The notes below the pieces were generated by a model, which saw only the letters and a list, made by a program, of their open reading frames with translations, was not told where the DNA came from and did no database searches. A stretch of 64,000 bases of DNA from Propionivibrio limicola (GTDB lineage: Bacteria > Pseudomonadota > Gammaproteobacteria > Burkholderiales > Rhodocyclaceae): the NCBI RefSeq assembly GCF_009469695.1, contig NZ_SSSR01000002.1:1-64000 (forward strand). The letters run 5' to 3'. Both the position numbers and the translations under genes were made by a program. Below, in pieces: positions 1 to 64,000 of this stretch. How positions within the stretch are numbered: position 1 is the stretch's first letter; each line of letters begins with the position of its first letter.

Positions 1-156
1 GTCGGCCTGAATGCTCATGTATTCCTTGCCGCGGTGCGACATCTCCATGACCGACATGCCCGAACCGTGCCAGTCGAGCAGTTCGTCACGGGCTTGTTCG
101 AAGACCGCCTGCGGCAGCATGGCGGGACCGGAGCTGAAGTTGTAGATGCGTGTCAT
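1..156 (-). CDS. serC: Phosphoserine aminotransferase, N-terminal part
   Basis: This is the first 52 codons of a minus-strand gene whose remainder lies beyond the left edge of the window. It begins [16 protein letters not shown] and continues to [18 protein letters not shown], the hallmark N-terminus of SerC. SerC is the PLP-dependent enzyme that converts 3-phosphohydroxypyruvate to phosphoserine in serine synthesis and also acts in pyridoxal phosphate synthesis. The start ATG lies at 156-154. Only the N-terminus is visible, so the active-site lysine cannot be checked. Confidence 0.93.
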
Positions 157-235
157 GGCGGTGTTCCGTGTAAGGGTGGGCAATGAAGTTGCAAGGATGA
201 TTCGGTCTGGGGGCGGTTTTTCCCGGCAGACTAAA

Positions 236-271
236 GTAAAAAGCCTCGGCTGGAGAGGCGGCCGAGGCTTT
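236..271 (-). terminator. Rho-independent terminator of panD
   Basis: A perfect stem AAGCCTCGGC / GCCGAGGCTT encloses a 10-nt loop. Read on the minus strand it is followed by a run of T. It lies 35 bp after the panD stop codon, so it most likely ends the panD transcript. Confidence 0.8.
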
Positions 272-305
272 GAGGATCGCTCGCAGGTGCGTTGCGCGGT
301 GTGGC

Positions 306-692
306 TCAGCAGGCTTCGGACTGGACCGGAATGGCGTTGCTCGTACGAACGATGTTGTTCTTCTCGTCGACGTAGATCAGCGACGGCTTGTGTTCGGCGA
401 TTTCCTGCTCGTCGAAAATGCCGAAGGTGGCAATGATCAGCAGGTCGCCGGGGGCCGCGCGGCGCGCGGCAGAGCCATTGACCGAGATGATGCCCGATCC
501 TGCTTCGGCGCGGATGGCGTAGGTCGTAAACCGCTCGCCGTTGTTGATGTTCCAGATGTCGACTTCTTCGTTTTCGAGAATGTTGGCGGCTCTGAGCAAG
601 TTTTCGTCGATGGCGCAGGAACCTTCGTAGTGCAACTCCGAATGAGTGGCGGTTACGCGGTGCAGCTTCGACTTCAGCATCCTTCTCTGCAT
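306..692 (-). CDS. panD: Aspartate 1-decarboxylase
   Basis: PanD makes beta-alanine from L-aspartate for pantothenate and coenzyme A synthesis. The 128-residue proenzyme has the family's usual length. It contains the self-cleavage site Gly24-Ser25 in the motif YEGSCAID, where Ser25 becomes the pyruvoyl cofactor, and the conserved start [14 protein letters not shown]. It ends in the typical [12 protein letters not shown] tail. It is a single gene on the minus strand between serC and the cytochrome assembly gene and has its own downstream terminator. Confidence 0.97.
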
Positions 693-784
693 GATCTTTC
701 CGTGCGGGTTGTATCAAGGGGGCTGATATTCTTAGCGCTAAACCTGCCGTTGTCAACGCAAGTCGTCAATTATGCCGTGCCTGA

Positions 785-1630
785 TCAGCCGATCCGCCCA
801 AGCAGGACTTCGAGCACGAAACGGCTGCCGATGTAGGCCAGGAAAAGCAGCGCGAATCCCGCCAGCGTCCAGCGCAGCGCTACCCGGCCGCGCCACCCGT
901 AGATGTGCCGGCCAAGCAACAGGGCAGCGTAGATTCCCCAGGAAGCAAAGGCAAACAGCGTCTTGTGGTCGAGCGTGATGGCCTTGCCGAAAATGGCTTC
1001 CGAGAAGATGAGGCCGCTGGCGAGTGCGGCGGTCAGCAGGGTGAAGGCGACGCCGATCATCCTGAACAACATCGTTTCGAGCGTCATCAGCGGCGGCAGG
1101 TGGTCGAGGCATGGCGACAGGTTCTTGTGATGCAGCCTGCGCTCGACGAGCCCCATGAAGATGGCGTGCAGCGCCGAGAGGGTGAACAGGCTGTAAGCCA
1201 GCATGGCGGTCAGGAAGTGCAGCATGAAGCCCCAGGCGTTGGCGTGGGCAATCGGGTGTCGTTGCGGGAAGATGAGGGGCAAGAGAACGCTGGCGGCGGC
1301 CAGCGGCAGTACCAGCGGCTGCAGTCCGTCGACGCGTGAGTGCCGTCCCTCGAGCCAGTAAATGGCTACCGCGAGCCAGAGCATTAGCGAGAAGGCCAGG
1401 CTGAAGGAGAAATGCATGCCGTCTGCGTCGAACAGGCTGTCGGCAAGCGGGAGCGCGTGCACTGCCAGGGCGGTGAGGGTCGCCGGGCGTTCCCAGGCAG
1501 CCGGTGTTTTCTTCGTGAAGCCGGGGGCTTGCCAGCGGGAGCGCCAGAAGTGGAAGGCGAGCGCGGCGTAAAGCACGCTCGCCGCAATCGGCGCAATCAT
1601 CGGCAGAAGGTGCAGTAGAATATCCGGCAT
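785..1630 (-). CDS. CcsA/YpjD-family cytochrome c assembly membrane protein
   Basis: This is a 281-residue integral membrane protein with about eight hydrophobic segments. The C-terminal half holds the CcsA/CcmC-type core, including conserved histidines and the HKTLFAFASWGIYAALLLGRH segment near residues 226-245. Family members take part in haem handling during cytochrome c maturation; the exact role of the short YpjD form is less certain. It is transcribed divergently from ffh with only 30 bp between them, a neighbourhood common for YpjD genes in proteobacteria. The specific function is inferred from the family. Confidence 0.85.
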   Translation of the reverse strand: MPDILLHLLPMIAPIAASVLYAALAFHFWRSRWQAPGFTKKTPAAWERPATLTALAVHALPLADSLFDADGMHFSFSLAFSLMLWLAVAIYWLEGRHSRVDGLQPLVLPLAAASVLLPLIFPQRHPIAHANAWGFMLHFLTAMLAYSLFTLSALHAIFMGLVERRLHHKNLSPCLDHLPPLMTLETMLFRMIGVAFTLLTAALASGLIFSEAIFGKAITLDHKTLFAFASWGIYAALLLGRHIYGWRGRVALRWTLAGFALLFLAYIGSRFVLEVLLGRIG

Positions 1631-1660
1631 TTTTTGAGTTTACACCAAGCCGGAAATCAA

Positions 1661-3016
1661 ATGCTCGACAACCTGACCCAACGCCTTGCCCGCGTAATGA
1701 AGACGCTGCGCGGCGAAGCGCGCCTGACTGAAGACAATATTGCCGATGCCCTGCGCGAGGTTCGTTTGGCGCTGCTGGAGGCCGACGTCGCGCTGCCGGC
1801 GGTCAAGGCCTTCATCACTGCCGTCAAGGAAAAGGCGGTCGGTGAGGAGGTGATCGGTTCGTTGAGCCCGGGGCAGGCGCTGATCGGTGTGGTGCATCGG
1901 GAACTGACGGCGCTGATGGGCGAGGCGCACACCGGCCTCAATCTGGCGACGACGCCGCCGGCCATCGTGCTCATGGCCGGTTTGCAGGGGGCTGGTAAAA
2001 CCACCACCGTCGGCAAGCTCGCCAAGCTGCTGCGCGAGACGCAGAAGAAGAAAGTGCTGGTCGTTTCCTGCGACGTTTATCGTCCCGCCGCGATCGAGCA
2101 GTTGAAGACGGTGGCCGAACAGGCCGGCGTCGACTTTTTCCCCTCGTTGCCGACCGACAAGCCGCTCGATATCGCACGCAATGCGGTCGATTGGGCCAAG
2201 CGCCACTACCACGATGTTCTGCTCGTCGACACGGCCGGCCGCTTGTCGATCGACGAGGCGATGATGAAGGAAATCGCCGAGTTGCATACGGCGCTCAAAC
2301 CGATCGAGACCTTGTTTGTCGTCGATGCCATGCTCGGTCAGGACGCGATCAACACGGCCAAGGCGTTCAGCGATGCGCTGCCGCTGACTGGCGTCATCCT
2401 GACCAAACTCGACGGCGATTCGCGCGGCGGCGCGGCGCTGTCTGTGCGCCATATCACCGGCAAGCCGATCAAGTTCGCCGGCGTCGGCGAGAAGCTGGGC
2501 GGCATCGAACCGTTCCATCCGGAGCGGATGGCGTCTCGAATCCTCGGCATGGGCGACGTGCTGTCGCTGATCGAGGATGCGCGCAAGGGGATCGATGAGC
2601 AGAAGGCCGTCGAGTTCGCCAAGAAACTGAAGTCGGGCAAGGGCTTTGATCTGAACGATTTCAAGGACCAGATCGGCCAGATGCGCAAGATGGGCGGCAT
2701 CACGTCGATGCTCGACAAGCTGCCGGCGCAGTTTGCCCAGGCGGCGGGCCAGTTGCCGGTCGGGACCGAGGATAAAATGATCCGGCGCATCGAAGGCATC
2801 ATCAATTCGATGACGTCGGACGAGCGCAGCAAGCCGGAATTGATCAAGGCGTCGCGCAAGCGGCGCATTGCCACCGGGGCTGGCGTTCAGGTGCAGGAAG
2901 TCAATCGTCTGCTCAAGCAGTTCGAGCAGACGCAGAAAGTGATGAAGCAGTTTTCCAAGGGCGGTATCGGCAAGCTGATGCGCGGCATGAAGGGCATGAT
3001 GCCGGGCATGCGCTGA
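1661..3016 (+). CDS. ffh: Signal recognition particle GTPase Ffh
   Basis: Ffh is the protein subunit of the signal recognition particle. It binds 4.5S RNA and the signal peptides of nascent membrane proteins and docks with FtsY. The 451-residue product has the N domain, then the G domain with P-loop GLQGAGKTTTVGK, DTAGR and TKLDGDSRGG, then a methionine-rich M domain ending in MRGMKGMMPGMR. I chose the ATG at 1661 (MLDNLTQRL) over an in-frame TTG 27 bp upstream because it matches the conserved Ffh N-terminus. Confidence 0.97.
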   Translation: MLDNLTQRLARVMKTLRGEARLTEDNIADALREVRLALLEADVALPAVKAFITAVKEKAVGEEVIGSLSPGQALIGVVHRELTALMGEAHTGLNLATTPPAIVLMAGLQGAGKTTTVGKLAKLLRETQKKKVLVVSCDVYRPAAIEQLKTVAEQAGVDFFPSLPTDKPLDIARNAVDWAKRHYHDVLLVDTAGRLSIDEAMMKEIAELHTALKPIETLFVVDAMLGQDAINTAKAFSDALPLTGVILTKLDGDSRGGAALSVRHITGKPIKFAGVGEKLGGIEPFHPERMASRILGMGDVLSLIEDARKGIDEQKAVEFAKKLKSGKGFDLNDFKDQIGQMRKMGGITSMLDKLPAQFAQAAGQLPVGTEDKMIRRIEGIINSMTSDERSKPELIKASRKRRIATGAGVQVQEVNRLLKQFEQTQKVMKQFSKGGIGKLMRGMKGMMPGMR

Positions 3017-3031
3017 CGAGCCTGCCGGGGG

Positions 3032-3658
3032 TTACGGCGTCGCCCGTTTCCCCTCGTTGGCCGCCGCCAGACGGCGGCTGTTGTAAAGCCACTGGCCGTG
3101 CCAGGCGCCCCGGACAAGGTTCGGGTACTGCGGCTTACCGAGGCTGCCGTTGTAGCGGCCGAGCGCGCGGTACAGGTCGCCCTTCTCGATGTCGAGATAG
3201 TGGCGCAGGATCGTGCAGCCGTAACGCAGGTTGGTGCGCAGGTGGAACAGGTTGTCCTCGGTGCCGCCGATCACTTTCATCCAGAACGGCATGACCTGCA
3301 TGAAGCCGCGGGCGCCGGCCGATGAGACAGCGTATTTCTTGAAGCCGCTTTCCACCTGAATCAGTCCGAGGACCAGCTGCGGGTCGAGTCCGGCGCGCGT
3401 CGCCTCATAGTGCACGGCGCGCAGGAATTCGAGGCGGTTGTCCCGGTCGGGGATGCGTTTTTCGAGTCGCCGCGACATCTCGGTGAGCCATTCGATGCCT
3501 TCGATCGGGTCGCGGAACGAGCTTTTCGGCGGCGCCTGATCGGCCAGCGAGCGTGAGAGCGCGGCTCGCACGCTGGCCGACAGCGGCTCGTATTTCTGTG
3601 CCCCGGCCAGTGCCATGGCCGGGAGCAGCAAAACGAGGAGAAAGCTCAGGCGGCGCAC
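3032..3658 (-). CDS. Lytic transglycosylase (SLT domain)
   Basis: This is a 208-residue exported protein with an N-terminal signal peptide (hydrophobic [15 protein letters not shown]). The SLT/goose-lysozyme-like domain carries the catalytic glutamate in LIQVESGF, followed by [15 protein letters not shown] and ALGRYNGS, the classic soluble lytic transglycosylase motifs. It should cleave the MurNAc-GlcNAc bond of peptidoglycan in the periplasm. Its start overlaps the last 13 bp of proS on the same strand, so the two are probably co-transcribed. There is no clear link between cell-wall turnover and tRNA charging. Confidence 0.93.
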
Positions 3659-5370
3659 AGTTTCGCTTTGAGGAACTCGACAACCGTCTCGGCCGACACC
3701 ATCTGCGCTTCGGCATCGGTGCGACCCTTGTATTCCAGCTTGCCTTCGCCAAGGCCGCGCTCACCGACAACGACGCGGTGCGGGATGCCGATCAGCTCCA
3801 TGTCAGCAAACATGGAGCCGGGGCGTTCGTTGCGGTCATCGAGCAGCACGTCGACGCCGGCCGCCTTGAGGTCGGCATAGAGCTTGTCGGTGGCTTCCTT
3901 GACCGCTTCGCTTTTGGCGTAGCCCATCGGCACGATGCAGACCTCGAACGGGGCGATCGCCTTCGGGAAGATGATGCCGCGCTCGTCGTGATTCTGTTCG
4001 ATGGCGGCGCCGACGATGCGCGAGACGCCAATTCCATAGCAGCCCATTTCCATGGTCTGGCTCTGGCCGTTGACGTCGAGGTAGGCGCACTTGAGGGCTT
4101 CGGCGTAGCGCTTGCGCAGCTGGAAGATGTGACCGACTTCGATGCCGCGGCAGAGTTCGAGCGTGCCCTGGCCGTCCGGCGACGGGTCGCCGGCGACGAC
4201 ATCGCGCAGGTCGGCGACGGCTGTGGGTTCCGGCAGGTCGCGACCGAAGTTGACACCGGTCAGGTGATGGCCTGCATCGTTGGCGCCGCAGATGAAGTCG
4301 CTCATCACGGCGACAGCGCGGTCGGTATAGACCGGAATGTTGCCGATGCCGACCGGGCCGATGTAACCCGGCTTGCAACCGAGCGCCTCGACGATTTCCT
4401 CGTCGCGGGCAAAGCGGAAATCGCCGACAACCTTCTGCGCCTTGATTTCGTTGAGATCATGGTCGCCGCGCAGCAGGAGCAGGGCGAATTGCGGGGCCGT
4501 GTCTTCTTCCGGTGTGCGCATGATGGCAATGGCTTTCACCATCTGCGTCAGCGGCGCATTGAGGAAGGCAGCGACATCTTCGCACTTGGTCTTGTTTGGC
4601 GTGGCGACCTTGGTCATCGCTGCGGTTGCGGCGGCACGCGTCTGAGTCGGTGCCAAGGCTTCGGCCAGTTCGACGTTGGCGGCATAGCCGGAGGCGGGGC
4701 AATAGGCGAGCGCGTCTTCGCCCGAGTCGGCGAGGACGTGGAATTCATGTGAGCCGGTGCCGCCGATCGATCCCGTGTCGGCGGCAACGGCGCGGAATTG
4801 CAGGCCGAGGCGCTGGAATATCCGCGTGTAGGTGTCGTACATGTTGGCGTATTCGCGCTGCAGGTCTTCAAAGCTGGTGTGGAAGGAGTAACCGTCCTTC
4901 ATCAGGAATTCGCGGCCGCGCATGACGCCGAAGCGCGGCCGGATTTCATCGCGGAACTTCATCTGGATCTGGTAGAAGTGCAGCGGCAACTGGCGGTAGC
5001 TCTTCACTTCCTTGCGCACGACGTCGGTCACGACTTCCTCGTGCGTCGGGCCGATGACGAATTCGCGCTGGTGGCGGTCTTTCAGGCGCAGCAGCTCGGG
5101 GCCGTATTTCTCCCAGCGCCCGGATTCCTGCCAGAGTTCGGCCGGTTGCACGGCCGGCATGGAGAGTTCGATGGCCCCGGCAGTGTTCATTTCCTCGCGG
5201 ACGATGTTTTCGACCTTGCGCAGTACGCGCAGGCCCAACGGCATCCATGTATAGATGCCACCGGCGAGGCGTTTGATCAGGCCGGCACGCATCATCAGTT
5301 TGTGACTGACGATTTCGGCGTCGGACGGGGCTTCCTTGAGCGTGGAAATGAAGAATTTCGAGGTGCGCAT
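3646..5370 (-). CDS. proS: Prolyl-tRNA synthetase
   Basis: ProS is a class II aminoacyl-tRNA synthetase that charges tRNA-Pro. The 574-residue length and the insertion between motifs 2 and 3 (roughly residues 225-385) fit the bacterial type that carries the Ala-tRNA-Pro editing domain. Visible motifs include the start [13 protein letters not shown], the PTHEEVVTD region, motif 2 around [17 protein letters not shown] and the C-terminal GIGVSR motif. It is the first gene of a two-gene minus-strand unit with the lytic transglycosylase. Confidence 0.97.
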
Positions 5371-5603
5371 GGGGTTGGCTTATGTGTTCGTGAAAAGAAA
5401 CGGATTCTACAAGACTGACCTGCCGAACGCGATGCGCGCGATTGTCTGTGGCGCGAAAACAGGTTGATTCGGTGTGTTTTTTGTTGTTCCGATCGGGCTC
5501 TCTATTGCCCTTCGGCAGGGCTTCCGGCAAGGCGCCAAACTTTCCTTGGCCCCTGAAATATGAAAGAATATCGACCAACTAACATTCTTGGCAGGTTATC
5601 AAA
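5371..5603. other. Intergenic region between proS and rppH
   Basis: This 233-bp divergent spacer must hold the promoters of proS (minus) and rppH (plus). An AT-rich stretch TATGAAAGAATATCG near 5560-5575 could serve the rppH side. I see no gene, strong hairpin or repeat here. Confidence 0.5.
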
Positions 5604-6140
5604 ATGCTCGATCGCGAAGGCTATCGCCCGAACGTCGGCATCATTCTATGTAACGCAAAAAACGAGGTTTTTTGGGGAAAGCGTATCCGGGAGCATTCGT
5701 GGCAGTTTCCGCAGGGCGGAATCAATCGGGGAGAGACTCCCGAGCAGGCGATGTATCGGGAGCTTTACGAAGAGGTTGGGTTACGTCCCGAGCATGTCTC
5801 CATCCTTGGCCGCACAAAAGACTGGTTGCGTTACGATGTGCCGACCCACTGGGTCAAACGCGAATGGCGTGGAAGTTACCGGGGGCAAAAGCAGATCTGG
5901 TTTCTGTTGCGCCTCGTCGGGCGCGACAGCGATGTCTGCCTGCGCGCCAGCGACCACCCAGAATTCGATGCCTGGCGCTGGAACACCTATTGGGTGTCGC
6001 TTGACTCGGTAATTGAATTCAAGCGTCATGTTTATGAGCAGGCGCTCAATGAACTTGCGCGCTATCTCGATGCCGACCATCGCCGTGTACGGCGCGATCG
6101 GGAAAAATCGCACGGGGCTGCCGGGCTCTCGGGAAAGTAA
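5604..6140 (+). CDS. rppH: RNA pyrophosphohydrolase
   Basis: RppH removes pyrophosphate from the 5' end of mRNAs and so starts RNase E-dependent decay. The 178-residue protein begins [17 protein letters not shown] and contains a complete Nudix box, [20 protein letters not shown] followed by VGL, matching GX5EX7REUXEEXGU. The usual RppH tail [15 protein letters not shown] is present. It is a single gene on the plus strand. Assignment to RppH rather than another Nudix hydrolase rests on the near-canonical N-terminus and Nudix helix. Confidence 0.96.
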
Positions 6141-6184
6141 TCAGGCGTCCGGCGTTACTTTTCATTTATAAGGGTAAGGTGCCG

Positions 6185-6724
6185 ATGATCCGAACGGGGT
6201 TTTTCAGAAGGGCGGTTCTGTCCATTGTTGCGCTGGTATGGTTCTCGGCGCAGGTGGGCGCGGTTGGGTTCGACAGCGATTTCGATGAGGAAGAGAAACC
6301 CTGGCGTGAAATCGAAGTGCAGTTGCCGACGTTTCCCGAATCGGCGAACCTGATCCCGTTCAAGGTCGGCTCGGTCAGCGACAAGAAATTCATGGTCGAC
6401 GGCAACTCGATTTCCGTCGGTGCGGATGGGGTGATCCGCTACACCCTCGTCATTGTCAGCGACTCGGGGGCGCAGAACATCAGTTATGAGGGTATGCGCT
6501 GCCTGACGGGCGAGCGACGCGTCTATGCTTTCGGTCGCAGCGACAAGACGTGGTCCAGGGCGCGCAGCAATGCATGGACGAAGATCCGGGGCGGAACCAA
6601 TGATTACCGGATTGATCTATTTGCAAACTTCTTTTGCATCATCGATGCGCCGACGCTTCGCGACGCTGAGGATGTGCGGCGGGTGTTGCGGAGTGGTGGG
6701 GCGACATCCGAAATGCGACCCTGA
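6185..6724 (+). CDS. CNP1-like exported protein of unknown function
   Basis: This is a 179-residue protein with a signal peptide (hydrophobic stretch near residues 9-26 ending QVGAVGF). The conserved body contains WREIEVQLP, a FKVG..SDKKFMVDGNSISVG segment and YEGMRCLTGERRVYAFG, as in the CNP1-like family of betaproteobacterial periplasmic proteins. The biochemical role of the family is not known to me. The ATG at 6185 follows AAGG by 5 nt and is preferred over the GTG at 6179. It lies 18 bp upstream of coq7 and is probably co-transcribed with it. Confidence 0.75.
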   Translation: MIRTGFFRRAVLSIVALVWFSAQVGAVGFDSDFDEEEKPWREIEVQLPTFPESANLIPFKVGSVSDKKFMVDGNSISVGADGVIRYTLVIVSDSGAQNISYEGMRCLTGERRVYAFGRSDKTWSRARSNAWTKIRGGTNDYRIDLFANFFCIIDAPTLRDAEDVRRVLRSGGATSEMRP

Positions 6725-6742
6725 AAAGAAAGGGGCTCTGGC

Positions 6743-7363
6743 ATGATTGATTCGCTGATCATCGAATTTGACAAGGCGCTGCGTACTCTTTTCGTTCCCG
6801 CGCCGACGGTGCGCCCCGTTCCGGGCGGCGCGGCTCCCGGCAACGAGTTGACTGAAGCCGAGCGGACGCATGCCGGGGCGCTGATGCGTATCAACCACGT
6901 CGGTGAAATCTGCGCGCAAGCACTCTATCAGGGGCAGGCTCTGGCCTGCCGTGATCCGCATGTCCGGGACGAGTTGAAGAAGTCCGGCCAGGAGGAAACC
7001 GAGCATCTGGCCTGGACCGAGCACCGTATCTCGGAGCTGGGCGGACGCAAGAGCTTGCTCAACCCGTTCTGGTATGCCGGCGCGTTCTCCTTTGGCGTGG
7101 TGGCCGGCAAGTGCGGCGATGACTGGAGTCTGGGTTTTCTTGCCGAGACGGAACGTCAGGTCGAAGCGCATCTGGATCACCATCTGTCGGAACTGCCGAC
7201 CGCCGATGCCAAGTCACGGGCGATCGTCGAGCAGATGAAAGCCGACGAAGTGGCGCATGCCGAGAAGGCCGAGCAACTCGGGGCGCGCCCGTTGCCGTCG
7301 GTTGTCCGGCAAGGGATGCGCGCGGCCGCAAAGGTCATGACGAGTCTGACCTATTACGTCTGA
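6743..7363 (+). CDS. coq7: Demethoxyubiquinone hydroxylase Coq7
   Basis: This di-iron monooxygenase catalyses the C6 hydroxylation of 2-polyprenyl-3-methyl-6-methoxy-1,4-benzoquinol in ubiquinone synthesis, replacing the flavoprotein UbiF of enterics. The 206-residue protein has the carboxylate-bridged di-iron ligands spread over [38 protein letters not shown] and [13 protein letters not shown]. The C-terminus MTSLTYYV is typical of betaproteobacterial Coq7. A bidirectional terminator follows immediately. Confidence 0.95.
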
Positions 7364-7370
7364 CGGATGT

Positions 7371-7400
7371 AAAAAAGCCGCCAAATGCTGGCGGCTTTTG
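7371..7400. terminator. Bidirectional terminator between coq7 and the OsmC gene
   Basis: The stem AGCCGCCA / TGGCGGCT with a 5-nt loop is preceded by a run of A and followed by TTTT. It can therefore terminate both the plus-strand coq7 transcript and the convergent minus-strand OsmC transcript. Confidence 0.85.
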
Positions 7401-7434
7401 TGGGTGCCCAAAGGCGCGTGAAGTGCTGGCTATT

Positions 7435-7854
7435 TTAGCCTTCAATGATCTCGAAATCGTGCGTGATTTCAGCGGTTTGGCCGAGCATGATCGAGGCCGA
7501 GCAGTACTTCCCCTTTGAGAGTTCAATGGCGCGTTCCACCGCTTCCGGCTTCAACTGTTTGCCCTTGACCACAAAGTGGAAGTGGATTTTGGTGAATACC
7601 TTCGGATCGACCTCGGCGCGTTCGGCTTGCAGGCTGACTTCACAGGCGGTGATGGCGTGACGGCCTTTTTTGAGGATCATGACGACGTCGAATGCCGTAC
7701 AGCCGCCTGCGCCCGCGAGCAGCATTTCCATCGGCCGCGGCGCCAGATTGCGGCCGCCCGCTTCCGGCGCGCCATCCATCACGACGGCGTGGCCGCTGCC
7801 GGTCTCGGCGACAAACGACATTCCGCCATCAATCCATTTGACTTTGCATTCCAT
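7435..7854 (-). CDS. OsmC/YhfA-family protein
   Basis: This is a 139-residue OsmC-fold protein. The two conserved cysteines of the family are seen in GAGGCTAFDV and KGKYCSAS, and the charged helix EAVERAIELSKGKY is typical. OsmC and Ohr proteins reduce organic hydroperoxides through these cysteines, but the YhfA branch, which this resembles (start MECKVKWIDG), has no firmly known substrate. It is a single minus-strand gene converging on coq7. The peroxidase role is inferred from the fold. Confidence 0.88.
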   Translation of the reverse strand: MECKVKWIDGGMSFVAETGSGHAVVMDGAPEAGGRNLAPRPMEMLLAGAGGCTAFDVVMILKKGRHAITACEVSLQAERAEVDPKVFTKIHFHFVVKGKQLKPEAVERAIELSKGKYCSASIMLGQTAEITHDFEIIEG

Positions 7855-7929
7855 GAGATTTCCGTTTTGACGATGTTTGGTGGGTGTAACGGCCGCATTT
7901 TAGCGGTGCCGATGTCTGATGTGCGGACG

Positions 7930-7966
7930 AAAAAAAGCCGGCCACATTGCAGCGGCCGGCTTTTTT
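7930..7966 (-). terminator. Terminator downstream of the acetate transporter gene
   Basis: A GCCGGCC / GGCCGGC stem is flanked by A7 on one side and T6 on the other. It sits 17 bp beyond the stop codon of the minus-strand transporter gene and could act in both directions. Confidence 0.85.
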
Positions 7967-7982
7967 GGGCGAAGAATCCGGA

Positions 7983-8552
7983 TTACTTCGGTGCGCCGAG
8001 CGGCAGCACGATGCGGCCGTAAACTTCGTTCAGCACCTGGGCAACGGCGCAGTAGAGCGCCAGGCTGCCGCAAACGATGCCTTCGTAGCCGGCGATGTGG
8101 GCGATCGCTTCGTTACCGGTGGCTTTTTCGATGGTCAGCAACGCAAAGAGGATGACCAGCGTGCCGAAGATCAGTTGCAGGCAGCGCGAGAGCTTGAAGG
8201 TGCCGATGAACATGAAGAAGCTGAAGATGCCCCAGACGCCGAGGTAGGCGGCGAAGGAGGTGCCGGTTTCCGGCGCAAAGCCCATCTTCGGCAGGGCGAT
8301 CAGACCAACCAGCGTCAGCCAGAAAGCGCCGTAGGAGGTGAAGGCGGTAGCGCCGAAGGTGTTGCCGATTTTCCATTCCTGCACGCCGGCGATCATTTGC
8401 GAGATGCCGCCGAAGAAGATGCCCATGGCCAGGATCGAGCTGGTCAGCGGAAAGAACCCCGCGTTGTGCAAGTTCAGCAGGATGGTGGTCAGACCAAAGC
8501 CGAGAAGGCCGAGAGGTGCGGGATTGGCCGGGTTGCCGGTCGGGTGAGACAT
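7983..8552 (-). CDS. satP: Acetate/succinate uptake transporter, GPR1/FUN34/YaaH family
   Basis: This is a 189-residue membrane protein with six predicted helices and the family signature [11 protein letters not shown] near residues 10-20, which begins the first helix. YaaH/SatP proteins take up acetate and succinate. The length matches the family and there is no truncation. It lies on the same strand as and 151 bp downstream of cowN and has its own terminator. A link to the CO-response genes is not evident. Confidence 0.92.
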
Positions 8553-8703
8553 TGGAACTCCTTGAAAAAATAAAAGGTTAGCGAATATTGCAGGAGGCCG
8601 CTTGGCCGCCGCGCAATAACCACAAATTCAGGAGGGCCGGATTGTACCTGTGAAGTCTCGCCAAGGCCATGATTATTTGCAAAATTTTCTTGTTTTACTG
8701 GCC

Positions 8704-8997
8704 TCAGCAGCACTCTTCTTCCAGCTGGACGAGCAGGCCCTGGGCCTCTTTGTCGCCGGTCTTGTCGAACAGGTCGCGCACCTGGTTGATATGGCAATGG
8801 ATCAGGAACAGGTCGTCCGGTTTGGGGCCGCTGCGCGGCTGGCGCTTCTTCATGAAGTAAGTCCAGAACGGTAGATCATGCTCGACCAGTTGCATGTTCT
8901 TTTCGATCAGTTCCATGACTTTTCGCGCGTTCCCGTCACAGTCGATTCCGTCGAAGGTTTTGTAGCGGTCGGTTTTCTGTTGGCAGCTGCAGCTCAT
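8704..8997 (-). CDS. cowN: N2-fixation-sustaining protein CowN
   Basis: This is a 97-residue protein with the CowN signature: DRYKTFDGIDCDGNARKVM near the N-terminus, then a central PFWTYFMKKR, FLIHCHINQVRDLF and the ending LVQLEEECC. CowN is known from Rhodospirillum rubrum and other diazotrophs as the protein that lets nitrogenase-dependent growth continue in carbon monoxide. The ATG at 8997 follows AAGGAGCC. A TTG 15 bp upstream is excluded because it overlaps that ribosome binding site. It follows a CooA-like CO-sensor gene by 48 bp on the same strand, probably as one operon. No nif gene is in the window. Confidence 0.93.
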   Translation of the reverse strand: MSCSCQQKTDRYKTFDGIDCDGNARKVMELIEKNMQLVEHDLPFWTYFMKKRQPRSGPKPDDLFLIHCHINQVRDLFDKTGDKEAQGLLVQLEEECC

Positions 8998-9045
8998 GGT
9001 GGCTCCTTGCAAATCAAATGGTTCGACGCAGTTTAGGGCAGGCGT

Positions 9046-9771
9046 CTAGCCGAGTCTGTCGGCTGGCCGACAATTCGCGGCATCGCCATCGCCGATGTGT
9101 CGGCTGAGCGCGTCCGGCGCTGGAATGACCAGCGTGCGGCGGCCGCGCCGTGCGAGAAGGCCGTCGCGCTCCCATTGGTTGATCAGCGATGAGACGGTCT
9201 GGCGGGTCGTGCCGAGCAAGCTGGCGATGTCCTCGGTCGAGAGTTCGAGTTCGATCAGCCAGCCTTCGTCGCAAGGCTGGCCGCAGCGGTGAACGCGGCC
9301 GAGCAGGAAGCGGGCGAGGCGCTGCGGTACTTCGCGAAAGGCGAGATCGGCGATGAGATCGACCGAGTTGGAGAGAATCCGGCCGAGCACGCGCATCATG
9401 ACCGGCGTGATCGAGGCGTCGCGTGCCAAACGGTGCGAGAAGCTGGTTGTGTCGGTGACGAAAATGCTGCTCGGCACTACGGCTTGCAGATAGGTCGGCG
9501 TGTGGGTGGTGAAAATCTCGCCCGGTTCGAGAAAGCACAGGGTGAGTTCGCGATTGGTGTCGGTCAGGTAAACACGCAGGCGCCCCGCATGGACGATGAA
9601 CACCTGATCCCGAGTGGCGGACGGGGTGGAGAGTAGCTCTCCCTTGCCCAGCTGGCGAGGCGTAAAACCGCCGGATGGCGGGTTGGCGTGTTGTTGGTGC
9701 AACAGCGAATCGAGCCAGTCGTGCAGGTGCGGCGGTCGTGTGTTGTCGGAGGGGGCGTGCCGTGGGGTCAT
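9046..9771 (-). CDS. cooA: CRP/FNR-family regulator resembling the CO sensor CooA
   Basis: This 241-residue protein has an N-terminal cyclic-nucleotide-like domain with GRLRVYL and NRELTLCFLEPGEIF, a long dimerisation helix and a C-terminal winged helix with STEDIASLLGTTRQTVSS. Compared from memory with R. rubrum CooA, these segments align closely. The ferrous haem ligand His77 corresponds to His90 here (FTTH90). The ferric ligand Cys75 is replaced by Thr88; that cysteine is known not to be universal in CooA proteins. The N-terminus has a proline at position 3 if the ATG at 9771 is the start; an in-frame start 96 bp upstream would add a basic extension. Position directly before cowN supports CO sensing. 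Another haem- or NO-sensing CRP relative is the main alternative. Confidence 0.75.
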   Translation of the reverse strand: MTPRHAPSDNTRPPHLHDWLDSLLHQQHANPPSGGFTPRQLGKGELLSTPSATRDQVFIVHAGRLRVYLTDTNRELTLCFLEPGEIFTTHTPTYLQAVVPSSIFVTDTTSFSHRLARDASITPVMMRVLGRILSNSVDLIADLAFREVPQRLARFLLGRVHRCGQPCDEGWLIELELSTEDIASLLGTTRQTVSSLINQWERDGLLARRGRRTLVIPAPDALSRHIGDGDAANCRPADRLG

Positions 9772-10039
9772 GAGAAACGTGAAGCAAAAACAGCGCCGGT
9801 TTCGGAATTGCCGAGCTGTCAAGGCGCGCCGTTTTTTTGTCGCCCGCTTTTGGCGTGTTTGGGACATTTTTTCTGTGACAGGTGGCGTAGGGAACTGCCG
9901 TCCGTCCGTGGGGTCCTTTTAGCTGGTTCGTGGGCATGTGGCCGTGGCATGCCTGCCGTTTCCGGAACGTTGCGATTGCCTGGGTAGGGCGTTGAGCGTG
10001 CGAGCCAGGTTTTTCCTCGTCGCCTTCTTGGAGCTCCGT
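9772..10039. other. Divergent spacer between the CooA-like gene and moaA
   Basis: This 268-bp region holds the promoters for both directions. I looked for a CooA-type site (TGTCR-N6-YGACA), an FNR box, a sigma-54 promoter and a Moco riboswitch. I found only isolated half-sites (TGTCA at 9817 and TGACA at 9876) with the wrong spacing. Confidence 0.5.
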
Positions 10040-11086
10040 GTGAATGACGCAAATCCGCTGAAGTCCGCCGTAACCGATACCCTGCAGCGACCGTTGCGTG
10101 ACCTGCGCATTTCGGTCACCGACCGCTGCAACCTGCGCTGCACCTACTGCATGCCGCGCGAGGTGTTCGGCAAGGGCTTCATCTTCCTGCAACGCGTCGA
10201 GCTGCTGAGCTTCGAGGAAATCACCCGTCTGGCCCGCTTGGCCATCGATCTTGGCGTACGCAAGATCCGCCTTTCCGGCGGCGAGCCGCTGTTGCGCCAC
10301 GGCGTCGAACGCCTGATCGAGCAACTCGCGGGCTTGCCGACGACGGACGGCCAGCCGCTGGAAATCGCCATGACCACCAACGGCACCTTGCTGGCGAAGA
10401 AGGCGCAGTCGTTGAAGGATGCCGGTCTGACGCGCCTGACCGTCAGCCTCGACGCGTTGAGCGCAGCGACCTTCCGGCGCATGAGCGATTCGACGGCGTC
10501 GGTGGCGCAGGTGCTCGAAGGCATCGCCGCCGCGCAGGCGGTCGGCCTGGCGCCGCTCAAGGTCAATACGGTGGTCAAGCGCAGCGTCAACGAGGGCGAA
10601 ATCCTGCCGCTCGTTCGCCATTTCCGTCACAACGGCGTCATCCTGCGCTTCATCGAATTTATGGACGTTGGTACGACCAATGGCTGGCGACTCGACGATG
10701 TGGTGACGGCGCGGGAAATTCTGAATCGGATCGATCGTGAATACCCGTTGCGGCCGGTCGATCCGAACTACGCCGGCGAAGTGGCCAAACGCTGGTCGTT
10801 CATCGACGGCGGCGGCGAAATCGGCGTTATCGCCTCGGTGACGCAGGCGTTTTGCCACGACTGCAGCCGGATGCGCCTGTCGACCGACGGCAAGCTCTAC
10901 ACCTGCCTGTTCGCCACCGCCGGCAGCGACCTGCGCGGTCCGTTGCGTGGCGGCGAGAGCGACGCGGCCCTGCGCCAGCGGATTGCCGAGGTTTGGGCGA
11001 GGCGCACCGACCGCTATTCGCAGTTGCGTCATGCGGCGACGGTGCAACCCGTGAAGCGTATCGAGATGTCGTATATTGGCGGCTGA
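10040..11086 (+). CDS. moaA: GTP 3',8-cyclase MoaA
   Basis: MoaA is the radical-SAM enzyme that starts molybdenum cofactor synthesis by converting GTP to 3',8-cyclo-GTP. The 348-residue product carries the N-terminal [4Fe-4S] motif CNLRCTYCM, the GGEP-like SGGEPLL, the C-terminal cluster motif [18 protein letters not shown] and the terminal di-glycine SYIGG. The GTG at 10040 has GGAG 6 nt upstream and is preferred over a TTG at 9938, which would add 34 non-conserved residues. It heads the Mo-cofactor operon. Confidence 0.95.
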
Positions 11087-11107
11087 CTTTTCCGAGCGGG
11101 AGCACCC

Positions 11108-11626
11108 TTGAGCCATACGAGTGACAGCAACGACTTGACGCATTTTTCCCTCGCCGGCCGGGCGCGCATGGTCGATGTGTCGGCGAAGCCGGACAGCCAT
11201 CGCGTCGCCATCGCGAGCGGCGTTTTGCGCCTGCGGCCGGCGACGCTGGAGCGCATCCGTGCCGGCACCGTCGCCAAGGGCAACGTGCTGGCGGTGGCCG
11301 ACGTCGCCGCCGTGATGGCCGCCAAACGCACGCCGGAGACGATCCCGATGTGCCACTCGCTGCCTCTGTCCGGGGTGGACGTCCAGTTCGAGGAAATCCT
11401 CGACGCCGACAAGGAGGGCTGCCTCGGCATCCGGGCGACGGTGACCGCCAGTTGCGTCGGCCCGACCGGCGTCGAGATGGAGGCGCTGTGCGCGGTGAGC
11501 GCCGCGCTGCTCACCATCTACGATATGTGCAAGGCGATCGACCGCGGCATGCGCATCGAGAACGTCCAGCTCGAAGAAAAGCGCGGCGGCAAGAGCGGCG
11601 TGTGGTTGCGCGGGGAGTACAAATGA
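11108..11626 (+). CDS. moaC: Cyclic pyranopterin monophosphate synthase MoaC
   Basis: MoaC converts 3',8-cyclo-GTP to cyclic pyranopterin monophosphate, the second step of Mo-cofactor synthesis. The 172-residue protein contains the conserved MVDVSAKPDSHRVA, the active-site segment ETIPMCHSLPLSGVDV, GPTGVEMEAL and DMCKAIDRGM. The start is a TTG supported by GGGAG 5 nt upstream. Its stop overlaps the moaD start (ATGA), which points to translational coupling. Confidence 0.96.
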   Translation: MSHTSDSNDLTHFSLAGRARMVDVSAKPDSHRVAIASGVLRLRPATLERIRAGTVAKGNVLAVADVAAVMAAKRTPETIPMCHSLPLSGVDVQFEEILDADKEGCLGIRATVTASCVGPTGVEMEALCAVSAALLTIYDMCKAIDRGMRIENVQLEEKRGGKSGVWLRGEYK

Positions 11627-11865
11627 TCCGGGTGTTGTTCTTCGGGCCGGTGGCCGATTGCATCGGTGCGCGGCAGATCGAGCTGCCGTATCGTGATGGC
11701 CTGCGCTGGCAGGACGTGCGCAACGAGCTGCAGCCGCGACATCCGGAGGCGTTTGCGCTGGTGTCGATTGTGGCCGTCAACGGCGAGCGTGTGCGCGACG
11801 AGGAAGGGGCGCCGCTGGCCGACGGCGCGGAAGTCGTCTTCATGTCGAGCTTTTCGGGAGGTTGA
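11623..11865 (+). CDS. moaD: Molybdopterin synthase small subunit MoaD
   Basis: This is an 80-residue ubiquitin-like protein beginning MIRVLFFGPVADCIG and ending FMSSFSGG. The terminal di-glycine is the site of thiocarboxylate formation, which donates sulfur to molybdopterin. It starts inside the moaC stop codon (ATGA) and ends one base before the moaE start, so the two synthase subunits are tightly coupled. The length is normal for the family. Confidence 0.95.
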   Translation: MIRVLFFGPVADCIGARQIELPYRDGLRWQDVRNELQPRHPEAFALVSIVAVNGERVRDEEGAPLADGAEVVFMSSFSGG

Positions 11866-11866
11866 A

Positions 11867-12292
11867 ATGGGCGCTGCCGTTCGTCTCCAATTGGAAGATT
11901 TTTCGCAGGACGAGGAAATCCGCGCCCTGCGCGCTACCTCGCAACGCATCGGCGGCATCGCCACTTTTCTCGGCTGCGCGCGCGATTTTTCCGAGGGGCG
12001 CGAAGTGTGCGAGATCGGCTTCGATGCCTACCGCCCGATGGCTCTCGCCGAACTCGAAAAGCTGCGCGCCGAGGCCATCGCCCGCTTTGCCCTGATCGAG
12101 GCGCGTATCGTTCATCGGCTGGGCGCCGTGCGCGCCGGCGATAACATCGTCTTCATTGCCACCGGCGCCGAACACCGCGCCCCGGCGCTCGACGCCTGCC
12201 GCTGGCTGATCGACGAACTCAAGGCGCGCGTACCGATCTGGAAGAAGGAAATCACGCCGAGTGGCGAAGCGTGGGTGACGCCGCATCCATGA
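11867..12292 (+). CDS. moaE: Molybdopterin synthase catalytic subunit MoaE
   Basis: MoaE forms the molybdopterin synthase heterotetramer with MoaD and inserts the dithiolene sulfurs. The 141-residue protein has the family motifs GGIATFLGCARD, the segment IVHRLGAVRAGDNIV, AEHRAPALDACRWLIDELK and VPIWKKE, where the conserved lysine is catalytic. GGGAGG lies just ahead of the ATG. Its stop overlaps the start of the DUF559 gene. Confidence 0.96.
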   Translation: MGAAVRLQLEDFSQDEEIRALRATSQRIGGIATFLGCARDFSEGREVCEIGFDAYRPMALAELEKLRAEAIARFALIEARIVHRLGAVRAGDNIVFIATGAEHRAPALDACRWLIDELKARVPIWKKEITPSGEAWVTPHP

Positions 12293-12825
12293 AAGGGCTG
12301 ACGAATCCGTCAATCGTAGGGAATTCGCTGCAGAAAACGCTGCGTAACCGCATGACAGATGCCGAGCAACGTCTGTGGCACCGTCTGCGCGGCCGCCAGC
12401 TCGCCGGCTGCAAGTTCCGGCGGCAGCATCCGTTTCTCGATTATGTTCTTGATTTCGTTTGTCTCGAAAAGTCGCTGGTTGTCGAGGTCGACGGCGGCCA
12501 GCATCTGGAAAGCGAGAGCGATCGTTTGCGCGATCAGCGGTTAGCCGAAGCTGGGTTGCGCGTGTTGCGCTTCTGGAATCACGAAGTCCTGCAAGAGACC
12601 GATGCGGTACTTGATGTGATTCTGGAAGCGCTGAACGCTGTGCATAACCATTCCTCCCCCTTCAAGGGGGAGGTCAGGAGGGGGATGGGGGCGGATTTCG
12701 GGGCAACGCGCGGCTCATCCTCCGATCAACCCCATTCCCCACCCAGCCGTCCAATCGCAAACGTCGCTGTCGCGACCTTCCCCCTTGAAGGGGGAGGTGT
12801 TGACGCCTCTAAGGTTCGCGCATGA
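12289..12825 (+). CDS. DUF559-domain protein with a repeat-derived C-terminal tail
   Basis: This is a 178-residue protein starting at the ATG that overlaps the moaE stop (ATGA). Residues 5-115 form a DUF559 domain, related in fold to very-short-patch-repair type endonucleases: LRNRMTDAEQRLWHRLR, FRRQHPF..DYVLDFVCLEKSLVVEVDGGQH and LRVLRFWNHEVL are all conserved. The function in cells is unknown. The last 60 residues (from SSPFKGEVRRGMG on) are read through a palindromic repeat and are probably not a conserved part of the protein. The gene sits inside the Mo-cofactor operon without an obvious link to it. Confidence 0.85.
   Translation: MKGLTNPSIVGNSLQKTLRNRMTDAEQRLWHRLRGRQLAGCKFRRQHPFLDYVLDFVCLEKSLVVEVDGGQHLESESDRLRDQRLAEAGLRVLRFWNHEVLQETDAVLDVILEALNAVHNHSSPFKGEVRRGMGADFGATRGSSSDQPHSPPSRPIANVAVATFPLEGGGVDASKVRA
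12653..12797. repeat. Pair of CCCCCTTCAAGGGGG palindromes in inverted arrangement
   Basis: Two near-identical palindromes, CCTCCCCCTTCAAGGGGGAGG (12653-12673) and its variant at 12776-12797, flank a spacer. The GGAGGGGGATGGGG next to the left copy is matched in inverse by CCCCATTCCCCACCC near the right copy. This looks like a REP/BIME-type intergenic element. It overlaps the 3' third of the DUF559 gene. Confidence 0.85.
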
Positions 12826-13319
12826 CACCGCCCGTCTTCATCTTTGTCGGCCACTCCAATGCTGGTAAAACGACTTTCGTCGAGAAGCTCATTCCGGAAT
12901 TGACCGGGCGCGGCGTCAACGTGGCGACGATCAAGCATGCGCACCACAAGGTTGCCCTCGACACCGAGGGCAAGGACAGCTGGCGTCACAAGCAGGCGGG
13001 TGCGGCGATGAGCATGCTGGTGACGACCACCGCGCTGCAGCTGGTCGCCGATGCCGTCGACCGGCGCGAGCCGCAGCAACTGGCCGAACGATTCCTCGGC
13101 GAAGCCGACCTTGTGCTGGCCGAGGGCTTCTCGCAGGCGGCGGGGCCGAAGATCGAGGTGTTGCGCCGCGCCTGCGCCAAGCCACCGCGGTGCACGTTGG
13201 CGGACGGGCTGATCGCCCTCTTCACCGATTGTGCCGAGGTCTATCCGGAATTGCCGCATTTCGCGCTCGACGATGTGGCCGGGCTGGCCGATTTTCTGCT
13301 CCACTATAGGCAGCCATGA
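12822..13319 (+). CDS. mobB: Molybdopterin-guanine dinucleotide biosynthesis adaptor MobB
   Basis: This is a 165-residue GTP-binding protein with P-loop GHSNAGKTTF and the segment VATIKHAHH. It ends with DDVAGLADFL. MobB assists MobA in attaching GMP to molybdopterin, giving the bis-MGD cofactor needed by DMSO-reductase family enzymes such as NasA. It overlaps the end of the DUF559 gene by 4 bp and the start of mobA by 4 bp. Confidence 0.94.
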   Translation: MTPPVFIFVGHSNAGKTTFVEKLIPELTGRGVNVATIKHAHHKVALDTEGKDSWRHKQAGAAMSMLVTTTALQLVADAVDRREPQQLAERFLGEADLVLAEGFSQAAGPKIEVLRRACAKPPRCTLADGLIALFTDCAEVYPELPHFALDDVAGLADFLLHYRQP

Positions 13320-13915
13320 TTGAAGACTGCACGGCGCTGATCCTCGCCGGCGGCGATTCGCGCCGCATGGGATTCGACAAGACGGCGCTGACATTGGACG
13401 GGCAGACCTTGCTGCAACGCGCCATTGAGCGCATGCAGGCGGTGTTTCCTCGGGTGCTGGTCAGCGTGCGCCAGCCGCGTGCCGACGTCGACGTGCCGCA
13501 GGTGTTCGACGCATTCCCCGACGCCGGGCCGTTGGCCGGCTTGTGTGCCGGGCTTGCTGAAGCAAAAACCGGCTGGGTCTTCGCCGTGGCCGCCGACATG
13601 CCTTTCGTGAGTCCGGCGCTGGTCGAACAACTGGCGGCGCGGCGCGAGGGCTTTGAGGCGGTTGTGCCGGTTGTAGGTGGTTGTCCGCAGCCGCTGGCCG
13701 CGTTTTATGCGGTGGCGGCGTTGCCTTCGCTCCGCGCGACGCTGGCCGGGCCGGGCAAGCACAGTCTGCGCGCGGCGCTGGAACGGTTGCTCGTTTGCCG
13801 TGTCGATGAAAAAAGCCTGCTGGCGGCCGATCCGGAACTCGCCAGCTTTGTCGACCTCGATACGCCGGCCGATGTGGCCGTGGCGAGGAACAATCAGCGA
13901 AAGGAAATTCTTTGA
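13316..13915 (+). CDS. mobA: Molybdenum cofactor guanylyltransferase MobA
   Basis: MobA transfers GMP from GTP to molybdopterin. The 199-residue product has the nucleotidyltransferase signature LILAGGDSRRMGFDKTAL, the metal-binding AADMPFVSP and the late PQPLAAFY. The start ATGA overlaps the mobB stop, and its own stop overlaps the moeA start. Together with mobB it shows that the cofactor made here is MGD, in line with the neighbouring assimilatory nitrate reductase. Confidence 0.95.
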   Translation: MIEDCTALILAGGDSRRMGFDKTALTLDGQTLLQRAIERMQAVFPRVLVSVRQPRADVDVPQVFDAFPDAGPLAGLCAGLAEAKTGWVFAVAADMPFVSPALVEQLAARREGFEAVVPVVGGCPQPLAAFYAVAALPSLRATLAGPGKHSLRAALERLLVCRVDEKSLLAADPELASFVDLDTPADVAVARNNQRKEIL

Positions 13916-15186
13916 GCGCAATGACCCATAAGACGAATCTTTCCGTGGGGGCGGCGCAGACCTGCGTCCTGCAGCACGTATCGCCGCTCGGTGCCGAGGA
14001 GGTGCCGCTCGAGCGCTCGCTCGGCCGCGTGCTGGCCGGGGACGTGCGCGCCAACCGCGATCTGCCACCGTGCGACGTGTCGGCGATGGACGGTTTCGCC
14101 GTGCGCAGCGCCGATCTGGCCGCGGGGGCGGTCGCCCTGACGGTGATCGAAGACATCAAGGCCGGCGATCGGCCACAGCTCGCCGTGCAATCCGGTCAGT
14201 GCGCGCGCATCATGACCGGCGCACCGGTGCCGGTCGGCGCCGATGCGGTGATTCGCGTCGAGGATTCGCGTCCGCTGGCCGATGGCCGTGTCGAGTTCGC
14301 TTCCTTGGTGAAGGCCGGTAACGACATCCGCGTGCGCGGCGAAAACATGCGCGAGGGCGACGTGGTGCTGGCGGCGGGAACGGAAATCACGCCGGGCGTT
14401 GTCGGCGTGCTGGCGACGGTCAAGCGCGCCCGGGTGAAGGTCGTCCGACGGCCGCGCGTCGCTATCCTGTCGAGCGGCGATGAACTGGAGGCGCTCGATG
14501 CGCCGTTCGACCCGGATAGGATTCCAGACTCGAACAGCTATGCACTGATGGCGCAGGTGCAGGCGCTCGGCATCGAGCCGGTGCGGCTCGGCATCGCCCG
14601 CGACGATCCCGACGAACTGGCCTCCTTTCTCCGGCGCGGCCTGAATCCGGCCGATTTCGAAGTGCTTCTGGTCTCAGGCGGCACCTCGGTCGGCGTGCAC
14701 GATCATGTCCGGCCGACCTTGGAAAAACTTGGCGTGACGATGCATTTCTGGCGCGTCGAAATGAAGCCGGGGCATCCGGTCGCCTTTGGCACCACCGAGC
14801 GGGGATGGGTGTTCGGACTGCCGGGCAATCCGGTGTCGAGCATGGTCTGCTTCGAGCAGTTCGTCGCACCGGTACTGCGGCGCTTGATGGGGCAGGCGCG
14901 GCTGTTCCGCCGCACCATTGCTGCGCGTCTCGCGCATCCGCTCAAGACACGGCCGGGGCGCACCGAATTCATCCGCGTGACGCTGACCCCCGACACGGTG
15001 GGCGGCTACGTGGCGGCTTCGACTGGCTCGCAGAGCAGCGGCGATTTGCTGTCGATGGCGCGCGCCGATGCCTTGCTGGTCGTGCCCGACGACTGCGCCG
15101 GCCTTGCCGCCGGCGATGTGGTGCAGGTGCAACTGCTCGACGGCACCGCGTTTCAGAATCTTTCAGGTTTTACGGAGGACGCATGA
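13912..15186 (+). CDS. moeA: Molybdopterin molybdenumtransferase MoeA
   Basis: MoeA inserts molybdate into adenylated molybdopterin. The 424-residue protein contains the early segment DVSAMDGFAVR, TGAPVPVGADAVIRVE, the MoCF-binding motif LVSGGTSVGVHDHV, and AFGTTERGWVFGLPGNPVS. I chose the TTG at 13912, which overlaps the mobA stop (TTGA), because AAGGA lies 6 nt upstream. An ATG at 13921 is a possible alternative but is 15 nt from that site. Confidence 0.95.
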   Translation: MSAMTHKTNLSVGAAQTCVLQHVSPLGAEEVPLERSLGRVLAGDVRANRDLPPCDVSAMDGFAVRSADLAAGAVALTVIEDIKAGDRPQLAVQSGQCARIMTGAPVPVGADAVIRVEDSRPLADGRVEFASLVKAGNDIRVRGENMREGDVVLAAGTEITPGVVGVLATVKRARVKVVRRPRVAILSSGDELEALDAPFDPDRIPDSNSYALMAQVQALGIEPVRLGIARDDPDELASFLRRGLNPADFEVLLVSGGTSVGVHDHVRPTLEKLGVTMHFWRVEMKPGHPVAFGTTERGWVFGLPGNPVSSMVCFEQFVAPVLRRLMGQARLFRRTIAARLAHPLKTRPGRTEFIRVTLTPDTVGGYVAASTGSQSSGDLLSMARADALLVVPDDCAGLAAGDVVQVQLLDGTAFQNLSGFTEDA

Positions 15187-15728
15187 AGACCGCACGTATC
15201 GGCATCCTGACCATTTCCGACCGCGCCAGCCAGGGCGTCTATGAAGACAAGGGCGGTCCGGCAATCCGCGACTGGCTGGCGCAGGCGCTCGTCAGCCCGT
15301 GGGTCGCGGTGGCGCGGGTGATTCCCGACGAACAACCGTTGATCGAAGCGGCGCTGATCGACATGGCCGACGTCGAAGGCTGCAGTCTGATCGTGACCAC
15401 CGGCGGCACCGGCCCCGCCTTGCGTGACGTGACGCCGGAAGCGACCGAGGCGGTATGCACGAAAATGCTGCCCGGCTTCGGCGAGCTGATGCGCTCGGCG
15501 TCGCTGAAGTTCGTTCCGACGGCGATCCTCTCGCGCCAGACGGCCGGGGTGCGCGGCCGGAGTCTAATCGTCAATCTGCCCGGTAAGCCATCGGCCATCG
15601 ACGACTGCCTGCAAGCCGCTTTTCCGGCCATTCCCTACTGTATCGATCTGATCGAAGGCGCGTATCTCGAAAGCAACGACGCCTTTTGCCAGGCCTTCCG
15701 GCCGGCGCATGCCAAGGCCAAGGGGTAG
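15183..15728 (+). CDS. mogA: Molybdopterin adenylyltransferase MogA
   Basis: MogA adenylates molybdopterin before MoeA inserts molybdenum. The 181-residue protein begins MKTARIGILTISDRASQGVYEDKGG and contains the active-site motif IVTTGGTGPALRDVTPEAT followed by VRGRSLIVNLPGKP, all diagnostic for MogA. The ATG overlaps the moeA stop, so the two enzymes that act in series are translationally coupled. Confidence 0.95.
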   Translation: MKTARIGILTISDRASQGVYEDKGGPAIRDWLAQALVSPWVAVARVIPDEQPLIEAALIDMADVEGCSLIVTTGGTGPALRDVTPEATEAVCTKMLPGFGELMRSASLKFVPTAILSRQTAGVRGRSLIVNLPGKPSAIDDCLQAAFPAIPYCIDLIEGAYLESNDAFCQAFRPAHAKAKG

Positions 15729-15742
15729 CAGGAGGAGCCTTC

Positions 15743-16276
15743 ATGCGTCTCTTCTTCGCCCTGTGGCCACCGGCCGACGCGCGCCGGCGGCTGGCGGCTG
15801 GCGCCACGAGTGGCGCGCGGCTGTTGGGCGGCCGAGCGACGCGCGTCGAGACGATCCATCTGACGCTGGTCTTCCTCGGCGAGGTGGCCGAGGCGCAACT
15901 TCCGCTGGTGCTGGCGGCGGGGGAGAGGGTTCGGTCGGCGCCGTTCGAACTGCGCATCGACCAGCTCGGCTACTGGCGCCACAACCGCTTGCTCTGGGCG
16001 GGCTGCACGACCATGCCGCCGGAGCTACAGTCATTGGTCGATGATTTGCGGCAGGCGCTGACCGAGGCCGGCATCGCTTTCGATGACGCCAAGCGGCGTT
16101 TCGTGCCGCATGTGACGCTCGTGCGCAAAGTGCCCGAAGCCCGGGTGGCCGGGTCGTTGCCGGTGATCAAGCCGATTCTCTGGTCTTGCGCCCGCTTCGC
16201 GCTCGTCGAATCGCAATTGACCGAGCACGGATCGGTCTACCGGATGCTCAAGGAGTGGCCGCTGGCGCCTGATTGA
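15743..16276 (+). CDS. thpR: RNA 2',3'-cyclic phosphodiesterase ThpR
   Basis: This is a 177-residue 2H phosphoesterase (LigT family) with both catalytic histidine motifs, HLTL (ETIHLTLVFLGEV) and HVTL (FVPHVTLVRKV). The start MRLFFALWPP is typical. ThpR opens 2',3'-cyclic phosphates of RNA in vitro; its role in the cell is unclear. The ATG has AGGAGGAG upstream, and the gene lies 14 bp after mogA. It is therefore probably the last gene of the Mo-cofactor transcript, though no functional link is apparent. Confidence 0.92.
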   Translation: MRLFFALWPPADARRRLAAGATSGARLLGGRATRVETIHLTLVFLGEVAEAQLPLVLAAGERVRSAPFELRIDQLGYWRHNRLLWAGCTTMPPELQSLVDDLRQALTEAGIAFDDAKRRFVPHVTLVRKVPEARVAGSLPVIKPILWSCARFALVESQLTEHGSVYRMLKEWPLAPD

Positions 16277-16280
16277 ATGC

Positions 16281-16301
16281 CGGCGCGGGGGCCGTTTTTT
16301 T
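16281..16301 (+). terminator. Possible terminator of the moa-mog-thpR operon
   Basis: A short CGGC / GCCG stem with a 6-nt loop is followed directly by seven T. The stem is only four pairs, so this is a weak candidate. The T-run and position right after the thpR stop favour it. Confidence 0.5.
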
Positions 16302-16303
16302 GT

Positions 16304-16337
16304 CGCCGAAAAAACAAAACCCGGCAGAAGCCGGGTT
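16304..16337 (-). terminator. Terminator of the cold-shock gene
   Basis: The stem AACCCGGC / GCCGGGTT has a 4-nt loop. On the minus strand it is followed by TTTTGTTTTTT. It ends the transcript of the minus-strand cold-shock gene. Confidence 0.85.
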
Positions 16338-16384
16338 CTTGGAGAGGGACAGACGAAGGTCTGCCCTGATACGTCGCAGGTCGC

Positions 16385-16591
16385 TTATTCGACCGGGACG
16401 ATGTTCGATGCCTGTTGACCCTTCGGGCCCGTGGTGACGTCAAAGGTGACGCGCTGACCTTCTTTCAAGGTCTTGAAGCCTTTCGACTGAATCGCCGAGA
16501 AATGCGCGAAGAGATCCTCGCCGCCTTGATCCTGAGCAATGAAGCCAAAACCCTTGGAATCGTTAAACCACTTAACAGTACCTGTTGCCAT
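16385..16591 (-). CDS. Cold-shock-domain protein (CspA family)
   Basis: This is a 68-residue OB-fold nucleic-acid-binding protein. It has the RNP1 and RNP2 motifs KGFGFI and DLFAHF, start [11 protein letters not shown] and C-terminus ASNIVPVE. CspA-type proteins melt RNA structure; which are cold-induced cannot be told from sequence alone. The ATG at 16591 (MATGTVKW) is the conserved start. An in-frame start five codons upstream is unlikely. Confidence 0.95.
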
Positions 16592-17051
16592 ATCTTGTAT
16601 TTCCAAAAAAATAATAAAGGGGCGTGCCCTTAGGTAAAGCGAGGATCAAGAAGGTGCAGCGGACCGGAAAAAACTGAACCGGAAAACAGCACCACGGACT
16701 TGAAAATCGCTGGCGCGCACTATGCACGCGATTGCCGCGTTGTGCAAGTAAATTTTTGATTTTTCTCAAAAAATTCAATCTGGCTGGGGTGGGTATGCTG
16801 ATGTGCTTGCCGGTGGCGGCGAAGGTGTGGCGTTTTTGCCGGTGCGCGCTGCGGTGCGCGGCGGGTTGCGGTTGTTTTTCCTGTAAGCGCCCGGCTATGC
16901 TGGAAATGCAGCCGTGGCGGACGACTGGGACCGTTGAAACGGGGAACGTTGATTTTGGCGTCGTCGGGAATTTTCAGGCCAGACCGGCGTCAGACGAGCG
17001 GAGACAGGAGCGCTGGTTCTAAAAAAGAGAAATTGTCGGCAAAAAGGGAGA
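16592..17051. other. Spacer between the cold-shock gene and the GGDEF gene
   Basis: This 460-bp divergent region holds the promoter and probable long 5' leader of the cold-shock gene (minus) and the promoter of the diguanylate cyclase (plus). An AT-rich stretch lies at 16740-16780. Short frames here look unlike genes in composition, and I see no RNA family that I can name. Confidence 0.5.
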
Positions 17052-18338
17052 ATGGCGTTGCTCACGGAAGAAAAACCTTCGCCGCCGCCTGAGCGGCAGG
17101 AAGTGCAGCCATCATCGTTGGGCCCCCCGTCTGGCGGGGCGGTGCCTCCTCGGCCAGCCGAAAGGCAGGCGAAGAGAGGCGCTGTGCGCCTGGTGGCGAT
17201 CTATGCCGTTTTCGCCGCGCTATGGATTCTGCTGTCCGACAAGGCGGTCGGCTGGCTGTTCAGGGAGCCGGATACGATCACGCTGCTCAGCCTCTTGAAA
17301 GGCTGGTTTTTTGTCGGCGTCACTTCGCTCATGTTGTATGTGCTGGTGCGGCGATTGATCGAGCAGGCGCTGGCGCATTCGGCGCGTGAGCAGGCGGCGC
17401 TGACCGAGAAGCAGCGTACGCATCAGTTGCTGGCGGCGATTGTCGATAGCTCAAGCGATGCCGTATTCGCCAAGGATCTGGAAGGGCGCTACATCCTCTT
17501 CAATCGCGAAACGGCACGGGTGACGGGGAAAACGCCGGAGGAGGCCCTGGGGCACGACGACCGTGCGCTCTTCCCGGCGCAGCAGGCCGAGTTGATCCGC
17601 GCCAACGATCGGCGCGTGATTGCCGAGAATCGCATCAATACCTACGAGGAAAAGCTCGACACCGTCGATGGCGAGCGCATTTTCCTTGCTACGAAGGGGC
17701 CGCTCTGCGACGCGGAAGGCCGCCTGTTCGGTATGTACGGGATTTCCCGCGATATCACCGAGCGCAAGCAGATGGAAGAGCAGATCCGTGAGATGGCCTT
17801 TTTCGATCCGCTGACCCAGTTGCCGAACCGGCACCTGCTCAACGACCGCTTGTTGCAGACCATGCTGACGAGCAAGCGCACTGGTTTTTATGGCGCCCTG
17901 ATGTTCCTCGATCTCGACAATTTCAAGCCGTTGAACGATACGCACGGGCACGCCGTCGGCGATCTTCTGCTGCTCGACGTCGCCGTCCGGCTGAAAAAAT
18001 GCGTGCGCGAGATGGATACTGTCGCCCGCTTCGGCGGCGACGAGTTCGTCGTGATCCTGAACGATCTGGATACCGATCGCGACGTTTCCGTAGAAAAGGC
18101 GCACGCGGTTGCCGAGAAAATCCGCGCTTCGCTGTCGGAACCCTACCGGCTGTTCGTCCAGCGCGGGGAGGGGGAGCGGTTTGTCATCGAGCATCACTGC
18201 ACGGTGAGTATCGGGGTCTTCGTCTTCATCAACCACGACGCGACGCCGGACGACATCCTCAAATGGGCCGACGCCGCGATGTATGAGGCGAAAGACGCCG
18301 GGCGCAATGTGGTGCGCTTTTACAGCCCTTCAGCGTAA
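17052..18338 (+). CDS. Membrane PAS-GGDEF diguanylate cyclase
   Basis: This 428-residue protein makes cyclic di-GMP from two GTP. It has a proline-rich cytoplasmic N-terminus, two membrane helices (about residues 44-70 and 78-103), a PAS domain (about 125-240) ending in the PAC motif GISRDITERK, and a GGDEF domain starting with DPLTQLPNR. The catalytic motif GGDEF is intact at residues 328-332. An RxxD inhibitory site (REMD, 319-322) lies at the canonical five-residue distance, so product inhibition is expected. No EAL domain is present. The ATG is preceded by AGGGAGA. The gene stands alone. Confidence 0.93.
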   Translation: MALLTEEKPSPPPERQEVQPSSLGPPSGGAVPPRPAERQAKRGAVRLVAIYAVFAALWILLSDKAVGWLFREPDTITLLSLLKGWFFVGVTSLMLYVLVRRLIEQALAHSAREQAALTEKQRTHQLLAAIVDSSSDAVFAKDLEGRYILFNRETARVTGKTPEEALGHDDRALFPAQQAELIRANDRRVIAENRINTYEEKLDTVDGERIFLATKGPLCDAEGRLFGMYGISRDITERKQMEEQIREMAFFDPLTQLPNRHLLNDRLLQTMLTSKRTGFYGALMFLDLDNFKPLNDTHGHAVGDLLLLDVAVRLKKCVREMDTVARFGGDEFVVILNDLDTDRDVSVEKAHAVAEKIRASLSEPYRLFVQRGEGERFVIEHHCTVSIGVFVFINHDATPDDILKWADAAMYEAKDAGRNVVRFYSPSA

Positions 18339-18357
18339 GGCGGGCGCGCCGCCTTAC
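18335..18357 (+). terminator. Hairpin at the end of the GGDEF gene
   Basis: A perfect 9-bp stem GTAAGGCGG / CCGCCTTAC starts within the stop codon and is followed by a weak T stretch (GGCTGTTTT). It is a probable terminator. Confidence 0.6.
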
Positions 18358-18380
18358 GGCTGTTTTCCGTCTGGTCGGGC

Positions 18381-19073
18381 TTACATGCCGAGCGATTTGA
18401 GCAACTCGTCGTGCTCGCTTTGGCTGTCGTTGACGGGCGCCGTGGCTGCTGCGGTGGTCGCACCGTTCGCCTGGGCAATCAGCTCGTCCGGGTCCGGTGC
18501 CTCGAGCGGTTCGAAGTCGCGGACCTTGATGAACTCGGTGCGGTCGATCGCCAGTTCGAGATAGAACACGTTGTTGCGGCCGGTATAGAAGGTTACGCGG
18601 CGCGCCTCGGGCTGGTCGAGGTGGGTGTCGACGCTCAGCATCACCTGCTTGTTGAGCGCCAGCATCTTCGGCTGGTTCTGCGTGATGTGGGTCTGCAACT
18701 CGCGCCCGATCTTGCCGGTGAAGTCGCCGACGATCTGGTTCATCAGCTCGCCCATGACGTTGCTCACTTCGTCGGAGGTGAAGGCGCTGGCCAGATCGCT
18801 TTTCGCCATGCCCATGTTCAGCATGTAGCTTTCGTACAGCTCCATCGCCGCTTGCGCCGAGAAGTTGAGGATGACGAGGCCGGAGAAACCGCCGTCGAAG
18901 AGGACGAAGCAGCCGATGTCGGGTTTCAGGCACGTTTTGGTGATCCGCTGCACCATCGCCGAGTAGTGAATCTGGCTGTGGGTGGCGACGGTCAGCACCT
19001 TGGTGACGGAGTTGCACAGGCTGACGAGCAGGTCTTCGGTGCCGAAGACGACGGAATTTTCTGTTTTTTCCAT
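18381..19073 (-). CDS. DUF3334-family protein, CheX/CheC-like fold suspected
   Basis: This 230-residue soluble protein has highly conserved blocks, including VQRITKTCLKPDIGCFVLFDGGFSG (as two segments), LNFSAQAAMELYESYMLNMGM and EVSNVMGELMNQIVGDFTGKI. I recognise these as DUF3334. The last block resembles the phosphatase helix signature of CheC/CheX/FliY proteins (acidic residue, then N-x-x-x-G). That suggests a role in signalling, but this is inference. The C-terminus (from about residue 195) is low-complexity, ending ELLKSLGM. It is a single gene; the GGDEF cyclase upstream is on the opposite strand. Confidence 0.75.
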   Translation of the reverse strand: MEKTENSVVFGTEDLLVSLCNSVTKVLTVATHSQIHYSAMVQRITKTCLKPDIGCFVLFDGGFSGLVILNFSAQAAMELYESYMLNMGMAKSDLASAFTSDEVSNVMGELMNQIVGDFTGKIGRELQTHITQNQPKMLALNKQVMLSVDTHLDQPEARRVTFYTGRNNVFYLELAIDRTEFIKVRDFEPLEAPDPDELIAQANGATTAAATAPVNDSQSEHDELLKSLGM

Positions 19074-19170
19074 GACCCTGACTGTTTGTTGGATTATTGA
19101 GTGAAGACGACAGACAGGCGTATGTATAGCACAGTCTGTTGCACCATCGTCGCCAGGGTCCGTATGGCGG

Positions 19171-19197
19171 GCACGGCCGCCGTGATGACGGCCGTGC
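19171..19197 (-). terminator. Hairpin downstream of the nas operon
   Basis: A perfect 9-bp stem GCACGGCCG / CGGCCGTGC lies 12 bp beyond the stop codon of the last nas gene. There is no T-run, so it may act as a 3' mRNA end stabiliser or a weak terminator. Confidence 0.5.
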
Positions 19198-19208
19198 GGT
19201 GATGCTGG

Positions 19209-22094
19209 TCAAGCGCCGCTGGCGACGAGCACCCGGCCGTTGTCGACCTGCGCGGCGTAGGTGCGGAGCGATTTCGCCTCGTTGTCGGCGCACAGCCCGT
19301 CGCGCAGGCGGAAGCGCTGTTTCTTGAGCGGGCTGGCGACCCACAGCTCGCCGTCGTGCTCGGCGATCAGGCCGCGCGAGAGCACGCTGGCCTGGCCGAA
19401 CGGATCGACGTTGTCGAGGGCGTAAATCTGCTCGTCGGCGCGCGGGCGGAAAAGGGCCACCGCTTCGCCGTTGACCTGCGCGCACAGGCCGGTGCCCGGC
19501 ACGATGTCGGCGAGCGCGCAGACGTCGGTCCACTGCGCGGCGTCGTTCGGTAGAGGCTTGATTTCGATGACCCGGCGTTCGGCCGGGCGGGCCGGACGCA
19601 CCTGGTCGCGTTCGGGGACGAACTGCACCAGCGGATCCTTCTCTTCGTTGTTGATGAAGTGATGGAAGCGCGGGAACTGCGAAGGCTCCTGCAGCGTGCG
19701 CGTCCATTCGCACTGGAAGGTGGCGAGGTGGTCGGCGAGTTCGCTGTCGAGCTGGGCGCCGATGCCGAGGCTGTCTTCGAGCAGGACGCGGCGCAGGTAA
19801 TCAACGCCGCCTTCCATGTTGTCGATCCAGCCCGCCGTGCGCTGCAGCTTGTCGGCGGTGCGGATGTAGAAGAGCAGGAAGCGGTCGATGGTGCGGATCA
19901 GCGTTTCCCGATCGAGGTCGGCGGCGAGCAGGTCGGCATGGCGCGGCTTCATGCCGCCGTTGCCGCCGACGTAGAGGTTCCAGCCCTTGTCGGTGGCGAT
20001 GATGCCGACGTCCTTGCCCTGCGCTTCGGCGCATTCGCGCGTGCAGCCGGAAACGCCGAACTTCATCTTGTGCGGCGAGCGCAGCCCCTTGTAGCGGTTC
20101 TCCAGGAAGACGCCGAGGCCGGTGCTGTCCTGCACGCCGTAGCGGCACCAAGTGCTGCCGACGCAGGTTTTGACCATGCGCAGCGCCTTGGCGTAGGCCT
20201 GTCCGGTCTCGAAGCCGGCGGCGATCAGTTTGGCCCAGATTTCCGGCAGGTCGTCCTTGTGCGCGCCGAACAGGCCGATGCGCTGGGCGCCGGTGATCTT
20301 GGTGTACAGACCGTACTCCTTGGCGACCTGGGCGACGGCGAGCAGGCCGTCTGGCGTCACTTCGCCGCCGGCCATGCGCGGGATCACCGAGTAGGTGCCG
20401 TCCTTCTGCATGTTGCCGAGGAAGATGTCGTTGGTGTCCTGCAGGGGCGCGTTCTCGGGTTTCAGTACGTATTCGTTCCAGCACGAGGCGAGGATCGAAC
20501 CGACGGCTGGCTTGCAGACTTCGCAGCCGTAGCCGCTGCCGTGCTTGGCGAGCAAGGCGTCGAAGCTGCGGAAGTTGCCGGTGCGAATCAGGTGATAGAT
20601 TTCTTGCCGCGAATAGGGGAAGTGTTCGCAAAGGTGGTTCTTGACCTCGATGCCGTGTTTTTTCAGTTCGCTGTTCAGTACCTGCGTGACCAGCGGCAGG
20701 CAGCCGCCGCAGCCGGTGCCGGCGCAGGTTTCGGTTTTCAGCGCGCCGAGCGTCGTGTGGCCGTCGGCGACGGCTTCGATCAGGCGGCCCTTGGTGACGT
20801 CGTAGCACGAGCAGATCTGCGCGGTGTCGGGCAGCGCCTCGACGCCGATGGCGTGCTTGGCCGAGCCGGCATGACCGGGCAGGATCAGGCTGTCCGGATG
20901 CTCCGGCAGTTCGATACGGTTGCTTGCCAGTTGCAGGAGCTGGCCGTAGTCCTCGGTATCGCCGACGAGCACGGCGCCGAGCAGGTGCTTGCCGTCTTCC
21001 GAAACGTTGATGCGCTTGTAGATGCCTTCGGCGCCGTCGAGATAAACGTAGCTGCGGCTGCCCGGCGTCGTGCCGCGAGGATCGCCGATGCTGCCGACGT
21101 CGACGCCGAGCAGCTTCAACTTGGCGCTCATGTCGGCGCCGGTGAAGGCGTTTTCATTGCCGAGCAGGTGGTCGGCGGCGACCTGCGCCATTTTGTAGCC
21201 GGGCGCGACGAGACCGAAGAAACGGCCGTTCCACGACGCGCATTCGCCGATTGCGTAGATGTCCGGCTGCGAGGTCTGGCAATGATCGTCGATGACGATG
21301 CCGCCGCGCGGAGCGATGGTCAGGCCCGACTGGCGGGCCAGCGCGTCCTGCGGGCGGATGCCGGCCGAGAAGACGATGAAATCGGTTTCGAGCGTGCCGC
21401 CGTCGGCAAACACCAGCGTATTTTTGGCCTCCGTGCCGTGCGGCAGGATTTCGAGTGTGTTCTTGCTGGTATGCACATGCACGCCGAGCGCCTCGATCTT
21501 GCGGCGCAACTGGTCGCCGCCGGCCGGGTCGAGCTGCTCGGCCATCAGCACCGGCGCGAACTCGACGACGTGCGTTTCGACGCCGAGCGCCTTGAGTGCG
21601 CCGGCCGCTTCCAGTCCGAGCAGGCCGCCGCCGATGACGACGCCGCGCTTGCTGTGGTGGGCGCAGTTTTCGATGGCGTGCAGGTCTTCGATGGTGCGAT
21701 AGACGAAGCAATGCGGGTTCTGTTCTGTCTGCGCGCCCTTGATGTTCGGAATGAACGGCACAGCACCCGTGGCGAGGATCAGTTTGTCGTACGGCAAGGC
21801 GTCGATGTTGACCGACGAGACCGATTTGTTTTCGCTGTCGATCAGGATGGCGCGTTCGCCGAGCAGGACCCTGATGCCGTGTTGCTCGTAATAGCCATCC
21901 TTGACGAGCGACAGCTCCTCGGCCGTATGGTGCGAGAAAAACGACGACAGATGCACGCGGTCGTAGGCGACGCGTGGTTCTTCACCGAAAACAGTGATGT
22001 CGTACTGGGCGATGGCACCCTTGTCGACCAAGGTCTCGATAAAGCGGTGGCCGACCATGCCGTTGCCGATGATGACGAGGCGAGTTTTATTCAT
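19209..22094 (-). CDS. nirB: Assimilatory NAD(P)H nitrite reductase, NirB-NirD fusion
   Basis: This enzyme reduces nitrite to ammonium in the cytoplasm. The 961-residue product starts MNKTRLVIIGNGMVGHRF (FAD/NAD(P) domains, residues 1-400). A BFD-type [2Fe-2S] domain follows with ICSCYDVTKG and CAGTGCGGC. The sirohaem/[4Fe-4S] core has CVGSTWC and CTREC. From about residue 854 the chain continues without a stop into a complete NirD Rieske-like domain (DVCALADIVPGTGLCAQ, SVLSRGLIAEH, PLKKQRFRLRDG). Separate nirB and nirD genes are the usual arrangement in proteobacteria, so this is a natural fusion or a lost stop codon. AAGGA precedes the ATG. It is the last gene of the nas operon. Confidence 0.95.
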   Translation of the reverse strand: MNKTRLVIIGNGMVGHRFIETLVDKGAIAQYDITVFGEEPRVAYDRVHLSSFFSHHTAEELSLVKDGYYEQHGIRVLLGERAILIDSENKSVSSVNIDALPYDKLILATGAVPFIPNIKGAQTEQNPHCFVYRTIEDLHAIENCAHHSKRGVVIGGGLLGLEAAGALKALGVETHVVEFAPVLMAEQLDPAGGDQLRRKIEALGVHVHTSKNTLEILPHGTEAKNTLVFADGGTLETDFIVFSAGIRPQDALARQSGLTIAPRGGIVIDDHCQTSQPDIYAIGECASWNGRFFGLVAPGYKMAQVAADHLLGNENAFTGADMSAKLKLLGVDVGSIGDPRGTTPGSRSYVYLDGAEGIYKRINVSEDGKHLLGAVLVGDTEDYGQLLQLASNRIELPEHPDSLILPGHAGSAKHAIGVEALPDTAQICSCYDVTKGRLIEAVADGHTTLGALKTETCAGTGCGGCLPLVTQVLNSELKKHGIEVKNHLCEHFPYSRQEIYHLIRTGNFRSFDALLAKHGSGYGCEVCKPAVGSILASCWNEYVLKPENAPLQDTNDIFLGNMQKDGTYSVIPRMAGGEVTPDGLLAVAQVAKEYGLYTKITGAQRIGLFGAHKDDLPEIWAKLIAAGFETGQAYAKALRMVKTCVGSTWCRYGVQDSTGLGVFLENRYKGLRSPHKMKFGVSGCTRECAEAQGKDVGIIATDKGWNLYVGGNGGMKPRHADLLAADLDRETLIRTIDRFLLFYIRTADKLQRTAGWIDNMEGGVDYLRRVLLEDSLGIGAQLDSELADHLATFQCEWTRTLQEPSQFPRFHHFINNEEKDPLVQFVPERDQVRPARPAERRVIEIKPLPNDAAQWTDVCALADIVPGTGLCAQVNGEAVALFRPRADEQIYALDNVDPFGQASVLSRGLIAEHDGELWVASPLKKQRFRLRDGLCADNEAKSLRTYAAQVDNGRVLVASGA

Positions 22095-22150
22095 GGCGAT
22101 CCTTTGTGTAATGAGGGTTGTTGTGGCACTCGAAAATGTTCTGATCGGTA

Positions 22151-24898
22151 TCAATGTTTTTGCGATGCGGACAGCATGCGTCGGACTTCCGTCAGGCAGG
22201 AGCCACACGAGGTGCCGCATTTCAGCTTTTCTTGAATCTGCGGCAGCGTCTGGCCGGCGCGGATTTCGGTCGCGATGGCGTCGGCGCTGACGTCGAAGCA
22301 GTTGCAGACGACACGGCGCGGAGCGGCAGTAGCCACGGGCGGCGTTGCGCGCGGGGCGAATATCCAGCGGCGCAGCACGTCGATGGCGATGCCGTCGCGT
22401 AGCGCGGCGCGCAGCCACGGCGCGGCGATGTCCTCACCGGCGAGCAGGACGCCGGTCAGGCGGCTGTCGTCGATGCGCGCCCGTTTCGTGACGTGACGGG
22501 CGCGGTCGTGGTAACCGAGGTTGCCCGCTTCTGGTAGATCGACCGCGCTGGCGATGGCCTCGACGCGGTCGGCCGCGAACGGTTCCCGGCTGGCGATGCG
22601 TAGGGCGACGAGCGGGCGCTCGCGGCCATCAAGGGTCAGCGCGGCGAAGGCGAACTCGCCGAGCAGTGGCTCAAGTTTGGCGCGCCAGGCCAGCGCGATT
22701 TCGGCCGCATCGCCGCCGTCGCCGGCCGAGCGCAGCGCCGTTAGCCGCCAGGGCAAATCGGCGGCTTCGATGCGCACGGCGGCGTGCTTGAGCTCGGGCT
22801 GCTTGGAAATCGGATCGAAGGCCGACACGGTCAGTGCATTGACGCCATCGTGCGACAGGCTGCGCCGCCCCCAGTGCATGGCGACGAAAGCCTGGCCCGG
22901 ACGCACATCCTCGCTGGCGGCGACGGGTAGAACGATGCTGTTGCGGGCGCTGCTCAGGCGCAGCAGGGTATCTACCGTCCATCCGTGTTTTTCCATGTCG
23001 GACGGATGCAGGCGGACGTTCGGCTCCGGCTCGTGCGCATACAGGCGCGGGATGCGGCCGGTGCGGCTCATGCCGTGCCACTGGTCGCGCAGGCGGCCGG
23101 TGACGAGGCGGAACGGGTAATCGGCGTCGGGGGCTTCGGCGGTCAGTGTTGTTTCGAGAGCGATAAAGCGGGCCTTGCCGTCGGCGTGCGCGAAGCGGTG
23201 GTCGGCGTAGAGGCGCGGCGTGCCGGCGCTGGCGTTCGCCTGGAACGGCCATTGCTGCGGGCCGAGCCGGTCGAGCGCGGTGTGCGACAGGCCGCCGATG
23301 TCGAGGTCGCGGCCAACGGTCGTAACGACGTGTTCGGCGTAGACGTCAGCCGATGTGGCGAAGGCGAACAGGGCTTCGGCCTCGGCCTTGGCGCCAATTT
23401 TTCCGCCCAGCGCCAGCGCGAAATCGCGGGCGATGCGCCAGTCCTGACGTGCCTCGCCGGGCGGCGGGACGGCGGCGCGCACGCGGCTGATGCGCCGCTC
23501 GGAGTTGGTTACCGTGCCTTCCTTTTCGCCCCACGTGGCGGCGGGCAACAGCAGGTCGGCGAGCGCCGCCGTCTCGGTGTCGGCCCAGGCGTCCTGGACG
23601 ACGACGAATTCGGCCTTGGCCAGCGCCTCGCGCACGCGGTCGAGGTCGGGCATCGATTGGACCGGGTTGGTGCAGGCAATCCAGATCGCCTTGATGCGGC
23701 CTTCATGCACGGCATCGAACAGCTCGACCGCCGTCGCTCCCGGCTGCACGGGCAGGGCGGGAATGCCCCACAGGCAGGCGAGTTCGGCGCGGTCGTTGGC
23801 GTTAGCGAGGTTGCGGTGGCCGGGCAACAGATTGGCCATCGCGCCGGCTTCGCGGCCGCCCATCGCGTTCGGCTGGCCGGTTAGCGAGAACGGCCCCATA
23901 CCCGGCTTGCCGATGGTGCCGGTGGCCAGGTGCAAGTGGATCAGCGCGGCGCCGTTGGCCGTGCCGTGAATCGACTGGTTGAGGCCCTGGCACCAGAACG
24001 AGAGTGGTGCCTTGGCCTGGCCGAACCAGCGGGCGGCGGTGATGATGTCCTCCGAGCTGACGCCGCAGGCCACTGCGACGGCCTGTGGCGTGCTGTCGGC
24101 GATCTGCCGGCGCAGCGCATGGAAGCCGGTGGTGTGGACGGTGATGAAAGCGTGATCGACCAGTCCTTCGGCGAGCATCACGTTGAGCATTGCCGAATAG
24201 AGCAGCACGTCGCTGCCCGGCGTGATGGCCAGATGCAGGTCGGCCTCGGCGGCGGTGTCGGTGCGGCGCGGGTCGACGACGATCAGCTTGAGCTCGGGAT
24301 TGGCGGCGCGCGCCGCCTCAATGCGGCGGAACAAGATCGGATGCGCGAAAGCCGGGTTGGCGCCGGTGATCAGCATCAGGTCGGCGTGGTCGAAATCCTC
24401 ATAGCTGCACGGCACGGCGTCGGAACCGAGCGTCGCTTTGTAGGCGGCCACCGCCGAGGACATGCACAGGCGTGAATTCGAGTCGATGTTGTTGGTGCCG
24501 ATCAGCGCGCGCGCCAGTTTGTTGAAAACGTAGTAGTCCTCGGTCAGCAACTGGCCGGAAACGTAGAAGCCGACGGCGTCCGGGCCGTGTTCGTCGATGA
24601 TGGCGGCGAAGCGCTCGGCGGCGGTATCGAGTGCCTGCTCCCAGCCGACTGCGCGGCGCGGCTGACCGCGTGTTTCGCGCAGCATCGGCGCGGTGGCGCG
24701 GCCGGTACGTACGGCGGCGAGGTGTAGCGTGTTGCCCTTGGTGCACAGGCGTCCGAAGTTGGCCGGATGCGTCGGGTCGCCGGCGACGCCGACGATGCGC
24801 TCGCCAGCCGATTGGATAATGACACCGCAACCGGTGCCGCAGTAGCAGCAGGTGCTGCGCGTTTCCGTGAATCGTTCTGGCGTGAGCGGGGCGTTCAT
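22151..24898 (-). CDS. nasA: Assimilatory nitrate reductase catalytic subunit NasA
   Basis: NasA reduces nitrate to nitrite with a bis-MGD molybdenum cofactor. The 915-residue protein has the N-terminal [4Fe-4S] motif CCYCGTGCGV...RLCTKG, the Mo-cofactor domains of the DMSO-reductase family (SRLCMSSAVAAYK, QPNAMGGREAG, ATWGEKEGTVTNSERR) and a molybdopterin dinucleotide-binding domain. A C-terminal BFD-type [2Fe-2S] domain (CNCFDVS ... CGTSCGSC) fills about the last 60 residues. No signal peptide is seen, so it is cytoplasmic. It lies between the NasB-like flavoprotein and nirB. Confidence 0.95.
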   Translation of the reverse strand: MNAPLTPERFTETRSTCCYCGTGCGVIIQSAGERIVGVAGDPTHPANFGRLCTKGNTLHLAAVRTGRATAPMLRETRGQPRRAVGWEQALDTAAERFAAIIDEHGPDAVGFYVSGQLLTEDYYVFNKLARALIGTNNIDSNSRLCMSSAVAAYKATLGSDAVPCSYEDFDHADLMLITGANPAFAHPILFRRIEAARAANPELKLIVVDPRRTDTAAEADLHLAITPGSDVLLYSAMLNVMLAEGLVDHAFITVHTTGFHALRRQIADSTPQAVAVACGVSSEDIITAARWFGQAKAPLSFWCQGLNQSIHGTANGAALIHLHLATGTIGKPGMGPFSLTGQPNAMGGREAGAMANLLPGHRNLANANDRAELACLWGIPALPVQPGATAVELFDAVHEGRIKAIWIACTNPVQSMPDLDRVREALAKAEFVVVQDAWADTETAALADLLLPAATWGEKEGTVTNSERRISRVRAAVPPPGEARQDWRIARDFALALGGKIGAKAEAEALFAFATSADVYAEHVVTTVGRDLDIGGLSHTALDRLGPQQWPFQANASAGTPRLYADHRFAHADGKARFIALETTLTAEAPDADYPFRLVTGRLRDQWHGMSRTGRIPRLYAHEPEPNVRLHPSDMEKHGWTVDTLLRLSSARNSIVLPVAASEDVRPGQAFVAMHWGRRSLSHDGVNALTVSAFDPISKQPELKHAAVRIEAADLPWRLTALRSAGDGGDAAEIALAWRAKLEPLLGEFAFAALTLDGRERPLVALRIASREPFAADRVEAIASAVDLPEAGNLGYHDRARHVTKRARIDDSRLTGVLLAGEDIAAPWLRAALRDGIAIDVLRRWIFAPRATPPVATAAPRRVVCNCFDVSADAIATEIRAGQTLPQIQEKLKCGTSCGSCLTEVRRMLSASQKH

Positions 24899-24926
24899 GA
24901 TCGGTCTCGTCTGCGATGCGTAGCGC

Positions 24927-26153
24927 TCAGGCGGTTGCCGGCGGCGGGCCGAACATCAGGTGCGGGCGCAGGTTATCGAGGCGCTGCCTGTCCTTGAGCA
25001 GCTGGAAATACCAGGCGCCGTCGTCGGTGTCGCCGTAGAGCACGGCGCCGACCAGCGTGTCGTTCTCCACGACCAGTTTCTTGTAGATGCCGGCATCCGG
25101 GTCGGCGAGCAGGATTTCCTCAGTGTCGCCACCGCCCATGAAGTTGCCGGCCGAAAACACCTTGATGCCGGTGACCTTGAGTTTGGTGGAGGTGACCGAA
25201 CCGCCATAGCGCGCCGCCTCATTGGCCTCCGGGTCGGCCAGGTGGCGGGCGCAGACTTTCGCCTGCTCGAACAGCGGCGCCACCAGACCGTAGGCGATGC
25301 CGCGGTGGGCGGCGCATTCGCCGACGGCGTAGATCGCCGGATCGCTGGTTCGCAGCGTGTCGTCGACAACGATGCCGCGTTCGCAGGCGAGGCCGGCCGC
25401 CTCGGCCAGCGCGCTATTCGGGCGGATGCCGGCCGTCATCACGACGAGATCGGCGGGGATCGAGCTGCCGTCGCCGAAATGCACGGCGCCGACGCGGCCG
25501 CTGTCATCGGCGGTCAGCGCCGCCGTTTGGGCGTTGAGCCGGAAGCGCAGGCCGCGCTGCTCCAGCGATTGCTGCAACATCTCGCCGGCGGCGCGGTCGA
25601 GCTGGCGTTCCATGATCCATTTGCCGCGATGCACGACGGTCACGTCCATGCCGCGCAGGGCGAGGCCGTTGGCCGCTTCGAGCCCGAGCAGGCCGGCGCC
25701 GATGACCACCGCGTGGCTGTGCGTCCGCGCCGCCTCGATCATCGCCTCGGTGTCGGCGATGTCGCGGTAGGCAATGACGCCCGGCAGGTTGTTGCCCGGC
25801 ACCGGCAGCACATAGGCGGAAGAGCCGACGGCAAGCAGCAGGCGGTCGTAGTCGGCGACCGAGCCGTCATCGGCGATGACCTGCCGCGCCGTCCGGTCGA
25901 TGGCTACGACCGTCTTCCCCGTGTGCAACGTGATGCCGTGCTGGCGGTACCAGTCGTGGTCGTTGAGCACGATTTCGGGAATCGTCATTTCGCCGGCCAG
26001 CACCGGCGAGAGCAGGATGCGGTTGTAGTTCGGATGCGGCTCGGCACCGAAGACGGTGATCTCATATGTCTCCGGCGCCAGCTTGAGCAACTCCTCCAGC
26101 GTCCGGCACCCGGCCATGCCGTTGCCGACCATCACGAGTTTTTGCTTGGTCAT
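24927..26153 (-). CDS. nasB: NasB-like FAD/NAD(P)-dependent oxidoreductase of nitrate assimilation
   Basis: This is a 408-residue flavoprotein homologous to the N-terminal part of NirB. It has the FAD motif MVGNGMAGCRTLEELL, the NAD(P) motif VVIGAGLLGLEAANGLA and the second FAD motif DPAIYAVGECA. In nitrate-assimilation operons this type of protein carries electrons from NAD(P)H to NasA. No BFD or iron-sulfur domain is present, unlike in longer NasB proteins, so electrons probably pass to the BFD domain at the end of NasA. The ATG at 26153 (RBS AGAGGT) is chosen over an upstream start at 26186. The gene name is by function and context. Confidence 0.85.
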   Translation of the reverse strand: MTKQKLVMVGNGMAGCRTLEELLKLAPETYEITVFGAEPHPNYNRILLSPVLAGEMTIPEIVLNDHDWYRQHGITLHTGKTVVAIDRTARQVIADDGSVADYDRLLLAVGSSAYVLPVPGNNLPGVIAYRDIADTEAMIEAARTHSHAVVIGAGLLGLEAANGLALRGMDVTVVHRGKWIMERQLDRAAGEMLQQSLEQRGLRFRLNAQTAALTADDSGRVGAVHFGDGSSIPADLVVMTAGIRPNSALAEAAGLACERGIVVDDTLRTSDPAIYAVGECAAHRGIAYGLVAPLFEQAKVCARHLADPEANEAARYGGSVTSTKLKVTGIKVFSAGNFMGGGDTEEILLADPDAGIYKKLVVENDTLVGAVLYGDTDDGAWYFQLLKDRQRLDNLRPHLMFGPPPATA

Positions 26154-26180
26154 GTTGCGTACCTCTTTGGCCAGTGTCTC

Positions 26181-26252
26181 CGTCATCCCGGCGAAAGCCG
26201 GGATCCAGCTCGTGCTCCGAAATCCTGGATTCCGGCCTTCGCCGGAATGACG
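26181..26252. repeat. Inverted repeat with CGTCAT...CCGGCGAAAGCCGG arms
   Basis: The left arm CGTCATCCCGGCGAAAGCC (from 26181) and the right arm ending GGCCTTCGCCGGAATGACG (to 26252) form a 28-nt inverted repeat around a 16-nt spacer. This sequence type is a common dispersed palindrome in betaproteobacteria. It lies between nrtC and nasB inside the operon. Confidence 0.85.
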
Positions 26253-26275
26253 GGTTGTTCAATTCACGTTCTGCC

Positions 26276-27070
26276 TTACGCCGCCAGCGGATGGCTTTGC
26301 TTCGTGTAGAGGAACTCGATCACCGCCGAGCGGTAGGCCATGTAATCGGCGTTTTGCGTGAGGCTCAGGCGGTCGCGCGGGCGTGGCAGCTTGACTTCGA
26401 GGACTTCGCCGATCGTCGCCGCCGGGCCGTTGGTCATCATCACGATGCGGTCGGACAGCAGCACGGCTTCGTCGACGTCGTGGGTGACCATCACCGTCGT
26501 CGCCTGCGTCTTCTCGCAGATCGCCATCAGTTCGTCCTGCAGGCGGGCGCGGGTCAGCGCGTCGAGGGCGCCAAACGGCTCGTCCATGAGCAGCACTTTC
26601 GGCTCCATGGCCAGGGCGCGGGCGATGCCGACGCGCTGCTTCATGCCGCCGGAGATTTCGCCGGGGTACTTGTGCATGGCGTGAGCGAGGCCGACGAGTT
26701 CGAGCACGCTCTGCGTGCGCGCCTTGAGCTGGACCCTGGTTTCGGTCTCCGAAAAGACGCGCTCGACGGCCAGATAGACGTTCTCGAAGCAGGTCAGCCA
26801 GGGCAGCAGCGAGTGGTTCTGGAAGACGACGGCGCGTTCCGGCCCGGGGCCGGGGATTTCGCGGCCGGCGCAGATCATCGCGCCGGTCGTTGGTAGGGTC
26901 AGGCCGGCGATCAGGTTGAGCAGCGTCGATTTGCCGCAGCCCGAGTGCCCGATCAGCGAGACGAACTCGCCTTGGCGGATGCCGAGATTGACGTCGCGCA
27001 GGGCGACGAACTTGCCCTTCTTGGTGTCGAACGTCATGCCGACGTTTTCGATGCTGACGAATTTTTCCAT
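26276..27070 (-). CDS. nrtC: Nitrate ABC transporter ATP-binding protein
   Basis: This is a 264-residue ATPase with Walker A GHSGCGKST, the Q-loop region FQNHSLLPW, the ABC signature SGGMKQRVGIARALA, Walker B VLLMDEPFGALD and the switch histidine VMVTHDVDEA. The sequence falls in the nitrate/sulfonate/taurine importer group. It is a short form without the NrtA-like C-terminal regulatory domain of cyanobacterial NrtC. Start choice: the ATG at 27070 has GGAGG 10 nt upstream. The ATG at 27079 overlaps the nrtB stop but leaves only 1 nt to that site. Confidence 0.93.
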   Translation of the reverse strand: MEKFVSIENVGMTFDTKKGKFVALRDVNLGIRQGEFVSLIGHSGCGKSTLLNLIAGLTLPTTGAMICAGREIPGPGPERAVVFQNHSLLPWLTCFENVYLAVERVFSETETRVQLKARTQSVLELVGLAHAMHKYPGEISGGMKQRVGIARALAMEPKVLLMDEPFGALDALTRARLQDELMAICEKTQATTVMVTHDVDEAVLLSDRIVMMTNGPAATIGEVLEVKLPRPRDRLSLTQNADYMAYRSAVIEFLYTKQSHPLAA

Positions 27071-27075
27071 GATGA

Positions 27076-27996
27076 TCATGCCTCCGTGCGCAGTTGCTTG
27101 GCGAGAAAAACGAGCAGTTGTTCGAGGATCAGGCCGACGATGCCGATGATGAAGATGGCGATGATGATGTGTTCGACCTTGAGGTTGTTCCATTCGTCCC
27201 ATACCCAGAAGCCGATGCCGACGCCGCCGGTGAGCATTTCCGCAGCGACGATGACAAGCCAGGCGGTGCCGATGGAGAGGCGGATGCCGGTCAGCATGTA
27301 GGGCAGCACGCTCGGGAAGAGGATCTTGGTGACGATCTTCCATTCCGAGAGGTTGAGCACGCGCGCCACGTTGAGGTAGTCCTGCGGTACGCGCTGCACG
27401 CCTTGCGCCGTGTTCATGATCATCGGCCAGATCGAGCAGATGAAGATCGTCCAGGTCGCCGCCGGGTCGGCGCGCTTGAAGACCAAGAGGCCGATTGGCA
27501 GCCAGGCGAGCGGTGAAACCGGGCGCAGCAGGCTGATGATCGGATTGACGATGCTCGAGAGCAGGGCGAAGCGGCCGAGCAGGAAGCCGGCCGGGATGCC
27601 GACCAGCGCCGCGAAGCCAAAGCCGATGGCGACGCGCTGCAACGACGACAGGATGTTCCAGCCGATGCCCTGGTCGTTCGGACCGTTGCGGTAGAACGGG
27701 TCGGCGAACAGCTTGGCGGCCGCCTCCCAGGTCTGTGCCGGAGTCGGAATGCTGCCGCCCTTGGCGGTGGCGAGGTGCCAGAGGCCGATCAGCAGCGCCA
27801 GCCCAAGGATCGGCGGCAGCACCTTGGCGAAGAAAGCGCGCATGGCGGCGGCCTGTTGCGTGGTGTCGCTCGGGGCCGAGGCCTTGGCCGGCTCCTTTCT
27901 GGTTTCCATGGCGTGCTCCTTGGTGTGCGTCGCATTGGCGCCAAGGGCGCCAGCGTACGGGCCGGCTGGAAGTGCGGTAGCGGAGAGGGTGGTCAT
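27076..27996 (-). CDS. nrtB: Nitrate ABC transporter permease
   Basis: This is a 306-residue permease with six predicted membrane helices, beginning around residue 58 (LPPILGLALLIGLWHLA). It has the EAA-like loop VARVLNLSEWKIVTKILFPSVLP before the last helices, which binds the ATPase. It works with NrtA and NrtC in ATP-driven nitrate/nitrite uptake. The first 50 residues are poorly ordered (Ala/Thr-rich). A second possible start, METRKEP at 27909, also has a good AAGGAG site, so the true N-terminus is uncertain. Confidence 0.92.
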   Translation of the reverse strand: MTTLSATALPAGPYAGALGANATHTKEHAMETRKEPAKASAPSDTTQQAAAMRAFFAKVLPPILGLALLIGLWHLATAKGGSIPTPAQTWEAAAKLFADPFYRNGPNDQGIGWNILSSLQRVAIGFGFAALVGIPAGFLLGRFALLSSIVNPIISLLRPVSPLAWLPIGLLVFKRADPAATWTIFICSIWPMIMNTAQGVQRVPQDYLNVARVLNLSEWKIVTKILFPSVLPYMLTGIRLSIGTAWLVIVAAEMLTGGVGIGFWVWDEWNNLKVEHIIIAIFIIGIVGLILEQLLVFLAKQLRTEA

Positions 27997-28062
27997 CGCA
28001 GGTTCCTTTGTGGGTTCGTTGATTGCTCAGTGTTTTGGGGCAGCCGTGTTTTGTTAGTCAGG

Positions 28063-28171
28063 CAGCGAAAAAGCGAACCACCAAGGCACAAAGTGCACCA
28101 AGGTCGCACCAAGTAAAACCCTTGTTTCTCTTGGTGAAACTTTGTGTTCTTGGTGTCTTGGTGGTGAAGCA
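28063..28171. repeat. Palindromic repeat of the ACCACCAAG family, copy 1
   Basis: The left arm ACCACCAAGGCACAAAG and the right arm CTTGGTGTCTTGGTGGT form an imperfect long inverted repeat. It shares its flanks (CAGCGAAAAA on the left, TGAAGCA on the right) with a second copy at 46298-46397. It lies between nrtA and nrtB inside the nas operon. Confidence 0.85.
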
Positions 28172-28200
28172 ATGTCGTTGTTTGTTTTCATGACGTTCTG

Positions 28201-29499
28201 CTATCCCTTGACCTTGAAGCCGTCGGCGTAGGCTTTCGGGTCCTTGCCGTTCCAGACGGTGCCGTCGACCAGCTTCGATTCGCGCAGTTCGCTCTTCGGG
28301 ATCGGCGCCTTCACCTGCGCGGCGGCTTCCTTGTACAGCGCGGTCTGGTTCACCTTCTTCGCCACGGCGAGGTAGTCCGGGTGATCCTTGAGCAGGCCCC
28401 AGCGCTTGTGCTGCGTCATGAACCACATGCCGTCCGAGAGGTAGGGGAAATTCACCGCGCCGTCGTTGTAGAACTTCATGTGATTCTTTTCCGACCAGCT
28501 CTTGCCGAGGCCATTCTCGTACTGGCCGATCATGCGGCTGCGGATGACGTCGACGTCGGTATTGACGTAGGCCTTGGCGGCGATCGTCTCGGCCGTCTTG
28601 CTGCGATTGGCCGGCGAGGCGTCGATCCACATCGAGGCTTCGAGCACGGCCATGATCATGGCGCGGGCGGTGTTCGGGTACTTCTTGACGAAATCGGCGG
28701 TGGTGCCGAGCACCTTCTCCGGGTGGTCGGCCCAGACGTCCTGCGAGGTGGCGGCCGAGAAGCCGATCTTGTCGATGATGGCGCGCTGGTTCCACGGCTC
28801 GCCGACGCAGTAGCCGTCCATGTTGCCGATGCGCATGTTGGCGACCATCTGCGGCGGCGGCACGACGATGGTCTTGACGTCCTTGATCGGGTTGATGCCG
28901 TAGGTCGCCAGCCAGTAGTACAGCCACATGGCGTGCGTGCCGGTCGGGAAGGTCTGGGCGAAGGTGTAGTCCTTTTCCTTCCTGGCGATCAGCGCGGCCA
29001 GCTTTTGCCCGTCGGTGACGCCCTTGTCCTTCAACTGGTTGGAGAGGGTGATGCCCTGACCGTTGTGGTTCAGTGTCATCAGCGCGGCCATGTCCTTCTT
29101 CGGGCCGCCGATGCCGAGCTGCACGCCGTAGATCAGGCCGTACAGCACATGCGCGGCGTCGAGTTCGCCATTGACCAGCTTGTCGCGGATGCCGGCCCAC
29201 GAGGCTTCCTTGGTCGCCGTGATCTTGATGCCGTATTTCTTGTCGAAGCCCATCACCGAGGCCATCACCACCGAGGCGCAGTCGGTCAGCGGAATGAAGC
29301 CGATGCGGACTTCCTCCTTTTCCGGCTTGTCGGAGCCAGCGGCCCAGGCGGCAGACTGGATTCCAGGGGCAAGTGAACTCATGAGCGCGGCTCCGGTGGC
29401 AAGTTGCAGACTGCGGCGCAGAAAATCGCGCCGCGAGGATTCCGTCGAGGTTTCGGTTGAGTCGTTGCTGGCAGGCAGGATCGTCGGTTCATGTGTCAT
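28201..29499 (-). CDS. nrtA: Nitrate ABC transporter substrate-binding protein
   Basis: This 432-residue protein has a twin-arginine signal (SSRRDFLRRSLQLATG, arginines at residues 23-24), so it is exported folded to the periplasm. The mature part has the NrtA/SsuA-like fold with IGFIPLTDCASVVMA, FPTGTHAMWLYYWLATYGI and GYCVGEPWNQRAI, as in nitrate-binding NrtA/CmpA proteins. The ATG at 29499 follows GGAG by 6 nt. It is the first structural gene of the nas operon, preceded by a sigma-54 promoter and an attenuator. Confidence 0.93.
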   Translation of the reverse strand: MTHEPTILPASNDSTETSTESSRRDFLRRSLQLATGAALMSSLAPGIQSAAWAAGSDKPEKEEVRIGFIPLTDCASVVMASVMGFDKKYGIKITATKEASWAGIRDKLVNGELDAAHVLYGLIYGVQLGIGGPKKDMAALMTLNHNGQGITLSNQLKDKGVTDGQKLAALIARKEKDYTFAQTFPTGTHAMWLYYWLATYGINPIKDVKTIVVPPPQMVANMRIGNMDGYCVGEPWNQRAIIDKIGFSAATSQDVWADHPEKVLGTTADFVKKYPNTARAMIMAVLEASMWIDASPANRSKTAETIAAKAYVNTDVDVIRSRMIGQYENGLGKSWSEKNHMKFYNDGAVNFPYLSDGMWFMTQHKRWGLLKDHPDYLAVAKKVNQTALYKEAAAQVKAPIPKSELRESKLVDGTVWNGKDPKAYADGFKVKG

Positions 29500-29519
29500 T
29501 TCGATCTCCAAAAGGCAAT

Positions 29520-29570
29520 AAAAAACGGCGTTGATTCCTGCCGCAAAAGGGGAGGAATCTGACGCCGTTG
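29520..29570 (-). terminator. Leader terminator (attenuator) of the nas operon
   Basis: In the transcript, AACGGCGT-CA-GATTCCT pairs with AGGAATC-A-ACGCCGTT around a 13-nt loop and is followed by TTTTTT. This strong intrinsic terminator lies between the promoter and nrtA. It would stop transcription unless prevented. Its 5' arm overlaps the second ANTAR hairpin. Confidence 0.88.
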
Positions 29571-29598
29571 TCTGATGGGCTGAACCGCCGTTGGCTCA
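29557..29598 (-). promoter_or_regulatory. Tandem hexaloop hairpins, predicted NasT (ANTAR) RNA-binding site
   Basis: Two adjacent hairpins carry the identical six-base loop AACGGC. P1 (29598-29581) has the 6-bp stem TGAGCC / GGTTCA. P2 (29576-29557) has the 7-nt arms ATCAGAC / GTCAGAT with one A-A mismatch. They are 4 nt apart. Known ANTAR targets are paired hexaloops with A at position 1 and G at position 4, exactly as here. P2 shares its loop and 3' arm with the 5' arm of the terminator, so the two structures exclude each other. Confidence 0.85.
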
Positions 29599-29615
29599 AC
29601 ACTTGTCCGTTAATG

Positions 29616-29632
29616 AGCAGTTAGTGTGCCAA
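29616..29632 (-). promoter_or_regulatory. Sigma-54 (-24/-12) promoter of the nas operon
   Basis: On the minus strand, TTGGCAC-N5-CTGCT matches the consensus YTGGCACGRNNNTTGCW, with GG and GC exactly 12 bases apart. The predicted transcript would start near 29605, just ahead of the first ANTAR hairpin. That agreement of position supports the call. Confidence 0.75.
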
Positions 29633-29720
29633 TTTTTCTTTGGTTGCCAAAAGCTCTTTTAAAACAGCTTGTTATAGAAAGTGTTTGTTAAGCCTTGCGA
29701 GCTGCAGGGGCGGGCTTTTC

Positions 29721-29737
29721 TGCACTGTGAGTGTGCG
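29721..29737. promoter_or_regulatory. Candidate NtrC enhancer site
   Basis: TGCACTGTGAGTGTGCG contains GCAC-N7-GTGC, the NtrC-site pattern. It lies about 120 bp upstream of the predicted sigma-54 start point, the usual enhancer distance. A single site was found; natural enhancers often have two. Confidence 0.6.
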
Positions 29738-29771
29738 ACAGGAGGCGGGTTGGCACCGTCTCAGAGCACGT

Positions 29772-30347
29772 TCAGAGCAACAGCTCGGCCATATCGATGA
29801 GATTGCCGGCCACCTTGACGAGCGGTTGCGAGCGTTCCATGGCCAGCTTGCGCAGCGCGCCGTAAGCCGCCTCTTCGTCCATGCCGCGCGTTTTCATCAG
29901 GATGCCCTTGGCTTTCTCGACGATCTTGCGTTCGGAGAGCTTGCGGTTGCTCTCGGCCAGCTCGCGTTTCAGAGCCTGGTGCTCGTCGAAGCGGGCGATG
30001 GCGACATCGACGACGGCGCGCAGGCGGTCGATGTCGAAACCATCGACGACGTAGGCGGCGACGCCGGAGCGGATCGCCGAGCGGATCGTCGCTTGGTCGC
30101 TGTCGTGCGAGAACATGACGACCGGGCGCGGCATGTCGCGGTTCATCACGGCCAGATGTTCGAGCGTGTCGCGCGACGGCGATTCGGTTTCGATCAGGAT
30201 GATGTCCGGCTTGATTTCCTCGATGCGGGAAACGAGTTCGAGCGACGACGGCAGCACGGCGGCGACCTGATGCCCGGCCTGAATCAGACCGCCGCAGATC
30301 TGCACGGCCCGCTGCTGCGATTCATCGATGACGAGGACGCTGGCCAT
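29772..30347 (-). CDS. nasT: NasT-like response regulator with ANTAR RNA-binding domain
   Basis: This 191-residue protein has an N-terminal receiver-like domain (VLVIDES near residue 4; phosphoacceptor region around IILIETE, where the usual aspartate appears to be replaced). A coiled linker follows (about 120-140), then a C-terminal ANTAR domain with SERKIVEKAKGILMKTRGMDEEAAYGALRKLAM (as blocks). NasT binds leader RNA and prevents termination of nitrate-assimilation genes. It is encoded directly upstream of the matching leader. The sensor partner NasS is not adjacent. The ATG at 30347 (MASVLVIDES) is chosen over a start at 30416. Confidence 0.9.
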   Translation of the reverse strand: MASVLVIDESQQRAVQICGGLIQAGHQVAAVLPSSLELVSRIEEIKPDIILIETESPSRDTLEHLAVMNRDMPRPVVMFSHDSDQATIRSAIRSGVAAYVVDGFDIDRLRAVVDVAIARFDEHQALKRELAESNRKLSERKIVEKAKGILMKTRGMDEEAAYGALRKLAMERSQPLVKVAGNLIDMAELLL

Positions 30348-30695
30348 GAAATGATGTTTCCGGAATTTTGCACATGGCGGATGTGACCGGCGAATAGCAG
30401 GTAAGTTCGTCGGCAAGTTTCTGCATCGGAAACGGTCCTCGGCCGATGATCGGAATTTGTTCCCTGTTTGTTCGTAAAAAACGATTGTTTTCTTCTACGG
30501 GTTCGATAAAAGTTTATGTAGAATCAGCGCCGAAAAATCATTCGTGATGCGTTTTGCGCATCATGGACTAATAATGGGGATGGGGTCGGGCCGTGGCGCC
30601 GCAAATGAAAAAGGCTGGCGCTATCTTCATGCGGCCGATTTTTCTGCGGTTTTCCCCGGCTCGTATTCGGGATCGATCAAACGTTAGGTACGGCT
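30348..30695. other. Long divergent spacer between nasT and the antiporter gene
   Basis: This 348-bp region contains AT-rich promoter-like sequence at 30470-30520 (for example TATGTAGAAT) and a hairpin GATGCG/CGCATC near 30547-30563. Several shorter inverted repeats lie ahead of the antiporter start. A plus-strand leader of 150-200 nt is likely, but I could not assign it to an RNA family. Frames in it do not look coding. Confidence 0.5.
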
Positions 30696-32120
30696 ATGCG
30701 CACATATTCTTTCTGTCGGTCGCCCTTGTCCGGCGATGCGGCGTTGACCAACGGCGGGGGGCAGCGCGCCGGGCTCGCCTTGGGGTTGCTTTGTCTTCCT
30801 GTTTCCGCTTTTGCCGCCGGCAGCGGTGCCGTCGGGGAAAACCTGCTCTGGCTGGCGCTGATCCTGATGAGCGCACGCATTTTCGCGCCGTTCGCCCAGC
30901 GCTTCGGCTTTCCGGCCGTACTTGGCGAATTGTTGCTGGGCGTGCTGCTCGGCAATCTGTCGCTGTTCGGCGTCGGTCTGTTCGACACGATTGCCAAGGA
31001 CCCGATCATCGCTTTCATCGCCGAACTCGGTGTCATCGTGCTGCTCTTGCAGATCGGTCTGGAAACGCGCTTTGCCGATCTGGTCCGCGTCGGCGGGCGG
31101 GCGTTCTCGGTCGGCACGGTCGGCATCGTTGTGCCGTTCGTGCTCGGCGGTTTCGTGGTCGGGCCGTGGCTGCTGCCGGGGCTCGACCAGAATGCCTATC
31201 TCTTCCTTGGCGCCACGCTGGCGGCGACGTCGGTCGGCATCACCGGCCGCGTGTTCCGCGATCTGGGCAAGCTCAACATGCCGGCTGCGCGGATCGTGCT
31301 CGGCGCGGCGGTGATCGACGACGTGCTCGGCCTCGTCATTCTTGCCGTGGTGACGAGCCTGGTGCAGGCCGGCTCGGTCAGCGTCGGCGAAGTGGCTCAG
31401 ATCATCGGCGAGGCGGTGCTGTTCCTCGGCGGCAGCCTCTGGCTGGGGCGCAAGATCACGCCGCATTCGGCGCGCTGGCTGGCGCGCGTCGATGCCGGCC
31501 ATTCGATGCTGTTCGCGCAAGTGCTGGCGACCGGCCTCGGGCTCGCCTGGCTGGCGCATGCGATCGGACTGGCGCCGATCATCGGCGCGTTTGCCGCCGG
31601 TCTGCTGTTCGAGCCGGTTTTCCTCAAGGATTTCAAGACGCCGCAAATCGTGCAGGACATCGAGCCGCTGATCCGCGATCCGGAAAGCCGCTCGCTGATC
31701 GACCGGCTGATGCCGATTCTGATCCGACATACCGGCCATCAGCACGAACACATGATCGAGCCGATCGGTTACCTGTTCGTGCCGGTGTTTTTCGTGCTGA
31801 CCGGCATGCAGGTCGATCTGCGGACGCTGGCCGACCTGCACGTCGTGACGGTGGCGCTCGGCGTGACCGGCGCCGCCGTCGTCGGCAAGCTGGTGGCGGG
31901 GATGTGTGCCGGCAAGGCAGGGCGGTGGCTGGTTGGCTGGGGGATGGTGCCGCGCGGCGAGGTGGGACTCATTTTCGCCATGGTCGGCAAGCAGCTGGGC
32001 GTGATGAGCGAATCGATGTTTTCGGTGATCGTCATCATGGTCATCCTGACCACGCTGATCACGCCGCCCATGCTGTCCTGGCTGCTCGGGCGCGCGCCGG
32101 CAGACGAGAACGCCACGTAG
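30696..32120 (+). CDS. CPA2-family cation:proton antiporter (Kef/NapA type)
   Basis: This is a 474-residue membrane protein with a possible cleaved N-terminal signal (ending around PVSAFA, residue 40) and about 12 helices. The Na+/H+-exchanger fold is clear from FGFPAVLGELLLGVLLG, ELGVIVLLLQIGLE, ATLAATSVGITGRVFRDLG, GAAVIDDVLGLVILA (the conserved aspartate pair) and VPRGEVGLIFA. No TrkA-N domain is attached, unlike KefB and KefC. The ion (K+ or Na+) cannot be told from sequence. It is a single plus-strand gene. Confidence 0.92.
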   Translation: MRTYSFCRSPLSGDAALTNGGGQRAGLALGLLCLPVSAFAAGSGAVGENLLWLALILMSARIFAPFAQRFGFPAVLGELLLGVLLGNLSLFGVGLFDTIAKDPIIAFIAELGVIVLLLQIGLETRFADLVRVGGRAFSVGTVGIVVPFVLGGFVVGPWLLPGLDQNAYLFLGATLAATSVGITGRVFRDLGKLNMPAARIVLGAAVIDDVLGLVILAVVTSLVQAGSVSVGEVAQIIGEAVLFLGGSLWLGRKITPHSARWLARVDAGHSMLFAQVLATGLGLAWLAHAIGLAPIIGAFAAGLLFEPVFLKDFKTPQIVQDIEPLIRDPESRSLIDRLMPILIRHTGHQHEHMIEPIGYLFVPVFFVLTGMQVDLRTLADLHVVTVALGVTGAAVVGKLVAGMCAGKAGRWLVGWGMVPRGEVGLIFAMVGKQLGVMSESMFSVIVIMVILTTLITPPMLSWLLGRAPADENAT

Positions 32121-32234
32121 GCGATTCTGCCTTGGTTGCATGGCGACGTGTCTCCGCCGGTACCGGCTGGCTCGTTTAGAATGACGAAGGTCGGCCGCGC
32201 CAGGCGGCACCGTTATTTATCCGGGGAGAGCGTC

Positions 32235-32831
32235 ATGAAACTTCGCGTAACCACCATCGCCGCGCTGGCGGCAGCTTTGCTGGCGGCGCCCGTCAGCGTG
32301 CTGGCTGAAAAAGGCGGCAAACATGGCGGCAGCAAGGAATATGGGCCGTCGAACGAGGACCGTTACGAACAATACGGCCTGGACGACCGGGGCGGGAAAG
32401 GTCAGGACAAGGGAAAGAGCCACAAGGAGAAAGGCGGCAACGATAGGGGGGGGAACGATAAAGGCGGTAAGGCGAAGGCGCCCCAGGACGGATATTCGGG
32501 GTCGGGTCGCGCTTCGGTCGAAATCCGCTTTGGCGAGCCGGATCGCCGTGCCGTCTATGACTATTACGGCGCCCAGGCACGTCGCGGCCAGTGTCCGCCC
32601 GGATTGGCCAAAAAGAACAACGGTTGCCTGCCGCCGGGGCAGGCCAAGAAGTGGTCGATGGGACGCCCCCTGCCGCATGACGTCCGCTACTACGACCTGC
32701 CGCACGATCTCCTCGTACGCATGCCGCCGCCTCCGGCGGGACATCGCTACGTGCAGGTAGCCGGCGATATCCTGCTGATCGCCGTCGGCACGTCGATGGT
32801 TGTCGATGCGATTCAGGACATCATGCGCTAA
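32235..32831 (+). CDS. Exported CigR/RcnB-like protein
   Basis: This 198-residue protein has a clear signal peptide (MKLRVTTIAALAAALLAAPVSVLA). A low-complexity Gly/Lys/Asp/His-rich stretch follows (about residues 26-82), then a C-terminal domain with RPLPHDVRYYDLPHDL, GHRYVQVAGDILLIAVGTSMVVDAI. That last part is typical of RcnB/CigR-type periplasmic or inner-membrane proteins. RcnB influences nickel/cobalt export in E. coli; CigR is an anti-virulence factor in Salmonella. Neither role can be assumed here. The ATG follows GGGGAGAG. It lies 29 bp ahead of the EamA transporter gene. Confidence 0.7.
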   Translation: MKLRVTTIAALAAALLAAPVSVLAEKGGKHGGSKEYGPSNEDRYEQYGLDDRGGKGQDKGKSHKEKGGNDRGGNDKGGKAKAPQDGYSGSGRASVEIRFGEPDRRAVYDYYGAQARRGQCPPGLAKKNNGCLPPGQAKKWSMGRPLPHDVRYYDLPHDLLVRMPPPPAGHRYVQVAGDILLIAVGTSMVVDAIQDIMR

Positions 32832-32860
32832 AAGCTGGAAAAGCGGAGCAGGGGAGCCGG

Positions 32861-33739
32861 GTGAGCGGAAGTGAACAGGGCAGGAATATTCGGGGCGTCG
32901 CACTTTTTCTCAGCGCGCTGTTTCTCTTCGCTTCCGTCGATACCAGCGCCAAGTATCTGATGGCTTTCTTCAGCGCCCAGTTCCTCGTCTGGGCGCGTTT
33001 CGTCGTGCACCTCGTCATCATGCTGGTGGCCGTGGCGCCGCGCATGGGGCGGGAGATCATCGTCACCAAACGACCCGGGCTGATGATCCTGCGCGGCCTG
33101 ATGCTTTCAGGTTCCAGTTTGCTCATTCAATTCGCTTTTCGTTCGCTGCCGCTCGCCGAGACGACGGCGATCTTCTTTGTCACGCCGCTGATCGTCGCCC
33201 TGCTGGCCGGGCCGATCCTCGGCGAGAAACTGCGCCTGAAAAGCTGGCTGGCGACCGTGTGCGGTTTCGCCGGTGTTCTCCTGATTGCGCGGCCGGGCGG
33301 GGTGATGGCTGGCGCCGGGATCGCCTACGCGCTCGCGGCCGCGTCGTGCTACTCGCTGTACCAGATTCTGACGCGCAAGCTGGCGAGCACGGAGCCGGCG
33401 ATGCGTCAGCTCTTTTACACCGCCCTGATCGGCTCGATCGCGCTGTCGATCGTCGTGCCGCCGTTCTGGGCGACCGTGATGCCGACGCCGTTCCAGGCGC
33501 TGCTCATCGTCTCGCTCGGGATTTACGGCGGCGTCGGCCACTTCTTTCTGATCCGCGCCTATCGCGATACGCCGGCGACGACGCTGTCGCCGATGATGTA
33601 CGTGCAGCTCGTCTGGGTGTCGCTGCTCGGCTGGCTCGTGTTCGACCATCTGCCGGACGCCGTGTCGACGCTCGGCATGGCGATCATCGGGGTGTCCGGC
33701 CTCAGCCTTGCCGTACGCTGGCCGCTCAGGCGGCGTTGA
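32861..33739 (+). CDS. EamA/DMT-family transporter
   Basis: This is a 292-residue protein with ten predicted helices in two EamA repeats (about residues 10-140 and 150-285). It includes the family-typical PLAETTAIFFVTPLIVALLAG and GIAYALAAASCYSLYQILTRK. These drug/metabolite transporters usually export small metabolites or amino acids, and the substrate here is unknown. The start is a GTG with GGGGAG ahead of it. A strong hairpin follows the stop. Confidence 0.9.
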   Translation: MSGSEQGRNIRGVALFLSALFLFASVDTSAKYLMAFFSAQFLVWARFVVHLVIMLVAVAPRMGREIIVTKRPGLMILRGLMLSGSSLLIQFAFRSLPLAETTAIFFVTPLIVALLAGPILGEKLRLKSWLATVCGFAGVLLIARPGGVMAGAGIAYALAAASCYSLYQILTRKLASTEPAMRQLFYTALIGSIALSIVVPPFWATVMPTPFQALLIVSLGIYGGVGHFFLIRAYRDTPATTLSPMMYVQLVWVSLLGWLVFDHLPDAVSTLGMAIIGVSGLSLAVRWPLRRR

Positions 33740-33746
33740 GGCCACA

Positions 33747-33776
33747 CAGCGGGCGCATCGTTTGGCGCGCCCGCTG
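33747..33776 (+). terminator. Hairpin after the EamA gene
   Basis: A perfect 10-bp stem CAGCGGGCGC / GCGCCCGCTG has a 10-nt loop. Only a weak T stretch (GCGTTTTCC) follows, so termination efficiency is uncertain. Confidence 0.6.
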
Positions 33777-33871
33777 AATAGGCGTTTTCCGTTGCGTTAC
33801 CCGGCTGTAATTTTCGTGTAATCGCAACCGTCTAACATGCGCCGGTTTTCCACCTCTGAAAGCCGGTCGTG

Positions 33872-36745
33872 ATGCGTATTCTCGAACCCATTGTGAAGGT
33901 TGTGGGGCGCTTGTCGTTCCGCAGTAAATTGCGAATTACCGCGCTGGTGTTTGGCGTGCCCCTGCTGGTTGCTGCCGGCATTCTGGTTTATGAGCTCAAT
34001 GCCCGCGTCTCGGTGCTGGAGCGGGAGCGCGCGGCGCTGGCCGCGCAGCTGCCGGCGCACGCGGTGCTGGCCGGCCTCTACCAGCTGCAGGCCGCGAAAG
34101 AGGCTGAACTGGAGGGCGCGGCCGAACTGGGGGGCGTCGTCAAGTCGTGGCAGGACGATACCCGGAAGGCGCTCCGGAACCTGCAGTTCGTGTTTGAAAA
34201 GCATGGGTTGACGGTGGCGCCGGTCAGCAAGGAAACGCCGGCCGGCTTCGGTCACTGGAACGTGCTGGCGGGCGTCATCGAGACGGCTGATCCGGTCCAG
34301 GTGAGCGAAACGTTGGTGGCTTTGCGGCAGGATCTGGAACGAATCAACGAGCAGAACGGCCTGCTGATCGACGGCGATGCGTCGACCAGCCGCCTGCTGG
34401 CGGCGATGACCGGGCATTATGCCTCGCTGGTGAAGACGACCGGGCAGACAGCCGTGCTTGGCGGCGTGACGCTGGTCAAGAAGAGCTTGCGCGGCAGCCG
34501 GCGCAGCGAATTGACGATGCGGCGCGGCAACTTCGATTCGCTGGTGTCATGGAGCATGGAGGCGCTGCAAAAGGTCGGGCAGGAGCGCCCGGCGCTGGCG
34601 GCGAATCTCGATGAGGCGGGCAGCCGCCTGAATACCGCCTATGCGCCGGTGCAGGAGGCGCTGACCACGAAGATTCTCGACACGCAGGACTACGACATGG
34701 CGCCCGGCACGTTCCTGGCGCTGACCGAGGCGGCGTTCCGGCAGACGCAGGCGGCCGGTGCGCTGATCGAAAAGTCGGCTGACAGCCTGCTGGCCGATCG
34801 GCTGGCGGCGCTGCAACTGCAACGCAACGCCGTGTTGCTGGCGATGGCTGCCGTACTGGCGCTTGTCGTCGCGAGTTTCGTGGCGGCGTACATCTCGATC
34901 ATGCGGGCGGTCAATGGCCTGTCCGACGCGGTGACGACGATGGCCTCCGGCGATCTCGACGCGCGCGTCGACGTCACCACCCGCGACGAACTCGGCACCG
35001 TTGGCAAGCAATTCAACCGGATGGCACAGAACCTTGCCGAGCGCACCGCCCAGCTGCGGGAGAAGACCAATGACATCAACACCATGCTGCAGAACATGCC
35101 GCAGGGCATCCTGACCATCGTCGAGGGCGGCTGGATTCATGCCGAGTATTCGTCGTTCCTAGAAACGATTTTCGAGACGAAGGAGGTCGAGGGGCAGTCG
35201 GCGATGGCGTTCGTGTTCGGCAACGGCAGCCTCGGCGCCGACGAACTGGCGCAGATGGACGTGACGGTCGATTCCTGCCTCGGCGAGGACCGCATGAATT
35301 ACGACTTCAACGCGCATCTCTTGGCCCGCGAATTTTGCAAGACCATGCCGGATGGGCGCCGCAAGATTCTCGAACTGGCCTGGTCGCCGATCTGCGACGA
35401 GAACGACATCGTCGAGAAGATCATGGTCTGCGTGCGCGACGTGACCGAACTGCGCCGGCTGGAAGCAGAAGCCGAGCAGCAGAAGCGCGAGCTGGAGATG
35501 ATCGGCCAGATTCTCGGCGTGCAGCAGGAGAAGTTCAACGAATTCGTCGATAGCGCGCGCCGCTTCGTCACCGAGAACGAGGCGCTGCTGCGCGAGGCCG
35601 ACGATTCGCATCCCGAGCTGGTGACGCGTCTCTTCCGCAACATGCACACGATCAAGGGCAATGCGCGGACCTACGGCCTGCTGCACTTGACGAACGTGGT
35701 GCATGAGGCCGAACAGGCGTACGACGAACTGCGCAAGAACGAGGACATGGCGTTCGACAAGGACGTGCTGCTCGATCAATTGCAGGACGTGATGGAACAC
35801 ATCGAGCAATACGCCTCGCTCAACGACGTCAAGCTGGGCCGCAAGGGGCCGGGGCGGCGCGGCAGCGCGGAAAAATACCTGATGGTGCCGCGCGCGCAGA
35901 TCGAAGAGATCGGCGCCGGCCTCGACGCCGTCGATGTGCAGGCGGCTTCTCCTGAACAACTGGCCACGCTGGTGCAGGACGTGCGGCGCGAGTTGCGCCT
36001 GATCGGCACCGAATCGATGCACGACGTGCTGGCCGGCGTATTCACTTCGCTGCCGTCGCTGGCCGCCGAGCTGGGCAAGGAAGCGCCGCAGCTGGTGCTC
36101 AATGAAAACGGTCTGCGCATCAGGAATCAAGTGTCCGACCTGCTGCGCAACGTCTTCATGCACCTTTATCGCAATTCGCTCGACCACGGCATCGAACACG
36201 CCAGTGAGCGGCTCGCCAAGGGCAAGCCGGCGGCCGGCCGGATCGAGCTCGATCTTGCGCTGGCCGACGGGCGATTGATGCTGCGCCTGCGTGACGACGG
36301 CCGCGGGCTGGCGCTTGGCCATATCCGGCGCAAGGCGATGGAGAACGGGTTGATCGAGGGCTGTGCCGCTTCGTCCGATGAGGCGGTGGCCAATCTCGTC
36401 TTTGCCTCCGGCTTCTCGACGGCTTCCGCGGTGACCGAAGTTTCCGGGCGCGGCGTCGGCATGGATGCGGTGCGCGACTTCATTACCCGAGAAGGCGGCG
36501 AAATCGCGCTGCGCTTTACCGGTGGCGAGGTTGGAAGGGAGTTCCGACCGTTTGAAACAGTGATTTCGTTGCCGGAAAAATTCGCCGTCCGTCTGCCGGA
36601 GGACGCCGTCGCCGGCGAAGCGGTTCCGGCGCAGGCGGCTCCCGCCGGGAGTGTGTCGCCCGGTTGGCGGGCCGGTCAGTACGGGCTCATGGGCGCGATG
36701 CTGTCGTTGAACGGCCAGCGGGCGACCGAGCCGAAACCGGCCTGA
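33872..36745 (+). CDS. CheA-like membrane histidine kinase (HAMP-PAS-HPt-HATPase)
   Basis: This 957-residue protein has one membrane helix near residues 22-42, a large extracytoplasmic helical sensor region (about 43-318) and a second helix (about 319-345). A HAMP domain (about 345-398) and a PAS-like domain (about 405-530) follow. Then come a coiled linker, an HPt domain with phosphoacceptor His592 in [15 protein letters not shown], and a CheA-type ATPase with [19 protein letters not shown] and GRGVGMDAV. The P3 dimerisation helix pair and the CheW-like P5 domain of true CheA are missing. It heads a five-gene operon with MCP-like, CheX-like and CheY-like products. ATG 33872 or GTG 33869 are both possible starts. 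Confidence 0.85.
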
Positions 36746-36776
36746 TGCGACGAACAAAGCGGAGTTGGCGATTACG

Positions 36777-37553
36777 ATGAGTCTTGAATTGTTGTTGGGC
36801 GGCGGCGTTTTCTCTGCCGTCGCGTGGTCTGTCGGGCATTTCCGCGCCGGGGCGACGGCCCGGCGGAAATGCTCGCAGTTGTCGGCGGTGCATGCCGATG
36901 CGTTGCATTCGGTACACGCCGAGAAGCAGCAGTTGGCCGACGAGGCGAAACGGCTTGCCGATCGCGTCGCCGAACTGACGCAGGAACTGGCGGCGCTGCG
37001 CGACGAGCGCGATAGCTTCGCCCGGGCGGCCGATGCCTTGCGGCAGGAAGCGCAAGCGGCGGCCGAGGCCGCGGCCGGCGAGGAAAGTTTGCATCGGGCG
37101 GAGGCTTCGTTGCAGTCGGAGCTGTGCGCGCAGGTGGAGAAGATCGGCGGCGAAGTGGTGCAGCTCCGGCAGTTGGCACAGACCTTCGAGCACTGGCATG
37201 AAGAGATGAACTCGCTGATGGTGCAAAACCGCGAAATGCATCGGCAGAACGGCGAGTTCTCGTCGATCGTCAAACAGGTCGTCATCCTGTCGCTCAATGC
37301 CGCGATCGAGGCCGCGCGGGCCGGGGAAACGGGGCGTGGCTTCGGCGTCGTTGCCGATGAAGTGCAGCGGCTGGCCGTGCGCTCGGAAAGCCTGTCGAAG
37401 GATTACGGCCGCAGCCTGCACAAGAACGATCTGACGACGACGGCGACCTTCCAGGAGATCCAGGCCGACGGCAAGATGATCATTTCCGCGATCAGCGGCA
37501 TCGACGCCATGATCGGGCAGTTGCAAGAGCGGCTTGCCGCGGAGCGCTGGTGA
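36777..37553 (+). CDS. Short MCP-like signalling protein
   Basis: This 258-residue protein has an N-terminal hydrophobic segment (about residues 4-20), a long Ala/Glu/Gln-rich coiled coil (about 35-135) and an MCP signalling tip [21 protein letters not shown] followed by [12 protein letters not shown]. There is no ligand-binding or HAMP domain, and the coiled coil after the tip is short, so it is much smaller than usual chemoreceptors. It probably serves as a signal-transfer partner of the kinase encoded 31 bp upstream. Its stop overlaps the next start (TGATG). Confidence 0.8.
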
Positions 37554-38170
37554 TGGGGGTCACGTCTCGCGTGATCCCCGCCGCTGAAAAACGGTGCGCG
37601 AACTTCACGAATTCCGCGGGCGCGGTCAGCGAACAGGCCCGGCGGGCGGTCGACCTCGTCTTTACGAATGCGGCGCGCAGTGCGTTGTGCCTGGGACCGG
37701 GCGATACGATCGAGATCGCCCGCCTGCCGGGCGAGCAGTTCATCGAACCGCCGGCGTCGAAGATCGTCGTGCTGACTATTGCGTCCTACCTGTTCCGGTT
37801 GCTAACGATTTTCCACGTCGAGGACGATCAGGCCGGCGAGGACTATTTCCTGCGCGGCGAGGCGGCGACGGCCGGACGTGCCTTTCTCGATGTCTTCGCC
37901 GAGCTCGGCAACATGTGCTGCGGCGCGATGAACCGCGAACTGGGGCGGCATTTTCCGCATACCGGCATGTCGACGCCGTACGTGCTCGATCGCCACTGCC
38001 TGCCGTTCGTGCGCGAACTCAAGCCGGCCTATCTGTCGCAGCACCGCCTGCAGATCAACGACGGTGTGACGTTGCACGCGACGCTCTGCCTGTGTGCCTA
38101 CGGCGACCTCGATTTCCGCATTGATCCGGTGGCGCCCGTCGAGGCGACCGGGGAACTGGAACTTTTCTGA
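37553..38170 (+). CDS. CheX-like protein with C-terminal GELELF
   Basis: This is a 205-residue soluble protein. The segment AFLDVFAELGNMCCGAMNRELG (residues near 105-126) fits the CheC/CheX phosphatase helix pattern (E-x-x-N-M-x-x-G). The remainder does not match a family I can name. CheX and CheC dephosphorylate CheY-P, so it could reset the CheY-like protein encoded two genes downstream; this is inference. It ends EATGELELF, almost the same as the next gene's product. The ATG at 37553 overlaps the previous stop. Confidence 0.6.
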   Translation: MGVTSRVIPAAEKRCANFTNSAGAVSEQARRAVDLVFTNAARSALCLGPGDTIEIARLPGEQFIEPPASKIVVLTIASYLFRLLTIFHVEDDQAGEDYFLRGEAATAGRAFLDVFAELGNMCCGAMNRELGRHFPHTGMSTPYVLDRHCLPFVRELKPAYLSQHRLQINDGVTLHATLCLCAYGDLDFRIDPVAPVEATGELELF

Positions 38171-38209
38171 GTGCGGCTCGGAAATCAATCAAACATGGCA
38201 AGGGAAACC

Positions 38210-39163
38210 ATGACAGAACAACCCGTTAGCAAGGTGCTGGTGCTCGATGACCATCCCGAGTGCCAGGGCGCCATCAAACAATTGTGCGACGCGCATCATC
38301 TGGTTGGCCTCAAGGTGCGCAAGAACCGGCTGATGGCCGTCCTGCGGTCGAATATCGACCTCGGCGCGATCCTGCTCGCCGAGGACTATGGCGGCTCGGC
38401 CATGGCGAGCGCGGAGATCGCCCTGCAGATCAATACGGTGCGGCCCGAATTGCCGATCATCCTGCGCCGCACGTCGGTGCCGACGCTCGACGACGTTCCG
38501 GAAATGCTCCGGCGCGTGTGCTGCGCAGCCTACACGCTGCAGGATACTTCGCCGCTGCAACGGGCCATCGACGAATACATTTTCAGTGTCGTCTATCCGA
38601 ACGCCCTGGTGCGCGGCATTTCCGAAATCACGCAGAACGTCCTCGCCGCCCAGTTCAAGACGCTGACGCCGCGCTGGCATACGCCGTACATCGTCCGTGA
38701 CCGTATCATCTTCGGCGAGGTGTTCAGCCTGATTCCGCTCGAAAGCAGCTGGTGCCGCGGCTACATGATGCTGCAGACCGAGGAGGCGGCGGTCCTTGAG
38801 GCGCTGAATGCCGATCGGCATGTTCCCGACGCGGACTTCCGCGAGGTCAACAGTCTGCTCGGCGAGATCACCAACCTGATCTGGGGCGCATTCAAGAATC
38901 GCTACATCGGCGATGTTGGAGCGACATGCTGCCACCCCATCCAGGTGCCGATCATCGTCAATCACCGGCAGAAGTACATCTCGTTCGGTAGCGAGAACCC
39001 GCAGCTGTGTTTCCGCTACACGCTGACCGACGAGCGCAGCGGAGCGGAAATCAAACTCTACCAGCGCTTCGTTTTCAATCTCAGCTGGTCGCCGGAGGAC
39101 TTTCGGGAGATTGCCCACGATTCGAGCGAGCTGGTGGCATCCGGCGAACTGGAACTTTTCTAA
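38210..39163 (+). CDS. Receiver-like/CheX-like two-domain protein ending GELELF
   Basis: This 317-residue protein has an N-terminal receiver-like domain (about 1-120) beginning KVLVLDDHPECQGAIKQL, with an aspartate pair at the start but no obvious phosphoacceptor aspartate-strand (AILLAEDYGG). The C-terminal half holds a CheX-like domain with REVNSLLGEITNLIWGAFKNR. It ends ASGELELF. The ATG at 38210 follows AAGGGAAACC; upstream starts at 38171 and 38195 are less likely. The domain pairing suggests a protein that both listens to and dephosphorylates a receiver, but the role is unproven. Confidence 0.65.
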   Translation: MTEQPVSKVLVLDDHPECQGAIKQLCDAHHLVGLKVRKNRLMAVLRSNIDLGAILLAEDYGGSAMASAEIALQINTVRPELPIILRRTSVPTLDDVPEMLRRVCCAAYTLQDTSPLQRAIDEYIFSVVYPNALVRGISEITQNVLAAQFKTLTPRWHTPYIVRDRIIFGEVFSLIPLESSWCRGYMMLQTEEAAVLEALNADRHVPDADFREVNSLLGEITNLIWGAFKNRYIGDVGATCCHPIQVPIIVNHRQKYISFGSENPQLCFRYTLTDERSGAEIKLYQRFVFNLSWSPEDFREIAHDSSELVASGELELF

Positions 39164-39189
39164 TCTGTTTTCAATAAGGGAGATGTGAC

Positions 39190-39555
39190 ATGGCAAAAAT
39201 TCTGGTAGTCGATGATTCGAGCACCGTGCGTGACGACGTCGCCGGATTCCTCAAGGGCAATGGCCTTGACGTGGCGACGGCGGTCGATGGCCGGGACGGG
39301 CTGGCCAAGCTGAAGGGCGATGCGGGCATCCGCCTCGTGTTGAGCGACGTCAATATGCCGAACATGGACGGACTGACGATGGTCGAGAAGATCCGTGGCG
39401 AACTGGGTAACAAGACCGTCAATGTGATCATGCTGACGACCGAAAGCAGCCCGAGCATGAAGGAGCGCGGCAAGGCGGCGGGGATCAAGGGCTGGATCGT
39501 CAAGCCGTTCAACGGCGCCGCAGTGCTCGAGACGTTGAAGAAACTGGCCGCGTAG
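39190..39555 (+). CDS. CheY-like single-domain response regulator
   Basis: This is a 121-residue receiver with the acidic pair VVDDSS, phosphoacceptor aspartate in LVLSDVNMPNMDG (near residue 57), the switch threonine in VIMLTTES and the conserved lysine in WIVKPFNG. There is no output domain. It closes the five-gene operon and is the likely phosphoryl target of the HPt kinase encoded first. A flagellar-motor role is possible, but no motility genes are nearby. Confidence 0.92.
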   Translation: MAKILVVDDSSTVRDDVAGFLKGNGLDVATAVDGRDGLAKLKGDAGIRLVLSDVNMPNMDGLTMVEKIRGELGNKTVNVIMLTTESSPSMKERGKAAGIKGWIVKPFNGAAVLETLKKLAA

Positions 39556-39611
39556 GGTTTCGTAAGCGGCCACGGATTACGCTCCCAAGCGAAAAAGAAG
39601 GAGCGAAAAAG

Positions 39612-39643
39612 AAGGGGGCAAGGCCATGCGGCCTTGCCCCCTT
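39612..39643. terminator. Strong hairpin between the CheY-like gene and cydX
   Basis: A 14-bp perfect stem AAGGGGGCAAGGCC / GGCCTTGCCCCCTT has an ATGC loop. The minus-strand side runs into CTTTTTCGC, so it best terminates the cyd operon, but it could also block the plus-strand operon. The 30 bp before it hold a direct repeat of AGCGAAAAAGAAGG. Confidence 0.8.
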
Positions 39644-39671
39644 CGCTTGGGTCAGATGCGGCGTGGCTGTT

Positions 39672-39788
39672 TCAGTTTTGCCCGCCGTTATTGTCCTGCC
39701 GGCTTTCGTACACCTCCTGCCGCAGGGCGCTAAAGACAGAGAGCCAGATGGCGAAGCCGAGGCCGAGAATCCAGGCGAAGTACCACAT
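39672..39788 (-). CDS. cydX: Cytochrome bd oxidase small subunit CydX
   Basis: This is a 38-residue protein MWYFAWILGLGFAIWLSVF..., one membrane helix followed by a polar tail ending NNGGQN. The start MWYFAWILG is the CydX hallmark. CydX binds CydA and stabilises the haems of the bd quinol oxidase. It begins 28 bp after the cydB stop on the same strand. It is easily missed because of its length. Confidence 0.93.
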   Translation of the reverse strand: MWYFAWILGLGFAIWLSVFSALRQEVYESRQDNNGGQN

Positions 39789-39815
39789 GGTCGTTTCCTT
39801 TTCGTGTGTTCGTAA

Positions 39816-40952
39816 TCAGTAGAGGGCTTTGTCGTTCTTGACGATGAAGTCGCGCGTCACCTTGCCGGACATGACCCGATAGGCCCAGCCGGTGTATGCG
39901 ACGACGATCGGCGTGAAGATCAGGGCGACCCAAAGCATGACGTTCAGCGTCATGTGGCTGGACGTGGCGTCCCACGCCGTCAGGCTGGCTTTCGGCAATT
40001 CAGATGAGGGCAGCACGAACGGGAAGAGAGCGATGCCGGCGGTCAGGATGACCGAAACGCAGGCCAGCGAGGAACCGACGAAGGCGATCAGCGTCTTGCC
40101 GGAACGCAGGCAGGCCAGAACGAGCGCGCCGCCGATGTACGCCAGTGCCGGAACCAGCCAGAGGATCGGCATCGCGTTGTAGTTGGCGAACCAGGCGCCC
40201 GGTGCGCGGGTCACTTCCTTCATCAATGGATTGAGCGTCGTGCCGACATCCGGGATTGACTGGATGACGTAGCCGTCGATGCGCGACACCCAGAAGCCGG
40301 CGATCGAGAAGGCGACCAGCAAGACGACGGTGGCGATGCTGGCGGCTTTTTTTGCACGCGCCTGCAGATCGCCCTCCGTCCGGTGCGACAGGAAGGTGGC
40401 GCCTTGCAACGTGAGCAGGGTGAGACTGATGGCGCCGAACAGCAGCGCAAAGGGATTGAGCAGCGCCCAGAACGAACCAGTATAGAACGAGCGCATGGTG
40501 TCATCGAGATAGAACGGCAGGCCGAGGAAGAGATTGCCGAAAGCGACGCCGAAGACGAGCGCCGGGATCGCGCTGCCGGCAAAAATTCCCCAGTCCCAGG
40601 ATTTGCGCCAGGCCGGGTTGGGCAGCTTGGAGCGGTACTCAAAGCCGACCGGCCGGAAGAAGAGGGCAAAGAGCACCAGCAGCAACGCCCAGTAAAGCCC
40701 GGAGAAAGCCGTGGCGTAGACGAATGGCCAGGCCGCGAATATGGCGCCGCCGGCCGTGATGAACCAGACCTGGTTGCCGTCCCAGTGTGGGGCGATGGTG
40801 TTGATCATGACGCGGCGGTCAGTATCGTCCTTGCCAAGCACGGGCAGCAGCGTGCCGACGCCCATGTCATGGCCGTCCATGATGGCAAAGCCGATCAGCA
40901 GCACGCCGACGAGCAGCCACCAGATCAGTTTCAGGGTCATGTAATCGAGCAT
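39816..40952 (-). CDS. cydB: Cytochrome bd ubiquinol oxidase subunit II
   Basis: This is a 378-residue membrane protein with about eight helices and the family motifs [13 protein letters not shown] and [15 protein letters not shown] near the N-terminus, and WYRP-like [11 protein letters not shown]. CydB is a structural subunit of the high-affinity terminal oxidase that reduces oxygen to water without pumping. The start lies 12 bp after the cydA stop. Confidence 0.96.
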
Positions 40953-40964
40953 GGTGGTTCTCCC

Positions 40965-42500
40965 TTAAGCGTTGTCTTGTTTGAGCACGGCCGGGCCGAG
41001 GCGGGCGTACTTGAACATCAGGTACATCTCGACGATCAGGAGCAGCGTGTAGAAGCCGACGAAGCCGGCGATCGATCCCAGCAGGCTGGCGACCGACAGG
41101 CTCGAAGCCGAGAGGTAGGTTGGCAGCATGTCGAAAACCGTCCATGGCTGGCGGCCGTATTCGGCGACGAACCAGCCGATCATGATGGCCATCCATGGCA
41201 GCGGGATGCTCCACAGGCAGGCCTTCAGGAACAGCGTGTTTTTCTGGATCGTGCCCCTGATGCCGCTGTAGAAGGCGAAGGCGAACAGGCCGAGCATCAT
41301 GACACCGAGGCCGACCATGATGCGGAACGACCAGAACATCGGTGCGACTTTCGGCACCGTGTCATGCGCTGCCTGAGCAATCATCTCCGGCGTTGCCTGG
41401 CGGACATCGGGGCTGTAGCGCTGCACGAGCAGTCCGTAGCCCATATCCTGGCGGTGTTTCTCGAACGTGGCTTTGGCCGCTTCATCGGCCGGGTTCTTGC
41501 GCATGACTTCAAGGGCGATGATTGCCTCGATGCCGGACTTGACGCGTTCCTGGTTCGTTTCCCGGATTTCACGGATGCCCGGCAACACTTCGGTCGTCGA
41601 GCGGGTGGCGATCATGCCGAGCAATTGTGGCACCTGAAGCGACCAGTCGTTCTTCTGTTCTGCCTCGTTGATGCCGGCGATGATGTTGAAGCTGGCGGGC
41701 GCCGGTTCCGTCTCCCACATCGCCTCGACGGCGGCGAGTTTTGATTTCTGGGTCTGCGCGACGTGATAGCCGGATTCGTCGCCCATGAAAATCACCCCCA
41801 TGATGCCGATCAGTCCGAACGATGCGGCGATGCGGAACGAGCGGCGGGCAAATTCGAGGTGCCGTCCCTTGAGCAGGTACCAGGCCGAAATGCCGAGCAC
41901 GAAGAGCGCGCCGGCAACATAACCGGCGGCGACCGTATGCACGAACTTCGCCTGTGCCCCGGTATTGAAGATCAGCGCGGCAAAATCGGTCAGTTCCATG
42001 CGCATCGTGATCGGGTTGAAGACTGCGCCGACCGGGTCCTGCATCCAGCCATTGGCGATCAGGATGAGGATCGCCGAGAGGTTGGTGCCCAGCGCCAGCA
42101 GACCGGTCACCGCCAGATGGCCGCCCTTGGACAGCCGGTTCCAGCCAAAGAAGAAGAGACCGAACATCGTCGATTCAAGGAAAAAGGCCATCAAGGCCTC
42201 GATGGCCAGCGGCGCGCCGAAAATGTCGCCGACGTAATGCGAGTAATAGGCCCAGTTGGTGCCGAACTGGAACTCCATCGTGATGCCGGTGGTGACGCCA
42301 AGGGCGAAGTTGATGCCGAACAGCTTGCCCCAGAATTGAGTCATCTCCTTGTAGATCGGCTTGCCGGTGATGACATAGACCGATTCCATGATGAACAGTA
42401 TCCACACGAGACCCAGTGTGAGCGGCACGAAGATGAAGTGGTAAAGCGCCGTCGACGCGAACTGTAGACGCGACAGTTCAACGACCGTTGGATCGATCAT
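40965..42500 (-). CDS. cydA: Cytochrome bd ubiquinol oxidase subunit I
   Basis: CydA binds haems b558, b595 and d and oxidises quinol. The 511-residue protein has the N-terminal RLQFASTALYHFIFVPLTLG, in which the histidine is the b595 ligand, the heme-b558 region around the Q loop, and EYGRQPWTVFDMLPT. The Q loop is long, with an E. coli-like C-terminal insertion (about residues 280-350, IATRSTTEVLPGIREI). It heads cydA-cydB-cydX. Such an oxidase suits microaerobic growth and protection of nitrogenase from oxygen. Confidence 0.96.
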   Translation of the reverse strand: MIDPTVVELSRLQFASTALYHFIFVPLTLGLVWILFIMESVYVITGKPIYKEMTQFWGKLFGINFALGVTTGITMEFQFGTNWAYYSHYVGDIFGAPLAIEALMAFFLESTMFGLFFFGWNRLSKGGHLAVTGLLALGTNLSAILILIANGWMQDPVGAVFNPITMRMELTDFAALIFNTGAQAKFVHTVAAGYVAGALFVLGISAWYLLKGRHLEFARRSFRIAASFGLIGIMGVIFMGDESGYHVAQTQKSKLAAVEAMWETEPAPASFNIIAGINEAEQKNDWSLQVPQLLGMIATRSTTEVLPGIREIRETNQERVKSGIEAIIALEVMRKNPADEAAKATFEKHRQDMGYGLLVQRYSPDVRQATPEMIAQAAHDTVPKVAPMFWSFRIMVGLGVMMLGLFAFAFYSGIRGTIQKNTLFLKACLWSIPLPWMAIMIGWFVAEYGRQPWTVFDMLPTYLSASSLSVASLLGSIAGFVGFYTLLLIVEMYLMFKYARLGPAVLKQDNA

Positions 42501-42860
42501 GACTCTTCTCCTGTTGGTTTTGTGATTTCGGGCTGGCGATGCGGGAAGTTACGGCCTCCGCACCGGCATGAAAGCGATTCGGCAGGTCGTAGCTTGTGGA
42601 GAGGGGGATCGTTCTCCGTTGGTGCGCTGTGCCTCATGAGTCCCTCGTTTGTTGTTGTCAGGAATCGGCGTGCTGAAAGGAAATCCCGCTGCCGGTGCAT
42701 TCTGCGCTAGAAGGCGGGGCGCTTTCAAGTTTCGTTCTGCCGCCTGTCATGGCATCGGGAACGACGACTCCCTCCTTGCCGACAAACAGCGACGAAGATC
42801 GACCCGCGGGGAGAAAAATAGTTCCGCAGGGATGTGTCTCGGCTGCGGAAGGAGGGGAGG
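42501..42860. other. Spacer upstream of cydA
   Basis: This 360-bp region holds the promoter of cydA. I found no clear FNR or ArcA site by eye. A short minus-strand frame (42497-42700) overlaps the cydA start but has no recognisable family and is not called. Confidence 0.5.
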
Positions 42861-42922
42861 AAAGGCGGACGGTCTTGTCCGCCTTTCGTGTGTGTTCGGC
42901 CAGGGATTGGCTGGCCGAACAC
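42861..42922 (-). terminator. Two consecutive hairpins after the universal stress gene
   Basis: The first hairpin met by minus-strand transcription is a perfect 12-bp stem GTGTTCGGCCAG / CTGGCCGAACAC (42892-42922). The second is AAAGGCGGAC / GTCCGCCTTT (42861-42886). Neither has a long T-run, but together they should end or stabilise the uspA-terC transcript. Confidence 0.7.
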
Positions 42923-42935
42923 GGCAGGCAACGAA

Positions 42936-43448
42936 TTAACGCGCTACCAGAACAGATACCGGACTAAGGTGGATGACCTTGTAGGCGACCGAGCCAATCA
43001 GCAGGTTCTCGGTGGCGCCGAGGCCGCGGCTGCCGACGACGATGCCGCGTACGCCCAGACGTTTTGCCAGGTTGACGATGTGTTCGGCCGCGTCGCCCAT
43101 GAGGACGTGCAGTCGCCACGGCTTGCCGGCTTGATCGAGCAGGGCGCGCGCGCCCTTTGTGGCGGCCCAGCCCCGATGCAGCAGTTCCGACTCCGCCGCC
43201 TCCTTGCTCAACCAGTGTTGCACGTTGACCACATGGAACGAGCAATCGCCGCTCTGGCACGAGAGACGGAGCGCCTCGCTGGCCGCGCGTAGCGAGTAGT
43301 CCGAGCCATCGATGGCCAGCAGCCAGGAGTTTTCTTCTTGGGCCGGAAAGCCTTGGCTGCCGTCGATGCTGAGGGCGATCAGACGGTCATCGGCATCGCG
43401 TTGGGTGCTCGACGGCTGTGGCAGGTCTTGCGCTTGCAGGGTGTTCAT
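42936..43448 (-). CDS. Universal stress protein (UspA family)
   Basis: This is a 170-residue protein with an unstructured first 38 residues, then a UspA domain beginning WLLAIDGSDYSLRAASEAL. It contains the ATP-binding motif GVRGIVVGSRGLGATENLLIGS followed by VSVLVAR, the G-2x-G-9x-G-S/T pattern of ATP-binding UspA proteins. The ATG at 43448 overlaps the terC stop (ATGA) and is preferred to an upstream frame extension. It is co-transcribed with terC. Confidence 0.92.
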   Translation of the reverse strand: MNTLQAQDLPQPSSTQRDADDRLIALSIDGSQGFPAQEENSWLLAIDGSDYSLRAASEALRLSCQSGDCSFHVVNVQHWLSKEAAESELLHRGWAATKGARALLDQAGKPWRLHVLMGDAAEHIVNLAKRLGVRGIVVGSRGLGATENLLIGSVAYKVIHLSPVSVLVAR

Positions 43449-44428
43449 TCGGACTCTCCCGTGACGGCGGTTTCCTTCTTCGACATGATCAAACTCAGCG
43501 CCACCGAAACGGCGATGATGAGGCCGACGATCGACAGCGACCACTGGATCGGCATGTGGAACCAGGGCATGACGAGCATCTTGCCGCCGATGAATACCAG
43601 CACGATGGCGAGCCCATATTTGAGCAGGTGGAAGCGGTCGGCCATGTCGGCGAGCAGGAAGTACAAGGCACGTAACCCCATGATCGCGAAGATGTTCGAC
43701 GTGAAGACGATGAACGGATCGGTGGTAACCGCGAAGATGGCCGGGATGCTGTCGACCGCGAAAATCACGTCGCTGGCTTCGATCAGCAGCAGCACGAGGA
43801 ACATCGGCGTGGCCCAGAGTATGCCGTTCTGGCGGACAAAAAAGGATTCGCCATGAAAGCCGCTGGTGATGCGCAGATGGCCGCGCAGCCAGCGCAGGAG
43901 CGGATTTTGTTCAAGATCGGGCTCATCCTCGGCAAAGATCAGCATCTTGACGCCGGTGATGACGAGGAAGGCGCCGAAGACATAGAGGATCCAGGCGAAC
44001 TGGTTGACCAGCCAGACCCCGGCCAGAATCATCCCCGCCCGCATGACGATGGCGCCGAGCACGCCGTAGAGCAGCACGCGGCGCTGCAGTTCGGGCGGCA
44101 CGGCAAAGTAGCCGAAGATCATGACGAAGACGAACATGTTGTCGACCGACAGCGACTGTTCGATCAGGTAGCCAGCCAGGAATTCGAGCGTCTTGCGCTG
44201 TGCGATTTCCGCGCCATGCGTATCGTTCAGATACCACCAGAGCAGGCCCGCGAAGGCCAGGGACAGGCAAACCCAGGCGATGACCCAGCCCAGCGCTTCC
44301 TTGACGGAGACGCGATGCGATTTGCGCCCGCCGAAGACGAACAGGTCAAGCGCCAGCATGGCGAGAACAAAAACGATAAAACCGGCCCACATCGGGCCGG
44401 TAGCGAAACTGTCGGGTGTTATGGTCAT
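43445..44428 (-). CDS. TerC/Alx-family membrane protein
   Basis: This is a 327-residue protein with about nine helices and the TerC motifs EQSLSVDNMFVFVMIF and LLIEASDVIFAVDSIPAIFAV, whose acidic residues lie in membrane helices. Alx and TerC proteins act in manganese homeostasis or tellurite resistance. The Alx-like length and sequence suggest Mn2+ export, but this is inference. I saw no clear yybP-ykoY riboswitch upstream. It is followed by the overlapping universal stress gene. Confidence 0.9.
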   Translation of the reverse strand: MTITPDSFATGPMWAGFIVFVLAMLALDLFVFGGRKSHRVSVKEALGWVIAWVCLSLAFAGLLWWYLNDTHGAEIAQRKTLEFLAGYLIEQSLSVDNMFVFVMIFGYFAVPPELQRRVLLYGVLGAIVMRAGMILAGVWLVNQFAWILYVFGAFLVITGVKMLIFAEDEPDLEQNPLLRWLRGHLRITSGFHGESFFVRQNGILWATPMFLVLLLIEASDVIFAVDSIPAIFAVTTDPFIVFTSNIFAIMGLRALYFLLADMADRFHLLKYGLAIVLVFIGGKMLVMPWFHMPIQWSLSIVGLIIAVSVALSLIMSKKETAVTGESE

Positions 44429-44501
44429 TGGATTTCTCGGGTTTTCTGTAAGGGGCGCATGATACGCCCCCTCTCAAGCGTTGAGATGCCGTCTCGGCCG
44501 C

Positions 44502-44855
44502 TCAGTCAGGTTCAAAGGCAGTTTCCTGCGTGTGGCGCGGCTGGCGCCGGTCGGCGCGCTGTCGTGACAGGCGGCGGCCAAGCGTGTTGCCGATCCGGCC
44601 AATGGCCCGGTCGATGGCGACATAGAGATCGGAGGCGGTGTCCTCGATCAGTACGTCGCGGTGATGAGGCAGCGGGATCTGGATCTGGCAGCGCTTGTCG
44701 TTGCCGCCCTTCGGGCCATTGATATCGGAAAGGCGTACGGTCACGCTGCTGACGTCGTGACGCGCCCGGTCGAGCGCGAAGGTCAGGCGCCGTTCGGCGT
44801 GCTCGCGCAAACCATCGGTCAGATCGATTCCACTGGTCTTGATGTCGACTCGCAT
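44502..44855 (-). CDS. hpf: Short ribosome hibernation promoting factor (HPF/RaiA)
   Basis: This is a 117-residue protein with the S30AE/RaiA fold: MRVDIKTSGIDLTDGLREHAERRL, VTVRLSDINGPKGGNDKRCQI and DLYVAIDRAIGRIGNTLGRRL. It binds the small subunit and inactivates ribosomes in stationary phase. It lacks the C-terminal dimerisation domain of long HPF, so it is the short type, with a basic tail after residue 95. AAAGGAGACC precedes the ATG. A GGGGCG/CGCCCC hairpin separates it from terC. Confidence 0.93.
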   Translation of the reverse strand: MRVDIKTSGIDLTDGLREHAERRLTFALDRARHDVSSVTVRLSDINGPKGGNDKRCQIQIPLPHHRDVLIEDTASDLYVAIDRAIGRIGNTLGRRLSRQRADRRQPRHTQETAFEPD

Positions 44856-45063
44856 GAGAAGGTCTCCTTTGTCGTTGCTGACGTGATTGATGGTATGAGC
44901 ACTCAGTTACCTCTTGCAAATCGATTATTTCGGAAAAACACCTTGAAAAAATCGATGTGTTTGATGCGTCGTTGGTGTCGGTGCGGAATGTGTTCCTGGT
45001 GTCGAAGCGCTACCATCCGCAACGATGGACGTTTTGCCCTTCGTTTCTTGTCAGGTGTAAAAA

Positions 45064-45537
45064 ATGACTTTTTCTTGCTTGCGAGTGATCTTGTTGTGCG
45101 CCGCCGTCCTTTTCCCGGGGGCGTCGTATGCGGCTTCGGACGACGTGCGAATTCTGGATGCAGAGTTTGGCGTGTTCAAAGCCGGGCCGGACGGTGAAGT
45201 CATCTTCGAATCAGCGCGGGTCGTTCCCCGGCGCGCCGGGCAGCGCTACGGTTGGGCGATCGAGGTGCATACGAAGAAACGCCGCCTGAACGTGCGCGAG
45301 GAATATGTTCAGGCAGAGCCGCCGTCGGTGCCGGAGACGGCGGCGGCTCTGGATTTCGTCATGCCGCCGAAGCGGCGCCCGATCAGTCAACGGCAACTGG
45401 TGCCCGTAGATGGCTGGATCTATGGTGAGTGGACAATGTCGGCTGACGAAGCGGCCGGGCCACGACGCCTGCACGTGCTTGTCGAGACCTTGCCGCCCGT
45501 CGAGTTCGTGTTCGAGGTGAGCGATTCGCCGCCGTGA
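45064..45537 (+). CDS. Exported protein, possibly DUF3859
   Basis: This is a 157-residue protein with a signal peptide (LRVILLCAAVLFPGASYAAS). The mature part has ILDAEFGVFKAGPDGEVIFESARVVPRRAGQRYGW, WIYGEWTMS and HVLVETLPPVEFVFEV. It looks like a small beta-sandwich periplasmic protein of the DUF3859 type; I am not certain of the family. No function can be assigned. It stands alone between hpf and a lipoprotein gene. Confidence 0.6.
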   Translation: MTFSCLRVILLCAAVLFPGASYAASDDVRILDAEFGVFKAGPDGEVIFESARVVPRRAGQRYGWAIEVHTKKRRLNVREEYVQAEPPSVPETAAALDFVMPPKRRPISQRQLVPVDGWIYGEWTMSADEAAGPRRLHVLVETLPPVEFVFEVSDSPP

Positions 45538-45693
45538 GTTCGCTGCCGCTCGCCGGGTCTGCGCAGGGTCCCTGTGAGGAGTCCCTCGGGGGACTATGCC
45601 GGCGCGTGAGAAACGAATTGGCGATGCGGCGATCTAAAATGTAAATACCAAGAATGAATCGTGAATCAATCCACGTCCGAAATGGAGGACACC

Positions 45694-46263
45694 ATGAACA
45701 AGGAAATCAACGAGGCAACGGGACGTCGTGATGGGCGGGGTCTGAAGCAAATCGGCCTGTTTGCGCTTTCGGCGTTATTTGTGACGCTGGCCGGTTGTGC
45801 AAGCTACGCGGGGCGTGATCTCAAGCCGGGCGCAAGTACGCTGCCGGAAATCGTGGCGTCGATGGGTTCGCCGGCCATGCGCTGGAAGGATCCGGACGGG
45901 CGCGAACAGCTGGCCTATCCGCGCGGCCCTGCGGGGACGCAGACGTTCATGGTGTTCGTGGCGGCAGGCGGGCGGCTGGAGCGCATCGAGCCGGTGTTGA
46001 ACGTCGAGCATTTCGCGCGCATCGAGGCGGGCAAGAGCGACAAGGAATCCGTCCTGCGCTTGCTCGGTCCGTCGAATCCAACCCAAACCGCCTATTTCAA
46101 GGCGCGTAACGAGCTCGTCTGGGAATGGCGCTTCTGCGACAGCTGGAATCAGGTCGCCTGGTTCGACGTCTTGTTCGATGGGACGACGGGCGTCGTCCGA
46201 ACGACGGCGCAACGCCCCGAACTGGTTGGCCACGGCGGGCATCCGGTAAGTTGCGGCCACTGA
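45694..46263 (+). CDS. Putative lipoprotein with SmpA/OmlA-like domain
   Basis: This is a 189-residue protein with a lipobox LAGC (cysteine about residue 35) after a hydrophobic helix (IGLFALSALFVTLAGC). The mature part has two OmlA-like repeats, ASTLPEIVASMGSPAMRWKDPDG and KESVLRLLGPSNPTQTAYF, followed by VWEWRFCD. It is probably anchored to the outer membrane. The ATG at 45694 follows GGAGGACACC; earlier starts at 45661 and 45682 are less well placed. The role is unknown. Confidence 0.75.
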   Translation: MNKEINEATGRRDGRGLKQIGLFALSALFVTLAGCASYAGRDLKPGASTLPEIVASMGSPAMRWKDPDGREQLAYPRGPAGTQTFMVFVAAGGRLERIEPVLNVEHFARIEAGKSDKESVLRLLGPSNPTQTAYFKARNELVWEWRFCDSWNQVAWFDVLFDGTTGVVRTTAQRPELVGHGGHPVSCGH

Positions 46264-46297
46264 GCTGCCGACTCGAGCGGAAATCGGAGTGGTCCGT

Positions 46298-46397
46298 CAG
46301 CGAAAAACGCGAACCACCAAGAAACCAAGAGAGCACCAAGCTAACGCTCTGTTTTCTTGGTGATTCTTTGTGTCCTTGGTGTCTTGGTGGTGAAGCA
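46298..46397. repeat. Palindromic repeat of the ACCACCAAG family, copy 2
   Basis: The left arm ACCACCAAGAAACCAAG pairs imperfectly with the right arm ending TTGGTGTCTTGGTGGT. The flanks CAGCGAAAAA and TGAAGCA are the same as in copy 1 at 28063-28171. It lies between a lipoprotein gene and argH, which converge here. Confidence 0.85.
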
Positions 46398-46457
46398 TTC
46401 ATCCATGCGCTTCAACATGACTGACCAAGAGCGCGACCGCCTTGGCCCTCGTTCCGA

Positions 46458-47852
46458 TCAGACCCTTTGCCGGGCGCGGGCAATGGCGGCGCGCACCTGC
46501 TCCGGCGCCGTGCCGCCGATGTGCTTGCGCGAGGCGAGGGAGCCTTCCACGGTGAGCACTGAGAAGACGTCGTCCGCGACGAGCGGCGAGAAGCTCTTCA
46601 GCGTTTCGAACGGCAGTTCCGGCAGGTCGACGCCCAATTCTTCGGCACGGCGCACAGCAAGGCCGACCGCTTCGTGCGCGTCGCGGAAAGGCAGACCCTT
46701 GCGCGTCAGGTAGTCGGCGAGATCGGTGGCGGTGGCGAAGCCCTGGCGCAGCGCGTCGCGCATGTTGTCCGGGCGGGCGGTGATGCCGGGGATCATGTCG
46801 GCGAAGATGCGCAGCGTGTCGCTGACCGTATCGACGGCGTCGAACAGCGGCTCCTTGTCTTCCTGATTGTCCTTGTTGTAGGCCAGCGGCTGGCCCTTCA
46901 TCAGGGTCAGCAGGGCGGTCAGGTGGCCGTAGACGCGGCCGGTCTTGCCGCGCGCCAGTTCGGGCACGTCCGGGTTCTTCTTCTGCGGCATGATTGAGCT
47001 GCCGGTGCAGAAACTGTCGGCAATCTTGACGAAGGCGAAGCGTGGATTCATCCACAGCACCAGTTCCTCGGACATGCGCGAGATGTGCATCATCAGGAGG
47101 GCGCTGGCGGCGCAGAATTCGATGGCGAAGTCGCGGTCGGACACGGCATCGAGCGAGTTTTCGCAGACGCCGTCAAAGCCGAGTTCGGCGGCGACGAATT
47201 CGCGGTCGATCGGGTAGGTCGTGCCGGCCAGCGCGGCGGCGCCGAGCGGCAGGCGGTTGGTGCGGCGGCGCACGTCGGCAAAGCGTTCGGCATCGCGGCG
47301 GGTCATTTCGAACCAGGCCATCAGGTGGTGGCCGAAGGTGATCGGCTGGGCCACCTGCAGGTGGGTGAAGCCGGGCATCGGCGTCGCCGCCTCGCGTTCG
47401 GCGAGGTCGAGCAGGCTGGTCTGGAAAGCCTTGAGCAGCACCAGAATGTCGTCGATCGCATCGCGCAGGTAGAGGCGGATGTCGGTCGCCACCTGATCGT
47501 TGCGTGAACGGCCGGTATGCAGGCGCTTGCCGGCGTCGCCGACAAGGGCGGTCAGGCGTTTTTCGATGTTGAGGTGCACGTCTTCGAGATCAAGCGACCA
47601 TTCGAAGGCGCCGGACTCGATTTCGGAGGTGACCTGCGCCATGCCGCGCACGATGTCGGAAAGGTCGGCGGCCGAAATGATGCCTTGCTTGGCCAGCATT
47701 TTGGCGTGCGCCAGCGAACCGCGGATATCCTGCCGCCACATCCGCTTGTCGAAATCGACGGAAGCGGTATAGCGTTTGACGAGATCGGACATCGGCTCGG
47801 AGAAGCGGCCGGCCCAGGTGTATTGGGAAGAAGCTGGCGTCGTTTGGCTCAT
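46458..47852 (-). CDS. argH: Argininosuccinate lyase
   Basis: ArgH splits argininosuccinate into arginine and fumarate, the last step of arginine synthesis. The 464-residue protein has the fumarase-superfamily signature [12 protein letters not shown], the early [13 protein letters not shown] and [11 protein letters not shown], all conserved. The length is normal. It is transcribed away from the AlgZ-like kinase gene with a 63-bp gap, an arrangement known from beta- and gammaproteobacteria. Confidence 0.97.
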
Positions 47853-47915
47853 GATAAAGGCAAGTTCGTGGGCTAGAATGCGGGAGGTGTCGAAGGGTTT
47901 CCCGACAGGAATGGC

Positions 47916-48962
47916 TTGAAAAAACAGATGGCAAGTATAAAGCAGAACCCGGTGGCCCGGCCGCTGCCGGACTTTCTCAACTTCGGCGTCATGCTACGCA
48001 TCCTGCTTGGCGTGAACGTGCTGGCGCTGGCGGCGGCGCTGGTGCAGGGCGCGAGCGTGCGCGAATGGATCGACCGTTACGTCGCGCTGTCCGCCTGGGT
48101 GCAGCCGGTGCTGCTGCTCGACGTCGTCTTGCTGGCCCTGTCCGGGCGCGTGTTGCGGCAGCTGCCCGTCAGGTTGGGGCAGGCGCTCGTGCTGCTGCTG
48201 GCGGCGGGCGCTTCGATCCTGTTGCTCGATTTTTTCGCGTTCATGGGGTTCGACGAGGGCGGCGGGCCGCGTCTCTGGCGGGCGGGGCTGCTCGGCGGCG
48301 CGGCGGCGGGCGTCATGCTGTTTTACTTCGATCTGCGGGCGCGCGCCTTTTCGCCGGCGCTGAGCGAAGCGCGCCTGCAGGCGCTGACGGCGCGCATCCG
48401 GCCGCACTTCCTGTTCAACAGCCTGAATGCCGTGCTCTCGCTGATTCGCGCCGAGCCGAAACGGGCAGAGACGGCGCTGGAAGAACTGGCCGAGCTGTTC
48501 CGCGCTCTCATGCGCGACCATCGCGACCTGCTGCCGTTGGCCGACGAAATTGCTCTTTGCCGCCAGTACCTCGATCTCGAAAAGTTGCGGCTGGGAGAAC
48601 GTCTCAACGTCGAATGGGACATCGTTGATGTGCCAGCCGACCTCAAGGTGCCGCCCTTGATGTTGCAGCCGCTGCTCGAGAACGCCGTCTACCACGGCAT
48701 CGAACCTTCCGGCGAGCCCGGTACGGTGCGGATTGGCTTCGCGCGCCGCGGCGACGAGTTGCATATCGATCTGGCCAATCCCTGCTTCGCCAGTAAAGGG
48801 CGTTCCGAGGGCAACCACATGGCGCTGGACAATGTTCGCGAGCGGCTGGCCTTGTACTACGATCTCGAAGCGCGTCTCGACGTCCGCGAGGAAACGCTCG
48901 CTGACGGACGGCGCGAGTTTCGCGTGCATATCGTCCTGCCGTGCCGGGGAATTCGTTCATGA
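47916..48962 (+). CDS. algZ: LytS/AlgZ-type sensor histidine kinase
   Basis: This is a 348-residue protein with about four membrane helices (residues 25-145), then a HisKA_7TM-less kinase core of the His_kinase family. The phosphoacceptor is in [22 protein letters not shown], and the N box [17 protein letters not shown] and a short ATPase domain follow. It pairs with the LytTR regulator whose ATG overlaps its stop. The TTG at 47916 has AGGA 5 nt upstream; an ATG at 47928 is an alternative start. The stimulus is unknown. Confidence 0.88.
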
Positions 48963-49771
48963 CGCTGATGACTTCCGTATCGTCGTCGCTTGCGGTTCTC
49001 GTTGTCGACGACGAGGCACCGGCCCGCGCGCGCCTGCGCGACCTGCTGGCCGATATCGCGGCCGAGGTGCCTAACGCCGTTGTCGGCGAAGCGGCTAACG
49101 GTGTGCTGGCGTTGAAGCTCGTTGCGGAGCATGCGGTCGATGTCGTACTGGCCGATATCCGCATGCCCGACATGGATGGCATCGAACTGGCACGCCATCT
49201 CGGCGGGATGACGCAACCGCCGGCCGTGATTTTTGTGACCGCCTACGAGAATCATGCCGTGCAGGCTTTCGAGCTCAATGCGATCGATTATCTCGTCAAG
49301 CCCGTCCGGGCGCAGCGTCTGGCCACGGCGCTGCAGAAGGTTCGCCAGCAGCGGCTTCCGCCGCCGTTACCGGTGCTGGCCAGCCTGCAGGAGGGGGCGC
49401 GCACGCATCTGTCATGCCACGAGCGAGGTCGCCTGCTGCTCGTGCCGGTGGCCGACATTCTTTATCTGAAGGCCGATCTCAAGTATGTCGTCGCCCGTAC
49501 TGCCAGCCGCGAGTATCTGCTCGACGAATCGCTGACGCATCTGGAGCAGGAATTCTCGGCCCGTTTCATCCGGCTGCACCGCAGCGTGCTGGCGGCGAAG
49601 CTGGCCATCGCCGGCTTCGAAAAGTGCGCGACCGAGGAGGCCGAAGCGCAGTGGCAGGCGCTTTTCCACGGCATCTCCGAACGCGTGCCGGTCAGCCGGC
49701 GGCAGTGGCCGGTCGTCAGGAGCTACGCGCGGCAGTCGGGTGCGGGCGGCCAGGGCAGGGCAATCGCATGA
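48959..49771 (+). CDS. algR: LytTR-family response regulator (AlgR-like)
   Basis: This is a 270-residue protein with an N-terminal receiver (VLVVDDEAPARARL; phosphoacceptor in VVLADIRMPDMDG; lysine in DYLVKPVRA) and a C-terminal LytTR DNA-binding domain (about 160-260) with ILYLKADLKYVVART and FIRLHRSVLAA. It starts within the stop of the sensor kinase (ATGA). AlgR controls alginate and type IV pili in Pseudomonas; its targets here are unknown. A palindromic repeat follows the gene. Confidence 0.9.
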   Translation: MTLMTSVSSSLAVLVVDDEAPARARLRDLLADIAAEVPNAVVGEAANGVLALKLVAEHAVDVVLADIRMPDMDGIELARHLGGMTQPPAVIFVTAYENHAVQAFELNAIDYLVKPVRAQRLATALQKVRQQRLPPPLPVLASLQEGARTHLSCHERGRLLLVPVADILYLKADLKYVVARTASREYLLDESLTHLEQEFSARFIRLHRSVLAAKLAIAGFEKCATEEAEAQWQALFHGISERVPVSRRQWPVVRSYARQSGAGGQGRAIA

Positions 49772-49796
49772 AGCAACACATAAAACCAAAGAACTC

Positions 49797-49904
49797 ACCA
49801 CAGAGTCACAGAGACACAGAGTTGGCGCGGAGAGAAGCGGGAGAATCAAAGCAAAATAGATCGTTTTTCTCTGCGTAATCTCTGTGCCTCGGTGTCTCTG
49901 TGGT
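49797..49904. repeat. Palindromic repeat of the ACCACAGAG family, copy 1
   Basis: The left arm ACCACAGAGTCACAGAGAC and the right arm ending GGTGTCTCTGTGGT form a long imperfect inverted repeat around an AT-rich middle. A second copy lies at 57944-58050. It is located just after the AlgR-like gene. Confidence 0.88.
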
Positions 49905-50014
49905 GGATTCGGTTTTCATGCGATTTCCTTTGCGGCCAGGACTGATTTCGTGCAGTCTCCGTGGCCGGCGCCTAGAATGGGACTGTCTGTCTTGCGTTGA
50001 AGGGAGATCCGGCA

Positions 50015-50482
50015 ATGGGAATGAAGATTCTGTCCGATGCTTTTGTGCCCGGCGGCGCTATTCCGAAACGTTATACCTGCCAGGGGCAGGATGTTTCGCC
50101 ACCGCTCGCCTGGAGCGACATCCCGGCCGGTGCCCAAAGCCTTGTTCTCATCGTGGACGATCCCGATGCGCCCGATCCGGCGGCGCCGCGGATGACGTGG
50201 GTGCATTGGCTGCTGTACAACCTGCCGCCGGTGAGTGCTTCCCTGCCGGAAGCGGTTACCGCGCTGCCCGTCGGAACGCTTGATGGTCTGAACGACTGGC
50301 AGCGGACGGGTTACGGCGGGCCGTGTCCGCCAATTGGACGGCACCGCTACTTTTTCAAGCTCTATGCGCTCGACGTCGTGCTGCCGGACCTGGGCAAGCC
50401 GGACAAGAAGCGGCTTGAACAGGCCATGCGCGGGCATGTCGTCGCCGAAGCGCAACTGGTCGGAACGTATCAAAAAGGCTGA
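50015..50482 (+). CDS. YbhB/YbcL-family (PEBP-like) protein
   Basis: This 155-residue protein of the phosphatidylethanolamine-binding protein fold starts MGMKILSDAFVPGGAIPKRYTC. It has the ligand-pocket motifs VLIVDDPDAPDP, MTWVHWLLYNLP and CPPIGRHRYFFKLYALD. The molecular role of bacterial members is unknown. GGGAG lies about 8 nt ahead of the ATG at 50015. It is the first of several plus-strand genes leading to hemC. Confidence 0.92.
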   Translation: MGMKILSDAFVPGGAIPKRYTCQGQDVSPPLAWSDIPAGAQSLVLIVDDPDAPDPAAPRMTWVHWLLYNLPPVSASLPEAVTALPVGTLDGLNDWQRTGYGGPCPPIGRHRYFFKLYALDVVLPDLGKPDKKRLEQAMRGHVVAEAQLVGTYQKG

Positions 50483-50508
50483 GGCGGCGAGCCGTCGAGA
50501 GTGTCTTG

Positions 50509-51270
50509 ATGCCCGAATTCCGCTTCTATGCCGAGCTCGGCGATTTTCTCCCGCCCGCCTTGCGCGGCCGGTCTTTCACGCGAGAGGTGGCGGCGCATCA
50601 ATCCGCAAAACACGTGATCGAAGCGCTCGGCGTGCCGCATACGGAAATCGGGTTATTGCTGATCAATGGCGAACCGGCGGCGCTGAACTGCCGCCTGTCC
50701 CCGGCTGACCGTGTGGCCGTTTTGCCGACGCTGCATTGTCTCCCGCCGCCGGCGTGCGGAGACAGTGCGCCGAGTTTCGTCGCCGATGCGCATCTTGGCC
50801 GTCTGGCGCGCTACCTGCGCTTTGCCGGGTTCGACACGCTCTGGCACAACGCCTGGCGGGACGCCGAACTGGTCGCGCTTGCCGCCGCTGACGGGCGCAT
50901 CGTCCTGACGCGCGACCGGGATTTGCTGATGCACCGCGCGGTGCAGGCGGGGTGTTATGTGCGTGGCGAAGACCCGCTTGAGCAGTTGCTCGACGTGGCC
51001 TGGCGCTACAGCCTCGATCTGCAGGGTGGCAATCCCGGTCGCTGTCTCGAATGCAATGCGCTGTTGCGGCCGGTGGCGCGGAGCGAAGTGGCGGATCTTC
51101 TGCTGCCCGGAACGCTCGCCGGCTTTGCCGCGTTCTGGCGCTGCCCCGATTGCCGGAAGGTCTTCTGGCGCGGCTCGCATTGGCGGCGCATGAAGGCCTC
51201 GCTTGAGGTCGTTGCCTGCCGCCTCGCCAACGCCCGGCCTGAGGCGATGGGCCGACATCATGGCGTATGA
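50509..51270 (+). CDS. Mut7-C RNase-domain protein with ubiquitin-like N-terminus
   Basis: This is a 253-residue protein. Residues 1-80 form a MoaD/ThiS-like beta-grasp domain (FYAELGDFLPPALRG ... VIEALGVPHTEIG). From about residue 90 comes a Mut7-C (PIN-related) domain with FVADAHLGRLARYLRFAGFDT, LTRDRDLL and a C-terminal zinc-binding part CLECN...CPDC. Mut7-C proteins are predicted nucleases. The fused ubiquitin-like module is common in bacterial members, but its purpose is unknown. It overlaps the next gene by 11 bp. Confidence 0.88.
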   Translation: MPEFRFYAELGDFLPPALRGRSFTREVAAHQSAKHVIEALGVPHTEIGLLLINGEPAALNCRLSPADRVAVLPTLHCLPPPACGDSAPSFVADAHLGRLARYLRFAGFDTLWHNAWRDAELVALAAADGRIVLTRDRDLLMHRAVQAGCYVRGEDPLEQLLDVAWRYSLDLQGGNPGRCLECNALLRPVARSEVADLLLPGTLAGFAAFWRCPDCRKVFWRGSHWRRMKASLEVVACRLANARPEAMGRHHGV

Positions 51271-52483
51271 GTACAGGCCACTGATTCTTTTCGGCGCCTT
51301 CGACCGTCACAATTTCGGCGACATCCTGCTCGGCGAAGTGGCGCGGGCGGTGCTGGCACCGTGCCCGGTCGTATTCGCCGGGCTGGCCGAGCGCGATTTG
51401 TCCGTTCATGGCGGACGCAAGGTGCGGGCGATTTCGGCGCTGGCCCGGGAAGCCGGATGCTACCCGGCGACAATCATTCACGTGGGTGGCGAAATCCTCA
51501 CATGTTCCCTCTATGAGGCCGCCGTCATGCTGCAATCGGATGCGGCGGCCGCCGCGGCGATTGCCCGCTTCGATACCGATCCTCTGGCGGCGCAGCGCTG
51601 GGCCATGGCAGAAACCGGGCTGGCGCAGCCGATCGCTTATGTCGTGCCGCGCGAGTTGTTTGCGGGGGCGTGCTTTGTCGGCTTTCTCGGTGTCGGCGGC
51701 GTCGAGTTCGGGGCGTTGCCGGAGGCCGCGCAGGCGTCGGTCATTGCCCGGCTACGGCAGGCCGATTTTGTCTGGGTTCGCGACCGGCAGACCTGTTCCC
51801 ATCTGGCGTGTCACGGCGTCCTTCCGCGGTTGGCGCCCGATCCGGCCGAGCTGACCGCCATCCTGTTCCGCGCCGTTATCCGCGCCCATGCGCGCGCTGG
51901 GGAACCGGCGAACGTTCGTCAGCGCTTCGGCGATGGTTATCTGGCCGTGCAGTTCAACGCCGATTTCGGCGACGATGCGACGCTCCGCATTCTCGGCGCG
52001 CAGTTGCGGCGGCTGCAGGCAAAGCTGGGGTGCGGGGTCGTCCTGTTCCGGGCGGGTGGCGCTCCGTGGCATGACCGTTCGGATGTTTATCGGCGATTGC
52101 TGAACGTCGCGCCCGGTCTTGCGGCGAGCGTCTTCGAATCGCTGCATGTGTGGGATATCGCGGCGCTGCTGTCGCGCTGCGCCGGCTTTATCGGATCGAG
52201 CCTGCATGGCCGCATCGTGGCGGAAGCCTTTGCCCGTCCGGCGGTCAGCCTGGTGCGCGCCGGGAAGGGGAGCGGGGCGGTTGGCACGAAAGTCGGCGCT
52301 TATGTTCATACGTGGAACCCGGAAGCCGCCGAAAGCGTTGTTTCGCCGGAGTGGCTGGCGGCCGCGTATATGGACCGGGCAAAGGTGGGCGGACGCCGCC
52401 TGCGACTGGCCGCCCACGAGGGTGCCGGTCGGGTTGCGCAGGCCATTGCCGCGGTGAAGGCCTGCTTGCCCGCCCGGCCATAA
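51260..52483 (+). CDS. Polysaccharide pyruvyl transferase-like protein
   Basis: This is a 407-residue protein starting [25 protein letters not shown], the glycine/asparagine-rich N-terminal motif of pyruvyl transferases. Later come [22 protein letters not shown] and [22 protein letters not shown], also typical. These enzymes transfer a pyruvyl ketal from PEP to sugars of cell-surface polymers. No glycan cluster is nearby, so the substrate is open. It overlaps the Mut7-C gene by 11 bp on the same strand. A stand-alone function cannot be told. Confidence 0.8.
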
Positions 52484-52562
52484 GCTGCGCGGCTTGGAGA
52501 GGCTTGGCAAAAGTCTGCGTGGTACTATCGCCGTCGTTTTTTCTCCGCGATCAGGTCTTGCC

Positions 52563-53522
52563 GTGAATAAGAAGCCTCATGTCTTTTCGCCCCCCCGTCT
52601 TGTCATCGCCTCGCGCGAGTCGCGGCTGGCCATGTGGCAGACCGAGCATGTCCGGCAATGCCTGGCCGGCCTGCATCCTGAATGTCCGGTGGACATCCTC
52701 GGCATGACGACGCGCGGCGACCAGATTCTCGACCGCCCGCTGGCGGAAATCGGCGGCAAGGGGCTGTTCATCAAGGAGCTGGAAATCGCCATGCAGGAGG
52801 GGCGCGCTGATCTCGCCGTGCATTCGATGAAGGATGTGCCGATGGAGATGCCGGAAGGTTTCGTGCTGGCGGCTATCCCGGTGCGCGAGAACCCGTGCGA
52901 CGCGTTTGTCTCGAACCGCTACGACGGGCTGGAGGCGCTGCCGCCCGGCGCTGTTGTCGGTACGTCGAGTCTGCGCCGCGAGGCGACCCTGCGCGCGACC
53001 TATCCGCAACTGACGATCGTGCCGTTGCGCGGCAACCTCGATACGCGCCTGCGCAAGCTCGACGAAGGGCAGTTTGACGCCATCATCCTGGCTGCCGCCG
53101 GACTGATTCGGCTGGGGCTCGGCGAGCGGATTCGCGCTGTGCTGACGCCGGAGCAGTCGCTGCCCGCGCCGGGGCAGGGAGCGCTCGGCATCGAAATTTC
53201 GGCGGGGCGCGCCGATGTGGCGGCTTTAGTGGCGCTGCTTGCCGATGTGCCGACGACGCATTGCGTGCGTGCCGAACGCGCCTTCTCGCGTGCGCTTGGC
53301 GGTAGTTGCCAGGTGCCGCTCGGCGGCTATGCGGTGCTTGACGGTGATCAACTGTGGTTGCGCGGCTTCGTGGCGACGCCTGACGGACAGCAGATGGTGC
53401 GCGGCGAGATTCGCGGCAACGCCGTCGATGACGAAGCGCTCGGTCGGCAGTTGGCGCAGCAACTGCGCGCGCAAGGAGCGGACGCGATTCTTGCCGCGCT
53501 GGCTTCGCCGACGTGCCTCTGA
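52563..53522 (+). CDS. hemC: Porphobilinogen deaminase
   Basis: HemC joins four porphobilinogens into hydroxymethylbilane. The 319-residue protein has [31 protein letters not shown], the [10 protein letters not shown]-type segment and the dipyrromethane-cofactor cysteine in [14 protein letters not shown]. The GTG at 52563 is the conserved start; an in-frame extension to 52494 is not conserved. It begins the hemC-hemD-hemX-hemY unit with overlapping codons. Confidence 0.96.
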
Positions 53523-54307
53523 TGCGACCGCTTGAGGGAAAACGCATCCTCGTGACGCGCCCGGTCGGGCAGTCGGCCGCGTTGGCCGCGCTGATCGCGG
53601 CGCAGGGCGGCGAGGCGGTCAGTTTTCCCTTGCTCGACATTGCGCCGGTCGATGATCCGGGGGCGGTACAGTCGATGGCGGCGCGGCTCGATGAATTTTC
53701 GCTGATCGTCTTTATCAGCCCGAACGCCGTCGACTATGGCCTGCCGCCGCTTCTGGGGGGGCGGGCCTGGCCGGGCAACGTGCAGGCGGCGGCGATCGGC
53801 CAGAGTACGGTGGCGAAACTGGCGCAGTTCGGTATCGACAAGGTCATCGCACCGACCGAGCGCTTCGATTCCGAGGCATTGCTCGACCTGCCACCGTTGC
53901 AGGCCGAACGCGTGCAGGGCCAAAAAGTGCTGATCCTGCGCGGCAACGGCGGGCGGGAATTGTTGGCCGACACCCTGCGCGAGCGCGGGGCCGAGGTCGA
54001 CTGCGTGACCTGCTACCAGCGGTCGGCGCCGGCCGATGGTGCGTCGATTCGGGCGCTGCTGCATCGTCGGCAACTTGACGCGGCGACGATTTCGTCGAGC
54101 GAGGGGCTGCGCAACCTGTTGGCGTTGCTCGATGCCGAGGCGCGTGCGCAGTTGCAAACGCTCCCCGTTTTCGTGCCGCATGCGCGCATCGTCGAAGTGG
54201 CGCACGCGCTCGGCTTGCTGCAGGTCGTGCTGACCGGGCCGGCGGACGCCGGTATCATCAACGGTTTGTGTAATTTTGAGTGGCGTGGCTATGAACGAGA
54301 ATGTTGA
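53522..54307 (+). CDS. hemD: Uroporphyrinogen-III synthase
   Basis: HemD closes hydroxymethylbilane to uroporphyrinogen III with ring D inversion. The 261-residue protein has the diverse HemD fold, with recognisable GKRILVTRPVGQ at the start, IVFISPNAVDYGL, LILRGNGGRELLADTLRERGAEV and TISSSEGLRNLL. The ATG overlaps the hemC stop (TGATG). It overlaps the next gene by 17 bp. Confidence 0.93.
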   Translation: MRPLEGKRILVTRPVGQSAALAALIAAQGGEAVSFPLLDIAPVDDPGAVQSMAARLDEFSLIVFISPNAVDYGLPPLLGGRAWPGNVQAAAIGQSTVAKLAQFGIDKVIAPTERFDSEALLDLPPLQAERVQGQKVLILRGNGGRELLADTLRERGAEVDCVTCYQRSAPADGASIRALLHRRQLDAATISSSEGLRNLLALLDAEARAQLQTLPVFVPHARIVEVAHALGLLQVVLTGPADAGIINGLCNFEWRGYEREC

Positions 54308-55367
54308 TCAATCTTCCGCTTCCACCGACACCGCGGCGCCTTCGCCTTCTTCGCCGCTGTTTACCAAGATGCGTATCAGTCCCTGGGCGTTCATCGCGGC
54401 GGCCGCCTTCGGACTGGCCGGCTGGCAATGGTTCGAAACGCGGGTGCGTCTGGCCGACACGCGGGTTGAGGTAAGCAAGCGCCTGACCGCTAGCGAACTG
54501 GTCGTCGAGGAAACGCAAGCCCAGAGCAAGCAGGCGCAGGAGCAACTCGCGACGCTGCAGGCGACGGTCGACACGCTGAAGGAGCAGGCGGAGGTGGCGA
54601 AGAGCCAGCAGGAAGCGCTGCAATCCCTCTACGAAAGCCTGGCGCGGAACAGCGATGAAGCCGTGCTGGCCGAAGTCGAACAGAACGTGATGTTTGCCGC
54701 GCAGCAACTGCAACTGGCCGGTAACGTGCCGGGCGCGGTGCTGGCCTTGCAGGCCGCCGATTCCCGCCTGGCCGGCAGCAACCGGCCGCAGTTCATTGAA
54801 TTGCGCAAGGTACTGGTGAGCGATCTCGACCATCTGCGCGCGGTGCCGAAGGTCGACATGCAGGGCTTGTACCTGCGCATCGAAAGCGTGATCAGTGCCA
54901 TCGATACGCTGCCGCTCGTCGTCAATGCCCGGCCGCGTGAAAGCAAGAAGGATCCGGTTCCGGCCGCGGCGGCACCGTCACTGGGGTCGCTGAGTTTCTG
55001 GCAGCAACTGCTGTCCGGCTTCTGGTCGGACGTGCGCGGCTTGGTTCGCGTTCAGCGTTTCGACCGCGAGGCGCCGGTGTTGCTCGCTCCGGAGCAGGCG
55101 TTCTTCCTGCGCGAAAACCTCAAGCTGCGTTTGCTCAATGCCCGGCTGGCGCTGCTCTCCCGCGATCAGGAAACGTACCGCGGCGAAATCCGGCAGGCGA
55201 CGGAATGGCTGAGACGCTATTTCAACGGTAGCGACAATGCCGTGCAGACGGCGCAGGCGTCGCTCAAGGAGCTGTCGGCAACGGAAGTGGCCATCGCTCT
55301 GCCCGACATCGCCGCCAGTCTTGAGGCGATCAAGAGCTACAAGGCCAGCCAGGAGCCGAAGCAATGA
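54291..55367 (+). CDS. hemX: HemX-family membrane protein (uroporphyrinogen-III C-methyltransferase-like)
   Basis: This is a 358-residue single-pass inner-membrane protein with one helix (about residues 33-52, WAFIAAAAFGLAGWQWF), a coiled coil (about 60-115) and a large soluble domain typical of HemX (VLALQAADSRL, LVRVQRFDREAPVLLAPEQAFFLRENLKLRLLNARL as two segments). Despite its old name, no methyltransferase motifs are visible, and its role in haem synthesis is not settled. It starts inside hemD and its stop overlaps hemY. Confidence 0.9.
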   Translation: MNENVDQSSASTDTAAPSPSSPLFTKMRISPWAFIAAAAFGLAGWQWFETRVRLADTRVEVSKRLTASELVVEETQAQSKQAQEQLATLQATVDTLKEQAEVAKSQQEALQSLYESLARNSDEAVLAEVEQNVMFAAQQLQLAGNVPGAVLALQAADSRLAGSNRPQFIELRKVLVSDLDHLRAVPKVDMQGLYLRIESVISAIDTLPLVVNARPRESKKDPVPAAAAPSLGSLSFWQQLLSGFWSDVRGLVRVQRFDREAPVLLAPEQAFFLRENLKLRLLNARLALLSRDQETYRGEIRQATEWLRRYFNGSDNAVQTAQASLKELSATEVAIALPDIAASLEAIKSYKASQEPKQ

Positions 55368-56542
55368 AAGGGCTGCTCTGGGTTCTCGCGCTGTTCGCCG
55401 CCGCCGTCGCCCTTTCGCTGGCGGCCTACTACAACGAAGGCTATCTGCTGCTCGTCTATCCGCCGTATCGCGTCGAGATTTCGTTGAATCTCGCGATTGT
55501 CGTGCTGGTTGGCGGCTTTGTCGTGATGTACGGGCTGCTGCGCGGCGTGGCGCTGACGATGTCGCTGCCCGGTCGCGTGCGCGAATTCCGTGCCCGTCGG
55601 CAACGCGAAAAAATGACGCAGGTGCTCGACGACGGCGTGCGCCTTCTGGTTGAAGGTCGCTATGCGCAGGCGATGAAGCGGACTGGCGAAACCTTTGCCG
55701 CCGGTTTCGCGCCCGCGACGTCGGCGCTGCTCGCCGCCCGTGCCGCCCAGCGCTTGCGCGAGAGCGAGAAGCAGAAGCAATGGCTCGAAAAGGCCGTTGC
55801 TCACGATCCGAAGGCGCAGGCGGCCTGCCTGATGCTCGAAGCCGAAATGCTCATCGAAACGCATCGTTTTGCCGAAGCGGCCGAGGTTCTCAAGCGCCTG
55901 CATGCCACGGCCGGCCGGCACATCGCCGCCTTGCGACTTGAATTGCGCGCCCAGCAGGGCTGCGGCAACTGGGACGAGGTCTTGCGCCTTGCCCGCGTAC
56001 TTGAAAAACGCAACGCGCTCGTGCCGGAGCTGGCCCATGAAATCAAGCTCAAGGCGCATCAGGAGAACGTCCGCCAGCGCAGTTCGGATCTGGCGCAATT
56101 GCGGGGTTACCTGAAGAAGATGCCGTCGAGCGAGCGCAGCCCGCGTCTGGCCCGCGTTTATGCCGAGGCCCTCGTCCAGCTTGGCGAACACGAAGAGGCG
56201 GGCGAGTTCATCAAGGCCCAGCTGGAGCGCGAATGGGATTCACGCCTGGCCGGATTGTATGGCCAGGTGCGTGGCGGCGATCTGACGGCGCGTATTGCCG
56301 CCGCCGACAAATGGCTGCCCGCGCATCGGGACGACCCGCAACTCTTGCTGGCGCTCGGCCGTATGTGTTTCGAGCAGCGGTTGTGGGGCAAGGCGCAGGC
56401 CTATCTCGAAGCGGCCTTGTCGGTCGCCGAACTGGGGAGCGACAAGCGCGAAATCCGGCTCGAACTGGCGCGTTTGTTTGAGACCACCGAGCGCGTCGAG
56501 GAGGCCATGCCGCATTACCGGGCGGCGGCGATGGCCGATTGA
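55364..56542 (+). CDS. hemY: HemY-family TPR membrane protein
   Basis: This is a 392-residue protein with two N-terminal membrane helices (about residues 2-20 and 40-58; EGYLLLVYPPYRVEISLNLA between them) and a cytoplasmic region of tetratricopeptide-like helices. It has the typical HemY blocks AARAAQRLRESEKQKQWLEKA and EQRLWGKAQAYLEAALS. This is the proteobacterial HemY, not the protoporphyrinogen oxidase of Bacillus with the same symbol. It ends the hem operon. Confidence 0.92.
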   Translation: MKGLLWVLALFAAAVALSLAAYYNEGYLLLVYPPYRVEISLNLAIVVLVGGFVVMYGLLRGVALTMSLPGRVREFRARRQREKMTQVLDDGVRLLVEGRYAQAMKRTGETFAAGFAPATSALLAARAAQRLRESEKQKQWLEKAVAHDPKAQAACLMLEAEMLIETHRFAEAAEVLKRLHATAGRHIAALRLELRAQQGCGNWDEVLRLARVLEKRNALVPELAHEIKLKAHQENVRQRSSDLAQLRGYLKKMPSSERSPRLARVYAEALVQLGEHEEAGEFIKAQLEREWDSRLAGLYGQVRGGDLTARIAAADKWLPAHRDDPQLLLALGRMCFEQRLWGKAQAYLEAALSVAELGSDKREIRLELARLFETTERVEEAMPHYRAAAMAD

Positions 56543-56587
56543 GGCCGGAGGCTTTGCCCGTCGTTGCGTAGTCCGGGCGTGGGGATG

Positions 56588-56621
56588 AAAAAAGGCCGGG
56601 AGGTGAGTCCCGGCCTTTTTT
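56588..56621. terminator. Bidirectional terminator between hemY and purD
   Basis: A 7-bp GC stem GGCCGGG / CCCGGCC is extended by AAAAAA / TTTTTT with an 8-nt loop. The symmetry lets it serve both convergent transcripts. Confidence 0.9.
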
Positions 56622-56648
56622 GTGGCAGTGTGGCAGACGTAGCACGGC

Positions 56649-57929
56649 TTAGCGCGAGAGAGCCCGGTGTCCGATGTCGCGGCGGAACTGCATGCCGTCG
56701 AAGTGGATGCCGGTGATCGTCTCGTAGGCGAGCTTTTGCGCGAGTTTCACGTTGTCGCCGAGCGCCGTGACGCAGAGCACGCGACCGCCGGCGGTGACGA
56801 CCTTGCCGTCCTGCTCGGTGGTACCGGCTTGGAAAACGCAGACGCTGTCACTGCCGTTGTCAGTTGCCTTTGGCAGGCCGCTGATGACGTCGCCCTTGCG
56901 CGGCGTTTCCGGGTAGTTGGCGGCGGCGAGGACGACGCCGAGCGCGACGCGGCGGTCCCATTCGGCCTCGACCTGGTCGAGCGTGCCAGCGATGGCGTGC
57001 TCGACGAGTTCAACGAGGTTGGACTTCAGGCGCATCATGATCGGCTGCGTTTCCGGGTCGCCCATGCGGCAGTTGAATTCCACCGTCTTCACCGAGCCAT
57101 CCTTGCCGATCATCAGACCGGCGTAGAGGAAGCCGGTGTAGGGCATGCCGTCGGCGGCCATGCCGCGTACCGTCGGCAGGATGATTTCGCGCATCGCCTT
57201 GGCGTGGATTTCCGGCGTGACGACCGGCGCCGGCGAGTAGGCGCCCATGCCTCCCGTGTTCGGGCCGGTGTCGCCGTCGAAAATGCGTTTGTGGTCCTGG
57301 CTCGAAGCCAGCGCGAGCACGTTCTTGCCATCGACCATGACGATGAAGCTGGCCTCCTCGCCGTCGAGGAAGTCTTCGATGACGACACGGGCGCCCGCAT
57401 CGCCGAGCTTGTTGCCGGAGAGCATGTCGTCGATGGCGCGGTGCGCTTCTTCAAGCGACATGGCGACGACGACGCCCTTGCCGGCCGCCAGACCGTCGGC
57501 CTTGATGACGATCGGTGCGCCCTTCTGGTCGACGTAGGAGTGCGCCGCGGCGGTGTCGGAGAAGGTTTCGAAGGAGGCGGTCGGAATCTTGTGCCGGGCC
57601 ATGAAGCGTTTGGCGAAATCCTTCGAGGATTCGAGCTGCGCGGCTTCCTTGGTCGGGCCAAAGATCTTCAGTCCGCGTTCGCGGAACAAATTGACGATGC
57701 CGGCGGCGAGCGGGGCTTCCGGGCCGACGACGGTGAGATGGATTTTCTCCTTCTCGGCGAAGTCGGCGAGCGCGGCCGGGTCGGTGATGTTGATGTTCTC
57801 CAGCTCATGCTGGTGCGCCGTGCCGGCGTTGCCGGGAGCGACATAAACTTTTTGTAGGCCGGGAGCTTTGGCGAGGCGCCAGGCCAGCGCATGTTCGCGT
57901 CCGCCGGAACCGATGACGAGGATTTTCAT
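56649..57929 (-). CDS. purD: Phosphoribosylamine-glycine ligase
   Basis: PurD adds glycine to phosphoribosylamine in purine synthesis. The 426-residue ATP-grasp enzyme has the N-terminal MKILVIGSGGREHALAWRL, the substrate segment VVKADGLAAGKGV-like VIKADGLAAGKGVVVA, DGDTGPNTGGMGAYSP and EFNCRMGDPETQ. It follows purH on the same strand, with a palindromic repeat in the 135-bp gap. Confidence 0.97.
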   Translation of the reverse strand: MKILVIGSGGREHALAWRLAKAPGLQKVYVAPGNAGTAHQHELENINITDPAALADFAEKEKIHLTVVGPEAPLAAGIVNLFRERGLKIFGPTKEAAQLESSKDFAKRFMARHKIPTASFETFSDTAAAHSYVDQKGAPIVIKADGLAAGKGVVVAMSLEEAHRAIDDMLSGNKLGDAGARVVIEDFLDGEEASFIVMVDGKNVLALASSQDHKRIFDGDTGPNTGGMGAYSPAPVVTPEIHAKAMREIILPTVRGMAADGMPYTGFLYAGLMIGKDGSVKTVEFNCRMGDPETQPIMMRLKSNLVELVEHAIAGTLDQVEAEWDRRVALGVVLAAANYPETPRKGDVISGLPKATDNGSDSVCVFQAGTTEQDGKVVTAGGRVLCVTALGDNVKLAQKLAYETITGIHFDGMQFRRDIGHRALSR

Positions 57930-57943
57930 TTGTAGAACCTTTC

Positions 57944-58050
57944 ACCACAGAGGCACAGAGACGCAGAGAAAAGCATGTTATCGGAAACACAGAAAACTTC
58001 CCGATTTTTGCCTTTTTCTGGTTTCCTCTGTGCCTCCGTGTCTCTGTGGT
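57944..58050. repeat. Palindromic repeat of the ACCACAGAG family, copy 2
   Basis: The left arm ACCACAGAGGCACAGAGAC and the right arm ending CCGTGTCTCTGTGGT flank an AT-rich centre. This is the same element type as at 49797-49904, here placed between purH and purD, which are probably co-transcribed. Confidence 0.88.
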
Positions 58051-58064
58051 TAGTGGCTTTGATA

Positions 58065-59657
58065 TTAGTGACGGAAATGACGGGCGCCGGTGAAGACCAT
58101 GGCGATGCCGTGTTCGTCGGCCGCGGCGATGACTTCCTCGTCGCGCATCGAGCCGCCCGGCTGGATGACGGCCTTGGCGCCGGCTTCGGCGAGGACGTCA
58201 ACGCCGTCGCGGAACGGGAAGAAAGCGTCGGAGGCGACGACCGAACCCTTCAGGTCGAGACCGGCGTGCTGGGCCTTGATGCAGGCGATCTTGGTCGAAT
58301 CGACGCGGCTCATCTGGCCGGCGCCGACGCCGAGCGTCATGCCGTTGCCGCAGAAGACGATGGCGTTGGATTTGACGAACTTGGCGACGCGTTCGGCGAA
58401 GAGCAGGTCTTCGATCTGTTGCGCGCTTGGCGCAACTTTGGTGACGACCTTGAGGTCGCTGGCTTGCGCCGTGAAGTTGTCGGCCGTCTGCACCAGCAGG
58501 CCGCCGCCGACGCGCTTGTATTCGAGCGCGTTGAGCTCGCGCGAGATTGGCACGACAAGCACGCGCAGGTTCTGCTTGGCGGCCAGCGCGGCCTTGGCTT
58601 CGGCAGTGAAGGCCGGGGCGATCAGCACTTCGACGAAGTGCTTGCGCTCGTTCATGGCGTTGACGATGTCCATGCCGACTTCGCCGTTGAAGGCGATGAT
58701 GCCACCGAAGGCCGAGGTCGAATCGGTCTTGAAGGCTTTTTCGTAGGCGCCGAGCAGGTTGCCGTCGATAGCGACGCCGCACGGATTGGCGTGCTTGACG
58801 ATGACGCAGGCCGGCACATCGAAGGATTTGACGCATTCCCAAGCCGCGTCCGAGTCGCCGATGTTGTTGTAGGAGAGTTCCTTGCCCTGCAACTGGGTGT
58901 AGGCGGCGATGCTGCCGGCCACCGGCGCGGTGTCGCGGTAGAAGGCGGCGCTCTGGTGCGAGTTCTCGCCGTAGCGCAGCACTTCGACGCGGTCGAAAGC
59001 GAGTTGCAGCTTGGCCGGGAAGATCGACGGAGCCGGCGCGGCTTCGGCGGCCTTGGTTTCAGCGCCTTCGTCGAGACCGGTCAGCCAGTTGGCGATCATG
59101 CTGTCGTAGCGCGCCGTGTGGGTGAAGGCCTTCTTGGCGAGGTTGAAGCGGGTGCCCAGTTGCAGGGCGCCGCCGTTGGCCTGCATTTCGCTCAGGATGG
59201 CCGGGTAGTCTTCCGGATCGGTGACGATGGCGACGCCGGCGTAGTTCTTGGCCGAGGAGCGGACCATGGCCGGACCGCCGATGTCGATGTTCTCGATCGC
59301 GTCTTCGAGCGTCACGCCGTCCTTGGCGATGGTGGCGGCGAACGGGTAGAGGTTCACGCAGACCAGATCGATCATCGGGATGCCGTGCTGCTCGATTGTC
59401 GCCATGTGTTCCGGCAGGTCGCGGCGGGCGAGGATGCCGCCATGCACTTTCGGGTGCAGCGTCTTGACGCGGCCGTCGAGCATTTCCGGGAAACCGGTGT
59501 AGTCGCCGATTTCGGTGACGGCAAGGCCGGCATCGCGCAGCAGTTTGGCGGTGCCGCCAGTGGACAGGAGCTTGACGCCTTGCGCGGCGAGACCTTGGGC
59601 GAATTCGAGCGCGCCGCGTTTGTCGGAAAGGCTGATCAGAGCTTGGCGAATTTTCAT
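58065..59657 (-). CDS. purH: AICAR transformylase/IMP cyclohydrolase
   Basis: PurH is the bifunctional enzyme of the last two steps to IMP. The 530-residue product has the N-terminal cyclohydrolase domain ([40 protein letters not shown]) and the C-terminal transformylase domain ([35 protein letters not shown]). It follows fis by 160 bp, the usual betaproteobacterial order dusB-fis-purH-purD. Confidence 0.97.
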
Positions 59658-59817
59658 GTCGAGGACTTTCTCAGGTTAAAGATCGCCACAGGATTCGGGG
59701 CGGCTGGCCGGGCAATCGATATCCGGCCAGCCCGCTGCCGTGCTTGCGGCGGGTAAGACTTGCGGGGAATAAATCAGAAAAAGCAGAAAAAGGACTAGAA
59801 AAAATCAGATACGCGAA

Positions 59818-60054
59818 TCAGAGCAACTGGTGTTCGGTAATTTTCTTGCGCAGCGTGTTGCGGTTGATGCCGAGCATTTCGGCGGCCAGCGTCTGGTTGC
59901 CGCCGGCTTGCTGCAGGATGACTTCGAGCATCGGACGCTCGACGCTCTTCAGCACCATGTCGTAGATGCTCGACGGCGATTCACCGTCGAGATCCCTGAA
60001 ATAGGTTTCCAGCGCGCCCTTGATGCAGGCGGAAATGTCGTGATCGCGTTTCAT
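59818..60054 (-). CDS. fis: DNA-binding protein Fis
   Basis: This is a 78-residue nucleoid protein of the Fis family. It has an N-terminal dimer part and a C-terminal helix-turn-helix with VERPMLEVILQQAGGNQTLAAEMLGINRNTLRKKI (as continuous blocks), nearly identical to NtrC-type HTH ends. It is shorter than E. coli Fis (98 residues), as is usual in betaproteobacteria. Its ATG overlaps the dusB stop. Confidence 0.95.
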   Translation of the reverse strand: MKRDHDISACIKGALETYFRDLDGESPSSIYDMVLKSVERPMLEVILQQAGGNQTLAAEMLGINRNTLRKKITEHQLL

Positions 60055-61091
60055 GCGGCGAGTCCCTCACTGTCGTTGCTATTGTTGTTGTCGGTCGGGT
60101 CGTAACGCAGGTGTTCGCTGTGCTCGGCCAGACTCAGGAAAAATGTGTTGACGGCGCCCTGCTGCGTGGCGACATCGGGGAGCAGGTTCATGTGGTGGCG
60201 GAACGCCGCCGAACCGACCAGCCCCTTGGTGTACCAGGAGATGTGCTTGCGCGCGACGCGCACGCCGGTTTCGACGCCGTAAAACGCGTACAGGTCGTCG
60301 AGGTGGGCGAGCAGGATGGCGTGGATTTCGCTGACGCGCGGCGGCGGCAGGTGCGTGCCGGTCGCCAGAAAGTGTTCGATTTCGCGGAACAGCCACGGGC
60401 GGCCCTGCGCGGCGCGGCCGATCATCAGCGCGTCGACGCCGGTGACGTCAAGCACGTGTTTGGCCTTTTCCGGCGAGGTGATGTCGCCGTTGGCGATCAC
60501 CGGGATCTGCGCGGCGGCCTTGATCTCGGCAATCGTTTCGTATTCGGCGTGGCCGGTATAGCCGCAGGCGCGGGTGCGGCCATGCACGGCGAGGGCGCGG
60601 ATGCCCGACTGCTCGGCAATTTTCAGGATGTTCAGCGCGTTGCGGCTGGTCTTGTCCCAGCCGGTGCGGATTTTCAGCGTCACCGGCGTTTCGGGGACGG
60701 CCTGGACGACGGCTTCGAGAATCTGGCCGACCAGCGTTTCGTCCTTGAGCAGGGCGGAGCCGGCCATCACGTTGCAGATTTTCTTAGCCGGGCAGCCCAT
60801 GTTGATGTCGATGATCTGGGCGCCGCGCTCGACGTTGTGGCGGGCGGCATCGGCCATCATCTTCGGCACCGAGCCGGCAATCTGCACCGAAATCGGTTTC
60901 ACTTCGCCATCGTGGTTGGCGCGCCGCTGCGTCTTGGCGCTGCCGTAAAGCAGCGAGTTGGACGTCACCATTTCCGAGACGGCCAGGCCGGCGCCCATCT
61001 TCTTGCACAGTTGCCGGAACGGACGGTCGGTGACCCCGGCCATCGGGGCGACAAAAAGATTGTTCCGGAGCGAGAAACCGACGAATTCCAT
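60051..61091 (-). CDS. dusB: tRNA-dihydrouridine synthase B
   Basis: DusB is an FMN enzyme that reduces uridine to dihydrouridine in tRNA. The 346-residue protein starts MEFVGFSLRNNLFVAPMAGVTD and has the catalytic cysteine motif DINMGCPAKKICNVMAGSALL, RTGW, HGRTRACGYTG and ANGDITSPEKA. The ATG at 61091 matches the conserved start; a longer frame to 61226 is spurious. It is translationally coupled to fis. Confidence 0.96.
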   Translation of the reverse strand: MEFVGFSLRNNLFVAPMAGVTDRPFRQLCKKMGAGLAVSEMVTSNSLLYGSAKTQRRANHDGEVKPISVQIAGSVPKMMADAARHNVERGAQIIDINMGCPAKKICNVMAGSALLKDETLVGQILEAVVQAVPETPVTLKIRTGWDKTSRNALNILKIAEQSGIRALAVHGRTRACGYTGHAEYETIAEIKAAAQIPVIANGDITSPEKAKHVLDVTGVDALMIGRAAQGRPWLFREIEHFLATGTHLPPPRVSEIHAILLAHLDDLYAFYGVETGVRVARKHISWYTKGLVGSAAFRHHMNLLPDVATQQGAVNTFFLSLAEHSEHLRYDPTDNNNSNDSEGLAA

Positions 61092-61217
61092 GTGGGGTAG
61101 TGTGCAGGTGTGGCAGGGAAGGGGGCGGATTTTACTCTTGTTGCCGCCTAAAAAATAGTCAATTGACCTATCGGGAGCGGAATAAAATTCTTGACATGCG
61201 GGGTGCGCTCGCCTTGT

Positions 61218-61252
61218 AAAAAACAAAAAGCCCCGGCAGGCTGCCCGGGGCT
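61218..61252 (-). terminator. Terminator of the min operon
   Basis: The stem AGCCCCGG / CCGGGGCT has an 8-nt loop. On the minus strand it is followed by TTTTGTTTTTT. It lies 22 bp after the minE stop. Confidence 0.88.
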
Positions 61253-61274
61253 GTCTGGTCGATGCGCGGAGACG

Positions 61275-61541
61275 TCAGCGTGCGGCGCCCGGCTCCGGCA
61301 GGACGATGTTGACCTCGAGCACCTCGTAATTGCCTTGTTTCTCCAGCGATACCTTGATGTCGTCCTGATTGACCGAAACGTACTTGGAGATGACGGCCAC
61401 CAGTTCCTGCTGCAGCTCGGGCAGGAAGTTCGGCTTGCTGGAGAGGCTGTTGCGCTCGTGCGCGATGATGAGCTGCAGCCTTTCCTTGGCCTGAACCGCC
61501 GATTTCGGTTTGTTGCCGAAGATGAGTGAAAGCAGGGACAT
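61275..61541 (-). CDS. minE: Cell division topological factor MinE
   Basis: This is an 88-residue protein with the N-terminal membrane/MinD-binding part ([29 protein letters not shown]) and the C-terminal topological domain with [16 protein letters not shown]. MinE drives pole-to-pole oscillation of MinCD by stimulating the MinD ATPase. It begins 1 bp after the minD stop. Confidence 0.96.
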
Positions 61542-61542
61542 C

Positions 61543-62364
61543 CTATTTTCCCCCGAACAGTCGCTTGAGCAGGCCGGGTTTTTCGTAATCGACGAAACGC
61601 AACGGCTTGGTGTGGCCGAGGAAACGATCGACGACGTCGAGGTAGGCTTCGGAAACGTCGCTGTCTTTCAAATGGATGGCCGGCGTGCCCTGGTTGGACG
61701 ACTGCAGCACGATTTCCGATTCCGGGATGACGCCGATGATCGGCACGCGCAGGATTTCCTGCACGTCCTTGTAGGAGAGCATTTCGCCTTCGTCGACACG
61801 TTTCGACGAATAGCGGGTGATCAGCAGGTGCTCCTTGACCGGTTCACCGCCCGCCATGGCGCGCCGCGACTTGGCCTGGATGATGCCGAGGATGCGGTCG
61901 GAGTCGCGCACCGACGAGACTTCCGGGTTGGTGACGATCAGCGCCTCGTCGGCGAAGGTCAGTGCCATCACCGCACCGCGTTCGATGCCGGCCGGCGAAT
62001 CGCAGACGACGTAGTCGAAGCCCATGTGCTCAAGCTCCTTCAGCACCTTTTCGACGCCTTCTTCGGTCAGCGCGTCCTTGTCGCGTGTCTGCGAAGCGGG
62101 CAGCACGTACAGGTTGTCGTTGCCGCAGTGCTTGTCCTTGATCAGCGCCTGCGTCAGCGTGGCTTCGCCGTGGAGGACGTTGACCAGGTCGTAGACGACG
62201 CGGCGTTCGCAGCCCATGATCAGGTCGAGGTTGCGCAGACCGATATCGAAATCGATGACGGCCGTCTTGAAGCCGCGCAGGGCCAGGCCGGAGGAGAAGC
62301 TGGCGCTGGTGGTGGTCTTGCCAACGCCACCCTTGCCGGAAGTTACGACGACGATTCGTGTCAC
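61543..62364 (-). CDS. minD: Septum-site determining ATPase MinD
   Basis: This is a 273-residue ParA-type ATPase with the deviant Walker A motif [23 protein letters not shown] and [10 protein letters not shown]. It has a C-terminal amphipathic membrane-targeting helix ending [10 protein letters not shown]. It recruits MinC to the membrane and is in turn removed by MinE. It lies between minC and minE on the minus strand. Confidence 0.97.
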
Positions 62365-62450
62365 GAACGTTTCTCCGTTGAAAAAAACGTGATTTTACCT
62401 GTTGCCGGAATTTTTTACCGGATCGCTTGATGCCATGCGGCAACGGGTGC

Positions 62451-63233
62451 TCAGTCTGTCCGCAAGGCGACGATGGACAGGTTGCTGCCTTTGCCCGGCT
62501 CTTCAGAGAGCTGGATCTGTACCGGTTGTCCGGCCAGTTGGTCCGGGATGCCGGCCTCGAACGTGCGATACACGCCGGCGATCGACACCAGTTCTGCCTC
62601 GAAGCGGGTGGTGAAGATGCGTGCCGTCGTCGCGCCGCTGGCGCCGGCCAGCGCCCGCCCGCGCAGCGGAGCGTAGACGTGGATGCTGCCGTCGGCGATG
62701 ACTTCCGCCCCGGCATTGACGGCCGCCAGGACGACGAGATCGCCGCCGCGTGCGTAAGCCTGTTGGCCCGAGCGCAGTGGCCGGTCGATGATCAGCGTCG
62801 GCACAAAGGCGGGGGCGGGCGGCTGTGGTGCCGCGACGGCTTCCGGGGCCGCTGGTTGAGGGGGCGGGGGGGCAGGTTCGGTGCGTTCTTCCACCGTGCG
62901 GGTCGGGCGTTTGAACGCGGCGAGGCTCGGCAAGCCGGCGCCGGCGGCGTTCGTGCGCAATGCCTCGCTTCCGCCGCGCACGCCAATCACGCGCAGCCCG
63001 TGCCCGTCGAGGATCGCCTTGAGCGCGGCCCAGTCGGCGGAGATCTCCTCGGGATCAATCGAATCGAGTTCGATGACCGCCGCATCGCCATCGAAGAACT
63101 CGTCGTCGCCGAACAGTTCCGTGGCCGCCTTGGCGACTTGCCGTGCCTGCAGCGAATGCAGCGTGACGCTGACGACCGGAAGGGTGGTCCCCTTGAATTC
63201 GATCAGTTGGATTTTTTTGTTGTTTCGTGCCAT
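62451..63233 (-). CDS. minC: Septum-site determining protein MinC
   Basis: This is a 260-residue FtsZ inhibitor. The N-terminal domain (residues 1-105) has LEFKGT-like [17 protein letters not shown] proline/alanine-rich linker (about 115-150) follows, then a C-terminal beta-helix domain with [25 protein letters not shown] followed by [19 protein letters not shown], the MinC signature. It heads minC-minD-minE. Confidence 0.95.
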
Positions 63234-63338
63234 GAGTCGGGAGAAATGAAGCGGTATGCGACGAATGCGTCGGGGCGGAACAGTCTAGCCGAGTCCGCAC
63301 AGAAAATGAACGAAGCCGCCGGCGGGCGGCAGGACGTC

Positions 63339-64000
63339 TTACGGCCAGGCACGGGCGCCCCAGATCATGCGCCGGGCGATGAAGTGGCGCAGCGGCGGTA
63401 CGAGGTCGAGTGCGAGCAGGCCCAGTCCGCGCACGGCGTTGAGCGGCGGGATGTCGTTGGAGAAAAGATGCACGATGCCGTGCGTGAACGCCGCGCTGCC
63501 GAGGCGATCCGTTTGGCGGCGGCGAGCGTAGGCGGCGAGCGGCTCCGTGTGGCCCGGATCGTCGCCACCGTGTGCGAGCAGCGTTTCGGCCAGTTCCCAC
63601 GCGTCGCGCAGGCCGAGGTTGAAGCCCTGTCCGGAAACCGGGTGCAGCGTTTGTGCCGTGTTGCCGAGCCAGACCTGGCGTGGCTCGGTGAGCTGTTTGC
63701 GCAGGCGCAGGGCGAGCGGGAAGCTGGCGCGCGGGCCGGTGGCGGTCAGCCGGAGTTGGCCGCTGAACTGGCGGTTGAGCACGGCGAGGAACGCCGCGTC
63801 GTCAAGCGCGAGAATTTCGCGGGCCTTGGCCGGCGGAACGGTGAAGACGACGGCGTAGCCCTTTTCCAGAGGCAGCAGCGCCAGCGGGCCGTCGGGCGTA
63901 AAGCGTTCCCATGCCTGGTGCGAGTGGGGGGTGTCCGGGGTGACTTCGCAAACGATGGCGTGTTGTCCGTAGTCGCGCACGGTAATGTTCGGATCGTCGG
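63339..64000 (-). CDS. FAD-dependent ubiquinone hydroxylase (UbiH/UbiF type), C-terminal part
   Basis: The gene runs off the right edge; about 220 C-terminal codons are present. The reading frame is open to the edge (DDPNITVRDYGQHAIVCEV at the visible start). Family motifs are the second FAD motif LGNTAQTLHPVSGQGFNLGLRDAWELAE and DLVPPLRHFIARRMIWGA. This marks the UbiH/UbiF/VisC flavin monooxygenases of ubiquinone synthesis. Which ring position it hydroxylates cannot be told. Coq7 in the same window makes UbiF less likely. Confidence 0.88.
   Translation of the reverse strand, partial: DDPNITVRDYGQHAIVCEVTPDTPHSHQAWERFTPDGPLALLPLEKGYAVVFTVPPAKAREILALDDAAFLAVLNRQFSGQLRLTATGPRASFPLALRLRKQLTEPRQVWLGNTAQTLHPVSGQGFNLGLRDAWELAETLLAHGGDDPGHTEPLAAYARRRQTDRLGSAAFTHGIVHLFSNDIPPLNAVRGLGLLALDLVPPLRHFIARRMIWGARAWP

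Follow-up and report, generated by a model that had tools for sequence, protein, structure and literature searches.

Within the 64,000-nucleotide stretch analysed here (the window), cooA and cowN of Propionivibrio limicola very probably constitute a CO-protection module for the molybdenum nitrogenase, in which CO-bound haem CooA would activate cowN by a class II mechanism. The CooA dimer would hold its haem on H90, as suggested by its family and by the residue itself. Once bound to CO, it would dock on a predicted operator at 9057–9072, within the 3′ end of cooA itself, and, judging from the conserved promoter anatomy, recruit sigma-70 RNA polymerase in a class II arrangement at −41.5 to transcribe cowN. 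CowN would then protect nitrogenase and let it work under CO; CowN is described as supporting nitrogenase under CO in Gluconacetobacter (PMC8047169). We consider it moderately probable that NifA and sigma-54 transcribe cooA during nitrogen fixation, from a start near the ATG that gives a leaderless mRNA. The two inputs would act in series, nitrogen fixation making the sensor and CO then making the shield. The elements on which this reading relies are the following:

8704–8997, minus strand: cowN, 97 amino acids, N2-fixation sustaining protein
9003–9008, minus strand: Shine–Dalgarno AAGGAG of cowN, read from the sequence
9030–9035, minus strand: predicted −10 box TAAACT of the cowN promoter, at a conserved place
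9053–9058, minus strand: putative, weak −35-like element CAGACT, 17 bp upstream of the −10 box and overlapping the edge of the operator
9057–9072, no strand assigned: predicted CooA operator TGTCGGCTGGCCGACA, a perfect TGTCG-N6-CGACA wholly inside the cooA coding sequence
9046–9771, minus strand: cooA, 241 amino acids, ATG at 9771, predicted CooA-type CO sensor of the CRP/FNR family
9783–9798, minus strand: sigma-54 −24/−12-like element CGGCGCTGTTTTTGCT, 9/12
9851–9866, minus strand: weak palindrome TGTCCCAAACACGCCA, 8/10, centred at −86 from the predicted cooA start

Identity of the regulator and its linkage to cowN

The original prediction described a CooA-like regulator 48 bp ahead of cowN on the same strand. 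The gene coordinates agree with this arrangement, and the closest solved structures bear out the assignment. These were ChCooA (2fmy, E = 7.6e-38), which we take to be the CooA of Carboxydothermus, and RrCooA (1ft9, E = 1.3e-29), with 2hkx likewise among the best matches; the first match not named CooA was 7ets (E = 1.5e-14). The regulator scored 67 bits with HTH_Crp_2 and 26.4 bits with cNMP_binding, just under the cut-off of 27.5, matched no NCBIfam CooA model and stayed far under the cut-offs of the general CRP/FNR models. The haem histidine of its FTTH motif is residue 90, equivalent to His77, the Fe(II) haem ligand. It was conserved in 9/9 rows of the first alignment and in 80/80 cowN-linked and 21/21 other CooA sequences, and its equivalent was absent from the two outgroup proteins checked. 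Cys75, the Fe(III) haem ligand known from R. rubrum CooA, is not a defining residue of CooA, and its equivalent in the window protein is Thr88. At this position, the cowN-linked sequences have S (41), T (33), A (3), C (2) or V (1), the other CooA sequences have S (19), T (1) or A (1), and RrCooA and ChCooA have C. The distal haem ligand of CooA is the N-terminal residue of the partner subunit, a position at which the N-termini of our sequences were too variable for alignment.

A phylogeny had been named beforehand as a test that could overturn the assignment. The tree was of a quick kind, with E. coli CRP, E. coli FNR, a CRP/FNR paralogue from the host genome and a CRP/FNR-family protein of genome G030 as outgroups, DNR and HcpR being left out. 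All CooA sequences, including that of the window, fell on one side of a branch with support 97 and the outgroups on the other; the root is unsure because the outgroup branches are long. The window CooA sits in a group of 33, supported at 93, whose other members come from Dechloromonas, Azonexus, Thiobaca and Rubrivivax among others and in which its nearest partner is unsure and all members except L073 are cowN-linked. RrCooA and ChCooA share with it the fold, the His77 equivalent and the RQT.S recognition helix. Unlike the window CooA, they control CO dehydrogenase operons (for R. rubrum, PMC4257681) and belong to a group of 20 (support 96) of CooA proteins from Geobacteraceae, Desulfuromonas, Desulfovibrionaceae, Desulfobacula, Photobacterium, Ferrimonas and Shewanella, in whose fetched stretches cowN was not found. 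Taking structural relatives, H90 and tree position together, we conclude that the regulator at 9046–9771 is a CooA.

CowN exceeded both profile cut-offs (NF033689, 110.8 bits against 48; PF20543, 119.8 against 27) and is the single CowN of the host genome, which measures 3.1 Mb and is 98% complete. This genome also encodes nifD (846.6 bits, cut-off 653.55) and NifA (653.7 bits, cut-off 528.85). Two weaker nifD-profile matches in the same cluster are probably nifE and nifK, and no further nifD-profile match in the genome suggested a second nitrogenase. The lack of CO dehydrogenase genes, first remarked upon for the immediate neighbourhood, extends to the whole genome, in which the sole CooS match scored 22.4 bits (cut-off 478) and a search with PF20256 (MoCoBD_2) for CoxL-type enzymes gave no match. 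The proposal that the module serves nitrogenase and not CO oxidation fits this gene content, with nifD and NifA present and CO dehydrogenase not found. The accompanying statement that cowN is controlled by CooA in R. rubrum needs care, since in the available part of the source rcoM adjoins cowN there and cooA sits with CO oxidation genes (PMC4257681).

We surveyed 199 genomes of the host family, its own included, using a threshold of E 1e-15 for CooA-like matches. CowN was present in 33 and a CooA-like match in 22; nifD matches, found in 93/199 overall (above the cut-off in 82), extended to all 33 CowN genomes. CowN lay on the same contig as the CooA-like match in 21 of the 22 cases, immediately adjacent and on the same strand in 20 and about 2.7 kb away in G115; the 22nd match, in G030 (63 bits), had no CowN and lacked the haem histidine. 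A CooA-like match was absent from 12 of the 33 CowN genomes. Among the best 80 of 142 CooA loci, CowN was found downstream of CooA on the same strand in 59 (close by in 57, at 1.2 and 2.6 kb in two) and was undetected by profile in the fetched stretch, some of these being short, in 21. CooS exceeded the cut-off in 17 of the 49 genomes searched from these 80 loci, namely in 6/34 with a cowN-linked CooA versus 11/15 without. No CooS passed the cut-off in the other 28 of the 34, one of them, G210, falling narrowly short (470.9 bits against 478), and the four of the 15 genomes that had neither a cowN-linked CooA nor CooS over the cut-off were Shewanella.

Molybdenum cofactor genes occupy 9938–15200 of the window, divergent from cooA and beginning with moaA, followed by more moa/mob/moe/mog-like reading frames judged by eye, and an acetate uptake transporter of the SatP/YaaH type (7983–8552, minus strand) follows cowN. 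MoaA and SatP were considered as conserved neighbours and rejected: MoaA had no match in the best 80 of 142 CooA loci at E 1e-20, and SatP was found only in three Ferrimonas loci of the same set at the same threshold.

Operator and promoter of cowN

In cooA the predicted operator encodes C-R-P-A-D and supplies the first base of the codon that follows, and its centre lies 67 bp from the cowN ATG. The −10 box TAAACT places this centre at −41.5, which is the class II activation distance for CRP, and puts the predicted cowN transcript start near 9023. The −35-like element most commonly takes the form CRGAC in relatives.

We parsed 79 cooA–cowN loci (the 59 from the best 80 of 142, the window and 19 family loci; L050 of G115 was left out). 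These comprised 67 unique sequences (64 without L084, L104 and L107), since some family loci appear to come from the same species as loci among the 59. All 79 carried an operator-like site matching at least 8 of 10 positions (10 loci at 10, 47 at 9 and 22 at 8), and GTC-N8-GAC was kept in every one of them. The 64 unique sequences gave the consensus YGTCGGCYRGCYGACRGAC, with a TA-rich hexamer further on, at position 38. We scanned the 200 bp preceding the start of the CowN profile in 60 loci (the 59 from the best 80 of 142 and the window). A site of at least 8/10 was found in 59 of them, where 50 dinucleotide shuffles gave 5.4 on average and 10 at most, and one of at least 9/10 in 38, where dinucleotide shuffles gave 0.36. 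A −10-like hexamer (at least 4/6 of TATAAT at position 38 or 39) was present in 70/79 loci; 200 shuffles gave 2.0 on average and never more than 6. Fifteen CowN genes that have no CooA linked to them served as controls: none had a site of at least 9 within 200 bp, six had an 8/10 site in that interval at scattered positions, and two reached 9 within 400 bp.

Genome-wide, TGTCGGC-N2-GCCGACA with at most one mismatch occurred only before cowN, compared with three hits for a reversed control pattern. In the window, TGTCG-N6-CGACA with one mismatch was found twice versus 3.0 expected and was thus not enriched. A wider CooA regulon was considered and rejected, the looser TGTCG-N6-YGACA having four other sites in the genome, about the level of the reversed control.

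With respect to the cooA stop codon, the operator lies after it in 41 of the 79 loci and contains it in 28. In the remaining 10 the whole operator falls within the coding sequence; these include L084, which is mis-parsed at the cooA end and is still included in the operator and −10 counts. Where operator and gene overlap, all three cooA frames are used, in 12, 25 (L084 among them) and 1 loci, the single case being the window; it is therefore the DNA, and not the protein, that is conserved. The operator centre is 62–73 bp from the cowN start in 65/79 loci, and the rest have 77–105 bp, mis-called starts or, in L074, 244 bp. The distance from operator to cowN start had a standard deviation of 7.3 over 71 loci (excluding L042, L044, L048, L059, L074, L084, L092 and L112), versus 17.5 for the distance from operator to cooA stop, and the relation of operator to stop requires at least 10 changes on the tree (L084 dropped). 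We read these patterns as selection for a DNA element linked to cowN. The LSAG-stop and VG-stop tails of CooA are readings of the same operator DNA, so that the embedded operator would explain these recurrent, otherwise puzzling tails as a DNA constraint.

The 48-bp gap and shared strand would also suit a simple bicistronic operon, in which cowN depends chiefly on read-through transcription that starts at the cooA promoter, the internal operator playing a minor part. We regard this as very unlikely, however, as relatives keep the operator, the −10 box and their spacing ahead of cowN even as the cooA stop shifts across them, and as L059 and L112, with cowN 1.2 and 2.6 kb from cooA, keep a 9/10 site centred 64 and 69 bp before the cowN start. 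It is likewise highly improbable that the regulator is a CooA-descended haem protein that senses something else, such as NO or redox state, or that it has lost its haem. NO sensors do exist in the DNR/HcpR lineages related to CooA, and the Cys75 equivalent is a threonine here, but H90 is present in 101/101 CooA sequences, set against its absence from the outgroup proteins, and the close partner of the gene is cowN, whose known job is CO tolerance.

Finally, the site at 9057–9072 might be a NifA upstream site (TGT-N10-ACA) in place of a CooA operator, a reading that we likewise consider very unlikely. Every TGTCG-N6-CGACA also fits TGT-N10-ACA, an overlap that has been noted in G. diazotrophicus as well (PMC8047169). 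Against this, TGT-N10-ACA is broken in relatives, in which the last base is G in 32/64 and the first base C in 16/64 unique sequences, whereas GTC-N8-GAC holds throughout; a sigma-70-like −10 box stands at a fixed place, and high-scoring sites are missing from the 200 bp before CowN genes without a linked CooA.

Promoter of cooA and the predicted start of its mRNA

The −12 C of the sigma-54-like element is at 9784, 13 nt before the cooA ATG. The predicted start at 9772 adjoins the ATG, and cooA is therefore predicted to be leaderless. An element of at least 9/12 within 250 bp upstream of cooA was found in 40/79 loci. The expectation was 7.3, with at most 14 in any of 100 simulations, and 2/58 coding controls had such an element. 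When we considered elements of at least 8 within 60 nt of an in-frame ATG, 47/101 loci had one; the −12 C was 13–15 nt from the ATG in 27 of these 47, and the other distances scattered from 20 to 59. Adding four loci on inspection (L071, L073, L074 and L075), in which the automatic pass had chosen a later ATG, the predicted start lies 1–3 nt before the ATG in 31/101. A Shine–Dalgarno core preceded cooA in 0/27 of the leaderless loci tested (22/24 for cowN), the ATG was the only possible start in 10/31, and the trait requires three changes on the tree. The simplest reading of these sequence patterns is a cooA mRNA that starts 1–3 nt before the ATG and is leaderless. In the window the start is less certain than in relatives, because the reading frame is open further upstream; its sigma-54 element (9/12) and palindrome (8/10) are weak taken alone, and cooA could be made from another promoter. 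Leaderless mRNAs have been described in proteobacteria, with 171 listed in Sinorhizobium meliloti (PMC3616915). A predicted leaderless sigma-54 start that is kept across many species would be well suited to testing how such mRNAs are translated during nitrogen fixation.

Palindromes like that at 9851–9866 (at least 8/10) were found 63–98 bp upstream of the predicted start in 26/31 leaderless loci, mostly near −76 or −84. Upstream sites of at least 9 occurred in 23/79 loci, compared with 1.0 in mono-nucleotide shuffles, and in none of 20 CooA genes without cowN or 58 coding controls. The exact NifA upstream site, TGT-N10-ACA, was present in 7/31 leaderless loci, the window not being among them. 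The palindrome could be a candidate NifA or CooA site, which is weak alone and supported by its position in relatives; NifA is the more likely of the two because the promoter is of the sigma-54 type.

A version of the module that limits itself by its geometry seems to us unlikely. Here the operator, placed on or next to the stop codon or final codons of cooA, would let CooA with bound CO switch on cowN and at the same time keep RNA polymerase from completing the leaderless sigma-54 cooA mRNA. The blocked cooA mRNAs would have no stop codon and would be cleared by trans-translation. If true, CO would lower CooA synthesis while raising CowN, and the operator hugging the cooA stop in lineage after lineage would be explained.

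Known cooA–cowN systems and related loci

The pairing of cooA with cowN without CO dehydrogenase, and the control of cowN by CooA, are already known. In the algH-cooA-cowN arrangement of Gluconacetobacter diazotrophicus, cooA adjoins cowN, a CooA site (tGTCg-N6-tGACa) lies 60 bp before cowN, and cooA is predicted to depend on RpoN (PMC8047169), features similar to those seen in or predicted for the window. The two-input series logic proposed here would match what is printed for that species; the available part of its description is silent on the site relative to the cooA stop and on the cooA start (PMC8047169). Its locus includes algH, and our scan of window neighbours covered SatP, OsmC and MoaA. 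Rubrivivax gelatinosus and R. benzoatilyticus likewise have adjacent cooA and cowN, and R. gelatinosus IL144 and R. benzoatilyticus have, like our host, no anaerobic CO oxidation genes; R. gelatinosus CBS, unlike the window, additionally carries a cluster for CO oxidation together with RcoM, as far as the accessible portion of the report describes (PMC4257681). Other R. gelatinosus strains (L084, L088) and R. benzoatilyticus JA2 (L090) fall within the tree group of 33 that holds the window CooA. For the cooA-cowN pair of Rhodobacter capsulatus, Hoffmann et al. reportedly found in 2014 that NifA activates cooA and CooA activates cowN directly, in agreement with the series logic proposed here; that organism is said to have an Fe-nitrogenase as well.

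What appears to be new here is the predicted promoter anatomy, with the operator in the cooA end read in three frames and a leaderless sigma-54 cooA. The literature searched, in part available as excerpts, held no account of an embedded operator or a leaderless cooA; an earlier mention is possible. The analysis supports the view that many diazotroph CooA proteins serve nitrogenase protection rather than CO oxidation.

Several loci depart from the common arrangement. In Azotobacter beijerinckii (L098), cooA, ending near 8702, and the operator TGTCGGCGGGCTGACA are kept, no cowN is detectable next to cooA, and a tRNA-Met gene follows (8923–8999), so cowN has likely been lost there. Azomonas macrocytogenes (L102) and an Azovibrio metagenome-assembled genome (L073) have a CooA from cowN-linked groups, with neither cowN nor operator detectable just downstream; L102 too has a tRNA-Met gene downstream of cooA. 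A tblastn search with A. vinelandii CowN gave no convincing match in L073, L098 or L102. The Shewanella loci L114, L116, L117 and L121 have CooA, no CooS above the cut-off and no cowN in the fetched stretch, and the next long reading frame in L116 encodes a 4Fe-4S protein (Fer4_5); another CO-responsive function is possible for these CooA proteins. A perfect TGTCG-N6-CGACA at G000:C11:96502-96517 (L161), one of the four other genomic sites mentioned above, lies 62 bp before a SIR2-like gene and about 1 kb from a nifH-like reading frame; it is possibly a NifA or CooA site, such matches being near chance level genome-wide. Eight of nine CowN genes without a linked CooA (L142–L144, L149 and L152–L156) lie within about 5 kb of nifD. 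Three genomes (G011, G109 and G156) have one CooA-linked and one unlinked CowN, the unlinked copy of G109 not being near nifD, which suggests two modes of CowN expression.
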